Shown here: in pieces, positions 1 to 40,712 of the stretch
Numbering within the stretch: the stretch's first letter is position 1
How the letters are laid out: each line of letters opens with the position of its first letter
NCBI GenBank assembly: GCA_903970385.1
Contig: CAJCIN010000072.1
Span: forward strand, 1 to 40,712
Length of the DNA: 40,712 nucleotides
Source: Rhodospirillales bacterium
Lineage (GTDB): Bacteria; Vulcanimicrobiota; Vulcanimicrobiia; Vulcanimicrobiales; Vulcanimicrobiaceae
Reading direction: 5' to 3'
The notes under the pieces: generated by a model
What the model was told of the DNA's origin: nothing
The model's input: the letters and a program-made list of their open reading frames with translations, nothing else
Databases searched by the model: none
Program-made: the position numbers and the translations under genes

Positions 1-2
1 TG

Positions 3-518
3 CAGCTGCTCTTCGCGGTGCAAGGCCTCACGGCGTTCGGCTATCATTTCGCGCTTCCGTCCGCCGGCATCTCGACGAGCGACGATCTCGACATCGGCGA
101 TCGCATCCAACATCTGATCATGCCGACGATCGTGCTCAGCCTGCTCTACATCGCCGTGTGGAGCCGCTTCACGCGCAGCTCGATGCTCGAAGTGATCCGC
201 ACCGACTACATGCGCACCGCGGCCGCGAAGGGACTCGACCGTCTGACGATCATTTTGCGGCACGGCCTCAAGAACGCGATGATCCCGGTCGTGACGATCG
301 TCGCGCTCTCGCTGCCCGGCCTCTTCTCGGGCGCCGTCGTCACGGAGACGATCTTCGCGTGGCCCGGCATGGGCCGGCTGTTCTTCAACGCGCTCGGCCA
401 GTTCGATTTCCCGTTGCTCATGGGCTATCTCGTGATCGTCTCGTTCCTCGTCGTGTTCTTCAATTTGCTCGCGGACGTGACGTACGCGTGGCTCGACCCG
501 CGCGTGAAATACGATTAG
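3..518 (+). CDS. Peptide-type ABC importer permease, DppB/OppB family (5' end outside window)
   Basis: This is the C-terminal half of an inner-membrane permease for a dipeptide, oligopeptide or nickel-type ABC importer. The reading frame is open from base 3, so the start lies upstream of the window. The cytoplasmic EAA-type loop is visible (TAAAKGLDRLTIILRHGLKN), followed by the membrane segments and the motif ETIFAWPGMGRLF that is typical of DppB-type subunits. The protein ends in DPRVKYD, a usual end for the family. The next gene, 9 bases on, is the DppC-type partner, so both belong to one transporter operon whose binding protein and ATPases would lie upstream or elsewhere. Family assignment is firm; the substrate cannot be read from a permease alone. 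Confidence 0.93.
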   Translation, partial: QLLFAVQGLTAFGYHFALPSAGISTSDDLDIGDRIQHLIMPTIVLSLLYIAVWSRFTRSSMLEVIRTDYMRTAAAKGLDRLTIILRHGLKNAMIPVVTIVALSLPGLFSGAVVTETIFAWPGMGRLFFNALGQFDFPLLMGYLVIVSFLVVFFNLLADVTYAWLDPRVKYD

Positions 519-527
519 GAGCGCCGC

Positions 528-1454
528 ATGGCAACGACGCTAGCGCCCGGAGCGATCCCGCTCGCACCCGTCGACGACGACGTCCGCATCGAGCGGTTCG
601 GCGTCTGGAAACGCTTCCGCAAACACAAGCTCGCGCTCGTCGGCGTCGTCGTGCTCGTCGCGATCACGCTCGTCGCCGTCTTCGCCCGCGCGTTTCCGCT
701 CTGGGATCCGAACTACATCGATCAAGCGAACTGGTCGGGCAATCCGCTCGCGCCGGGCGTCGCCGGTCACTTCCTCGGCACGGACGAAGCGGGACGCGAC
801 CTGCTCTCGCGGCTGATCTACGGCGCGCAGATCTCGCTGACCGTCGCTTTCTTCGCGGTGCTCATGGAGATCGTGATCGGCACGATCGTCGGCGCGATCG
901 CCGGCTACTACGGCGGCTGGATCGACTATACGCTCATGCGGATCACGGACGTGTTCCTCGCGATCCCGCTGCTGCCGCTCTTGCTCGTGCTCACCGCGAT
1001 CGTGGCCGCTTCCTCGAACAAGGCCGCCCTCGGATTCGGCGTGATCGTCGTCATCATCGGCGGGCTGTCGTGGCCGGCCGTCGCGCGGCTCGTCCGCGCG
1101 TCGTTCCTCAGCCTGCGCGAGAAAGAGTTCTGCGAGGCCGCACGCGCGCTCGGCAATCGCGACGGGCGGATCATCTTCCGGCACCTGCTCCCGAACGCGA
1201 TCGCCCCGATCATCGTGCAGGGGACGCTCGAGGTCGCGAGCGTGATCATCACCGAATCCACGCTCTCGTTTCTCGGCTTCGGCATCCAGCCGCCGACGGC
1301 GTCGTGGGGCAACATGCTCGCGAACGCGGAGTCGAACATGTCGATCGCGCCGTGGGTCGCGATCTTCCCGGGCCTGTGCATCCTCGTGACCGTGCTCTCG
1401 ATCAACTACCTCGGCGACGGCCTGCGCGACGCGCTCGACCCGAAGATGAAGTAG
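528..1454 (+). CDS. Peptide-type ABC importer permease, DppC/OppC family
   Basis: This is the second permease subunit of the importer, 308 residues, a normal length for DppC. The cytoplasmic N-terminus leads into the typical family opening (WKRFRKHKLALVGVVVLV, about residues 27-44), with a periplasmic stretch containing HFLGTDEAGRDLLSRLIYG before the permease core. The EAA loop reads FCEAARALGNRDGRIIFRHL and is followed by LLPNAIAPIIVQ. The motif STLSFLGFGIQPPTASWGNM near the end is highly characteristic. It lies 9 bases after the DppB-type gene and is presumably co-transcribed with it. No ATPase follows: the next feature is a tRNA, so the operon seems to end here. Confidence in the family is high; the substrate is unknown. 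Confidence 0.95.
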   Translation: MATTLAPGAIPLAPVDDDVRIERFGVWKRFRKHKLALVGVVVLVAITLVAVFARAFPLWDPNYIDQANWSGNPLAPGVAGHFLGTDEAGRDLLSRLIYGAQISLTVAFFAVLMEIVIGTIVGAIAGYYGGWIDYTLMRITDVFLAIPLLPLLLVLTAIVAASSNKAALGFGVIVVIIGGLSWPAVARLVRASFLSLREKEFCEAARALGNRDGRIIFRHLLPNAIAPIIVQGTLEVASVIITESTLSFLGFGIQPPTASWGNMLANAESNMSIAPWVAIFPGLCILVTVLSINYLGDGLRDALDPKMK

Positions 1455-1456
1455 GG

Positions 1457-1485
1457 TTGCGGGCGCAGGACCGATGCGGTACGAT
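1457..1485 (+). promoter_or_regulatory. Probable sigma-70 promoter of tRNA-Leu
   Basis: TTGCGG (1457-1462) and TACGAT (1480-1485) are separated by exactly 17 bases, a good match to a housekeeping promoter. It sits just after the permease stop and about 50 bases before the mature tRNA, which would leave a short 5' leader for RNase P to remove. This is inferred from spacing and sequence only. Confidence 0.5.
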
Positions 1486-1535
1486 ACCGCAGTTGTCCGG
1501 CTCGCCGGTCTTCGTCGACCCCGAATTGTCCCCGT

Positions 1536-1622
1536 GCGCGAGTGGCGGAATTGGTAGACGCACTAGCTTGAGGGGCTAGCGCCCGCAAGGGCGTGCTGGT
1601 TCGAGTCCAGTCTCGCGCACCA
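1536..1622 (+). tRNA. tRNA-Leu (anticodon GAG)
   Basis: This is an 87-base type II tRNA with a fully paired acceptor stem (GCGCGAG with CTCGCGC) and an encoded CCA end. The D arm contains TGGCGGAATTGGTAGACGC, typical of bacterial leucine tRNAs. The anticodon stem CTAGC/GCTAG encloses the loop TTGAGGG, giving anticodon GAG, which reads CTC and CTT leucine codons. A long variable arm (GCCC-GCAA-GGGC) and the T arm GGTTCGAGTCC follow, and the discriminator is A, as expected for leucine. A promoter-like sequence precedes it and a terminator follows about 20 bases downstream, so it is probably an independent transcript. Confidence 0.97.
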
Positions 1623-1641
1623 CTTTCGACCCCTGGGGGAA

Positions 1642-1668
1642 CTCCGATTCCTTCGGGGGGGTTGTTTT
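1642..1668 (+). terminator. Rho-independent terminator after tRNA-Leu
   Basis: CTCCGA (1642-1647) pairs with TCGGGG (1653-1658) around a five-base loop, with one G-U pair. A G run and then TTGTTTT follow. The site is 20 bases past the CCA end of the tRNA, the right place to end that transcript. The stem is short, so strength is uncertain. Confidence 0.5.
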
Positions 1669-1747
1669 CCGGGGCCGTTTCGGAAGCTCGAGCCACGTAT
1701 GACATTCTGCAGATGCGCTCGCCGCGGCGACGTGCGACAGTCGACAC

Positions 1748-2581
1748 ATGAATGTCGCGAAGCTGTCTTCTCACGTCGTCGCAATGGCATCGTTCGCGCT
1801 TTGCATCGCAAGAGCGGGCGCCGCGGAGCCTCTTCCGCGTGCGACTCCGGCGCCGGTGCCGCAAACCGCGTCGAACGCACCGCGGCGTCCCTACGTGCGA
1901 TTCGTTTCCGTCGATCTCGATCTCGCACCGAAGGTCTATAACGCATTCGACCCCGGCGACACGGGACGGACGAGCCAGACGTTTCGTGGCGTGGCGGAAT
2001 ACGGCCTCACGATTCTCGGCAAATCCACCCGGCGGTTCGTGGAGATCGAATACCGACGCTTTACGTACCCGCATCTCGTAGGCGGATCGTACGCGTCGGG
2101 CGTCGCCTCGTGTCCCTCCGTAGGCTGCGTGACCGTCATCGGCGACAACGGATCGGCGTACGTGAGATCGTCGGAGCTCACGGAGAGCGACATCGCGATT
2201 CACTCGGGCATCGTCGGCATCGGCCACACGTATCTCGCCACCTCGTTTCTCACCCACGGAAACGATTACGGCTACCCGAACCTGGAATCGACCTTTGGAA
2301 TCGGCGTCGAACGCCTTCCGGATCCGTCGCGCTCGTTCACGTTCTATGCGGACGGGTACTACTATCCCGAAATGCACGGCGATTTCGTGACCGCAAACGG
2401 CGATGGGCTCGAGCTTCGGTACAAAGTCGTCAGCTATGAAGCGGGTCTGATCGCCGCCGTTCCTCGCACGCCGTTTTTCCTGGAGCTCGGCGACATCGGC
2501 GATCGCTATATCGGCAAACAGAACGCGCCGGGTTCTGCAACGCATACCGCGTTGACGCTCGGCTTCGGGAGGCACTTCTAG
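1748..2581 (+). CDS. Exported protein of unknown function, possible outer-membrane beta-barrel
   Basis: I do not recognise a family for this 277-residue protein. The first 26 or so residues look like a Sec signal peptide (hydrophobic VVAMASFALCIARAGAA, cleavage near AGAA-EP), followed by a proline- and alanine-rich linker to about residue 45. The rest alternates polar and aromatic residues in short strands, contains one possible disulphide pair (CPSVGC) and ends in a phenylalanine (GFGRHF). A terminal aromatic after alternating strands is typical of outer-membrane beta-barrels, which is an inference from pattern only. No clear ribosome site precedes the ATG. It is the first gene of a tight unit with a histidine kinase 4 bases downstream, so it may be a surface component linked to that sensor system. 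Confidence 0.75.
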   Translation: MNVAKLSSHVVAMASFALCIARAGAAEPLPRATPAPVPQTASNAPRRPYVRFVSVDLDLAPKVYNAFDPGDTGRTSQTFRGVAEYGLTILGKSTRRFVEIEYRRFTYPHLVGGSYASGVASCPSVGCVTVIGDNGSAYVRSSELTESDIAIHSGIVGIGHTYLATSFLTHGNDYGYPNLESTFGIGVERLPDPSRSFTFYADGYYYPEMHGDFVTANGDGLELRYKVVSYEAGLIAAVPRTPFFLELGDIGDRYIGKQNAPGSATHTALTLGFGRHF

Positions 2582-2585
2582 CACG

Positions 2586-3728
2586 ATGTTCGCTCGTTTG
2601 CACGGTCTGCCTCGGGTCGTCGGCCCGTTCGCGCTGATCGAAGCGCTGGTATTCGCTTGTGCCGAGGCGTCAATCATGCTCAATCCGCACGTCGCGCTCG
2701 CATCGCGTTACCCGACCGAGGTCGAGATCGCGGCCTTCTGTGCTCTCCGTTTCGCGCTGCCTTACGCGAGCCGGCAGAAGCCGCGAATATGGGCGTTCAT
2801 CGCGATCGAAGTCGCGCTGCTCTTCTTCATTTCGGCACAGGTCAACGGTGCCGCGATTACGATCATCAGCGTGAGCGTGGCGCTGCGAAGCGCCGAACTG
2901 TTGCGGCCGCCGGTCGCGTATTACACGATCGGCGTCTTGCTCGCCGTGGTGCTCGTGTCGATGTCGTTCTGGGGGCGCGCGCAGGGCATCGCTTGGAACA
3001 CGATCGGCGATTGGGCGGTCATCACGAGCCTGGCATGGGGATTGACGGGGGCGCTGACGAGTTTCGCGGCCGGCGAGCGGCTGGCCAATGCGGAGTTGCG
3101 CAAATATGCGGCGATCTCGGCGGAGGTGGCCGCCGGTAAAGAGCGAGGCCGCATCGCGCTCGAGCTCCGCGATATGATCGGTCACGCGCTCACCGCGCTC
3201 AACGTCCAATTGGAGAGTGCGCTGCGGTTGCGCGACGTCGACGCGGCCGCCGCCGACACGCTCATCGTATCGTCTAAAGCGCTCGGATCGCAGGCGCTCG
3301 AAGACGTTCGACGCACCGTCGCTCGATTGCGCACCGACCCCCTCGAGCGCGGTCCGCTCGATGAAGTCATGCGACGTCTCTGCGAGCGGTTCGAGAGTAC
3401 GTTCGGTATCGAGATCGACCGAACGCTCGTGCCCGTCGCCGGAGGACCGGCGACGAATACCGCCGTGATCCGGATCCTCGAGGAGGCGTTCACGAACGTC
3501 GCCCGTCACGCGGGCGGATCGAAAATCGATCTTCATCTCACGCGGCTCGCGGAGCGTAACGTGCTGGAAATGCGCGATGACGGCTGCGGCTTCGATACGC
3601 GCGATCACGTCGCCGGACACGGGCTCGCGATCATGCGCGAGCGGGCGAGCGCGGCCGAAATCGACTTGGCCATTCGCTCCGCTCCCGGATCCGGCACGCT
3701 CGTACGCTTGGCGTGGGATTCCGCATGA
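2586..3728 (+). CDS. Membrane histidine kinase, NarX/DesK type, phospho-acceptor His replaced by Arg
   Basis: The protein has 380 residues. Roughly residues 10-165 form five or six membrane segments with no evident periplasmic domain. A HisKA_3-type dimerisation helix begins near residue 182 (KERGRIALELRDMIGHALT). The HATPase domain follows, with an N box (ILEEAFTNVARHAG, about 298-311), G1 (DDGCGFD) and G2 (GHGLAIMRERA). In this family the phosphorylated residue is the His of ELHD; here codon 195 (3168-3170) is CGC, giving ELRD. The ATP-binding half looks intact. The LuxR-type regulator follows with an ATGA overlap, so the two are translationally coupled and should act as a pair. The kinase may use another residue, act as a phosphatase or pseudokinase, or be decaying. 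The family is sure, the activity uncertain. Confidence 0.9.
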   Translation: MFARLHGLPRVVGPFALIEALVFACAEASIMLNPHVALASRYPTEVEIAAFCALRFALPYASRQKPRIWAFIAIEVALLFFISAQVNGAAITIISVSVALRSAELLRPPVAYYTIGVLLAVVLVSMSFWGRAQGIAWNTIGDWAVITSLAWGLTGALTSFAAGERLANAELRKYAAISAEVAAGKERGRIALELRDMIGHALTALNVQLESALRLRDVDAAAADTLIVSSKALGSQALEDVRRTVARLRTDPLERGPLDEVMRRLCERFESTFGIEIDRTLVPVAGGPATNTAVIRILEEAFTNVARHAGGSKIDLHLTRLAERNVLEMRDDGCGFDTRDHVAGHGLAIMRERASAAEIDLAIRSAPGSGTLVRLAWDSA

Positions 3729-4387
3729 ACACGCGCCTCGTCATCGCGGACGATCAAAACGCCTATCGCGTCGGCCTGCGCGCGCTGCTTTCCACGTTGC
3801 GCGGAATCGAGATCGTCGGCGAAGCGGCCGACGGATGCGAAGCGATCTCGATCTGTTCGCGGATGCGACCGGACGTGGCGCTGATGGATATCCGGATGCC
3901 CGTCATGGACGGGATAGCCGCCACGCGGGAACTCTCGAAAACGCTGCCGGCGACGAAAATCCTCGTGCTCACGACCTTCGACGACGACGAATTGGTCCGC
4001 GCCGCGGTCGCGGCGGGAGCGGCCGGTTACGTACTCAAGGACACGCCGGCCGACGATCTCGCGGCGATCATCGCGATCACGCGACGCGGGTATTCGACCT
4101 TCGGGCCCGGGCTCGTCTGCGATGTCGACGACCGCGCGCCGTCACCGCAACCGGCCCGAGACCACCTCGGCGCGATGACCGAGCGCGAACGAGACGTCCT
4201 GCGCGAGCTCGCGATCGGCGCGTCGAACAAACGGATCGCGACGACGCTCGGCATCTCCGACGGGACGGTTCGGAATTACATGACGAGCATACTCTCGCAG
4301 CTCGGTCTGTCGTCGCGAACGGAAGCCGCGCTCGCCGCACGTTCGATCTTCGAGCGGCACTCGGCAACGCCCGAGTCGGAGTCGTGA
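3725..4387 (+). CDS. NarL/FixJ-family response regulator
   Basis: This is a two-domain DNA-binding regulator of 220 residues. The receiver domain carries the acidic pair (IADDQNAY), the phospho-acceptor Asp in ALMDIRMPVMDG (about residue 55) and the conserved Lys in YVLKDTPADDL. The C-terminal LuxR helix-turn-helix begins at MTERERDVLRELAIGASNK and continues to the recognition helix around GISDGTVRNYMTSIL. I chose the ATG at 3725, which overlaps the kinase stop as ATGA, over an in-frame start four codons upstream, because the family begins at this point and the overlap is the classic coupling arrangement. It is the expected partner of the kinase at 2586. Targets are unknown; its own cluster is the likely first candidate. 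Confidence 0.94.
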   Translation: MNTRLVIADDQNAYRVGLRALLSTLRGIEIVGEAADGCEAISICSRMRPDVALMDIRMPVMDGIAATRELSKTLPATKILVLTTFDDDELVRAAVAAGAAGYVLKDTPADDLAAIIAITRRGYSTFGPGLVCDVDDRAPSPQPARDHLGAMTERERDVLRELAIGASNKRIATTLGISDGTVRNYMTSILSQLGLSSRTEAALAARSIFERHSATPESES

Positions 4388-4391
4388 CGGC

Positions 4392-6090
4392 ATGATCTCG
4401 GGCGCATTCCGGTTCCTTCGAAACGCGATCCGGCCCGGCGTCGAGGTCACGAAAGTTCCGGCGAATATCCTGCTCGATTGGGATGTTCCCGTCGTCGTGC
4501 GCGATGGAACGACGCTTCGTGTGAACGTGTTCCGGCCGAACGTCGACGCGCCGGTCCCCGTGATCATGTCGGCGCATCCGTACGGAAAGGATAAGATCCC
4601 CGCGAAATCGCGCAGCGGACGTGCGCCGGCAATCCAGTCGCGGCTCCTCCCGCAGCCGCACCGCGTGCGCATCTCCGCATGGACCAGCTGGGAAGCTCCC
4701 GATCCTGCCTTCTGGGCGACGCACGGTTACGCCGTCGTGAACGCCGACCTCCGCGGCGGCGGCACGTCGGAAGGGATAGCGGATCTTTTTTCCGATCAGG
4801 AGGCGCGCGATTACTACGACCTCATCGAGTGGGCAGGCTCGCGAGAATGGGCGTCGGGACGCGTCGGCCTGGACGGTGTCTCGTATCTCGCGATCAGTCA
4901 ATACAAAGTCGCCGCGCTGCGGCCGCCGCATTTCGCGGCGATCTGTCCGTGGGAAGGTCTGAGCGATCTCTATCGCGATTTCGCGCGCCCCGGCGGCGTA
5001 CGCGAGGACGGCTTCAGCATTCTTTGGAGCGCGCTGACGAGCCGCGAGGCGCGCCTGCGTTCGTCGATCCGAAAGCAGGTCGTCGAACGATCGGAGCGCG
5101 ACGACTGGTACCGTTCGGTGACGCCGGACGTCGCGCGGATCGACGTCCCGATGCTCGTGTGCGGTAGTTTTTCGGATCACTGTCTGCACTCGCGCGGTTC
5201 GTTCGAAGTATTTCGCCGCGCCGGTTCCGCGCGCAAATGGCTGTACACGCATCGCGACGGAAAGTGGTGCGCGTATTACGGGCCGGACGCGACCGCGGCG
5301 CGCAAACGCTTCTTCGATCACACGCTCAAGGGTATCGAGAACGGACAGGCGACCGAACCGGCCGTCCGGCTTGCGATCTACGACGGCGGTCCGGATCCGA
5401 CCGCGGTCACACGCGAATCGGCGTGGCCTCCGAGCGACCTCGTCGAGCGGACGCTCCGTCTCGACGCGCGCACCGGGTCGCTGCTCGCCGGATCAGTACC
5501 GGAAACGCACGCCTCGGTCGCGTTCGGCACGAGGCGAGCGAAAGCGGCGTTCGCGTGGACGCTGCCGGAGGACATGGACGTCATCGGTCCGATGGCGCTG
5601 CAGCTGTTCGTCGAACTGCGCGGCGCCGAAGATGCGTTTCTCTTCGCAAACGTTCGCAAGATGCGCGCGGGCCGCGAAACGACGTTCGAAGGTTCGTACG
5701 GATTCTCCGGCGACTCGGTATCGAAGGGTTGGCAACGCCTGGCACATCGCGAGCTCGATCCCGCGTTGTCGACACCGCTGCAGCCGGTCCACATGCACGA
5801 ACGCCGTCGAACCGCTGCGCGCCGGTGAGATCGCGCTCGTGCACGTCGCTCTGCTCCCCCAGGCGACACGGTTCCATCGAGGTGATGTGCTTCTCGTCGA
5901 GATTCGGGGAACGTGGCCCGTGCCGCGGGACCCGTTTCGCGGCCAATTTCCCGCCGGCTACGAGCGTAGTCCCGATGCCGTCTGCACCCTCCACACGGGC
6001 GGATCGTTCGATGCCTACCTGCTCGTCGGTACGCGAGAGATCTGGAGCGGATCGTCGCCGGGTTCGCAACCGATGGAGAACGGCGGATGA
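4392..6090 (+). pseudogene. CocE/NonD-family (X-Pro acyl-peptidase-like) hydrolase, frameshifted near the 3' end
   Basis: This is an alpha/beta-hydrolase of the CocE/NonD type, which cleaves esters or Xaa-Pro peptide bonds. The family's opening (VVVRDGTTLRVNVFRPN, about residues 37-53), the region PDPAFWATHGYAVVNADLRGGGTSEG, the nucleophile elbow GVSYLAISQ and the motif LYTHRDGKW are visible. The first frame stops at 5828 (478 residues), just where the C-terminal jelly-roll domain should continue. That continuation is present one frame on: VEPLRAGEIALVHVALLPQ and HRGDVLLVEIRG, to the TGA at 6090. An extra C at 5804-5805 explains it; without it a protein of about 565 residues results, the usual family length. 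Either a real recent inactivation or a sequencing error is possible. It starts 4 bases after the regulator, and its shifted frame overlaps the next gene as ATGA. Confidence 0.85.
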
Positions 6091-7106
6091 ACGTGAAGCG
6101 TTTCACGCGGCGCGCGCTCCTCGCAAGCGCCGCAGCTGTGCCGGTCGCTTGCCAAAATGTTCGGCGTAGCGTCATCGACGCCGTCACGCCGACGAAGGAC
6201 GGCTGGACGCTCGAAGAAGCGGAGAAGCGAGCTCGCGCTTCGCTCAAAAGCGCGAGCGGCACGAAGCTCGTCCTCTTGGGCACCGGCGGCGGCCCGGTCC
6301 CCGGTATGGCGCGGCGTATGACCTCGAACGTGATCGTGTCGGAAGGCGTCGCGTACGTGCTGGACTGCGGGCTCGGCGTGACCGATCAGTTCGCTCGCAC
6401 CGGTCTTTCGTTCTCGCAAATCCGCTCGATCTTCATGACGCACATGCACCCCGATCATACGGTCGAGTACGGCCCGCTCATGTTGATCGGCTGGATCCAG
6501 GGCATGCGCCCGGACGTCCGGGTGTTCGGGCCGCCGCCGCTGCGCGCGATGACGGCCGACTATCTGCGCTCCCAGAGAACCGTCGTCGATTTCTGGTCCG
6601 AGGACTTCGCGCTGTCACCGTTGCGAGCGATTGCGGTGCACGAGTGTGCGGGCGAAGGTCACGTGATGACCGACGACATCGTGCGTGTGACGTCCGTGCT
6701 CGTGAAGCATCCGCCCGTGCATCCGGCGTACGGTTACCGCTTCGATTTTCACGACCGCTCGATCGCCTTCTCGGGCGACACCGTCGCGCTCGATGCGGTC
6801 GCGCGGATGGCCGAGGGCGCGGACGTCCTCGTGCACGAGGCGATGTTTTTACCGGCGATGGACGCGATCGCTTATTTTGCAAGCTCGCGGCTTTCGATGT
6901 CGCCGAAGTCTTTTCTACACCACATGAACGTCGACCATTCCCGAGTGGAAAACGTCGGACGGATCGCGACCAAGGCCGGAGTCAAAACGTTGGTTCTCTC
7001 ACATTTGACGCCGGGATTCGGCGTCCCCGATCAGATCTGGCGGGCCGCCGCAGCGAGTACGTTCGGCGGCGAAATCATCGTAGGACACGACCTTGCGGTC
7101 ATCTGA
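6087..7106 (+). CDS. Exported metallo-beta-lactamase-fold hydrolase
   Basis: The protein has 339 residues. The N-terminus has a twin-arginine-like motif (FTRRALLASAAAVPVAC), so it is probably exported folded through Tat; the Cys could also mark a lipoprotein, though the lipobox is poor. The metallo-beta-lactamase motifs are present: a glycine-rich first strand (LLGTGGGPVPG), the zinc site MTHMHPDHTVEYG (HxHxDH), a metal Asp in AFSGDTVAL, and later histidines in LVHEAM, LHHMNVDH and LSHLTPGF. This pattern resembles the RNase Z/AtsA-like branch of small-molecule hydrolases rather than true beta-lactamases. It overlaps the preceding hydrolase gene as ATGA, and the following gene by 14 bases. Substrate is unknown; the pairing with a CocE-type hydrolase suggests degradation of an ester or amide. 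Confidence 0.9.
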   Translation: MNVKRFTRRALLASAAAVPVACQNVRRSVIDAVTPTKDGWTLEEAEKRARASLKSASGTKLVLLGTGGGPVPGMARRMTSNVIVSEGVAYVLDCGLGVTDQFARTGLSFSQIRSIFMTHMHPDHTVEYGPLMLIGWIQGMRPDVRVFGPPPLRAMTADYLRSQRTVVDFWSEDFALSPLRAIAVHECAGEGHVMTDDIVRVTSVLVKHPPVHPAYGYRFDFHDRSIAFSGDTVALDAVARMAEGADVLVHEAMFLPAMDAIAYFASSRLSMSPKSFLHHMNVDHSRVENVGRIATKAGVKTLVLSHLTPGFGVPDQIWRAAAASTFGGEIIVGHDLAVI

Positions 7107-7809
7107 ACGTCGTCTCGGTCGCCTCGTTCGCGCATCGCGCGAAGCGCTCGTCGTCGCGTGCCTCTTGGCGAGCACGGCACCGTCGTCTGCAGCGGACGGC
7201 CCGACGCGGGAAAATGATGCGCTCGGTCTCATGCGACGTGTCGCAACGCAGTACGCGCAGAGTGCGCGCGGCGTCATCGGCGTTCGATCGCAGAGTCTGC
7301 TCGTCGTCGAAGCGCCGCTCTTCAAGCGGCGGATCGCGAACGACGGCTGGTTCGTTTTCGTGGACGGCGTTCTCGAGAAGAGTAAAGACGCACCCGATCC
7401 GCGGCAGCCGCCGCTTCGCGATCCCTACCGAACGGAGTATCTCGGGGAATACGTCTACGCTTTCACCTCGTGCGAGGACTGCCGCCCGGGAACCGAAGCC
7501 GTCGCGTTTTCGAGTCCGATCCGCGACGTCCGGCACGCGTCGGGTACGCTCGTCGTCGACACCGCGACCGCTCTCATCGTCGCGCAGACGGAAACGCCCT
7601 ACAAACTGCCCTGGCCGACGAAGAGCGGGGACCTCGTCGCCACATGGGGTACGACGGACGGCGGCTGGTTCCCGAAGAGCATCACCGGAAGCTTCGTCGG
7701 GAAGATCGGTCCGTTCGTCGGACACGCCCGCTATGCGCAAACGCTGTCGCCGTACCGGCGTTTTGAGGACGTCGCCACGGCCACGGCCGCGTTATCGCAG
7801 CAGCCGTAG
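7093..7809 (+). CDS. Exported protein of unknown function
   Basis: The protein has 238 residues with a TTG start that overlaps the preceding gene by 14 bases; AGGA lies 7 bases upstream. A Sec signal peptide is likely (ALVVACLLASTAPSSAADG, cleavage near residue 33). The mature part consists of alternating strands that end in LSQQP and contains a CEDC motif that could bind metal or form a disulphide. It resembles the loosely conserved secreted proteins of Eremiobacterota-type genomes and could have a LolA-like open barrel (strands such as SQSLLVVEAPLFKRRI), but I cannot prove that. It is the last gene of the 1748-7809 unit; a 104-base gap then precedes the RND gene. Confidence 0.75.
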   Translation: MRSSERRLGRLVRASREALVVACLLASTAPSSAADGPTRENDALGLMRRVATQYAQSARGVIGVRSQSLLVVEAPLFKRRIANDGWFVFVDGVLEKSKDAPDPRQPPLRDPYRTEYLGEYVYAFTSCEDCRPGTEAVAFSSPIRDVRHASGTLVVDTATALIVAQTETPYKLPWPTKSGDLVATWGTTDGGWFPKSITGSFVGKIGPFVGHARYAQTLSPYRRFEDVATATAALSQQP

Positions 7810-7913
7810 AGCGGCCGAGCCCGCTCCCATGAACGATTGCCTTGGTCGGCGAAACATCTCCCCGCTGGGCCCGTACATCGGTCCGTACGACTCGTTCGCC
7901 GAGGAGAGTTCCC

Positions 7914-10900
7914 GTGCGGTTGACCCGTTTTGCCATCACGCGTCCCGTCATCACCGCGATGTTTTTCATCGGGCTCTCCGTCTACGGCCTGATGTCGTAC
8001 TTCGGGCTCGGCGTCAACCTCTTTCCGAACGTCGCCTTCCCCGTCGTCGCCGCGATCGCCGAATATCCGGGCGCGTCGCCCGCCGAGATGGAGAAGCTCG
8101 TCGCGAAGCCGATCGAAGATCAGCTCGACGGCATGGAGAATCTCGACCGGCTCTCGGCGACCGTTCAGGAAGGCCGCGCCGTCGTCATCGCGCGCTTCAA
8201 GCTCGATACCGATCTCAACTACGAGACGATCGACGTGCAGCGTCGCGTCGACACCGCGCGCGTGTACATGCCGACCGACCTCACGCCGCCGACGGTCGAG
8301 AAGTTCAGCAACTCGTCCGATCCGATTCTCGACGAAGCGGTCACGTCGGACAAGCTGTCGCCTGCGCAACTCTCCGACATCGTCTCGCAGCACATCGTGC
8401 CGGATCTCAAGACGGTCAAGGGCGTGCTCGACGTGCAGAGCGCGGGCGACACGCCGCGCGAAATCCACGTGTATCCCGATCAGACGCGCATGCTCGGCGT
8501 CAACACGACGCTGCTCGACATCAACAACGCGCTGACGTACAACAACGCGAACCTGCCGGGCGGCCGCCTCGACTCACCGACGCAGGAGACGACGGTCTCC
8601 GTGCACGCCGACATCCAGAAACCCGAAGACATCTTGCAGATCCCGATGCAAGTCCTCAACGGGTCGCAGATCAACGTCGCGCAAGCGAGTCTCAAGATCG
8701 GCGACATCGCCGCCGTCGACGACGGTCACGTCGAGAGCCGCCTGCCCTCGCGTTACAACGGCGCCCCGACCGTGCTGCTCTCGATCACGCGCCAAAACGA
8801 CGCGGACACGGTGAAGACGACGGCGGCAACGCGTGCGGCGTTCAAGAAGCTCGTCGACGAGTATCCGAATCTGCGATTCACGGAAGTCGATGCCGCGGCG
8901 GAATACACGCAGGCGTCCGTCGACGGCGTCCTGCAGAGCCTCTTCGAAGGCATCGTGCTGACCGCCATCGTGATGCTGCTCTTCCTGCACGCGTGGCGCA
9001 ACGCGGCGGTCGTCATGATCGCGATCCCGGTGTCGCTGCTCGGCACGTTCATCGTGATGAAACTCTTCGGCTTCACGCTCGACGTGATCTCGCTGATGGG
9101 CCTCGGGCTCACCATCGGCATCCTCGTCGACGACTCGATCGTCGTGCTCGAGAACATCACGCGACATCGCGACATGGGCGAAGCGCCGCTCGATGCGGCG
9201 GTCAACGGCCGCACCGAGATCGGGAGCGCCGCGGTCGCGATCACGCTCGTCGACGTCGTCGTGTTCTTGCCGATCGCGTTCCTCTCGGGCATCGTCGGCA
9301 AGTTCATGAAAGAGTTCGGGCTCGTGATCGTCGTGGCGACGCTGTTCTCGCTCGTCGTCTCGTTCACGCTCACGCCGCTCCTCGCGGGGCGCTGGTCGGT
9401 GAAGCGCCGCAGCGGCGCCGTGCCGTGGTGGGCGGCCGGTTTCCAGAACGGCTTCGATCGCCTCGGCGGCTGGTACGCGCGGCGCGCGCTTCCGTGGGCG
9501 CTGCGGCATCGCATCACCGTGCCCGTCGTCTGCGGCCTCTTGATCGTCGCCTCGATCGCGCTCGTTCCGCTCGGCTTCATCGGCTCGGAATTCGTACCGG
9601 CGTCGAGCACGGGCGTACTCGACGGGTCGCTGCAATATCCGGTCGGCCAGCCGCTCGCGAAGACGTCCGTCGCGATGGCGCGCCTCGAGAAGAAGCTGCT
9701 CTCGATCGACGGCGTGCAATCGGTGCTCACCACGATCGGCAGCAAACAGGTCGGCAACTCGAACGACACGGGCGGCAATCTCGCGCAATTCACCGTCATC
9801 ATCGACAAGAAGCGCCGGCTCGAGACCGATCGCGTCCTCGGTGCCGCACGCGACTTCGCGTACGTCGTGCCCGGCGCGAACTATCAGATCGCGACCGAGG
9901 GCGGCGGCGGAGGCGGCGGCTCGCCGATCTCGTTCACGCTCACGGGGCCCGATCCTTCACTCGATCAGGCCGCGGAAAAGATCGCGACGCTGATCCGCGA
10001 GCAGAAGGGTGCCGTCAACGTGCAGACGGGCGCGGAGAACGAAGGTCCGCGACTCGATATCCGCATCGACGCGCGGCGCGCGAACGTGCTCGGCATCGCG
10101 CCCGCCGATGCCGCGACCGTCGCACGCATCGCGATCGGCGGCACCGTCTCGACGCGCGTCCGGCTCGAGAACGGCCTGACCGACGTGCGGCTCGAGCTGC
10201 CGCCGGGTCGCCGTAGCGATCTCGCGACGATCTCGCAGCTGCAGGTGCGCGCGGCGAGCGGCATGCTCGTGCCGCTGAGTTCGGTCGCATCGTTCACGAT
10301 GACGAAGGCGCCGACGAAGATCCAGCGTCAGGCGCGTCAGCGCATCGCGAGCGTGTCCGGCGACGTCGATCCGAACGCGGGCGTGTCGCTCGGTAAGATC
10401 CTCGGCCCGGTGCAAGCGAAGATCGACGAGCCCGGTTTCTTGCCGCCGGGCGTCCACGCGCTCGCCGACGGCGACGCGGAACTGTTCGAGCAGACGTTCT
10501 CGAGCATGGGGCTCGCGCTCATCACGTCGTTCACGCTCGTCTACATGTTGATGGTCGTGCTCTACGGATCGTTCGTCGAACCGTTCGTCGTGATGTTCTC
10601 GGTGCCGGTCGCGCTCGTCGGTGCGCTCTCCGCGCTCGCGATTCGCCACCAGACGCTCAACCTGTTCTCGCTGATCGCGATCGTCATGCTGTTCGGACTC
10701 GTCGCGAAGAACGGCATCCTGCTCGTGGACTACGCGAACCAGCAGCGCCACAAGGCGGGGCTCAACGTCTACGACGCGATGCTCGCCGCCGCGACGACGC
10801 GCTTCCGGCCGATCCTCATGACGACGGCCGCGATGATCTTCGGGATGCTACCGCTGTCGCTCGGCCTCACGGAAGGCGCGCGCGAACGCGCGTCGATGGG

Positions 10901-11123
10901 CACCGTGCTGATCGGCGGCCTCGCGAGTTCGCTCGTGCTCACGCTCGTGCTCGTGCCCGTGATGTACACGTTCGTCATGGGCTGGGTCGACAAGCGCGTC
11001 GCGAAGCGTGCCGCCAAGCACGCCGCGGAGGATCGCCCGGATTCGGACATGCCGCACTTCCCGCTCCCCGCCGGAGCGGAGCTCGGCGACCGTGCGAGCA
11101 TCGCAGAACGGGGTACCTTCTAG
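7914..11123 (+). CDS. RND-family efflux transporter, HAE-1 type inner-membrane pump
   Basis: The protein has 1069 residues, the usual size of a proton-driven RND pump. I chose the GTG at 7914 because GAGGAGAG lies 6 bases upstream and the family opening (MRLTRFAITRPVITAMFF) starts there; the frame is open further upstream but reads as nonsense. Twelve membrane segments and two periplasmic domains are apparent. The proton-relay residues are intact: the Asp pair in TM4 (GILVDDSIVVLENI, about residue 405) and the Lys in TM10 (LFGLVAKNGILLVDYAN, about 931). A run of seven glycines after about residue 662 lies in the second periplasmic domain. No membrane-fusion protein or TolC-like gene adjoins it, so its partners must be encoded elsewhere. 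Substrates are unknown. Confidence 0.95.
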   Translation: MRLTRFAITRPVITAMFFIGLSVYGLMSYFGLGVNLFPNVAFPVVAAIAEYPGASPAEMEKLVAKPIEDQLDGMENLDRLSATVQEGRAVVIARFKLDTDLNYETIDVQRRVDTARVYMPTDLTPPTVEKFSNSSDPILDEAVTSDKLSPAQLSDIVSQHIVPDLKTVKGVLDVQSAGDTPREIHVYPDQTRMLGVNTTLLDINNALTYNNANLPGGRLDSPTQETTVSVHADIQKPEDILQIPMQVLNGSQINVAQASLKIGDIAAVDDGHVESRLPSRYNGAPTVLLSITRQNDADTVKTTAATRAAFKKLVDEYPNLRFTEVDAAAEYTQASVDGVLQSLFEGIVLTAIVMLLFLHAWRNAAVVMIAIPVSLLGTFIVMKLFGFTLDVISLMGLGLTIGILVDDSIVVLENITRHRDMGEAPLDAAVNGRTEIGSAAVAITLVDVVVFLPIAFLSGIVGKFMKEFGLVIVVATLFSLVVSFTLTPLLAGRWSVKRRSGAVPWWAAGFQNGFDRLGGWYARRALPWALRHRITVPVVCGLLIVASIALVPLGFIGSEFVPASSTGVLDGSLQYPVGQPLAKTSVAMARLEKKLLSIDGVQSVLTTIGSKQVGNSNDTGGNLAQFTVIIDKKRRLETDRVLGAARDFAYVVPGANYQIATEGGGGGGGSPISFTLTGPDPSLDQAAEKIATLIREQKGAVNVQTGAENEGPRLDIRIDARRANVLGIAPADAATVARIAIGGTVSTRVRLENGLTDVRLELPPGRRSDLATISQLQVRAASGMLVPLSSVASFTMTKAPTKIQRQARQRIASVSGDVDPNAGVSLGKILGPVQAKIDEPGFLPPGVHALADGDAELFEQTFSSMGLALITSFTLVYMLMVVLYGSFVEPFVVMFSVPVALVGALSALAIRHQTLNLFSLIAIVMLFGLVAKNGILLVDYANQQRHKAGLNVYDAMLAAATTRFRPILMTTAAMIFGMLPLSLGLTEGARERASMGTVLIGGLASSLVLTLVLVPVMYTFVMGWVDKRVAKRAAKHAAEDRPDSDMPHFPLPAGAELGDRASIAERGTF

Positions 11124-11128
11124 GCTGC

Positions 11129-11165
11129 GCCTCCGCTTCCGGAGGCCGACCGCCCCGTCCGGGGC
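11129..11165 (+). terminator. Two tandem GC-rich hairpins after the RND gene
   Basis: GCCTCCG (11129-11135) pairs with CGGAGGC (11140-11146) around CTTC, and GCCCC (11152-11156) pairs with GGGGC (11161-11165) around GTCC. They start 6 bases after the stop and end before the ribosome site of the next gene. No T run follows, so they may be a weak terminator or an attenuating or stabilising element. Confidence 0.4.
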
Positions 11166-11183
11166 ATGCTTTCGGAGGTCCCG

Positions 11184-12242
11184 TTGTCACGAATTCGACC
11201 GTTTACCGCTGCCGGAGTCACGCTCGCCGCCGTGGCGGCGTCCGCCCTTCCGGCGTGGGCACTCTCCGTCACCGTCAACGGCCAGGCCGTCGTGTTCAAT
11301 CCGCCGCCGATCGAGCGCGCCGGACGCGTCTTCGTGCCGCTTCGCGGCGTCTTCGAGCGCCTCGGCGCGAGCGTCGTGTACCAGAGCGGCACGATCAACG
11401 CGACCGGCAACGGCCGCGCGATCCAGTTGCACATCGGCTCGAACGCCGTGACCGTGAACGGTCAGCAGTCGACGATCGACGAGCCGCCGTTCGTGATCGG
11501 CGCGAGCACCTACGTGCCGCTGCGCTTCGTCTCGGAAGCCCTCGGAGCCGGCGTGAACTACGACTCGGCGAACCAGCTCGTCGCGCTCAACACGTCGGGC
11601 GCCGCGGGCGGCCCACCGCCCGGCGGACCGCCGCCGGTCGCGACGCACCTGTTGCGCGACCTCGAGCCCGGCCGCAATGTCGCGGTCGGTTCGCGACGTC
11701 CGACGATTTCCGCGAACTTCGCCCAGCCGGTCGATCCCAACAGCGTTCACCTGACGCTCGACGGCCTCGACGTGACGCGTGACGCGACCCGGTCGCCGAG
11801 CGGCTTCATCTACGCGCCGACCTCGCCGCTGCAATCGATGCCGCACGACGTGGTCGTCGCGGGCAATCTCGCGAGCGGCCAACCGTTCACGGAACGCTGG
11901 CACTTCGCGACCGGCGCCTCCGCCGAACGGAACACGATCTCGATCGTTTCGCCGCCCGACGGATCGCCGGTCGGCAACTCGTTCACGGTGCGCGGCCGGA
12001 CGGTTCCGAACGCGCTCGTCCACGTCGTCGCCGGTGCGTCGGCGAACTTCGCGGGCCGGTCGTTCGCGTTCGGTTCGGGTAACTTCGTCGGCGACACGGT
12101 GGCGGACGGCAGCGGGAACTTCGAGCAGCGCATCAACGTGCAGGCGTTTCCGGGTGCGGCGATCGGCGTGACGATCACGTCGACGGATCCGCAGTCGCGC
12201 GAGAGCGCCCAACAGAAGCTCCAGCTCACCACATCGCAATAG
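11184..12242 (+). CDS. Exported protein with copper-amine-oxidase-like N-terminal domain and Ig-like C-terminus
   Basis: The protein has 352 residues from a TTG at 11184, chosen because GGAGG lies 5 bases upstream; an in-frame ATG at 11166 has no ribosome site. A signal peptide is clear (PFTAAGVTLAAVAASALPAWA). Residues about 25-135 form the copper-amine-oxidase N1-type domain (PF07833-like), recognisable by its repeats: RVFVPLRGVFERLGASV and STYVPLRFVSEALGAGV, each followed by a short strand. These domains usually act as envelope or cell-surface binding modules, not oxidases. A proline/glycine linker (GGPPPGGPPP) leads to one or two Ig-like beta domains, the last starting near ISIVSPPDGSPVGNSFTV. 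It is presumably a periplasmic or surface protein. The SDR gene follows after 4 bases. Confidence 0.88.
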   Translation: MSRIRPFTAAGVTLAAVAASALPAWALSVTVNGQAVVFNPPPIERAGRVFVPLRGVFERLGASVVYQSGTINATGNGRAIQLHIGSNAVTVNGQQSTIDEPPFVIGASTYVPLRFVSEALGAGVNYDSANQLVALNTSGAAGGPPPGGPPPVATHLLRDLEPGRNVAVGSRRPTISANFAQPVDPNSVHLTLDGLDVTRDATRSPSGFIYAPTSPLQSMPHDVVVAGNLASGQPFTERWHFATGASAERNTISIVSPPDGSPVGNSFTVRGRTVPNALVHVVAGASANFAGRSFAFGSGNFVGDTVADGSGNFEQRINVQAFPGAAIGVTITSTDPQSRESAQQKLQLTTSQ

Positions 12243-12246
12243 CGGC

Positions 12247-12996
12247 GTGACGGAGCGTCGCCGGGCCTTCATCACGGGAGCGGCGAGCGGTCTCGCGCGC
12301 GGGGTCGCGGTGGATCTCGCGCGTCACGGTTACCGCGTCGCGTTCACCTACCGTCCCGGCGGCACCGCGCCCGACGGCACGCTCGCCGCGATCCTCGCGT
12401 CGGGCGGTGCCGCCGGTATCACGGTGGCCGCCGATCACGGCAAAGCGGGCGAGACCGCGCGGAGCGTCGCCGAAGCAGAGGTGGCGCTCGGCGGCCTCGA
12501 CGCGTACGTGCATGCGGTCGGGCCGATCGTCGTGAAGCGCTTCGCCGCGTCAACGGCGGACGACGCGCGAGCGATGATCGCCGGCAACTATGAGAGCGCC
12601 GTGGAGGGCGCGTTCGCCGCGCTTCCCGGCATGCGCGCGCGCGGTTATGGGCGGCTCGTCTACTTCGGCATGAACGGAAGCCACCTGACGCTGCCGGCCC
12701 TGTCGATGAGCCTCTACGGAGCGGCGAAGGCGGCCGTCGTCGCGTTCGCCCGATCGCTCTCGCTCGAGGAAGCTAAGGCGGGTATCACCGTGAACGTCAT
12801 CGAGCCCGGCGACATCCGCGACAAGACCGTGGACCGCGCAGGGGCGCAGGCTATCGCGGCCAACAATCCGACCGGCCACGCGGGGTCTTGGGAAGACGTC
12901 GCCTACGCCGTGCGTTTTCTCGTTTCGGAAGAGGCTAGCTTCATCAACGGTTTGACGATCGGAGTCAATGGAGGACTCGTGGAGCCGCACGAATGA
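12247..12996 (+). CDS. Short-chain dehydrogenase/reductase, FabG-like
   Basis: This is a 249-residue cytoplasmic NAD(P)-dependent oxidoreductase with a GTG start. The nucleotide-binding motif reads FITGAASGLARGVA, where the last Gly of the usual TGxxxGxG is Ala. The catalytic Tyr and Lys are present in SLYGAAKAAVVAFARSL, with a Ser upstream in the strand near FGMNGSHLTL. The C-terminal region (ASFINGLTIGVNGGL) is typical of the FabG-like classical SDRs. It begins 4 bases after the copper-amine-oxidase-domain gene and overlaps the glycosyltransferase gene as ATGA. The substrate cannot be inferred; linkage to envelope genes suggests a role in lipid or sugar precursor metabolism, but that is speculative. 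Confidence 0.92.
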   Translation: MTERRRAFITGAASGLARGVAVDLARHGYRVAFTYRPGGTAPDGTLAAILASGGAAGITVAADHGKAGETARSVAEAEVALGGLDAYVHAVGPIVVKRFAASTADDARAMIAGNYESAVEGAFAALPGMRARGYGRLVYFGMNGSHLTLPALSMSLYGAAKAAVVAFARSLSLEEAKAGITVNVIEPGDIRDKTVDRAGAQAIAANNPTGHAGSWEDVAYAVRFLVSEEASFINGLTIGVNGGLVEPHE

Positions 12997-14507
12997 CGGC
13001 TGTCGTGTGGGTCGTCGTCGCGCTCGTCATCGCCGTGCGCTGCGTCGTCGCGTTCACGTTGCCGCTCACGGGCGACGAGGCGTACTACTGGGAGTGGAGC
13101 CGCCACCTCGCATGGGGCTACGTCGATCATCCGCCCGCCGTCGCGGCGACGATCGCCGCGTTCTCGGCGTTCGGTCAGACGCCCGGTCTCGTGCGTCTCG
13201 GCTTCGTGCTCTGCGGCTTGATCGCATCGATCGCGATCGCCGGCTGCGCGACGACGATCACGAACGATCGCCGCGCGGGCGCCGTCGCCGCACTCGCGCT
13301 CGCGCTGACGCCGCTCGCCTCGCTCGCCTTCGGCTCCGCGTCGCCCGACGGGCCGTATCTGATGTTCTGGGCGCTCGCACTCTGGGCCGCGGTCCGCGCT
13401 TTCAAATTCGATGGCACGTTCGATTGGGCGGCGCTCGGCGCCGCGACCGCGGGCGTGCTACTCTCGCGCGTGCTCGGCTTCGCGCTGCTCTTCGGGCTGT
13501 GCGCGTACGCGTGCACGCCGGGCGTGCGGCACGTCTGGCGGCGCGGCATGCCGATCGCGCTCGCCGTCACGGCGGTGCTCTTCGCACCGTGCGTCGTGTG
13601 GAACGCGACGCACGGCTGGGTGACGTTCCTGTTCGGCGTGGTATACCGTCACGAGGAGACGCACGCGTTTTCCGTCGTGCGCGTCGTCCAGTTGCTCGCC
13701 GCGCAGGCGGCCGCGTATTCGCCCGGCATCTTCGTCGCGGTGTTGCTGCTCGCGATCCGGCCGCGGAACGCCCTGCTCGCGTGGACCGCGATCCCGCAGC
13801 TCGCCGTCGTCACCGTGCTCGCGTTCGTGGAACGCGTCGAGATCCACTGGATCTTCGGAACGCTCGTCTCGCTCTCCGCAATGCTCGGCGTGGCGTACGT
13901 CCAGATCTCGCACCGGCTCAAGATCGTGTGGTCGACGATCTGCGTCGTACCGGGTGCGATCCTCGTACCGGCGATTCTCGCCGTCACGTTCGCACCCGTC
14001 CCGATCTACAAGATCGTCAATCGCGAGACGGGCGCGCAGCTGCGCAACGGCGGCCCGTTCGAGATCATGACGTACGCGATGGTCGCGCGCGATGCGAAGG
14101 CGCTCGCGGCCGAGCACGATGCCGTCGTCATGACGGACGGCTACGGTCTGTCGTCGGTCATGGACTTCGATGCGGGCATCACGCCCGTCGTGATCGGTTA
14201 CAACTGGCAAGGCCGCGAGTCGCGGCATTGGTATGCCGACTCCGAGCGGCCGGCACGCGCGCTGTTCGTCGACAAGGAGCCGCTCGCGACGCGGCCCGAC
14301 ATCGCGAGACACCTGCACCGCGCCTGTAGCTCCGTGACGGACGGCGGCATCCACCCGTACAGTTTCGGCGGCACGACGCCGCGTGCGTATTACTTCACGT
14401 GGTGCGAGGGTCTCGGGCCGGACGGCATCGCGATCCTCCGCTGGGAACGCGAACCGTCCGCTCCGCACGCTTCCGCCGTCGCCGCGGCGCCGCACGTGGG
14501 TGCTTGA
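12993..14507 (+). CDS. GT39/ArnT-like membrane glycosyltransferase (PMT_2 family)
   Basis: This is a 504-residue polytopic protein that would transfer a sugar from a polyprenyl-phosphate donor to a lipid or protein on the periplasmic side. The first loop carries the acidic motif LTGDEAYYWEWSRHLAWGY followed by VDHPPAVA, a signature of the PMT_2/ArnT-type group, and about ten hydrophobic segments follow up to residue 345. The C-terminal 150 residues are soluble and contain DGYGLSSVMDFDAGI, likely the periplasmic domain. The gene overlaps the SDR upstream by 4 bases and the MmcB-like gene downstream by 8. The acceptor is unknown. Confidence 0.9.
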   Translation: MTAVVWVVVALVIAVRCVVAFTLPLTGDEAYYWEWSRHLAWGYVDHPPAVAATIAAFSAFGQTPGLVRLGFVLCGLIASIAIAGCATTITNDRRAGAVAALALALTPLASLAFGSASPDGPYLMFWALALWAAVRAFKFDGTFDWAALGAATAGVLLSRVLGFALLFGLCAYACTPGVRHVWRRGMPIALAVTAVLFAPCVVWNATHGWVTFLFGVVYRHEETHAFSVVRVVQLLAAQAAAYSPGIFVAVLLLAIRPRNALLAWTAIPQLAVVTVLAFVERVEIHWIFGTLVSLSAMLGVAYVQISHRLKIVWSTICVVPGAILVPAILAVTFAPVPIYKIVNRETGAQLRNGGPFEIMTYAMVARDAKALAAEHDAVVMTDGYGLSSVMDFDAGITPVVIGYNWQGRESRHWYADSERPARALFVDKEPLATRPDIARHLHRACSSVTDGGIHPYSFGGTTPRAYYFTWCEGLGPDGIAILRWEREPSAPHASAVAAAPHVGA

Positions 14508-15042
14508 TTACATTCCGCTGACGGCGGCCGCCGGCCGCCGGCTCGCGACGGCGGAGCTGCGTTCGCTCGCCACGTCGCGCATGCGCGACCTCGGCTATGC
14601 GTACGTCGCGAACGAGTTCTCTCCCAGCAACGCGAACCTGCGTTTCGACGTCATAGGAATCGCGAAGTACACGCGGCAAGTGCGCATCTACGAAATCAAG
14701 TCGTCGCGTGGCGATTTCCTGAGCGACGGAAAGTGGGAGAAGTATCTCGACTACTGCACGCATTTCTCGTTCGTCGCGCCGGCCGGAGCGATCTTTCGCT
14801 GGGAACTCGCGCGCGGCGTCGGGCTCATCGAATACGGCGCGCCGGCGTTCGAATCGATGCGGCGCGCGCGGCGGTTCGGCATGACGATCGTGCGCGAGGA
14901 TTGCCTGCGTGCCTCGCGTCCCTCGCAGCGTCTGCGCGAGCGCGTCGACGATGCGGCGTGGATCGGATTGCTCGAGACGATCGCGCTCGCGTCGCGACCC
15001 GGAGCGCCCGACGTGACCTTCGAGGGAGGCGCCGGAATCTGA
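14500..15042 (+). CDS. MmcB-like DNA-repair protein with PD-(D/E)XK-type nuclease fold
   Basis: The protein has 180 residues from a GTG at 14500 that overlaps the upstream gene by 8 bases; the open frame extends further up but would run deep inside the glycosyltransferase. The core contains LRFDVIGIAK, then VRIYEIKSSRGDFLSDGKW and YLDYCTHFSFVAP. The order Asp, then Glu-x-Lys, followed by a DF-x-x-D-x-KW-x-x-Y sequence, matches the MmcB-like family (PF06319), damage-related proteins of the PD-(D/E)XK superfamily in which the strand pair binds metal. GVGLIEYGAP fits the family's later GLI strand. There is no LexA-like box that I can see, and the gene sits inside an envelope operon, so its regulation is probably operon-driven. 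Family membership is likely, nuclease activity unproven. Confidence 0.78.
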   Translation: MLDYIPLTAAAGRRLATAELRSLATSRMRDLGYAYVANEFSPSNANLRFDVIGIAKYTRQVRIYEIKSSRGDFLSDGKWEKYLDYCTHFSFVAPAGAIFRWELARGVGLIEYGAPAFESMRRARRFGMTIVREDCLRASRPSQRLRERVDDAAWIGLLETIALASRPGAPDVTFEGGAGI

Positions 15043-16577
15043 AGACCGTTCGCCTCGCCGCCGTTCTCCTCGCGTGCGCGTGCGCGACCGCGTGCGGGCG
15101 CGCGCCGGATTCCGCTGCGGCGACCGCAGGACCGGCCGCGGCGTTACGGGCGTTGCCGACGGCGACCCCGGCGCCCGCGTGGAGCGCCTCCGCTCGCGGA
15201 ACGCTCGACCGGACGCTCGCGTCGATCTTCACGAGCGAGATCGCCGAGCACGAGACGGGCATCGTCGTCGCGTCGGCCGAGGGCTCGACGCTCTTCGATC
15301 GCCGCGGGAACGTGCCCGTGACGCCCGCCTCGACGCTCAAACTGGTCGTCGGCGCCACGGCGCTGAATCGTTTAGGACCGAAACATCGGTTCGATACGCG
15401 GTTCGTCGCGAGCGCGCCGCCGGACGAGAACGGCGTGCTCCGCGGCGGACTGTGGCTCGTCGGCGGCGGCGATCCGACGCTGACGTCGGACGATCTGCGG
15501 CGCGGCGTCGGCGTGCTTTCGCGCACCGGGATCAAGCAGATCGACGGCACGCTCGCCGTCGACGATACCGCGTTCTCGGGACCCGAGCAGAACCCGCGCT
15601 GGGATCCGGACGACCTCGACTACGATTACGCGGCGGGGACGAGCGCGATGTCGCTCGACGAGGACACCGTCGAGTTCGACGTCACGCCGGCCGCGAACGG
15701 CGGCAGCGCGACGGTCAAGCCCGTTCCGGATAACGCGTCGATCGCGTTCGAAGGCTCGGTGAACACGGTGCCGAGCGGCTACGAATCGTTCGTCTCGATC
15801 GAGCGCAAGGTGGAACCGCCGACGTTCGGGGCGAGCGAGGCGGAAGCCGCGGAGACGGAGCCGCGTAACGAGTACGTGCTCGACGGGCACATCGCTCAGG
15901 GCGGCGCGCAGCAGTTCTTCAAGCCGGTCCTCGGGATGGGGGGATACGTCGGCGGCGTGGTCGCCTCGATGCTGCAGGCACGCGACATCGCGCTCGCCGG
16001 CGGCTATCGCGCGGGTGCGGCTCCGCCGGGCGCGGCTCCGCTCTGGGACCACCGGTCGCCGCCGCTCGGCGACATCGAGCACGAGATGCTCGTGAACTCG
16101 AACAATCACACGGCCGAGACATTGCTGCGCATCGTCGGCGAGACGGCCGGTCATCCCGGCACGGACGCCGCCGGGATCGCGATCGAGAAGAACGAGCTCG
16201 CGCGCCTCGGCGTGCCGCACGATCATATGGCGCTCTACGACGGCAGCGGTCTCGCGCCGAGCGACCGCATCATGCCGGTCACGCTCGCGAAGCTGCTCGC
16301 CGCCGAAGCGCGCTCGGCCTACGGCGACACGTTCGTGCGCAGCTTGCCGCGCGTCGGCATCGAGGGCACGGTCAAGCGCCACGATCTCACCGACGCCGCC
16401 GGACGGGTACGTGCGAAGAGCGGTCACATCGGCGGCGTGAACGGTCTCGCGGGCGTCGTGCAGACGAAACACCACGGCCGCGTGTCGTTCGCCTTCGTGG
16501 TCAACTCGCCGAACGCCAACGCCGGCGTCGTCTACGAGGAGATGGATCGCGCGCTCGACGCGATCGCCGATTCTTAA
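15039..16577 (+). CDS. dacB: D-alanyl-D-alanine carboxypeptidase/endopeptidase, PBP4 type
   Basis: This periplasmic class C penicillin-binding protein trims or cleaves peptidoglycan peptide stems. The three active-site motifs are present: SxxK as TPASTLKLVVG (Ser98, Lys101), SxN as VNSNNHTAETLL (Ser354) and KTG as RAKSGHIGGVNG (Lys460). The GGGDPTLTSDDLRRG segment and the large inserted domain between the first two motifs are typical of the PBP4 family, and 512 residues is a normal length. The signal peptide (LAAVLLACACATACG) has several Cys and may make it a lipoprotein. No ATG, GTG or TTG fits the N-terminus; the CTG at 15039 forms a CTGA overlap with the upstream stop and has GGGAGG 9 bases before it, so I take it as start. 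Confidence 0.93.
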   Translation: MKTVRLAAVLLACACATACGRAPDSAAATAGPAAALRALPTATPAPAWSASARGTLDRTLASIFTSEIAEHETGIVVASAEGSTLFDRRGNVPVTPASTLKLVVGATALNRLGPKHRFDTRFVASAPPDENGVLRGGLWLVGGGDPTLTSDDLRRGVGVLSRTGIKQIDGTLAVDDTAFSGPEQNPRWDPDDLDYDYAAGTSAMSLDEDTVEFDVTPAANGGSATVKPVPDNASIAFEGSVNTVPSGYESFVSIERKVEPPTFGASEAEAAETEPRNEYVLDGHIAQGGAQQFFKPVLGMGGYVGGVVASMLQARDIALAGGYRAGAAPPGAAPLWDHRSPPLGDIEHEMLVNSNNHTAETLLRIVGETAGHPGTDAAGIAIEKNELARLGVPHDHMALYDGSGLAPSDRIMPVTLAKLLAAEARSAYGDTFVRSLPRVGIEGTVKRHDLTDAAGRVRAKSGHIGGVNGLAGVVQTKHHGRVSFAFVVNSPNANAGVVYEEMDRALDAIADS

Positions 16578-16666
16578 CGGCGGCCGAACAGGAAGTCCGC
16601 CGCGAGGCCACGGAGGATGCGAGTCCGCGCGTTCTCGCCCGGCAGACCCGTACTGAGGGCCGATTT

Positions 16667-18310
16667 TTGCCTATCGAAGATCTACGCACCATCGGAACGG
16701 CCTCGCCGATCGATGCGGATCTTTGCCTCGTCGGGAGCGGGTTCGCCGCGTGGTCGATCGCCGAGGAATTGCGCGAGAGCGGGCTGCGCATCGTGGTCAT
16801 CGAGAGCGGCGGCCTCGGACCCGAAGCCGCGGCGGACGCGCTGAACGAGGTCGACGACGTCGGCGTGCCGCTGCGCAACGGCCGCGACCGTCTCCTCGGC
16901 GGCACGTCGCACACGTGGACGGGCCGCTGCCGGGCCTTCGACGAGATCGATTACGAGCGGCGCTCGTGGGTGCCGCACTCCGGCTGGCCGCTCGACGGTG
17001 CGACGATCGCGCCGTATCTCGATCGCGCCGCCGAACATCTCGGTGCCGGCCCGTACACGCCGGACGGTCGCGCCGAGGAACCGCCGGGTCCGCAGGAGCG
17101 GCCGCGCGTCGATCCAGGCTCGCTGCAGAGCGTGTGTTGGGAAGATCCGCCGCCCGTGCGCATCGGCCCGCATTTCCTCGCGAATACGAATGCGAAGCTC
17201 CGCGTGATCGTGCACGCGACGGTCACCCACCTCACGACCGATCCTTCGGGTGCGCGACTCGAGTCGGTCGAGATCGCGTGCGACGGCGAGACGCGCACGA
17301 CGGTACGCGCGCGCGCGTTCGTGCTGTGTGCCGGCGGCATCGAGAACGCGCGTTTGCTGCTCTCCTCGAATCGCGTGCGGCCGAACGGGATCGGCAACGA
17401 GCACGACGTCGTGGGGCGCTATCTCATGGATCACCCACGCGACGACGTTCCGGTCGTGGGCTTCGACGTGCGCGATGCGGCACGCGTGCGCGCGCTCTTC
17501 GGGCCGTACAAACGTGACGGCGCGCGCGGGCGTCACGACTACATGCACGGCCTCGCGTTCGCGCCGGAACGTCAGCGTCGGGACGGCCTCTTGAATTGTG
17601 CGGCGTGGCCGCGCGAGTTTTCGGCGGCGGACGATCCGATCGATGCGGCGACGCGGCTCGCGACCGGACGCAGCGAACGTACCGTTCGCGATCTCGCCTA
17701 CGTCGTCACGCAACCCGGATGGATCGTGCGCGCCGTCCGTGCGAAACGCAACGACGAGCGCGTGGCGCACAAGCTCGCGCAGATCGGCTTCACGATCGCA
17801 TCGGAGCAGGTGCCCGATCCCGAGAGTCGCGTGCGGCTGGGCAGCCGCAAAGACCGGTTCGGCGTGCCGATCGTCGAGACCGATTGGCGCGTGAACGCGC
17901 GCGAGAAAGCGTCGCAAGCCGAACTCGCGCGGACGATCGCACGCGAGTTCGAGCGGCTCGGCCTTCCCCGCGCCACGCTCGCGCCGTGGACGGCGGAGGG
18001 GCGGCACGACGAGGCGATCTTCGCCGACGGGTGTCATCCGACGGGCACGACGCGCATGGCGACCGATCCGCGCTTCGGCGTGGTCGACGCCGACTGCCGC
18101 GTGCACGGCGTCGAGGGTCTCTACGTCGCGGGCAGCTCGGTCTTTCCGACGGCGGGCCACGCGAATCCGACGCTCACGATCGTCGCGTTCGCGATCCGCC
18201 TCGCGCACCTGTTGCGGCGCCGGCTGTCCGCGACGCTCGCAGCGGACGTCGTCTCGGTGCGACCGCCCGGCGACGAAGCCGCGGTCGCGCGCTACGGCAC
18301 GGCGTCGTAG
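16667..18310 (+). CDS. GMC-family FAD-dependent oxidoreductase
   Basis: This is a 547-residue flavoprotein that would oxidise an alcohol or sugar hydroxyl with FAD. The dinucleotide motif begins near residue 18 (DLCLVGSGFAAWSIAEEL) with the acidic strand end VVIESGG. RLLGGTSHTWTGRCRAF is the FAD-contact region, and the C-terminal signature contains CHPTGTTRM and GLYVAGSSVFPTAGHANPT, including the His and Asn pair typical of GMC catalytic sites. The TTG at 16667 is used as start, with GAGGG 7 bases upstream. It stands 89 bases after dacB with no recognisable signal between, and 8 bases before TldD. No export signal is visible. The substrate is unknown; the group includes gluconate and cholesterol oxidase-like enzymes. 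Confidence 0.93.
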   Translation: MPIEDLRTIGTASPIDADLCLVGSGFAAWSIAEELRESGLRIVVIESGGLGPEAAADALNEVDDVGVPLRNGRDRLLGGTSHTWTGRCRAFDEIDYERRSWVPHSGWPLDGATIAPYLDRAAEHLGAGPYTPDGRAEEPPGPQERPRVDPGSLQSVCWEDPPPVRIGPHFLANTNAKLRVIVHATVTHLTTDPSGARLESVEIACDGETRTTVRARAFVLCAGGIENARLLLSSNRVRPNGIGNEHDVVGRYLMDHPRDDVPVVGFDVRDAARVRALFGPYKRDGARGRHDYMHGLAFAPERQRRDGLLNCAAWPREFSAADDPIDAATRLATGRSERTVRDLAYVVTQPGWIVRAVRAKRNDERVAHKLAQIGFTIASEQVPDPESRVRLGSRKDRFGVPIVETDWRVNAREKASQAELARTIAREFERLGLPRATLAPWTAEGRHDEAIFADGCHPTGTTRMATDPRFGVVDADCRVHGVEGLYVAGSSVFPTAGHANPTLTIVAFAIRLAHLLRRRLSATLAADVVSVRPPGDEAAVARYGTAS

Positions 18311-18318
18311 CGCTTCGC

Positions 18319-19725
18319 TTGCATCCCGACGCTTCGACGTTCGAGCGGATCCTCACCCGCGCGCTCGGCGCGGGAGACTATGCCGATGCGTTCTACGAGT
18401 ATCGCGTCGTCCGGTCGTTCCGGTTGCAGGACGGCCGCGTGCGTGAGGGCGGCATCACGATCTCGCGCGGCGTCGGCATCCGCGTGATCTCGGGCGAGCG
18501 TGCGGGCTACGCGTATTCCGACGATCTTTCCGAAGCGGCGTTGCTCGAGACGGCGCGCGTCGCGAGTCTCATCGCGAAGGGCGGCGCCGCGCGCGTCGAC
18601 GCGGTCGAACTTCCGTCGCGCGCCGAAGCCGTCGCGAGCGCGTACGGCGACGCCGCGCCGCATCGCCTCGTCGCCGCGCCGGAGACGTACGTCGACCTGC
18701 TGGCGCGCGCCGACGTCGCGGCGCGGGCGTTCGATCCGCGCATCGCATCCGTCAACGCGAGCGTGTCCGAAGAGATGCAAGACGTCGCGATCGCGACGAG
18801 CGACGGGCGCTTCGTCACGGATCGGCGGCCGCTCGTCACGCTCGGCGTGCAGTGCGTCGCGAACGGTCGCGAACGCGGCACGGGCTTCACGGGCGACGGC
18901 GGTCGCACGAGCATCGATTTCTTCGCCGAGCGAACGCCGGAAGCGATCGCACGCGAAGCCGGGCGCATCGCGTGCGTCAACAGCGAGGCGATCGAAACGC
19001 CGGCGGGCGAGATGGAAGTCGTGGTGGGTTCCGGGAGCGGCGGCGTGTTGCTGCACGAAGCGGTCGGGCACGGACTCGAAGGCGATTTCAATCGGCAAGG
19101 GACGTCGCTCTACAGCGGCCGCGTCGGCGAGCGCGTTGCGAACGAGCTCGTGACGATCTTCGACGACGGCGATCTGCCGGGAGAGCGCGGCACGGTCGGC
19201 ATCGACGACGAGGGCACGCCCGGCGAGCACAAAGTGCTCGTCGAACGCGGCATCCTCCGCGGCTACATGCAGGACCGGCACAACGCCGGCCTGATGGGTT
19301 CCCGTTCGACGGGCAGCGGCCGGCGGCAATCGTTTCGCGTGATGCCGCAACCGCGCATGTGCAACACGTACATGCCGGACGGCGCGTCGACGTACGACGA
19401 GATCGTCGGCTCCGTCAAACGCGGCATCTTCGCGACGTCGTTCGCGGGCGGTCAGGTGGAGATCAGCAAGGGCGACTTCGTCTTCATGCTCGCCGAGGGC
19501 TATCTCATCGAGGACGGTAAGTTGACGGCGCCGCTGCGCGGCGCGAGTTTGATCGGCAACGGGCCGGATGCGATGAATCGCGTCACGATGGTCGGCAACG
19601 ACGGCCGCCTCGCGGGCGGCTCCTATACCTGCGGCAAAGGCGGTCAGTACGTGCCGGTCGGGGTCGGGATGCCGACCGTGAAACTTTCGAGCGTGACGGT
19701 CGGAGGGTCCGCGGTTGGCGGGTGA
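18319..19725 (+). CDS. tldD: TldD-family metalloprotease subunit
   Basis: TldD is the catalytic subunit of the TldD/TldE heterodimeric zinc protease, which unwinds and cuts small peptides and, in other bacteria, matures peptide antibiotics or helps degrade antitoxins. The zinc motif HEAVGHGLEGDF is intact (His246, Glu247, His250), preceded by SGSGGVLLHEAV. The C-terminal part contains NGPDAMNRVTMVGNDG and YTCGKGGQYVPVGVGMPTVK, also typical of the family. The protein has 468 residues, a normal length, from a TTG at 18319 with no strong ribosome site but close behind the GMC stop, so coupling is likely. The TldE gene overlaps its end by 11 bases. No precursor-peptide gene is visible nearby. Confidence 0.94.
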   Translation: MHPDASTFERILTRALGAGDYADAFYEYRVVRSFRLQDGRVREGGITISRGVGIRVISGERAGYAYSDDLSEAALLETARVASLIAKGGAARVDAVELPSRAEAVASAYGDAAPHRLVAAPETYVDLLARADVAARAFDPRIASVNASVSEEMQDVAIATSDGRFVTDRRPLVTLGVQCVANGRERGTGFTGDGGRTSIDFFAERTPEAIAREAGRIACVNSEAIETPAGEMEVVVGSGSGGVLLHEAVGHGLEGDFNRQGTSLYSGRVGERVANELVTIFDDGDLPGERGTVGIDDEGTPGEHKVLVERGILRGYMQDRHNAGLMGSRSTGSGRRQSFRVMPQPRMCNTYMPDGASTYDEIVGSVKRGIFATSFAGGQVEISKGDFVFMLAEGYLIEDGKLTAPLRGASLIGNGPDAMNRVTMVGNDGRLAGGSYTCGKGGQYVPVGVGMPTVKLSSVTVGGSAVGG

Positions 19726-21046
19726 ACTCGACCTCGCGCGCGAGGTCGTCGCGTTCGCGCTCGAGGCCGGCGCGACGCAAGCCGAGGCGACGTATGCGAT
19801 CGCGGATCGCTTCAGTACCGAAGCGCGCGGTCGCGAGGTCTCGAAGCTCGAACAGTCGGTCGCGCGCGGCGTCACGCTGCGCGTCTTCGATCGCGGCGCG
19901 AAGGCGACGCTCGCCACGAGCGATCTCTCGCGCGACGGTCTTCGGGCGTTCGTGCGCGAGACCGTCGCGGCCGCACGTCTCCTCGAGCCGGACGCCGCCG
20001 GAGGTCTGCCGGATGCGGGGACGTTCGCGATCGAGGCACCGGAGTTGCCGATCTATGCGGCCGACGTCCGCGAGCGTGCGGCCGAAGCGAAGGTCGACGA
20101 CGCGCTCGCGCTCGAGCGCATCGTGCGCGAGACGGACGAGCGCATCTCCAACTCGAGCGGGTCGCGCGTCGCCGACTCCACGACGACGATCGCGCTCGCG
20201 AACTCGTTCGGTTTCGGCGGCACATATCGCGCCTCGCAGGCGGTCGCTTCGAGCACGCCGATCGCGCGGGACGGCGAAACGAAACGGCAGGGCGCGTACG
20301 GCGCGGCGGCGCGATCGTACGCGACGCTCGAATCGATCGACGGGATCGCGCGCACGGCCGCACGCCGCGCCGTCGCGTCGATCGGCGCGCGGAAGCCCGC
20401 GACCATGCGCTGTCCCGTCGTCTTCGATCGCGACGTCGCATCGCTCGTGCTCTCGGATCTGTTCGCGGCGGCGAGCGCCGCGAACGTCGCGGCGGGCAAC
20501 TCGTTCCTTGCGGAGCGCGCGGGCGAACGCATCGGGAGCGACCTCGTGACGATCGTCGACGACGGCCGGTTGCCGCACGGTCTCGGCACGGCGCCGTTCG
20601 ACGCCGAAGGCGTCGCGACGCGGCGAACCGTCGTGTTCGAACGCGGCACGTTTCGCTCGTTTCTCTACGACACGTATTACGCGCGACGCCTCGGTGCCGC
20701 GAGCACGGGCAACGCGGCGGGCGGCGGCATCGGGCCGACGAATTTCTATCTCGAGCCCGGCGAGGCCACGCCGGCGGATCTGATCGCGGCGACCCCGCGC
20801 GGCATCTTCGTGACCGACACGATCGGCTTCGGTACCGAATCCGTGACGGGCACGTACAGCCGTGGCGCACGCGGCTTCGCGATCGAGAGCGGCGAGCTCG
20901 GTTCGCCCGTCGACGAGTTTACGATCGCCGGGAATCTGCTCGAAATGCTTGCCTCGCTCGACCGGGTAGCGAACGATCTCGTCTTCGACCAATCGATCGT
21001 CTCGCCGACCATCCGCATCGCGGAGATGACCGTCTCGGGCCGCTGA
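19715..21046 (+). CDS. pmbA: TldE/PmbA-family protease partner subunit
   Basis: This is the non-catalytic partner of TldD, 443 residues. It shares the fold but lacks the HExxxH site, as expected for TldE. Family features are the N-terminal EAGATQAEATYAI and a C-terminal region with GGGIGPTNFYLEPGEATP, GIFVTDTIGFGTESVTG and IESGELGSPVDEFTIAGNL. The start is a TTG at 19715 inside the end of TldD, with GGAGGG 7 bases upstream. The two genes form the standard tandem pair, and the overlap would favour equal synthesis. A 48-base gap with a hairpin separates it from the malic enzyme. The assignment is firm; the cellular peptide substrate is unknown. Confidence 0.93.
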   Translation: MAGELDLAREVVAFALEAGATQAEATYAIADRFSTEARGREVSKLEQSVARGVTLRVFDRGAKATLATSDLSRDGLRAFVRETVAAARLLEPDAAGGLPDAGTFAIEAPELPIYAADVRERAAEAKVDDALALERIVRETDERISNSSGSRVADSTTTIALANSFGFGGTYRASQAVASSTPIARDGETKRQGAYGAAARSYATLESIDGIARTAARRAVASIGARKPATMRCPVVFDRDVASLVLSDLFAAASAANVAAGNSFLAERAGERIGSDLVTIVDDGRLPHGLGTAPFDAEGVATRRTVVFERGTFRSFLYDTYYARRLGAASTGNAAGGGIGPTNFYLEPGEATPADLIAATPRGIFVTDTIGFGTESVTGTYSRGARGFAIESGELGSPVDEFTIAGNLLEMLASLDRVANDLVFDQSIVSPTIRIAEMTVSGR

Positions 21047-21059
21047 GCCGCGCAGGAAG

Positions 21060-21076
21060 CGGGCCTTCTCGGCCCG
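21060..21076 (+). other. GC-rich hairpin between tldE and the malic enzyme gene
   Basis: CGGGCC (21060-21065) pairs exactly with GGCCCG (21071-21076) around TTCTC. It is followed by an A run, not a T run, so it does not look like a normal terminator for the upstream genes. It lies within the leader of the malic enzyme gene, whose ATG is 19 bases downstream without a strong ribosome site. Confidence 0.45.
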
Positions 21077-21094
21077 AGCAAAAAAGACACCGGC

Positions 21095-22537
<1,443 letters not shown>

Positions 22538-22552
22538 GCTGGCTCGGACCGT

Positions 22553-23257
22553 ATGACCGCGCACGACCTGCGACCGAAGATCCTGATCGTCGAAGACGAC
22601 ACCGACATCGCGTCGTTCGAGCAGACGATGCTCGATCGCGCCGGCTATCAAACGCGCATCGCGGAAACGGGACAACGCGGGCTCGACCTCGTCAAGACGT
22701 TCGCTCCCGACGTCGTGTTGCTCGACATCGGCTTGCCCGACATGTCCGGACTCGACGTCCTGACGACGATCGCAGAAACGGCCGACGCGTACATTCTGAT
22801 GGTGAGCGGACACTCGAGCGAGGAGACGCGGTTGACGGGGCTCGGCCTCGGCGCCGACGACTTCATCACGAAACCGTTCTCCGGCAACGAGCTCGTGGCG
22901 CGCATCGCGTCGTTTCTGCGACGGCGGGAACGCGCGCGTCTACGCGATTCGGACGGCCGGCTGCAGGTCGGCGACGCCGCGCTCGTCCGCGATCTGCACA
23001 CGCTCGAAAAGGACGGCCGATCCGTCGCGCTCACGGCGCTCGAGTTCCGGCTATTGTGGTTTCTCACCGAAGCGGACGGACGGCTGCTCACGCGCGCGCA
23101 GATTCTCGAACGTGTGTGGAACGACGTCTCCGGCGTGCCCACGCGCGTCGTCGACGTGCACGTGGCCGCGCTCCGAAAGAAGCTGAGCGGCGTCGGCGCG
23201 TCCTATCAGATCTCATCCGTGCGCGGCATCGGGTATCGCCTCGACGCGTCCGCGTGA
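22553..23257 (+). CDS. OmpR/PhoB-family response regulator (orphan)
   Basis: The protein has 234 residues. The receiver domain has the acidic pair (LIVEDDTDIASFEQT), the phospho-acceptor in VVLLDIGLPDMSGLDVL (about residue 58) and the Lys in FITKPFSGNEL. The C-terminal winged helix carries LTALEFRLLWFL, LLTRAQILERVW and RVVDVHVAALRKKL, ending at SVRGIGYRLDAS, which is the family's usual end. No histidine kinase gene lies beside it. Instead its stop overlaps the start of an unknown protein as GTGA, so the two are translated together. It begins 15 bases after the malic enzyme gene. Target genes are unknown. Confidence 0.94.
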   Translation: MTAHDLRPKILIVEDDTDIASFEQTMLDRAGYQTRIAETGQRGLDLVKTFAPDVVLLDIGLPDMSGLDVLTTIAETADAYILMVSGHSSEETRLTGLGLGADDFITKPFSGNELVARIASFLRRRERARLRDSDGRLQVGDAALVRDLHTLEKDGRSVALTALEFRLLWFLTEADGRLLTRAQILERVWNDVSGVPTRVVDVHVAALRKKLSGVGASYQISSVRGIGYRLDASA

Positions 23258-24093
23258 CGACGGCACCGGCCGCTTCCCCGACGCCCGACGCTCGCGCCGA
23301 AGAGATCTTCGCGCGTGCGAGGCGCGCGCTCGTCGCGCGAACGTATCCCGCGGAGATCGCGTACGGCGTGCGCGTGAGCGGCTTGCGCGACGGCACGTGG
23401 ACGGCGCGCACGTACCGCACGTACGAACGTTGGCCGTCCGGGCGCATCAGCGCGCGTACGATCAGCGACGAGGAGACGGCGGATCCCACGCGACCCAAGG
23501 GTTCGAACATCAACTTTTTCGCGTTCAACATCGGCGGCGACGGGCAACCGCTCAAGGATCTGCTCGGAACGCCGCGGCTCGCGGTCACGTATGCGTTCGG
23601 CCTCGTGCCGCCGTCGCACGACGTACCGTTGCCGGGCGACGTGCCGACGCCCGTGCCGGGAGAGCCGCGCACCATCGGTTCCGTGTCGGCGCTCGCGCAC
23701 ACCTACGACGTGCGGCTCGCGGGCGAAGAAACGATCGGCGCCGCCACGTGTTGGCATCTCACGTTGAAGCCGCTCGGAAACCCCGGCGCCTATCGCCTTC
23801 GCGACCTCTACGTCGAGGAAGCGACCGATCAGATCGTCCGCCTCAAAACGGACGGAAACTTCACGACTAAAGCGACGGGCGCGGGCCTGTGGACGGTCGA
23901 CTACGCGGCGATCGACGGACGCTGGTACCTCGCGGACGAGATCTCCGACGGCAGCGTCGATTCCGATGCCGGCACGTTCGACAAAGTCGACGTGCGTTTC
24001 GTCGACGTACGTGCGGACCTGCGCGAGAATCTCGACTTCGGTCTCGCGGGAAGCGACGACGTTCCCGTGCTCGCGGAGCCGGGCCCGCCTTAG
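23254..24093 (+). CDS. Protein of unknown function coupled to the OmpR-type regulator
   Basis: The protein has 279 residues from a GTG that overlaps the regulator stop as GTGA. I do not recognise a family with certainty. The N-terminus is alanine-, threonine- and proline-rich (TTAPAASPTPDARAEE) and has no hydrophobic export segment at this start. The rest is a long series of beta-strand pairs with charged turns, for example VRVSGLRDGTWTARTYRTY, LHLTLKPL-type strands and YRLRDLYVEEATDQIVRLK, with two helices near the N-terminus. This resembles the unclosed barrel of LolA/LolB-like proteins, which carry lipids or lipoproteins, but a leader peptide is missing. It could be an effector or cofactor of the regulator. 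The fold is inferred from strand pattern only. Confidence 0.7.
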   Translation: MTTAPAASPTPDARAEEIFARARRALVARTYPAEIAYGVRVSGLRDGTWTARTYRTYERWPSGRISARTISDEETADPTRPKGSNINFFAFNIGGDGQPLKDLLGTPRLAVTYAFGLVPPSHDVPLPGDVPTPVPGEPRTIGSVSALAHTYDVRLAGEETIGAATCWHLTLKPLGNPGAYRLRDLYVEEATDQIVRLKTDGNFTTKATGAGLWTVDYAAIDGRWYLADEISDGSVDSDAGTFDKVDVRFVDVRADLRENLDFGLAGSDDVPVLAEPGPP

Positions 24094-24148
24094 ATGCTCT
24101 AGCATCAGCGGAGGAGCGCTTCGCCGGGCACCGTAAGCGAGCCACGCC

Positions 24149-26452
24149 ATGGGTCGCATTCCTCGAACGCTCGCGGTCGTCGCCGCACTCGTCCTCGTCA
24201 CTCCCAGAATCGGAATCGGCGCGTCGCACGCACGCGGAACGCAACCCGTCGTGTTCGCCGCCCCCGCGGGCGACCGTCCCGCCGGTCCGCCGGCGGTGTC
24301 GGATGCGGACGGCAGCGTGCTTCCGTCGGGCCGTCTGTTGCGGCCCGCGGGCACGAGCGTGGTGACCGGAAGCGACGCGCTCGGTTTCGCATTGACGCCG
24401 GACGGGCGGTACGCGATCGTCTCGAACGGCGACGATCGCGCGTCGACGCTCGCCGTCGTCGACACGGCCACGATGACCGTCGCGGCCCGGTACGCGAACG
24501 CGGCGGAGACGTTTTACGCGGGCGTCGTCGCACTGCCCGACCCGGTCGATGCCGCGCGCACGCTCGTGCTCGCGAGCGGCGGCGCGTCGAACGCGGTGTA
24601 CGTCTTCGATCTGAGCGAGAGCGGCGAGCTGTCGGCGGACGCGCATCACGTGATACCGATCGCGAACGGGTTTCCCGCGACCATCGTCTCGTCCGGCGAC
24701 GGGCGTCGCGCGTTCGTCATCGATACCGTCGGCAACGACGTCGCGCAGATCGACCTCGCAACCCGTAAGCTCGCGGGCATTCCGGCCGCCGTCGGATTTT
24801 TTCCGTACGGCGCGGCGCTGACGCCGCTCGGCCTCTTGGTCGCAAACGAAGGTCTGACCGCATACGGAACGCTCGCGACGCCGGCCGCCGCGCCGCCGTT
24901 CGAAGCGGTCGCGCCGGATCTCGCGCGCGCGTCGTCGCTCTCGCTGTTGCCGCTCGAGGGCGATGCGACGATCGGCGAGCGTGCCGTCGCGACGCCGATC
25001 GCGCTCGATCGGACCCCCGACGGCGTCCGCGCGATCGGCGGCGCGCATCCGGCGGCGATCGTCTCGCTCAAGACGCGGCCGTACGCATTCGTCGCGCTCG
25101 CGAACGTCGATCGCGTCGCGACGATCGCGCTCGCGCCCGGGCCGCTCGACGGACCGTCGTGGGTTCCGCGCGCCGTCGGCGGCACCGAATTACGTTTGTA
25201 CGATCGCGGACCGTACGGCACCCAGCCGACCGCGCTCGCCCTGTCCGCCGACGAAAAACGTCTCTACGTCGCGCTCTCGGGCATCGATGCCGTCGCGGTG
25301 CTCGATACGACGGATCCGCTGCATCCGCATCGCGTCGGCCTGATATCGACGGGATGGTATCCGACGGCGCTCGCCGTGTCGGCCGACGAGCGCTATCTCT
25401 TCGTGACGAACGCGCGCGGCGACGCGCAGGCGGGCGCGACGCTCGAACGCATCGACTTGCGCTCGACCGATCTCCGCAAGACGACGCCCGCCGCGCTCGC
25501 GGCGCTTCGAACGATCCGGCAACCGAACGTGCCGAACCCGATCGTGCCGCAACGATTCTCGAGCCGCGGGAGCACGGTCGTCAAACACGTCGTCTTGATC
25601 GTCGCGGACGGGGACACGCCGGACGAGCCGAATCTGCACGCGCTCGCCCTGCGCTACGGACTCGCGACGAACGTCTATGCGGACGCGACGGCGCCCGACG
25701 TCGGTCATCAGTATCTCGCGGCCGGCATCGCGAGCGATTACACCGAAAAAACCGCCCTCGTGCGTCGCGGACGGCGCGCGTTGCCCGGCGCCAATCAGGA
25801 TCCCGAAGACTATCCGCGCGCGGGCTACATTTGGAACTCGCTCGCGGTTCGCGGCCGGACGTATCGCGACTACGGCGATCTCGTCCATCTCTCCGGGTAC
25901 GACGCCGGTCTCACGCCCGATGCCGGTCTCGGCGGGACGTATTCGCTGGACGTGCCGGCCCTCGCGGCGCTGCTCGGTCACGTCGACCTTGCCTATCCGG
26001 GTTGGAATCCGCACGTTACCGATAGTACGCGCGCGGACGAGTTCGTGCGGGATTTCGATGCGCTCGTGAAGCTCGATAACGTTCCGGCATTCACGGAGAT
26101 CTGGCTGCCCTCGGGTACGCCCGCGGACGGCGATCGCGCGCTCGGCACGATCGTCGCGTATCTCACGCACGTGCCGCAATGGAAGAAGATGGCGATCGTG
26201 ATCGTGCCGGCCGACGCGCAGCCCGGCGAGGGCAGCGATGCGGCGCGCACGTACGCGCTCGTCGTCTCGCCGTACGCCAAGCGCCGGTTCGTCGGCACGC
26301 ATCATCTCTCGACCGTCAGCGTGTTGAAAACGGAGGAAGAGTTGCTCGGTCTTCCGGCGCTCTCGCTCGGCGACGAGCTCGCCACGGACATGAGCGATTT
26401 CTTCACGCCCGTGGCGGATCGCACGCCGTTCGATCGCGTCGACGCGCCGTAG
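24149..26452 (+). CDS. Exported YncE-like beta-propeller fused to a degenerate phosphoesterase-like domain
   Basis: The protein has 767 residues with a signal peptide (TLAVVAALVLVTPRIGIGA). Residues about 60-450 form a YncE/YVTN-type seven-bladed propeller, with repeats such as ALTPDGRYAIVSN and ALSADEKRLYVALSG and ALAVSADERYLFVTNA. Residues about 478-745 match the C-terminal part of bifunctional YncE/alkaline-phosphatase-superfamily proteins: KHVVLIV, DVGHQYLAAGIASDYTEK, GHVDLAYPGWN, VSPYAKRRFVG and LKTEEELLGLP. The motifs that hold metal and nucleophile in relatives (ENRTYD near the start, EDDAQNGPDHVDAHR near the end) are here ADGDTPDEP and PADAQPGEGSDAA, so the acidic and histidine ligands are gone. 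The domain is therefore probably inactive and structural. Location should be periplasmic. Confidence 0.87.
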   Translation: MGRIPRTLAVVAALVLVTPRIGIGASHARGTQPVVFAAPAGDRPAGPPAVSDADGSVLPSGRLLRPAGTSVVTGSDALGFALTPDGRYAIVSNGDDRASTLAVVDTATMTVAARYANAAETFYAGVVALPDPVDAARTLVLASGGASNAVYVFDLSESGELSADAHHVIPIANGFPATIVSSGDGRRAFVIDTVGNDVAQIDLATRKLAGIPAAVGFFPYGAALTPLGLLVANEGLTAYGTLATPAAAPPFEAVAPDLARASSLSLLPLEGDATIGERAVATPIALDRTPDGVRAIGGAHPAAIVSLKTRPYAFVALANVDRVATIALAPGPLDGPSWVPRAVGGTELRLYDRGPYGTQPTALALSADEKRLYVALSGIDAVAVLDTTDPLHPHRVGLISTGWYPTALAVSADERYLFVTNARGDAQAGATLERIDLRSTDLRKTTPAALAALRTIRQPNVPNPIVPQRFSSRGSTVVKHVVLIVADGDTPDEPNLHALALRYGLATNVYADATAPDVGHQYLAAGIASDYTEKTALVRRGRRALPGANQDPEDYPRAGYIWNSLAVRGRTYRDYGDLVHLSGYDAGLTPDAGLGGTYSLDVPALAALLGHVDLAYPGWNPHVTDSTRADEFVRDFDALVKLDNVPAFTEIWLPSGTPADGDRALGTIVAYLTHVPQWKKMAIVIVPADAQPGEGSDAARTYALVVSPYAKRRFVGTHHLSTVSVLKTEEELLGLPALSLGDELATDMSDFFTPVADRTPFDRVDAP

Positions 26453-26463
26453 GGATCCGAGCG

Positions 26464-26482
26464 CGCAGGCGGAGGGCCTGCG
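26464..26482 (+). promoter_or_regulatory. Hairpin carrying the ribosome site of the DDAH-like gene in its loop
   Basis: CGCAGGC (26464-26470) pairs exactly with GCCTGCG (26476-26482), leaving GGAGG as the loop. This is the likely ribosome site, since the GTG start is at 26486, 10 bases after the loop. A loop-exposed Shine-Dalgarno sequence might keep the site accessible or make it a target for a regulator. It may also act as the 3' end of the preceding transcript. No T run follows. Confidence 0.5.
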
Positions 26483-26485
26483 TCC

Positions 26486-27373
26486 GTGCCGAACACGCCG
26501 TTCGTGACCAGCGCGAGCCCATCGTATAAAGCACCGTTCGTTCGCACCGACGGCGGCGCGCTCCGCGCCGTCGTCGTCGTGCGTCCCGCGGCGAGCATCG
26601 CGGCGATCGCGCCCGTCCACGGCGAGTCTCATCCGATCGCCGATCGTGCGGCCGAGCAGCACCGCATCTTCACGGGCCGCCTCGCGTCGTTCGGCATCGC
26701 GACGATCGAAGCCGAGCCCGATGCGGCGGCGCCGTTCGGGCCGCTCTGCGCCGACGGAGCCGTGATCTTTTCCGACGGCGCGTTCCTGATGCGCCCGAGC
26801 GATCTACGACGTCGCGGCGAGGTCGCCGCGCTCGAGGCCGCCCTCGGCCGCGCCGGCATTCCGATCGTCGGGCGTATCGAAGCGCCGGGGCTGCTCGACG
26901 GCGGCGACGTCATCGTCGCCGGCGATACGGTGTATCTCGGCGTGTCGACGAAACGGCAAGCCGAAGTCGGCATCGCGGCCGCGGTGCACGGCAACGTGTT
27001 CGGCCGCGAACAGCTCGCCGCGTACGCGCGCTCGAAGGGATGCACGGTCGTCGCAGTTCCGATGGCGGCGGAGGTCCGGCGGCTCAAGTCGGTCGCATCG
27101 CTCATCGCCCCGGAAACCATTCTCTACGCGCCGGGACTGCTCGACGGCGATGCATTCGGAACGCTCGAGAAGATCGCGGCGCCGCGCGGCGAGGATTACG
27201 CTGCCGGCGTGCTCGCGCTCGGTAATCGGCGCGTGCTCGCGAACCTGCGGTTTCGCGAGACGACGCCGCTCCTGCGCAAGGCGAAGTTCACCGTCGACTC
27301 GATCGATCTGTGGGAGTTCGGAAAGATCGGCGCGACGCCGTCCGTGATGGCGCTCGCGCTCAAGCGGGACTGA
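26486..27373 (+). CDS. DDAH/amidinotransferase-fold protein lacking the catalytic triad
   Basis: The 295-residue protein is collinear with dimethylarginine dimethylaminohydrolase (DDAH), which hydrolyses methylated arginines using Cys, His and Glu. Matching segments are VGRIEAPGLLDGGDVIVAGD, VRRLKS, YAAGVLALGN and DSIDLWEFGKIGATPSVMAL. Compared with the Pseudomonas enzyme recalled from memory (VEAGD, VLHLKT, GGVSCMSL), Glu is Asp138, His is Arg199 and the nucleophile Cys is Val287 (27344-27346). All three catalytic positions therefore differ, so arginine hydrolysis by the usual mechanism is unlikely. The frame is intact to the C-terminus, so this is not simple decay. It could be a binding or regulatory protein. 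It begins an operon-like run with the metallophosphoesterase and ABC exporter, 4 bases downstream. Confidence 0.85.
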   Translation: MPNTPFVTSASPSYKAPFVRTDGGALRAVVVVRPAASIAAIAPVHGESHPIADRAAEQHRIFTGRLASFGIATIEAEPDAAAPFGPLCADGAVIFSDGAFLMRPSDLRRRGEVAALEAALGRAGIPIVGRIEAPGLLDGGDVIVAGDTVYLGVSTKRQAEVGIAAAVHGNVFGREQLAAYARSKGCTVVAVPMAAEVRRLKSVASLIAPETILYAPGLLDGDAFGTLEKIAAPRGEDYAAGVLALGNRRVLANLRFRETTPLLRKAKFTVDSIDLWEFGKIGATPSVMALALKRD

Positions 27374-27377
27374 CCGC

Positions 27378-28103
27378 ATGCGCGTGGCCGCGTTCTCCGA
27401 CATCCACGGAAACATCCGCGCGTTCGACGCGTGTCTCGCCGATCTGCGCGAACAGGGCGGCGCCGATACGATCGTCGGCGCGGGCGACTACTGCATGGAC
27501 GGCCCCGCACCCGCGGCCGTCCTCGAACGCCTCGCCGACGTCGGTGCGCTCTGCGTGCGCGGCAACACGGACCGGTACATCTCGGACGTCGCGGCGCTCA
27601 CCGACGACGAAGAAGACGGGCATCTCGCGTGGCAACGGCGCGCGCTCGGCGAGACGTGGGTCGCGTGGTTACGCGAGCTTCCGGCCAGCTTGACGTTCGG
27701 CAGCGGCCACGACGCGTTGCTCGTGGTGCACGCGAACCCGAAGACCGACGACGAACACATCTGGCCGGATGCGGACGACGCGTTTCTCGAGCGCGTGACG
27801 GCCGGAGTGCAAGAGCGCACGATCGCGTTCGGTCACCTGCATCTCCCGTACGTGCGCGCGTGGCGCGACCGCTTGTTCGTCAACGTCGCGTCGGCCGGTC
27901 TGCCGAAGGACGGCGACGCGCGCGCCGGCTATGCGATCCTCACGCAGCGTTCGGGCGGATGGCAAGTGAAGCATCGTCGCGTGGCGTTCGACGTCGACCG
28001 CGTGATCGACGACATCGAGAAGAGCGGCATGCCCGACCGCGAGAAGCGCGTGCGCGTCTTGCGACGCCATCGCTACAAGAGCATCGATGAACGGATCCCA
28101 TAA
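27378..28103 (+). CDS. Metallophosphoesterase, YfcE/calcineurin-like
   Basis: This 241-residue cytoplasmic phosphoesterase of the calcineurin fold uses two metal ions. The motifs are in order: FSDIHGNIRAF (DxH), VGAGDYCMDGP (GD), CVRGNTDRYI (GN), LVVHANPKTD (His) and FGHLHLPY (GHxH). The small size and N-terminal arrangement match the YfcE/MJ0936 group. The C-terminal tail (DREKRVRVLRRHRYK) is basic. It lies 4 bases after the DDAH-like gene and overlaps the ABC ATPase gene by 17 bases, so it is co-expressed with both. The substrate, probably a phosphodiester or nucleotide, cannot be deduced. Confidence 0.93.
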   Translation: MRVAAFSDIHGNIRAFDACLADLREQGGADTIVGAGDYCMDGPAPAAVLERLADVGALCVRGNTDRYISDVAALTDDEEDGHLAWQRRALGETWVAWLRELPASLTFGSGHDALLVVHANPKTDDEHIWPDADDAFLERVTAGVQERTIAFGHLHLPYVRAWRDRLFVNVASAGLPKDGDARAGYAILTQRSGGWQVKHRRVAFDVDRVIDDIEKSGMPDREKRVRVLRRHRYKSIDERIP

Positions 28104-29019
28104 TCCGCAGAGCGCGCTGCGCGTAACGGATCTCGTCAAACGCTACGGAGACTTCGCCGCCGTCGACGGCGTGTCGCTCGACGTCGCGAGCGGCGACTTC
28201 TTCGGGTTTCTCGGGCCGAACGGTGCGGGGAAGACGACGACGATCAACGCGATCGTCGGGCTCGCGACGCTGACCTCCGGCACGATCGAGATCTTCGGTC
28301 ACGACATCGTGCGTGATTGGCGGGCGGCGCGACGGCTCGTCGGGCTCGCGCCGCAGGAATACAACTTCGATCGCTATCTCTCGATTCGCGACGTCCTGAT
28401 CTATCAGGCCGGCTACTACGGGTTGCGCGGCGCCGCGGTGCGCAGACGCGCCGACGATCTCCTCGCGCGCTTCGAGCTCGACTCGAAAGCGGGCGACACG
28501 TTCGTGAAACTCTCGGGCGGTATGAAGCGGCGGCTCTCCCTCGCGCGCGCGCTGATCCACGAACCGCAGTTGCTGATTCTCGACGAGCCGACGGCCGGCG
28601 TCGACGTCGAGCTGCGTATCGAACTGTGGGCGCTCTTGCGCGAACTCAACGCGCGCGGCACGACGATCATCCTGACGACGCACTATCTCGAAGAGGCCGA
28701 GTCGCTCTGCCGGAACATCGCGATCGTCGAGGGCGGAAAGATCGTCGCGATGGAGCCGACGGCCAAGCTGCTCGGGCGCCGCGGGTCGACGCTGCACGTC
28801 ACGCTCGAAGCGCCGATCGCCGCGCTCGTGCCGGCGTCGCTCGCCGCGCGCGGCGCGATCTACGACGCATCGACGCGGACGCTCGCGTTCCCGAACATCG
28901 CGCCGCAAGCGATCGCGGCCACGCTCGCAGACATTCAAGCGGAGGGTCTCGCGGTCGCGGACGTCGATTTCGCGCGGTCGAACCTGCAAGACGTCTTTCT
29001 CGATCTGGTCGGACACTGA
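28087..29019 (+). CDS. ABC-2-type exporter ATP-binding subunit
   Basis: This is a 310-residue ATPase. Walker A is GPNGAGKTTTINAIVG, the Q-loop lies near APQEYNFDRYL, the signature is LSGGMKRRLSLARAL, Walker B is LLILDEPTAGVDVELR and the H-loop is TTHYLEEAE. The C-terminal extension of about 80 residues after the H-loop is usual for ATPases paired with ABC-2 permeases of the YadG/NodI type. The start overlaps the phosphoesterase gene, and the permease begins within the stop codon. Together they form a two-gene exporter; the cargo (for example polysaccharide, lipid or drug) is unknown. Confidence 0.95.
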   Translation: MNGSHNPQSALRVTDLVKRYGDFAAVDGVSLDVASGDFFGFLGPNGAGKTTTINAIVGLATLTSGTIEIFGHDIVRDWRAARRLVGLAPQEYNFDRYLSIRDVLIYQAGYYGLRGAAVRRRADDLLARFELDSKAGDTFVKLSGGMKRRLSLARALIHEPQLLILDEPTAGVDVELRIELWALLRELNARGTTIILTTHYLEEAESLCRNIAIVEGGKIVAMEPTAKLLGRRGSTLHVTLEAPIAALVPASLAARGAIYDASTRTLAFPNIAPQAIAATLADIQAEGLAVADVDFARSNLQDVFLDLVGH

Positions 29020-29810
29020 TGGCGAATTCGATGGACGTCTGGGGCTTTCGCAATCCCGTCGGGCTCGCGACGCTCGTCAAACGCGAACTCGTGCGCACGA
29101 TCAAGGTCATCAATCAGGTGATCTGGCCGCCGATCATCACGACGATCCTCTACGTCCTCGTGTTCGGTCTCGGGCTCGGTAGCCAAGTGCGGGCGATTCA
29201 AGGCGTGCCGTACGCGGCGTTCCTCATCCCGGGCCTGATCATGCTGCAAGTGATCGATCAGACCTACGGCGAGTCGTCGAGCTCGCTGTTTCAGGGACGC
29301 TTCATGTACTCGATCCAGGAGCTGCTCGTCGCGCCGCTCTCGGCCGCCGAGATCGTCACCGGCTTCATCGTCGCGTCGATCGTGCGCGCGCTCGCCATCG
29401 CGATGCTGATCCTCGGCGTCGGTTTCGTCATGGTGCGCACGGTTCCCGAGAATTGGACGCTGTATTTCGGCATGACCGTTCTCGTCGCGACGCTCTTCGC
29501 AGCGATCGGGATGATCTTCGGTCTGCTCGCCGAGAAGTTCGATCACATCGCCGTGTTCACGACCTTCGTCATCACGCCGCTCGTGTTCGTCGGAGGCGTC
29601 TTCACCTCGGCGAAATTCCTACCGCCGCTCGTCCGCCAAGTCTCGCTCTTCAATCCCATGTTCTACATGATCGACGCGTTCCGGTATTCGTTCACGGGTC
29701 ACAGCGACGTGCCGCTCGCGCTCTCGCTTTCGATCGTGTGCGTGCTGACGGCCGTCTCGCTCGTCGTCGTGCTACGGATGATCGGCGCCGGCTACAAACT
29801 CCGCGTCTGA
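29019..29810 (+). CDS. ABC-2-type exporter permease subunit
   Basis: The protein has 263 residues and about six membrane segments, with the usual cytoplasmic N-terminus (VKRELVRTIKVINQVIWPP). The ABC-2 signature region can be seen as FTTFVITPLVFVGGVFTS followed by LPPLVRQVSLFNPMFY and IDAFRYSF. The ATG shares one base with the ATPase stop, the standard coupled arrangement (YadG/YadH-like). With the ATPase it forms a homodimeric-type exporter. After it there is a 50-base gap with a hairpin at 29819-29838 (GCCCGC with GCGGGC), then the thioredoxin-TPR gene, which may or may not be in the same transcript. Confidence 0.94.
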   Translation: MANSMDVWGFRNPVGLATLVKRELVRTIKVINQVIWPPIITTILYVLVFGLGLGSQVRAIQGVPYAAFLIPGLIMLQVIDQTYGESSSSLFQGRFMYSIQELLVAPLSAAEIVTGFIVASIVRALAIAMLILGVGFVMVRTVPENWTLYFGMTVLVATLFAAIGMIFGLLAEKFDHIAVFTTFVITPLVFVGGVFTSAKFLPPLVRQVSLFNPMFYMIDAFRYSFTGHSDVPLALSLSIVCVLTAVSLVVVLRMIGAGYKLRV

Positions 29811-29860
29811 GCGACCTCGCCCGCGGTGGACAGCGGGCCCACGGCGGCGAAAGCGTGGTG

Positions 29861-31525
29861 ATGCCGTACCGTCGCCTGATTCCCGCGCTGCTGGCCGCCG
29901 CGCTTCCGCTCGGAGTCTCCGCGGATCCGTCCGCCGCGCCCTCTGCCGTCGCACCGCCCACGACGGCGCCCGCCGCCGGCCTGACCGTCGGCATGCCCGC
30001 GCCCGCCTTCAGCGTCAAAACGCTCGACGGTAAGACGGTCGGGCTCGAAAATTACCGCGGTAAGACGCTCGTCATCAACGTCTGGGCCACGTGGTGCCCT
30101 CCGTGCCGCGAAGAGATGCCCGAGCTGATGACCTCGGCCCCGAAGTATGCGAAGGACGGGACCGTCGCGTTCCTCGGCGTGGATACGACGGAGCAGGCGC
30201 CGATCGTACGCGCGTACGCCGCCGCGAAGAACGTGCCGTACCCGCTCGCGCTCGGCACCGACGCCTCGTTCGGGCGCGCGTACGACATCCAGGCATTCCC
30301 GACGACGTTCGTCATCGACGCGAACGGCATCTTACGCGCTCGCTACGTCGATACGCTCGCGCCGCGCCAGCTCGCCGAACTGGTCGCCGCGGGCAAAGCG
30401 GGCCGCAACGCCGCGATCGTCTCGCCGCTGCAGTCGAAGATCGACGCGTCGCTCGCGGATCCCGCGATCGCGTTCACGTCGAGCGATCCGGCGGCGATCG
30501 AGGCCAATGCCAAGGCGGCGGATGCGGCGATCGATCGTGCGGAGAAAATGCTCGACGATAGCGATGCCGCCGCGGGCAACTCGACCGATTTCTTCCGCAC
30601 GCGCGCCGAAGAAGCGGCGCTTCGCGATCGCGCGGTCGCCGCACTCGTCAACGTCGGGACGTCCGTGACGGACAAGTCGCTCTTGCCGCGCATGAGCGGC
30701 GATGCGGCGCTCGAGGGCGAGCGCTGGAGCGACGCGCTCGACGCGTACCGTTCGGTGCTCGCCGTCGATCCGAAGAACGAGGACGCACTCGGGGGCATCG
30801 CGCAAGCGTCTTCGCGGCTCAAGAACTACGACGCGGCGGTCGCGGCCGACCAGCAACTGACCGCGCTCGCTCCCGACGACGCGACGGCGCTCGTGAGTCT
30901 CGGATTGACGCAGCAAGAGGCGGGGCATGCGGCCGATGCGTACGCGACGTTCGACCGTGCGATCGCGCTCGCGAAGAAGCACGTCGATGCGAGCCACGGC
31001 AAAGCGGGCGACGTGCGCATGCTCGCGTACGTCCACATGTACGCGGGCCGGACGTACGCGAAGAACGGCGATACCGCGCACGCACGGGCGCAATTCGAAG
31101 AGATGCTCGCGTGGACGCAAAAGTTACCGGCGAACAATCCTCGTCACGACATGTACCTCGAGGAAGGTCAGGAAGCGATCGCGGCGCTCGGGCTCGTGTC
31201 TCCGGCCGGCATCTCCGTCTCGCTCGCACCGTGGATCGGTGCCGACCTGCCGGGCAGCGTGCCGAGCACCATCAAGTATCGTTTGGTGCTCGCGGGAACG
31301 GCCGGGAAGAACGTGACGCTCGAGGCGTCGGGTCTCCCGAAAGCGTGGGTCGCGTCGTTCTGCAGCGACAAGGTCTGCGCGCCGATGCGCGATGCGGTCG
31401 TCATTCCGCAGTCCGGTGTCAAGATCGTCGAGTTCCAACTGATTCCGCCGAGCGGTAAGCCGCCGGCGCCGAAGGTCCGCGTCACGGGCCACGACGGTTC
31501 GTCGGAAGCCTCGGCGACGACGTAA
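29861..31525 (+). CDS. Exported TlpA-like thioredoxin fused to TPR repeats and a C-terminal beta domain
   Basis: The protein has 554 residues with a signal peptide (LIPALLAAALPLGVSA). Residues about 42-185 form a TlpA/ResA-type thioredoxin domain with the redox site VWATWCPPCREEMPEL and the cis-Pro region AFPTTFVIDANG. From about residue 280 to 420 there are helical tetratricopeptide-like repeats (for example WSDALDAYRSVLAVDPKNEDALG, then YDAAVAADQQLTALAPDDATALVSLG), and the last 110 residues form a beta-rich domain with a CSDKVC pair that might be a disulphide. The starting ATG is at 29861; GTG codons just upstream are alternatives. It is presumably a periplasmic thiol oxidoreductase that docks onto partners through its repeats. 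Confidence 0.88.
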   Translation: MPYRRLIPALLAAALPLGVSADPSAAPSAVAPPTTAPAAGLTVGMPAPAFSVKTLDGKTVGLENYRGKTLVINVWATWCPPCREEMPELMTSAPKYAKDGTVAFLGVDTTEQAPIVRAYAAAKNVPYPLALGTDASFGRAYDIQAFPTTFVIDANGILRARYVDTLAPRQLAELVAAGKAGRNAAIVSPLQSKIDASLADPAIAFTSSDPAAIEANAKAADAAIDRAEKMLDDSDAAAGNSTDFFRTRAEEAALRDRAVAALVNVGTSVTDKSLLPRMSGDAALEGERWSDALDAYRSVLAVDPKNEDALGGIAQASSRLKNYDAAVAADQQLTALAPDDATALVSLGLTQQEAGHAADAYATFDRAIALAKKHVDASHGKAGDVRMLAYVHMYAGRTYAKNGDTAHARAQFEEMLAWTQKLPANNPRHDMYLEEGQEAIAALGLVSPAGISVSLAPWIGADLPGSVPSTIKYRLVLAGTAGKNVTLEASGLPKAWVASFCSDKVCAPMRDAVVIPQSGVKIVEFQLIPPSGKPPAPKVRVTGHDGSSEASATT

Positions 31526-31531
31526 TCTGCC

Positions 31532-31693
31532 TTAGACGCGCGTGCCGCGATTCGCGATGAACACGTACCAGAGGATCACGAGCGCGAGCAGCGTCCCGAA
31601 TCCGTAGCCGAAAATGTTCTGCATGGCCGGGACGAAGAGCTCGAACACGACGTACAGCACGATAACGATCAAGAGAAGGTAACGCAGGCTCAT
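31532..31693 (-). CDS. 53-residue two-helix membrane protein
   Basis: On the minus strand an ATG at 31693 opens a 53-codon frame ending at TAA (31532-31534). The product has a hydrophobic helix (YLLLIVIVLYVVFELFV), a short loop with a Gly-rich turn (QNIFGYGFGT) and a second helix (LLALVILWYVFIA), then a basic tail (NRGTRV). This is a well-formed hairpin membrane protein. AAGGTG lies about 7 bases upstream and could serve as ribosome site. It is convergent with the thioredoxin-TPR gene, with 6 bases between the stop codons. The family is unknown to me. Confidence 0.72.
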   Translation of the reverse strand: MSLRYLLLIVIVLYVVFELFVPAMQNIFGYGFGTLLALVILWYVFIANRGTRV

Positions 31694-31811
31694 GCCGACA
31701 CCTTACCCGCTCAGAAAGCAAGTTAAGCCTTGCGTTTGTGACCGAATCGACTCCGCGATTGTTCAGTATGAGGCGCGCCGATCGCGCGACATTCTGAAGG
31801 AGTCATTTCTC

Positions 31812-32291
31812 ATGGCAGACCACGACAAGCACGACAAAGAGCCGGACCGGACGATCGCGGCACTGTTCCAATCGCGCGCGGAAGCGCGTGCGACGATCGC
31901 CGCGCTGCACAAGGCGAAGTATTCGCACACGTGGCTCGGTTCCACGAGCGTTGCGGAAACGGCCGGCGGCGAAGAAGCGGTGACGGTCGAATCCGGCGGA
32001 TTCTTTTCCGGCACGCAGAGCCTCGTGGACGCACTCGTGTCGCGCGGCGTAACGGGCGACGCCGCGCGCAGTCTCGAGCATCGCGTCGAACCCGGCAACG
32101 CTTTGTTGACGGTCGATCCCAAGGATCGAGATCTACGCGAGGCGCTCGATATCATCGAAGCACACGGCGGGCGTAGCGCTCACGCCTTGGGCTCCGGAAG
32201 CGAATGGGGCGCGTGGCCCGCGACCGGGCGTACGTTCACGGATCTCAACGGTGACGAGGAGTTCGAAGAAGCCCTCTTCATGCGACGCTGA
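31812..32291 (+). CDS. General-stress-type cytoplasmic protein of unknown function
   Basis: This is a 159-residue soluble protein. The ATG at 31812 has AAGGAG 9 bases upstream, the best ribosome site in this part of the window. After a charged leader (ADHDKHDKEPD) come TIAALFQSRAEARATIAALH and a glycine-rich middle, then a second helix-strand unit (SLVDALVSRGVTGDAARSLE) and NALLTVDPKDRDLREALDII. This pair of alpha/beta units resembles general stress protein 17M/YflT-like and related heat-induced proteins, a resemblance I infer from pattern. The C-terminus is acidic (LNGDEEFEEALF). A perfect hairpin follows within 12 bases, so it is probably monocistronic. Confidence 0.8.
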   Translation: MADHDKHDKEPDRTIAALFQSRAEARATIAALHKAKYSHTWLGSTSVAETAGGEEAVTVESGGFFSGTQSLVDALVSRGVTGDAARSLEHRVEPGNALLTVDPKDRDLREALDIIEAHGGRSAHALGSGSEWGAWPATGRTFTDLNGDEEFEEALFMRR

Positions 32292-32302
32292 ACGTCGCGC
32301 GC

Positions 32303-32332
32303 GAGGAGCCGGCCGTCGGAGGCCGGCTCCTC
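32303..32332. terminator. Perfect 12-bp hairpin between convergent genes
   Basis: GAGGAGCCGGCC (32303-32314) pairs exactly with GGCCGGCTCCTC (32321-32332) around a six-base loop. It lies between the stress-type gene on the plus strand and a minus-strand small gene that ends at 32348, so it could terminate both. No T run follows on either side. Confidence 0.6.
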
Positions 32333-32347
32333 ATCGACATGCGGTCG

Positions 32348-32521
32348 TTAACGCGCCATCGACGAAGCGGACGCGGACGGTAGTGGAGACGTGAAGACCG
32401 TCGGGGCGCCGCTCGGCACGGCTTGGAACGTGCTCGGCGCGGATGATGCAGCGCTCGCAGCGTGGGAGGCGATCGCGGTCAACGCGACGGCGATGGTGGC
32501 GAGGAATAAGCGTTGTCTCAT
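32348..32521 (-). CDS. Possible 57-residue secreted Ala/Ser/Pro-rich peptide
   Basis: On the minus strand an ATG at 32521 opens a 57-codon frame. The first 24 residues are a convincing signal peptide (MRQRLFLATIAVALTAIASH, then AASA), after which about 33 residues rich in Ala, Ser and Pro follow with no Cys. The open frame extends 7 codons upstream to another ATG. No strong ribosome site is visible, and the overlapping plus-strand frame also lacks stops for a stretch, so this call is tentative. It is convergent with the stress-type gene, with a perfect hairpin between. The family is unknown. Confidence 0.45.
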   Translation of the reverse strand: MRQRLFLATIAVALTAIASHAASAASSAPSTFQAVPSGAPTVFTSPLPSASASSMAR

Positions 32522-32671
32522 GTTCGCTGATACCGCAGGCAAGCACGTTCAAAACGGCAGAGCAATTCGCATGTATGGGACGCTCCGTGGCCGTTATCGT
32601 TTCCGCATCCATGCGACGCAGTAGACCGGTTCTCGGACGCGTAACGCACGTCGCCGGAGGCTCTCGCCGAC

Positions 32672-33445
32672 TTGAAGGTCGCCACGTTCAACATCAACGG
32701 CATCAACCGTCGCCTCGAGCTCTTGCTCGCGTGGCTGCGGAAGGCGAAGCCCGACGTCGTATGTCTTCAAGAGATCAAGTGTTACGACTCGCTGTTTCCG
32801 GCGCGTGCGCTCGCAGATGCGGGATATACGTCGCTCTGTCGCGGTCAGGGTCCGCATCACGGCGTCGCGCTCTTGTTTCGCGACGGAAGCGGCATCGAGA
32901 CGCGGCGAGACCTGCCGGGCGATGCATCGGACCGGGAGGCGCGTTACGTCGAAGCCGCGTTTCGCGGCATCTTGATCGGGTGCATCTACCTTCCGAACGG
33001 CAACCCGCAGCCCGGTCCTAAATTCGAGTACAAGATGCGGTGGTTCGAGCGGTTGTCGGCGTATGCGGCGGAGATCAAGGCCGCCGGAATCCCCGCGTTG
33101 CTCGTCGGCGATTATAACGTCGTTCCGACCGATGCCGATATCTATGCGATGCGATCGTGGCGAACCAACGCGCTCGTTCAGCCGGAGCCTCGCGAAGCCT
33201 ATGCGCGACTGCTCGGGCAGGGGTGGACCGACGCGATCCGCACGATGCACCCGGATGCGCCGATGTACACGTTTTGGGACTACATGCGAGGCGCGTGGGG
33301 TCGCGATGCCGGCATGCGCCTCGACCACTTCTTGCTGAGTCCGGATCTCGCGGCACGCCTCACCGACGCGAACGTCGACGCGTCGGTGCGCGGCGCGGAA
33401 AATGCGAGCGACCACGCACCGGCGTGGATCGAACTCGACGTGTAG
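32672..33445 (+). CDS. xthA: Exodeoxyribonuclease III (AP endonuclease)
   Basis: This base-excision repair enzyme cuts DNA 5' to abasic sites and trims 3' ends. The fold's motifs are complete: FNINGINRRL, VVCLQEIKC (metal-binding Glu), GILIGCIYLPNGNP, LLVGDYNVVPTDADIY (Asp and Asn of the active site), DAPMYTFWDY, GMRLDHFLLS (Asp-His) and ENASDHAPAWIEL (final His). The protein has 257 residues, a normal length. The start is a TTG at 32672, with GGAGG 11 bases upstream. It stands alone, with 123 bases to the next gene and no SOS-type box that I can recognise. The assignment is firm. Confidence 0.95.
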   Translation: MKVATFNINGINRRLELLLAWLRKAKPDVVCLQEIKCYDSLFPARALADAGYTSLCRGQGPHHGVALLFRDGSGIETRRDLPGDASDREARYVEAAFRGILIGCIYLPNGNPQPGPKFEYKMRWFERLSAYAAEIKAAGIPALLVGDYNVVPTDADIYAMRSWRTNALVQPEPREAYARLLGQGWTDAIRTMHPDAPMYTFWDYMRGAWGRDAGMRLDHFLLSPDLAARLTDANVDASVRGAENASDHAPAWIELDV

Positions 33446-33568
33446 ATCGGTGCAATTCTAAATCGATGATGAGCGTTTGAAGACGAGCGAGGCGCGGGCC
33501 GATTCGCGGACAACATCGAGCGGAGCCGCCGGAACGAGCGCGTCGGCGAGATACGATAGGATTTTCGG

Positions 33569-33856
33569 ATGATGAAGGCAGGCGAAGATACATCCCGAGA
33601 TGCGGTCCAGGCTCTAGCGACGGCCGCGGCCCGTAAGAGTTGGGAGCAGGCCGCGTTTCGCAACGGCATGTTCTTCATTCTGTTTCCGGCGATCGTGCCG
33701 TTCCCGCCGCTCGTAACGACGCTCCATCTGGTTCCGCGTTCGCTCACCGCGACCGTGGCGGTCGTCGTCGCCTGGATCGTCTTGGTCTTCTGCTCGATCG
33801 CCTTCGGCTCGTTCCGCATTCGTAGGTACAAGCGCGATCATCCGTTCGTGTCATAG
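33569..33856 (+). CDS. Small membrane protein of unknown function
   Basis: This 95-residue protein has a soluble, charged N-terminal helix (about residues 1-30), then two hydrophobic segments (MFFILFPAIVPFPPLVTTL and TATVAVVVAWIVLVFCSIAF) and a short basic tail (RIRRYKRDH). Two consecutive ATG codons are possible starts, at 33569 and 33572. A TACGAT box lies about 15 bases upstream but no convincing -35 partner is visible. The gene is convergent with the RidA-like gene, with 15 bases between the stops. Family unknown. Confidence 0.65.
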   Translation: MMKAGEDTSRDAVQALATAAARKSWEQAAFRNGMFFILFPAIVPFPPLVTTLHLVPRSLTATVAVVVAWIVLVFCSIAFGSFRIRRYKRDHPFVS

Positions 33857-33871
33857 CTTCGGCGTAGTCCG

Positions 33872-34252
33872 TCAAGCGGTGAACGCCGTCATGCGGATCG
33901 AGACGAGAACGCCCGGAAGATCGACGCCCAGCTTCGCCACGTAGCGTGCCGGCGGCTCGGAAGAAAACCACCGCGCATACTCGTCGTTCATTCCTGCGAA
34001 GTCGCCGGCGTGGCGGAGCAGGACGCCGACCTCGATCACGTCCTCGAGCCCGGCGCCGCCGGCCTCGAGGATCGCTTTGCAATTCGCGAGTGCCTGTCTG
34101 CACTGCTCGCCGATCGTGATTCCGGCGAGACCGCCCGTCATCGGGTCGATCCCGACGATGCCCGAGACGACGAAATACGGCCCGGCTTCGACGCCTTGGC
34201 TATAGAGCGGCGAGCTCGGGGCGTTCGCCGTCGAGACGATCTGTCGCGGCAC
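33872..34252 (-). CDS. RidA/YjgF-family protein
   Basis: Members of this 126-residue family deaminate reactive enamines and imines or act as small-molecule binding trimers. The order of motifs fits: SPLYSQGVEAGPYFVVSGIVGID, EQCRQALANCKAIL, GLEDVIEVGVLLRH, and the Arg that binds the carboxylate in PPARYVAKLGVDLPG. In E. coli RidA a Glu follows in IEIEAIA; the matching region here reads SIRMTAFTA, so that Glu seems absent. The start is a GTG at 34252. It lies 11 bases after the exported-protein gene on the same strand and is presumably co-transcribed with it. The family is clear, the reaction less so. Confidence 0.88.
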   Translation of the reverse strand: MPRQIVSTANAPSSPLYSQGVEAGPYFVVSGIVGIDPMTGGLAGITIGEQCRQALANCKAILEAGGAGLEDVIEVGVLLRHAGDFAGMNDEYARWFSSEPPARYVAKLGVDLPGVLVSIRMTAFTA

Positions 34253-34263
34253 GACGTGTCGTT

Positions 34264-34731
34264 CTAGTGCGGATGCTCCGCATCGTGCAGCGCGCGTTTG
34301 CCGTGTCTGATCGCGATGTCGATGTCGCGCGTCGCGCGGTGTTGCAGGCCGAGCGCGTTCGGATTCTGTTCTTCGCGATCGGTATCGCGATGCGCGTCGC
34401 GCAGCGCCTGTAACGCACGATGGATGCGACCGCGGTGATCGATGCCCGGATCCGGCGGCACCCCGAAGCCAACGGGCTTGCCGTCGTCGACGCCCGCGGC
34501 CTTGATATCGCCGATCGCGCGATCGATGGCGTCGATCGCCACGTCCTCGTTCGCGTCGACGCCGCGCGCGTAGCTGCCGGCGTTCAGCAGCCCACGCGCT
34601 TCACGCAGATCGGCGAGGGCGTGCCGGTAGTACGGATGAGCGCCGGGAAAATCGGCACTCGCGGGCAGAACGCCCACGGCGGAAACCGCGCTCGCTAGAA
34701 GAGCGGCGGCGAGGAGAGATTTCTGCAACAT
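34264..34731 (-). CDS. Small exported helical protein of unknown function
   Basis: The protein has 155 residues. I chose the ATG at 34731 because GGAG, read inside an upstream in-frame ATG at 34746, sits about 8 bases before it; the upstream ATG has no ribosome site. The signal peptide is clear (LLAAALLASAVSAVGVLPASA, then DFPGAHPYY). The mature protein is mostly helical with many His and Arg (HPYYRHALADLREARGLL and IHRALQALRDAHRDT), like a periplasmic all-alpha bundle. It precedes the RidA-like gene by 11 bases. A GGAAC-like and CGTT-like pair lies upstream with 18-base spacing, which resembles an ECF promoter but is longer than the consensus. Confidence 0.75.
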   Translation of the reverse strand: MLQKSLLAAALLASAVSAVGVLPASADFPGAHPYYRHALADLREARGLLNAGSYARGVDANEDVAIDAIDRAIGDIKAAGVDDGKPVGFGVPPDPGIDHRGRIHRALQALRDAHRDTDREEQNPNALGLQHRATRDIDIAIRHGKRALHDAEHPH

Positions 34732-34871
34732 CGAGACGTTCTCCATAAGGGTTGACGACAAGGCGTGTCGCCGGCGCGATTCTGTTCGGGAAAACGCATC
34801 CGACCCTTCGCGCCGTTCCGCACACGCGAATTTTTTCACCCGCTTTTCATGCGGCGCGCCGCACGTCGCGA

Positions 34872-35405
34872 TCAGGTAGGGACGTACGTGAGCCTGACGG
34901 TATCCTCGCCGACTGCATCCGTTCGAACGAAGCGTAGCGGCGTTCGGGCACCCGCGAAATACGGTGTACCGCGGCCGACGACGAACGGTCGAAAGTAGAG
35001 ATGATACTCGTCGATGAGTCCGAGGCCGGTGAGACTCGCCGCCAGATCCGGCCCGGCGACGGCGATGACGCCGTCGACATCCATCTTCAACCGGCGAACG
35101 AAGCCTTCGAGGTCGTCGCCGACGAGCGTCGCATTGGGGCCGACCGACCGTAGCGATTGCGATGCGACCCATTTCGGCTGCCTCCGCCACGCCGTCGCGA
35201 ATTCGCGCGCGCTCGCGTCCCACTCGGGTCGATCCTCGTCCCAATAGCGCATCAGGTCGTACATGCGACGACCGTACAGACTGCCCGCGAGGCCGCGGAC
35301 GTGATCGATCCAATATCGAAAGAGCTCGTTACCCGGCGGAGAGTGGAGCGGCGGTTCCATCTCGCCGTTGACGCCGGCAACGTAGCCATCGAGAGACTGC
35401 ATCAT
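34872..35405 (-). CDS. RibD C-terminal/dihydrofolate-reductase-fold protein
   Basis: From the first ATG the protein has 177 residues and belongs to the RibD_C/DHFR-fold family of NADPH-dependent reductases. Typical segments are MMQSLDGYVAG, LYGRRMYDLMRYW, WVASQSL, GVIAVAGPDLAASLTGLGLIDEYHL and PFVVGRGTPYF. The first strand (AKIIFG) seems to lie upstream of that ATG, in frame and open. GGAGG at 35434-35438 stands 7 bases before an ATC codon at 35424-35426 that would begin it, so the real start may be 35426 with ATC. The protein ends close to a 125-base gap without recognisable sites. The reductase substrate is unknown. Confidence 0.87.
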   Translation of the reverse strand: MMQSLDGYVAGVNGEMEPPLHSPPGNELFRYWIDHVRGLAGSLYGRRMYDLMRYWDEDRPEWDASAREFATAWRRQPKWVASQSLRSVGPNATLVGDDLEGFVRRLKMDVDGVIAVAGPDLAASLTGLGLIDEYHLYFRPFVVGRGTPYFAGARTPLRFVRTDAVGEDTVRLTYVPT

Positions 35406-35459
35406 TCCAAAGATGATTTTTGCGATACCGGTGCCTCCGATCGGCAGCTCGAAATGCCA

Positions 35460-36278
35460 TCAAAAGAACGGATTGTGCGCCTTCTCCTCGGCGACCGTCG
35501 ACGGCGGCCCGTGCCCCGGCATCAGCACCGTCGCGTCGTCGAGCGTGAAGATCTTCGTGCGGACGGCGTCGAGAATGTCGCGGTAGCCGCTCTTCTCGCC
35601 GAAGACGCCGCCGACGCTTCCCGCGAAGAGCGTGTCGCCCGTGAAGAGCGTCGACCGAAAGAGAAAACACGACGAACCGTCGGTGTGGCCCGGCGTGTGC
35701 AGCATGCGGATCGCCGCGGCATCGCCGAACGGCAACTCTTCGCCGTCGGCGATCGGGATCGCGTTCTTCGCGAGCTCGCCGATCGCAGCGACGTCCGCGC
35801 GATGCATCACGATCCGCGCGTCCGGAAACGCTCGCGCGATCGGCGCCGTCGCGTCGCAGTGGTCGGCGTGTTTGTGCGTGATGAGGATGTAGCGGAGCGC
35901 GTACGGTCCCTCGTCGATCGCGCGCAAGATCGTCTGCGGGATGCCGGCCGGATCGATCAACGCGGCCGTCTTGCCGTCTTCGAGAAAGAAGAGGTAGCCG
36001 TTCGACGGGTGCGGGTCGTGCGGGTGATGTCGCACGTCGTCCGGCAACGCGACGTCGGGATGCCAGCGCACCGCCGCCGCGTCGGCGAACTTGCCCGGGT
36101 CGAGCCCGAGTGCCCGAGCGATCGCGCGCGCTTCGTCGTCGGACGGCACGGCCGCGCCGGACGCCCATGCGGTGACGTCCGCCTGCGCGATGCCGGTGCG
36201 TGCGGCGAGCGCGGCGTCGTCGAGCCCCACCCCGCGCTTGGCTTTGCGAAAAACATCGACGAATTCGTCTTCGAGCAT
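35460..36278 (-). CDS. Metallo-beta-lactamase-fold hydrolase with N-terminal helix-turn-helix domain
   Basis: The protein has 272 residues from an ATG at 36278; the frame is open upstream but reads into the trxB leader. Residues about 1-65 look like an XRE-type helix-turn-helix (FRKAKRGVGLDDAALAARTG, then DVTAWASG and EARAIARALGLDPGKF). Residues about 75-270 are a glyoxalase II-like hydrolase domain with zinc motifs ITHKHADHCDAT, HTPGHTDGSSCFLF, FTGDTLFAG and LMPGHGPP. All the metal-binding residues are present, so the hydrolase half is probably active. The fusion suggests that the hydrolase also binds DNA or is controlled by a ligand through this domain. It is divergent from trxB, with 76 bases between the starts, an ideal place for an operator. 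Confidence 0.9.
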   Translation of the reverse strand: MLEDEFVDVFRKAKRGVGLDDAALAARTGIAQADVTAWASGAAVPSDDEARAIARALGLDPGKFADAAAVRWHPDVALPDDVRHHPHDPHPSNGYLFFLEDGKTAALIDPAGIPQTILRAIDEGPYALRYILITHKHADHCDATAPIARAFPDARIVMHRADVAAIGELAKNAIPIADGEELPFGDAAAIRMLHTPGHTDGSSCFLFRSTLFTGDTLFAGSVGGVFGEKSGYRDILDAVRTKIFTLDDATVLMPGHGPPSTVAEEKAHNPFF

Positions 36279-36354
36279 TTCCCGAACGTTAGGCGGGTCG
36301 CGCGGCCGCCCTTCGCAACCGGGGAGCTTCGGCGAACGGTCGAAACGAACGACT

Positions 36355-37308
36355 ATGGAACGCCTCATCATCATCGGTTCCGGCCCTGCCGGCCTCACCG
36401 CCGCGATCTACGCCGCGCGCGCGAACCTCGCGCCCGTCGTCTTCGCCGGCTATCAGTACGGCGGCCAATTGATGTTCACGACGGAGGTCGAGAACTTCCC
36501 CGGCTTCCCGAACGGCGTCCTCGGACCCGAGCTGATGGAGCACTTCCGCACGCAGGCCGAGCGCTTCGGTTCGAAGATCGAAAACGTCGACGTCACGAAG
36601 GTCGACTTCTCGCAGCGCCCGTTCCGCGTATGGGCCGGCGACGATCTCTACGAGGCCGATAGCGTGATCGTCGCCACGGGCGCGAGCGCGCGTTGGCTCG
36701 GCATTCCCGGTGAAGAGCAGTTACGCGGTCGCGGCGTTTCGACGTGCGCGACGTGCGACGGCGCGTTTTTCAAGGAGCGCCACATCGTCGTGGTCGGCGG
36801 CGGCGACTCCGCGATGGAAGAAGCGCTGTTCCTCACGCGCTTCGGATCGAAGATCACCGTGATCCATCGCCGCGACTCGCTCCGCGCGAGCAAGATCATG
36901 GCCGACCGCGCGCTCGCGCATCCGAAGATCGAATTCATCTGGAATACGGCCGTCGTCGGAGCGAAGGGCGAGTTCCACTTGCAGGCGCTCGAACTCGAGA
37001 ATCTCGTGACGCACGAGACGCGCGAGTTCGCGGCCGACGCGCTCTTCATCGCGATCGGTCACGATCCGAACACGGCGATTTTCGACGGGCAGTTGACGCT
37101 CGACAACGCGCGGTACATCGTCTCGGACGACGGCGTACATACGAATATCCCCGGCGTCTTCGTCGCGGGTGACGTGAACGACATTCGCTACAAGCAGGCG
37201 ATCACCGCCGCGGGAATGGGGTGCAAGGCTTCTCTCGAAGCGGAACGCTATCTCGAAGAACTCGACGCCGAACGCGTCGCGGGCGGTCTCGAAACGGCGT
37301 CCGCTTAG
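36355..37308 (+). CDS. trxB: Thioredoxin reductase
   Basis: TrxB passes electrons from NADPH through FAD to thioredoxin. The FAD motif is LIIIGSGPAGLTAAIYAARA at the N-terminus. The redox-active pair is CATCDGAFF (about residue 133), and the NADPH motif is VVVGGGDSAMEEALFLTRF. The C-terminal FAD contact GVFVAGDVNDIRYKQAITAAGMG is also typical. The protein has 317 residues from the ATG at 36355, the exact expected start. The upstream neighbour is the divergent HTH-hydrolase gene. A convergent epimerase gene begins its end 7 bases after the stop. The assignment is firm. Confidence 0.97.
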   Translation: MERLIIIGSGPAGLTAAIYAARANLAPVVFAGYQYGGQLMFTTEVENFPGFPNGVLGPELMEHFRTQAERFGSKIENVDVTKVDFSQRPFRVWAGDDLYEADSVIVATGASARWLGIPGEEQLRGRGVSTCATCDGAFFKERHIVVVGGGDSAMEEALFLTRFGSKITVIHRRDSLRASKIMADRALAHPKIEFIWNTAVVGAKGEFHLQALELENLVTHETREFAADALFIAIGHDPNTAIFDGQLTLDNARYIVSDDGVHTNIPGVFVAGDVNDIRYKQAITAAGMGCKASLEAERYLEELDAERVAGGLETASA

Positions 37309-37315
37309 CGACGCG

Positions 37316-38164
37316 CTACGCCGTCGCCGCGATCGCGCCGAGCGCGGCGTCGATCGTCTCGTAGCGGAAGCGATAACCCGTCGCGAGGGTCCGCGTCGGC
37401 AGCACGCGCTGCCCTTCCGTCACGACGCTCGCGCCTTCGCCGAGCACGAGCGCGACGGCGAACGCGGGCGCGGGGAAGAGCGTCGGCCGATGCAGCGCGG
37501 CGCCGAGCGCGCGCGTGAACTCGTCGTTGCGCACGGGATTCGGCGCCGTGGCATCGAGGACGCCCGCCGTGCCGTCGATCGCGTGCAGATAGATTCCGAC
37601 CTGATCGTCGATATGGATCCACGGATACCACTGACGACCGCTCGCGACGATGCCGCCGAGCCCGAACTTGAACAGCGGCATCAGCCGCGCTAACGCGCCG
37701 CCGTCGCGTCCGAGGACGAGCCCGGTGCGCAACTTGCTGACGCGCATCCCGAGCGCTTCGGCACGATCCGCCGTGGCTTCCCACGCGACGCAGATCCCGG
37801 CGAGAAAATCCGACCCGGGTCCGCTCGATTCGTCGAACGTCGCGGTTTCGCTCGCGCCGTAGTAACCGACGGCCGATGCCGACACGTACGCCGCCGGCTT
37901 TCGCGGCTGCTTGGCGAGCGCGTCGAGAAACGCGACCCCGGCGTCGACGCGGCTCGAGCGAATCTTCGCTTTGACCTCGGGCGACCAGCGCTGCGCGACG
38001 GGTTCGCCCGCCAGGTTCACGACGGCATCGGAGGCGCCGGCGACGCGTGCGGCGTTTTCCGGATCGCGCAGCGACGCCGTCGTCACGTGATCCCCGCGCG
38101 CGGCGAGCGCGCTCGCCAAGTATTTGCCGATGAAGCCCGAGGCTCCGAGAATCGTGACGTTCAT
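37316..38164 (-). CDS. TIGR01777-family NAD-dependent epimerase-like protein
   Basis: This is a 282-residue extended SDR (YfcH-like). The NAD motif is VTILGASGFIGKYLASAL, then VVNLAGEPVAQRWSPEVKAK, the strand SASAVGYYGA and the motif LRTGLVLGRDGG. The C-terminal DUF1731-type end (RVLPTRTLATGYRFRY) is characteristic of this group. No export signal or partner is apparent. The gene is convergent with trxB and lies downstream of a secreted-protein gene on the same strand, from which a perfect hairpin separates it. The physiological role of the family is not well defined, so none is proposed. Confidence 0.93.
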   Translation of the reverse strand: MNVTILGASGFIGKYLASALAARGDHVTTASLRDPENAARVAGASDAVVNLAGEPVAQRWSPEVKAKIRSSRVDAGVAFLDALAKQPRKPAAYVSASAVGYYGASETATFDESSGPGSDFLAGICVAWEATADRAEALGMRVSKLRTGLVLGRDGGALARLMPLFKFGLGGIVASGRQWYPWIHIDDQVGIYLHAIDGTAGVLDATAPNPVRNDEFTRALGAALHRPTLFPAPAFAVALVLGEGASVVTEGQRVLPTRTLATGYRFRYETIDAALGAIAATA

Positions 38165-38203
38165 ACGTGCGGTTTAGACGGTCTTTCGCAGGCAGAAGAT
38201 GCA

Positions 38204-38231
38204 GCGAGCGCCGGAAGACCGGCGCTCGCTA
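38204..38231 (-). terminator. Perfect 12-bp hairpin downstream of the small secreted-protein gene
   Basis: AGCGAGCGCCGG (38204-38215) pairs exactly with CCGGCGCTCGCT (38220-38231) around AAGA. It stands 21 bases past the stop of the minus-strand gene at 38253 and just before the epimerase start, so it probably ends that transcript. On the minus strand the bases after it read GCATCTTCTGCC, with only short T runs. Confidence 0.65.
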
Positions 38232-38252
38232 CGACCATCGTGTCTTCGGACG

Positions 38253-38684
38253 TTACGGGCGGCTCGAAGGGGCGACGTCCGGAGCGGTGGATCCGGGCGT
38301 CATCGAAGCGGCGCTCGCCGGAGCGGGAGACGCCGTCGACTTCTTGTGGCGGTGGTGCTTGCCCGCGGGTGCGGCGCTCGCCATCGCCGCTGGGCTCGCA
38401 ACGGCACCGCTCGTCGCGGCTCCGCTCGCCGATTTCGCGCTCTTGCTGCCGGCGGCGTGGAAGCCGGCGCTATCGGCGGCCGACTTGCACGCGTACGCGC
38501 CGTGCTTCGTCTTGCCGTAATACTTGTCGCCCTGCAGGTGATAGACTTTCGTGCTCGTGTTTTCCCATACCGTGACGTCGCCCTCGCCGCACGTCGGCTG
38601 GGTCGCGGTCGCCTGCGCGAATGCGGAAGACGATGCGCCTGCCGCAATCGCGGCGGCAAAAAAGACGGTAAAGACCTTATTCAT
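38253..38684 (-). CDS. Small exported protein with a conserved WxNT...YHLxGDxYYGKTKxG-type motif
   Basis: The protein has 143 residues. The signal peptide is MNKVFTVFFAAAIAAGASSS and ends near AFA-QA. The mature N-terminus contains CGEGDVTVWENTSTKVYHL, then QGDKYYGKTKHGAYACKSAADS, a compact pattern seen in many exported proteins of soil bacteria. The rest is low-complexity Ala/Ser/Pro with a basic patch (GKHHRHKKS). Two cysteines probably form a disulphide. AAAGGA is 8 bases upstream of the ATG. An ECF-type promoter lies 37 bases upstream. Function unknown; a stress-related envelope role is plausible. Confidence 0.82.
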   Translation of the reverse strand: MNKVFTVFFAAAIAAGASSSAFAQATATQPTCGEGDVTVWENTSTKVYHLQGDKYYGKTKHGAYACKSAADSAGFHAAGSKSAKSASGAATSGAVASPAAMASAAPAGKHHRHKKSTASPAPASAASMTPGSTAPDVAPSSRP

Positions 38685-38720
38685 CGATTGGTTCCTTTGT
38701 TGAGGGACGGTTCGGCGCGA

Positions 38721-38747
38721 TAACGTGCCGGGTTCGGGAGAAGTTCC
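38721..38747 (-). promoter_or_regulatory. Possible ECF-sigma-type promoter (GGAAC-N17-CGTT)
   Basis: On the minus strand GGAAC (complement of 38743-38747) is followed after exactly 17 bases by CGTT (complement of 38722-38725), continuing into A. This matches the GGAAC-N16/17-CGTT pattern of several extracytoplasmic-function sigma factors, such as the EcfG group. It faces the secreted-protein gene, whose ATG is at 38684, about 40 bases on. It lies in the divergent region shared with the GGR-like gene. Confidence 0.5.
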
Positions 38748-38767
38748 GGCGCACGCCGGGCGAGAAC

Positions 38768-39919
38768 GTGACGCCGATGCGTGTACTCGTGGTCGGCGCC
38801 GGGCCGGGCGGTGCGGCCGCGGCGATCGAATTGGCACGCGCCGGCGTGGAGACCCTCGTGGTCGAGCGTTCACGCTGGCCGCGTGCGAAAACGTGCGGCG
38901 ACGGCATCTCGCCGCCGGGCGTCGTCGAAGCGCGCGAGCTCGGGCTCGACCTCTCCGACAAGCGGCCGTTGCCGCTCGGTGAGATCTCGACGCCGCGCGG
39001 TTACCGGTTCAGCAGCGGTTGGCGCCCGGAGACGCCGTGGGGCGCGATCGTGGAACGCATCGAATTCGACGCGCGCCTGATGGCGCTCGCCGTCGGCGCG
39101 GGCGCACGCTTCGAGGATGCGACCACGGTGCGCGAGATCGCGACCGGCGGCGACGGTCCGCGCGCGCGACTCGCGCGGGGCACGGCGACCGCGATGGAGC
39201 GCTTCGACGCGATCGTGCTCGCGGAGGGCGCGACGGGCGGGCTCGGCGCGAAACTCGGGTTCGGGCGGCACGCGACGCGGCTCGTCGCCTTGCGCGGCTA
39301 CACGGAGGCGTTGCGGCCGCTCGACCCGGCGTTCGGCCTGTACTTCGATCGCGACGTCTCGCCCGGGTACGGCTGGGTATTCCCGCTCGACGAGCGGCGG
39401 GCGAACGTCGGCGTGCTCGTCGACGAACGCGCCGTGCACCGGCGCGGCGGCGATCTGCGCGGCATCCTCGAGGCGTGGCGCACGGCGAGTCCGGCCGCGA
39501 CCGCGGCGCTCGGCGGCGCACCCGACCTCGGTCGCGTCTCGGGCGGCGTTATTCCCACCGGCCGGCGACGACGCATTCGCGGAAGCGTGTTCGCGGTCGG
39601 CGATGCGGCCGGCGTCGCGGATCCGTTCTCGGCCGAAGGCATCTTCCAGGCGATGGGATCCGGTCGTGCCGCCGCCGCGGCGCTCGCCGCCTACGGCCCC
39701 GGGCGGCGAGCCGAGCGGGCATACCGCGGGGCGCTACGGCCGTTCGATCGCAACGCCCGCGAAGCGCGGCGGTTGCGGCTCGGGTTTCATTTCGTGATCG
39801 ACGCGATGGTGGCGCGGGCCGTCACGCGGCCGGCCCTCGCGCACCATCTGAGCGCGAGCGGTTTTTTCATGAAGGATAGCCTCCCGGCGTTCCTGTGGGG
39901 CATCGCCCGGAACTGGTAA
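38768..39919 (+). CDS. Geranylgeranyl-reductase-like FAD-dependent oxidoreductase
   Basis: This is a 383-residue flavoprotein of the GGR/PHBH-like group, enzymes that reduce double bonds in isoprenoids or hydroxylate and dehydrogenate hydrophobic substrates. The FAD motif is VLVVGAGPGGAAAAIELARA with the acidic strand end VVERSRWPRAKTCGDGISP, the latter being a typical GGR-type sequence. VLAEGATGGLGAKLG and the motif GSVFAVGDAAGVADPFSAEG, with IFQAMGSGRAAA, complete the pattern. I used the GTG at 38768; an ATG at 38777 is equally possible. It is divergent from the small secreted-protein gene and followed, after 82 bases, by a ferritin-like protein, which suggests a shared role in lipid or quinone modification, as inference. 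Confidence 0.88.
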   Translation: MTPMRVLVVGAGPGGAAAAIELARAGVETLVVERSRWPRAKTCGDGISPPGVVEARELGLDLSDKRPLPLGEISTPRGYRFSSGWRPETPWGAIVERIEFDARLMALAVGAGARFEDATTVREIATGGDGPRARLARGTATAMERFDAIVLAEGATGGLGAKLGFGRHATRLVALRGYTEALRPLDPAFGLYFDRDVSPGYGWVFPLDERRANVGVLVDERAVHRRGGDLRGILEAWRTASPAATAALGGAPDLGRVSGGVIPTGRRRRIRGSVFAVGDAAGVADPFSAEGIFQAMGSGRAAAAALAAYGPGRRAERAYRGALRPFDRNAREARRLRLGFHFVIDAMVARAVTRPALAHHLSASGFFMKDSLPAFLWGIARNW

Positions 39920-40001
39920 TTCGGCCGGGGAAGACGCTGTAGCCTGAGTCACGTCGCCCGGCCGGACGTTGCGGGATACTGGTACGAGGGGGAGTGCGCT
40001 C

Positions 40002-40712
40002 GTGGGATTCAAGAACCGGCTGATCAAGCTCGTCGTCGACACCGGGTTTCGCAATCCGGGTCTGATGAAGCTCATCTTCTCGATCGACGACGTGACGGGC
40101 ATCGACCTCGTGAAAACGCTCGCGCCGTTCAAGCTCATGCCGGCGTCGGCGGAACTCTTCCAACGGTCGTTCGCGCATTTCGTGTCGGGCGAAGAGATCT
40201 CGTACGCGTGCGCGACCGAACTCGCGACGATCGCGCCCGACGCGACGTCGTCGCGCTATCTGCTCGTGCAGGCCGGCGAGGAGATGACGCACCTCAACCA
40301 CTTTCGCACGAAGCTCGATCAGTTCGGGCTCGGCGAAGCGAAGCTCTCGAAATACGTCGCACCCAGCTTCTCGAAGTTCGGCAGCGCCATCACGAAGCGG
40401 CTCGAGCGCAAGGACTACGTCGGCGCGATGGTCGGCAACAACATCGTGGTCGAGGGACTCGCGATCTGTCTGCTCGAGATGGGCTGCAAGGATTTGCGCG
40501 AGAACTCGGACGAGATCTCGAAATTCCTCGACTTCGTCCTCGAGGACGAGCGTCACCACGTGCGCTTCGGCGAACGGCGTCTGCGCTATTGGAACGAACG
40601 CGGCCTCGTGCGCGAGCGCGACGTCGCCGATTTCTACGGCGAGATGTGGGGCTACGTCGAGGGCGTCGCGCGCGAGATTCCCGACGTTCTCGATTCGATG
40701 GGCCTCGAGCCC
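40002..40712 (+). CDS. Ferritin-like diiron protein (3' end outside window)
   Basis: The GTG at 40002 has GAGGGGGAG 7 bases upstream and opens a frame that runs to the edge of the window without a stop (at least 237 codons). The product is helical and carries a full set of diiron ligands in the ferritin/RNR R2-like order: Glu in FVSGEEISYAC, Glu-x-x-His in AGEEMTHLNHF, Glu in NNIVVEGLAICLL and Glu-x-x-His in LEDERHHVRFGERRL. This is the pattern of ferritin-like oxygenases such as R2-type or AurF-like enzymes, but the family cannot be fixed from the visible part. There is no export signal. It may work with the adjacent GGR-like flavoprotein. Confidence 0.85.
   Translation, partial: MGFKNRLIKLVVDTGFRNPGLMKLIFSIDDVTGIDLVKTLAPFKLMPASAELFQRSFAHFVSGEEISYACATELATIAPDATSSRYLLVQAGEEMTHLNHFRTKLDQFGLGEAKLSKYVAPSFSKFGSAITKRLERKDYVGAMVGNNIVVEGLAICLLEMGCKDLRENSDEISKFLDFVLEDERHHVRFGERRLRYWNERGLVRERDVADFYGEMWGYVEGVAREIPDVLDSMGLEP

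Follow-up and report, generated by a model that had tools for sequence, protein, structure and literature searches.

A HisKA_3-type sensor with arginine at the phospho-acceptor site: a candidate pseudo-histidine kinase beside its response regulator

Sensors that keep the HisKA_3 fold without its phospho-accepting histidine are a kind already counted. In the excerpt of PMC12632262 on which we draw, 56 of 16,025 HisKA_3 domains (0.3%) lack the histidine, against 0.9% for HisKA domains, and the conserved histidine is described as not essential for the phosphatase activity of HisKA_3 sensors. The same excerpt reasons that, were phosphatase activity the general role of histidine-less sensors, HisKA_3 domains should lack the histidine more often than HisKA domains do, and the opposite is seen. 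A narrow look at the literature met no characterised HisKA_3 sensor without the histidine.

For DesK, the part of PMC5231405 cited here treats the role of the DxxxQ/H motif in phosphatase activity and assigns two residues to that reaction, Gln193 placing the water molecule and Asp189 contacting the regulator. His188 lies buried in the phosphatase state, where it bonds with its counterpart in the dimer; the phosphatase activity of DesKC carrying H188V was normal both in vitro and in vivo, and the phosphomimetic DesK H188E served to capture the opposite, phosphotransferase state. DivL lacks kinase activity yet continues to bind its regulator (PMC4211667, in the part cited), and BumS of Campylobacter jejuni, with no discernible autokinase activity, controls its regulator by dephosphorylation only, the phosphate coming from another donor (PMC11796366, likewise in part).

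The sensor, its partner regulator, and their neighbors

The window, by which we mean the whole stretch of 40,712 nucleotides analysed here, encodes a HisKA_3-type sensor with arginine where the phospho-accepting histidine is expected, followed by a response regulator. The features needed for the argument are as follows.

2586..3728, + strand: HisKA_3-type sensor histidine kinase with Arg195, 380 amino acids (translation; Pfam HisKA_3 and HATPase_c over cut-off)
2622..3080, + strand: N-terminal part of the sensor, residues 13 to about 165, with predicted helices, probably membrane-spanning, the input region (AlphaFold2)
3141..3341, + strand: HisKA_3 domain (dimerisation and phosphotransfer helices), residues 186-252 (Pfam)
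3168..3170, + strand: codon 195, CGC (Arg), replacing the phospho-accepting histidine (codon reading; alignments)
3171..3185, + strand: Asp196-Met-Ile-Gly-His200, an intact DxxxQ/H phosphatase motif (homologue alignment)
3459..3716, + strand: HATPase_c domain, residues 292-377, with N box EEAFTNVARH, DDGCGF, and G boxes (Pfam; alignment)
3725..3728, + strand: ATGA overlap of kinase stop and regulator start (sequence reading)
3725..4387, + strand: NarL/LuxR-type response regulator, the kinase's partner, with phospho-acceptor Asp55 intact (Pfam Response_reg and GerE; alignment)
4392..5828, + strand: Peptidase_S15/PepX_C hydrolase, frame-broken near its 3' end (Pfam; frame comparison)

The sensor frame translates without an internal stop. 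It scores 45.2 bits for HisKA_3 (cut-off 24), which places it in that family, and 39.3 bits for HATPase_c (cut-off 26.4), with the N and G boxes present. A Pfam search gave no family for the N-terminal part, in which AlphaFold2 predicts, at low to middling confidence, helices at residues 13-32, 45-63, 66-85, 90-104, and 109-132 and the start of another at 137-215; judging by their hydrophobicity, these helices probably cross the membrane. For the kinase, 7 NCBIfam models were listed and all score below their cut-offs, as do the best 25 of 94 models for the regulator; neither protein can therefore take the name of a studied system.

The AlphaFold2 monomer (mean pLDDT 78, pTM 0.49) supports a putative DesK-like core, best in the ATP domain, whose predicted fold matches VraS (4gt8) with a Z score of 20.0 and an rmsd of 1.7. 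In most full-core alignments with DesK the rmsd is 11 to 14, and a different placement of the two domains presumably accounts for this. Phosphatase-state and phosphotransfer-state chains of DesK score alike against the monomer, from which the state of the dimer is not readable.

The regulator's ATG at 3725 lies inside the ATGA overlap. The protein combines a receiver with a LuxR-type DNA-binding domain (Pfam Response_reg and GerE) and retains Asp9/Asp10, Asp55, Thr83, and Lys105, which we take to be the receiver's active-site residues; it is 60% identical to the regulator adjoining the one close orthologue of the sensor, found in genome G007. The claim of a preliminary description that the ATP-binding boxes and the partner regulator are intact, and the pair ATGA-coupled, is upheld by the Pfam matches, by the invariant key residues described below, and by this start codon. 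The hydrolase starts 4 bases past the regulator's stop and possibly shares its transcript. Around 5790-5830, the frame of this gene (4392-6090, +) is broken, with PepX_C profile positions 1-149 matched in one frame and 122-179 in another, either through local sequence errors or misassembly or because the gene is a pseudogene in a decaying operon. Whether it reflects sequence errors or operon decay, the break lowers the weight that Arg195 can be given.

On the other side of the sensor, an open reading frame of 277 amino acids with no Pfam match (1748-2581, +) ends 4 bases before the kinase; it may be cotranscribed with the kinase and might have to do with the signal that is sensed. A tRNA-Leu gene (anticodon GAG; 1536-1622, +) lies upstream of the operon and is followed by a terminator-like hairpin (1630-1659), of a kind no commoner here than in shuffled sequence. 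Promoter and terminator scans around the operon gave nothing above chance.

Arginine at residue 195

Codons 193-196 (3162-3173) read GAG CTC CGC GAT, or Glu-Leu-Arg-Asp. In a phmmer alignment with DesK that is gap-free near the site, Arg195 falls under the histidine of 'ARDLHDTLGQ', and structural alignments with DesK, which run at an offset of 7 in this region, put it on DesK residue 188. Translation and both kinds of alignment thus confirm the earlier reading of an arginine codon in a well-aligned HisKA_3 helix. With arginine in the first helix, the protein lacks the phospho-accepting histidine expected of HisKA_3 sensor kinases and, as far as its sequence tells, would be filed as a member of the HisKA_3 fold family and not as a working histidine kinase. 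It falls under the definition of pseudo-histidine kinases as proteins with kinase-like domains that lack a residue needed for kinase activity (after the excerpted part of PMC12632262). Conservation of the replacing residue among relatives, as seen for Tyr550 of DivL, is not strictly demanded of such a kinase. Given the base call, the label of pseudokinase proposed earlier is a fair one for a protein with Arg195 and its other boxes intact.

We hold the arginine to be very probably genuine. The competing explanation is a wrong base at position 3169, arising as an assembly or consensus error or as a minor strain variant. CGC is one base from a histidine codon, and the assembly, in 312 contigs and 91% complete, also contains the frame-broken hydrolase downstream. 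However, substitution errors in contigs are usually rarer than the printed 0.3% of histidine-less domains, which would make a wrong base unlikely.

Relatives of the sensor and scans for arginine versions

Among 149 genomes of the phylum, one close relative was found, an orthologue in G007, which represents another genus of the same family. It is 50% identical to the sensor over residues 12-379 (E 6e-106, with the next best match in the phylum at E 2e-27), and it carries histidine at the position of Arg195. At E <= 1e-24, a search of 388 genomes, of which the listing places 239 outside the phylum, gave no closer relative than this one; from beyond the phylum, the best match is a pair in G339, both with histidine, and 361 plasmid records held only distant relatives, all below 60% identity. 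These searches extended to E <= 1e-22 in the phylum and to E <= 1e-24 in the 388 genomes, with at most 5 candidates scored in the genomes listed. The G007 pair (locus L034, G007:C101:6000-16010) lies a few kilobases after clpP- and clpX-like genes, names that we take from their sequences, a setting unlike the window's; the G007 contig ends about 200 bases past the regulator.

The window's own genome (3.26 Mb, 312 contigs) has a single HisKA_3 match at E <= 0.001, which is ORF 2586-3728 itself, in an assembly that is 91% complete and from which another could be missing. This bears on the idea of a mixed dimer, in which the arginine protein would pair with another sensor that supplies the histidine. 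Its intact ATP-binding domain could phosphorylate a partner chain, but with no other HisKA_3 match in the assembly such a pairing seems highly improbable.

At column 195, histidine is present in 26 of the 27 rows counted from the protein searches, the 27th being the window with its arginine. The full alignment table, which takes in only distinct sequences from pieces that include the column and have E no higher than 1e-5, has 51 histidines and 1 arginine (the window) in 52 rows; because 25 of the 52 come from loci fetched with a histidine pattern, they are barred as evidence, and the 27 protein-search rows are the fair set. Two histidine-bearing protein-search rows lie outside that set, L005 (whose piece with the site has E 5e-5) and L016 (which covers the gene already counted as L108), and adding them would give histidine in 28 of 29. 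In a first alignment, 25 of the 32 aligned pieces reach the site, 24 with histidine and 1, the window, with arginine. The phylum protein search listed 37 matches, 7 of which are outside the rows read.

Two patterns were written for the arginine version. The strict one, back-translated from [E/D/Q/H]-[L/I/M/F]-[R/S]-D-x-x-G-H-x-[L/F]-T-x-[L/F]-N with the sixth residue restricted to codons with a middle T, finds the window once and had no match in genome_contigs (84,980 species) or viral_contigs, a scan that would pass over near variants and may not cover the genome from which the window comes. A peptide search of genome_contigs matched 32 stretches, with no relative among them. A looser pattern in degenerate DNA, [R/S]-[I/L/M]-A-x-[E/D/Q/H]-[L/I/M/F]-[R/S]-D-xxx-[H/Q]-x-[L/F], which admits serine as well, gave 5 matches in 5 of the 388 genomes, the window among them. 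Read in frame and judged by eye, none of the other four looks like a kinase: one is in what we take to be an M24-peptidase-like protein, one in a 66-residue open frame, and two in long frames that are not kinase-like. The histidine version of the pattern gave 95 listed matches in 55 of the 388 genomes, and loci were retrieved for 30 of these matches. The candidate of a conserved arginine clade, for instance putative cyanobacterial kinases with 'LRD' at the site, was rejected on the strict scan's zero matches in genome_contigs and viral_contigs.

The preliminary description had proposed aligning close homologues to look for a clade with arginine, and had named a set of homologues that all carry histidine, with this strain as the lone exception, as the outcome that would tell against it. 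No second sequence with arginine was found among those read, the only close orthologue has histidine, and within this thin sampling, in which the nearest homologue is only 50% identical, the window is that lone exception. Such isolation favors a lone loss of function, namely, a recent inactivating arginine in the lineage or strain, with the two-component operon disused or on its way out. We regard such a loss as possible but rather unlikely, and the broken frame of the hydrolase 4 bases downstream of the regulator also fits it.

A further point in favor of a lone loss is the window's record at conserved columns. At the 16 columns with at least 95% agreement among the other rows, the window departs at 2 (Arg195 and Ile359) and the G007 relative at 1, the departure at Ile359 being common to both; at the 22 columns with 85% agreement, the departures are 3 and 1, against a mean of 0.98, and at the 31 columns with 75% agreement, they are 6 and 3, against a mean of 3.12. 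The window ranks fourth of 50 rows at each threshold, ties included. This small excess, one part of which is Arg195 itself, would lean slightly toward relaxed constraint. In residues 186-372, changes unique to the window and to the relative number 15/18, 11/14, 9/18, 14/17, 19/20, and 12/22 against six outgroups, and by these counts the core evolves no faster in the window than in the relative. Against a lone loss stand this lack of faster change, a kinase frame with no stop or frameshift, and a normal ATP site and regulator, a weak objection because a very recent change leaves no trace. Departures and rates fit either a sensor that the cell still uses or an exchange so recent that no clear mark of it has formed.

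The rest of the catalytic core is well kept. The 30 sequences given to one alignment (the window and 29 relatives) all share Arg187, Asp196, Glu300, Asn304, Asp331, Gly333, and Gly335. In the larger table, all 52 rows carry Asp196; at column 200, 40 rows have glutamine and 12, the window included, have histidine, so that the DxxxQ/H motif of a BumS-type sensor phosphatase is present as Asp196 and His200. The role of this motif in phosphatase activity is said to have been set out by Huynh in 2010. The preliminary description had offered the histidine of IGHALT, which is His200, as a substitute acceptor through which the protein might still be a kinase. His200 is the sole histidine of the HisKA_3 domain, and the ATP site is intact; however, among the 26 relatives counted, column 200 is histidine in 8, each with the normal histidine as well, and glutamine in 18. 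The position is thus the usual H/Q of the phosphatase motif and no replacement, and a kinase working through another residue is scarcely probable.

A possible role for the arginine sensor, and comparison with described systems

Our preferred reading, a tentative one to which we would give slightly less than an even chance with its phosphatase and binding-only forms taken jointly, is a pseudo-histidine kinase that still acts on its regulator. The exchange of histidine for arginine would have ended self-phosphorylation, with the input part, dimer helices, ATP-binding domain, and regulator-docking helix kept. Given the base call, the loss of kinase activity is strongly indicated by the chemistry, since without the histidine phosphate cannot be taken up from ATP in the known way; retention of phosphatase activity or regulator binding is a moderate expectation. 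Most likely, the Arg195 sensor would still bind the partner regulator. In one signal state, Asp196 and His200 would dephosphorylate it, making the sensor a brake, and the regulator would obtain its phosphate from another donor, such as acetyl phosphate or a HisKA kinase encoded at another locus of the genome. These sources we put forward weakly. The genome encodes acetate kinase, and on contig C95 (loci L044 and L063) another NarL-type regulator adjoins a HisKA kinase, which from its sequence is a possible source of cross-phosphorylation.

Because Asp196 and His200 are present and DesK H188V has normal phosphatase activity (PMC5231405, in the part cited), a signal-controlled brake would by analogy be the likeliest use of the sensor. 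The earlier suggestion of a phosphatase-only sensor is a possible reading: it gains from the intact Asp196-xxx-His200 and from the dispensability of the histidine (PMC12632262, excerpt), and it loses from the burial of His188 in the phosphatase state of DesK (PMC5231405, same part), where valine would suit the site and two arginines would repel each other, so that a buried arginine pair would be disfavored. It may be that Arg195 holds the helices in the exposed, phosphatase-off state and that binding alone remains, by analogy with DivL. A specific version, which we find very doubtful and count within the chance given to the preferred reading, is that paired Arg195 residues at the dimer axis turn the helices outward, as phospho-histidine or DesK H188E would. 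If this is true, the sensor is neither kinase nor phosphatase, and the regulator is held or released by the signal with no phosphate passing through the sensor.

Several observations count against the preferred reading of a pseudo-histidine kinase that acts on its regulator. As no second arginine sequence was found, selection for Arg195 is unsupported; the window departs from conserved columns more often than its relative does; and the frame-broken next gene fits a decaying operon or poor local assembly. The lower share of histidine-less domains in HisKA_3 (0.3%) than in HisKA (0.9%) counts against phosphatase activity as a general rule (PMC12632262, excerpt).

Histidine-less HisKA_3 sensors are rare, and the window's case, one sequence from one assembly, is meanwhile of little wider importance; the residues that replace the histidine in the other such domains are not given in the excerpted part of PMC12632262. 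A natural arginine variant with the rest intact would nonetheless test a phosphatase role against a pure-binder role for histidine-less sensors, and it is informative because the DesK mutants point in opposite directions depending on whether the replacement is neutral or charged.

DesK of Bacillus subtilis has the same catalytic domains as the window's sensor and provides the best PDB sequence matches and the best full-core fold matches, with Arg195 equivalent to His188, Asp196 to Asp189, and His200 to Gln193. Unlike the window's sensor, it has its own histidine; the two proteins are about 24% identical, and arginine is not among the DesK mutants in the cited part of PMC5231405. The G007 orthologue (locus L002) resembles the window's sensor in half of its residues and in the same kind of adjoining regulator; unlike the window's sensor, it has histidine at the site, and matches to the window's upstream and downstream neighbors are absent from its locus.

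DivL of Caulobacter has a HisKA domain, not a HisKA_3 domain. Like the window's sensor, it keeps its kinase boxes and has another residue, Tyr550, at the histidine site; unlike the window's, its replacement is conserved in homologues, it has no phosphatase activity, and its regulator is DivK (PMC4211667, in the part cited). BumS, with its regulator controlled through dephosphorylation, would resemble the brake proposed here, but it is a cytoplasmic protein whose inputs, branched short-chain fatty acids, are known and whose activity has been tested (PMC11796366, in the part cited), whereas the window's sensor is membrane-bound by prediction.

Follow-up and report, generated by a model that had tools for sequence, protein, structure and literature searches.

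The window, as the whole stretch of DNA analysed is called here, is 40,712 nucleotides long (contig CAJCIN010000072.1) and carries the gene of interest, hereafter pseudo-DDAH, within a series of genes on the forward strand (Table 1). Its frame is unbroken across 295 codons and a GGAGG sequence sits about 11 bases upstream of the GTG start, which bears out the intact frame reported in a preliminary description of this DNA. From pseudo-DDAH through the permease the genes overlap or lie 4 bases apart. A scan for promoters and terminators gave the same counts as in shuffles. The gene at 23254–24093, which follows that of the response regulator and precedes the YncE gene, encodes a 279 amino acid protein for which Pfam gave no match.

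Table 1. Features of the pseudo-DDAH locus, in coordinates of the window.
Feature	Coordinates	Strand	Remarks
Malic enzyme	21095..22537	+	upstream edge of conserved block
OmpR-type response regulator	22553..23257	+	upstream in conserved block
YncE-like beta-propeller with phosphoesterase domain	24149..26452	+	secreted-type
DDAH-fold pseudoenzyme (predicted), pseudo-DDAH	26486..27373	+	295 aa, GTG start
Codon of Asp138	26897..26899	+	place of Pseudomonas Glu114; normal in intact DDAHs, no loss
Codon of Arg199	27080..27082	+	place of catalytic His (Pseudomonas H162)
Codon of Val287	27344..27346	+	place of nucleophilic Cys (Pseudomonas C249)
Calcineurin-like metallophosphoesterase (MPE)	27378..28103	+	YfcE-like, motifs present
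ABC transporter ATPase	28087..29019	+	DrrA/NodI-like
ABC-2 type permease	29019..29810	+	YadH/PRK15066-like
TlpA-type thioredoxin with TPR repeats	29861..31525	+	usually next in cluster

By sequence and predicted fold the window protein is a relative of the DDAHs. Its well-scoring phmmer matches were DDAHs only, among them Pseudomonas DDAH (3rhy, E-value=1.7e-14; 1h70, E-value=2.1e-14) and human DDAH1 (E-value about 4e-11), and a profile of 48 orthologues lowered the E-value for DDAH homology to 2.9e-39. The window protein itself had no Pfam match, and 15 of the 48 orthologues matched the Pfam family ADI weakly. An NCBIfam dimethylargininase model matched with an E-value of 2.6e-29, the scores lying far under the equivalog cut-offs (NF045660, 102.7 vs 340 bits; NF045658, 63.9 vs 450). 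An AlphaFold model built from the 48 orthologues had a mean pLDDT of 93.9, and its top Foldseek matches were all DDAHs, led by the Pseudomonas enzyme (E-value=1.8e-21, TM 0.93 on target) and with mammalian DDAH1 also among the best; a DDAH-type pentein fold is thus predicted. An anti-phage role was dropped since PADLOC gave no match for the window protein.

Aligned to Pseudomonas DDAH, the residues at the places of E114, H162 and C249 are D138, R199 and V287, a mapping which the preliminary description had given and which was reproduced here by phmmer and by the alignments. That description took all three catalytic residues to be replaced. This holds for the Cys and the His, but Asp138 is a normal triad acid: as Asp also occupies this place in human DDAH1, with its triad Cys273-His172-Asp126 (PMC10256801), and in the intact DDAHs of related genomes (L091–L094 and L132; DGGD with HLKS and SCLSL, i.e. 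Asp together with His and Cys), two triad residues have been lost and not three. DGGD is likewise found in 20/20 Chloroflexota relatives.

At the substrate site the window protein keeps D90, R109, D138 and N170 (Pseudomonas D66, R85, E114 and N134), whose equivalents are retained in 56, 58, 56 and 59, respectively, of 59 sequences from the window's family, and has F84, L87 and A89 in place of D60, F63 and E65. Pseudomonas R132 corresponds to H168, where 48 of the 59 sequences have Arg, and the D66 equivalent is lost in the sister family. Throughout the pseudo-DDAH clade E47, R255 and R294 are invariant. A Cys and His pair elsewhere in the pocket was looked for in the alignments and none was found; there is no family-wide replacement Cys, the commonest Cys column being filled in 19/59 sequences, and H59, in helix 52–68, is the only His that is common, and intact DDAHs retain it equally alongside the triad His. 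A misplaced active site was rejected on the Cys columns.

Pseudo-DDAH thus has in common with DDAH (Pseudomonas aeruginosa 1h70/3rhy, human DDAH1) the full-length predicted fold, the triad acid (Asp or Glu) and several residues that bind the substrate, but the window protein and all orthologues of its family are without the nucleophilic Cys and the catalytic His. Because these two defining residues fail and the equivalog scores are low, it should not be classed as a DDAH.

Orthologues (E-value<1e-78 with the 48-row profile) were found in 97 of the 99 genomes of the window's family, its own included, and in 4/4 of the sister family. The two absences are explained by an assembly that is 68% complete (G074) and by contigs broken exactly at the site (G013, where the YncE gene ends one contig, C171, and the ABC gene starts another, C142). 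Named records with pseudo-DDAH are nearly all MAGs of Candidatus Eremiobacterota or WPS-2. Judged from PMC9758169, the order is probably Baltobacterales, and the cultivated Vulcanimicrobium alpinum WC8-2 would belong to the window's family. One contig titled ‘Rhodospirillales bacterium’ (L034, JANYGA010000206.1) has a pseudo-DDAH sequence identical to that of a genome of the window's family (G007), so that this MAG title looks wrong. In two genomes, G009 and G112, an intact full-triad DDAH is encoded at another locus besides pseudo-DDAH, and the idea that the pseudo form stands in for an absent DDAH was rejected since both are present.

Among 63 distinct orthologues (59 from the window's family and four from the sister family) the Cys place is never occupied by Cys. 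In the window's family the residues found there include S, M, L, Q, N, R, V and A; the sister family has Ala. At the His place the 59 sequences have Arg (26), Ser (23), Ala (9) or Cys (1), and all four of the sister family have His. Val287 is unique to the window among the 59, so that the exact Val and Arg, by which the preliminary description proposed to find homologues, are not common to the family; the absence of Cys is. A tree made by a quick method, without bootstrap, united the 63 sequences in one clade separate from all intact DDAHs (SH-aLRT 99), its halves being the sister family (99) and the window's family (93). As the sister family has the His and not the Cys, the Cys would have gone first, and the simplest history suggested by the sequences is that the common ancestor lost the Cys once and that the His then disappeared in the window's family.

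Relatives from outside the order with readable motif regions have both Cys and His. The intact-triad relatives scoring best against the pseudo-DDAH clade are those of L050, a Chloroflexota contig, and L127, from a phylum-mate (G068); their C-terminal CLIMP(V/L)ER resembles the LALALKR end of the clade, and their neighbourhoods have no gene in common with the pseudo-DDAH operon.

Within-genus pairs (Nei-Gojobori) gave dN/dS values of 0.05–0.33 for pseudo-DDAH, 0.03–0.20 for the ABC ATPase and 0.05–0.34 for the metallophosphoesterase, all imprecise where dS exceeds about 1. The values for pseudo-DDAH are comparable to or somewhat above those of the MPE and ABC genes, and in some genera, such as g18, they exceed those of the neighbours. 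No internal stop codon was found in any listed orthologue of the two families. Judged by these substitution patterns the gene is maintained by selection; together with retention across the order, the single origin on the tree and the lack of a family-wide replacement Cys, this gives good support to the earlier proposal of a maintained pseudoenzyme. Recent decay in a single genome was rejected on the order-wide presence and the purifying selection.

The same-strand series of malic enzyme, response regulator, YncE-phosphoesterase, pseudo-DDAH, usually MPE, ABC ATPase, ABC-2 permease and TlpA-TPR protein recurs across the order. At 37 of 39 inspected loci an ABC ATPase gene lies downstream of pseudo-DDAH on the same strand, either next to it or with the MPE in between; the other two are L066, which is a short contig, and G040, a sister-family genome (L090, assembly 82% complete) which has the YncE gene and pseudo-DDAH and in which no permease orthologue was found. 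The MPE is absent from 8/39 loci, including all four of the sister family and some of the window's family. In G033 (L083) pseudo-DDAH stands directly between the malic enzyme and the ABC ATPase, and the response regulator, the YncE gene and the metallophosphoesterase are missing from the site. The phosphoesterase and exporter partners named in the preliminary description are therefore mostly constant but not obligatory, as MPE, exporter and YncE-phosphoesterase are each missing somewhere. An intact-triad homologue in the same neighbourhood was looked for and none was found.

Exporter orthologues at about 50% identity occur in the sister order without these neighbours. Because these exporters stand alone, and because pseudo-DDAH occurs in G040 without a detectable exporter, an obligatory or core exporter subunit was rejected; pseudo-DDAH was added to, or arose beside, an exporter able to exist without it.

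The phosphoesterase domain of the YncE-like protein keeps 3 of 10 scored catalytic and metal positions, chosen by motif conservation and general family knowledge, without a solved structure of this protein, whereas its nearest relative (L058) keeps 10/10. Among its operon orthologues 18 retain 9–10 positions and 29 have lost at least two, and paralogues elsewhere in the phylum retain 9–10 of the ten. Mapped onto the pseudo-DDAH tree, this active site requires nine or more changes of state. Judged by these residues, the active site of the domain appears to be gone in the window as well as in more than half of the operons. More broadly, a bacterial order might have made of a DDAH a non-catalytic protein that serves an export operon specifically as its sensor or adaptor, with the secreted phosphoesterase encoded beside it turning into a pseudoenzyme in one lineage after another; the two would then form a module of pseudoenzymes observed at different steps on the way to the loss of catalysis. 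This broader picture is doubtful.

Pseudoenzymes with the DDAH fold have been documented in eukaryotes. In RESC5 of the trypanosome RNA editing complex the Cys is replaced by Ala and the His by Pro, the binding Asp and Arg residues are retained, and thermal-shift tests showed no binding of the substrate dimethylarginine or the product citrulline (PMC9980740); it has been named a pseudoenzyme (PMC12936278). It resembles pseudo-DDAH in its fold, in the loss of Cys and His, in the retained binding residues and in conservation within its own clade, a likeness drawn from residues kept and lost, and differs in being eukaryotic and a member of an RNA editing complex, with no operon. Human DDAH2, which is paralogous to DDAH1, lacks the catalytic Cys at the corresponding position and has no DDAH activity, and is nevertheless maintained (PMC10256801); it is an animal protein of a lineage other than the bacterial clade. 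A binding use of a related fold is seen in the ribosome anti-association factor IF6, a non-catalytic pentein-type propeller whose weak fold similarity was reported for RESC5 (PMC9980740). The remark in the preliminary description that maintained pseudoenzymes of this family are unusual is fair, with the qualification that RESC5 and DDAH2 were already known in eukaryotes. As far as sequence can tell, pseudo-DDAH works like these DDAH-fold pseudoenzymes: the predicted fold and the alignment place it in a DDAH fold without the Cys nucleophile, and selection has acted on it over deep time, in two families.

That pseudo-DDAH is a maintained protein without DDAH chemistry is highly probable, the missing residues pointing to an absence of activity. 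For its function we propose that an ancestral DDAH-like enzyme of one Eremiobacterota order would have lost its nucleophilic Cys and stayed in one operon, that the Cys-less protein would have become fixed as a non-catalytic protein, and that the larger family would then have lost the His. With the fold, D90, D138, R109, N170 and usually an Arg at 168 retained, it would probably bind a guanidino or amino-acid ligand, or a protein surface, without turnover and, as a cytosolic sensor or adaptor, would tune the co-encoded ABC-2 exporter and the operon partners. The retained acids and arginine argue that a pocket, as judged from the alignments, may remain, and the replaced pocket residues that any ligand would differ from dimethylarginine; with Pseudomonas D60, F63 and E65 replaced and D66 lost in the sister family, the ligand may also be gone. 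Taken as a whole, the proposal has a little under an even chance of being correct. Both the ligand and the link to the exporter are conjectural, and the sensor or adaptor step in particular is put forward tentatively.

The main rival, which we consider unlikely though serious, is a pure scaffold that, in the manner of RESC5 or IF6, would use the pentein fold for protein-protein or nucleic-acid contacts. It would have neither a small ligand nor a particular connection with the exporter, and its place in the operon would reflect inherited co-expression. RESC5, after all, keeps similar pocket residues and binds neither ligand assayed (PMC9980740), and every neighbour of pseudo-DDAH can be absent at some loci. 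Such a scaffold is harder to square with the near-invariance of D90, R109, D138 and N170 in the window's family, which points to a retained pocket although part of it is perhaps structural, and with the order-wide synteny, which suggests a common task.

Catalysis in the DDAH superfamily proceeds by covalent Cys chemistry, and this established knowledge makes it improbable that pseudo-DDAH is an enzyme of different chemistry which uses the retained acids and arginines (E47, D90, D138, R255 and R294) in place of Cys and His. The invariance of E47, R255 and R294 and the strong selection would suit such an enzyme, but unlike residues replace one another at the place of the Cys (S, M, L, Q and V) and at that of the His (R, S and A), and no Cys takes over as nucleophile across the family. 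There is very little likelihood that the gene is decaying and retained merely through its operon context: the repeated loss of the active site in the upstream phosphoesterase and the elevated dN/dS in genera such as g18 fit decay, but the absence of internal stops, the dN/dS range as a whole and the presence of the gene in practically every genome of the two families do not. Nothing was found in favour of a misalignment that would hide an active enzyme with Cys and His elsewhere in its pocket, a reading we regard as extremely improbable given that phmmer, MAFFT and profile alignments agree across both motifs and that the Cys columns and H59 offer no substitute.

Returning to the proposed non-catalytic protein of the export operon, automatic annotation may wrongly label genes of this kind as dimethylargininase. 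A literature search of limited scope found no report of a bacterial DDAH-fold or pentein pseudoenzyme; pseudo-DDAH is an order-wide bacterial instance of a class that has been documented from eukaryotes. As the sister family still represents the intermediate stage, with the His present and the Cys lost, and as some of these genomes also encode intact DDAHs, one can test directly the order in which the residues were lost and the acquisition of a non-catalytic role.
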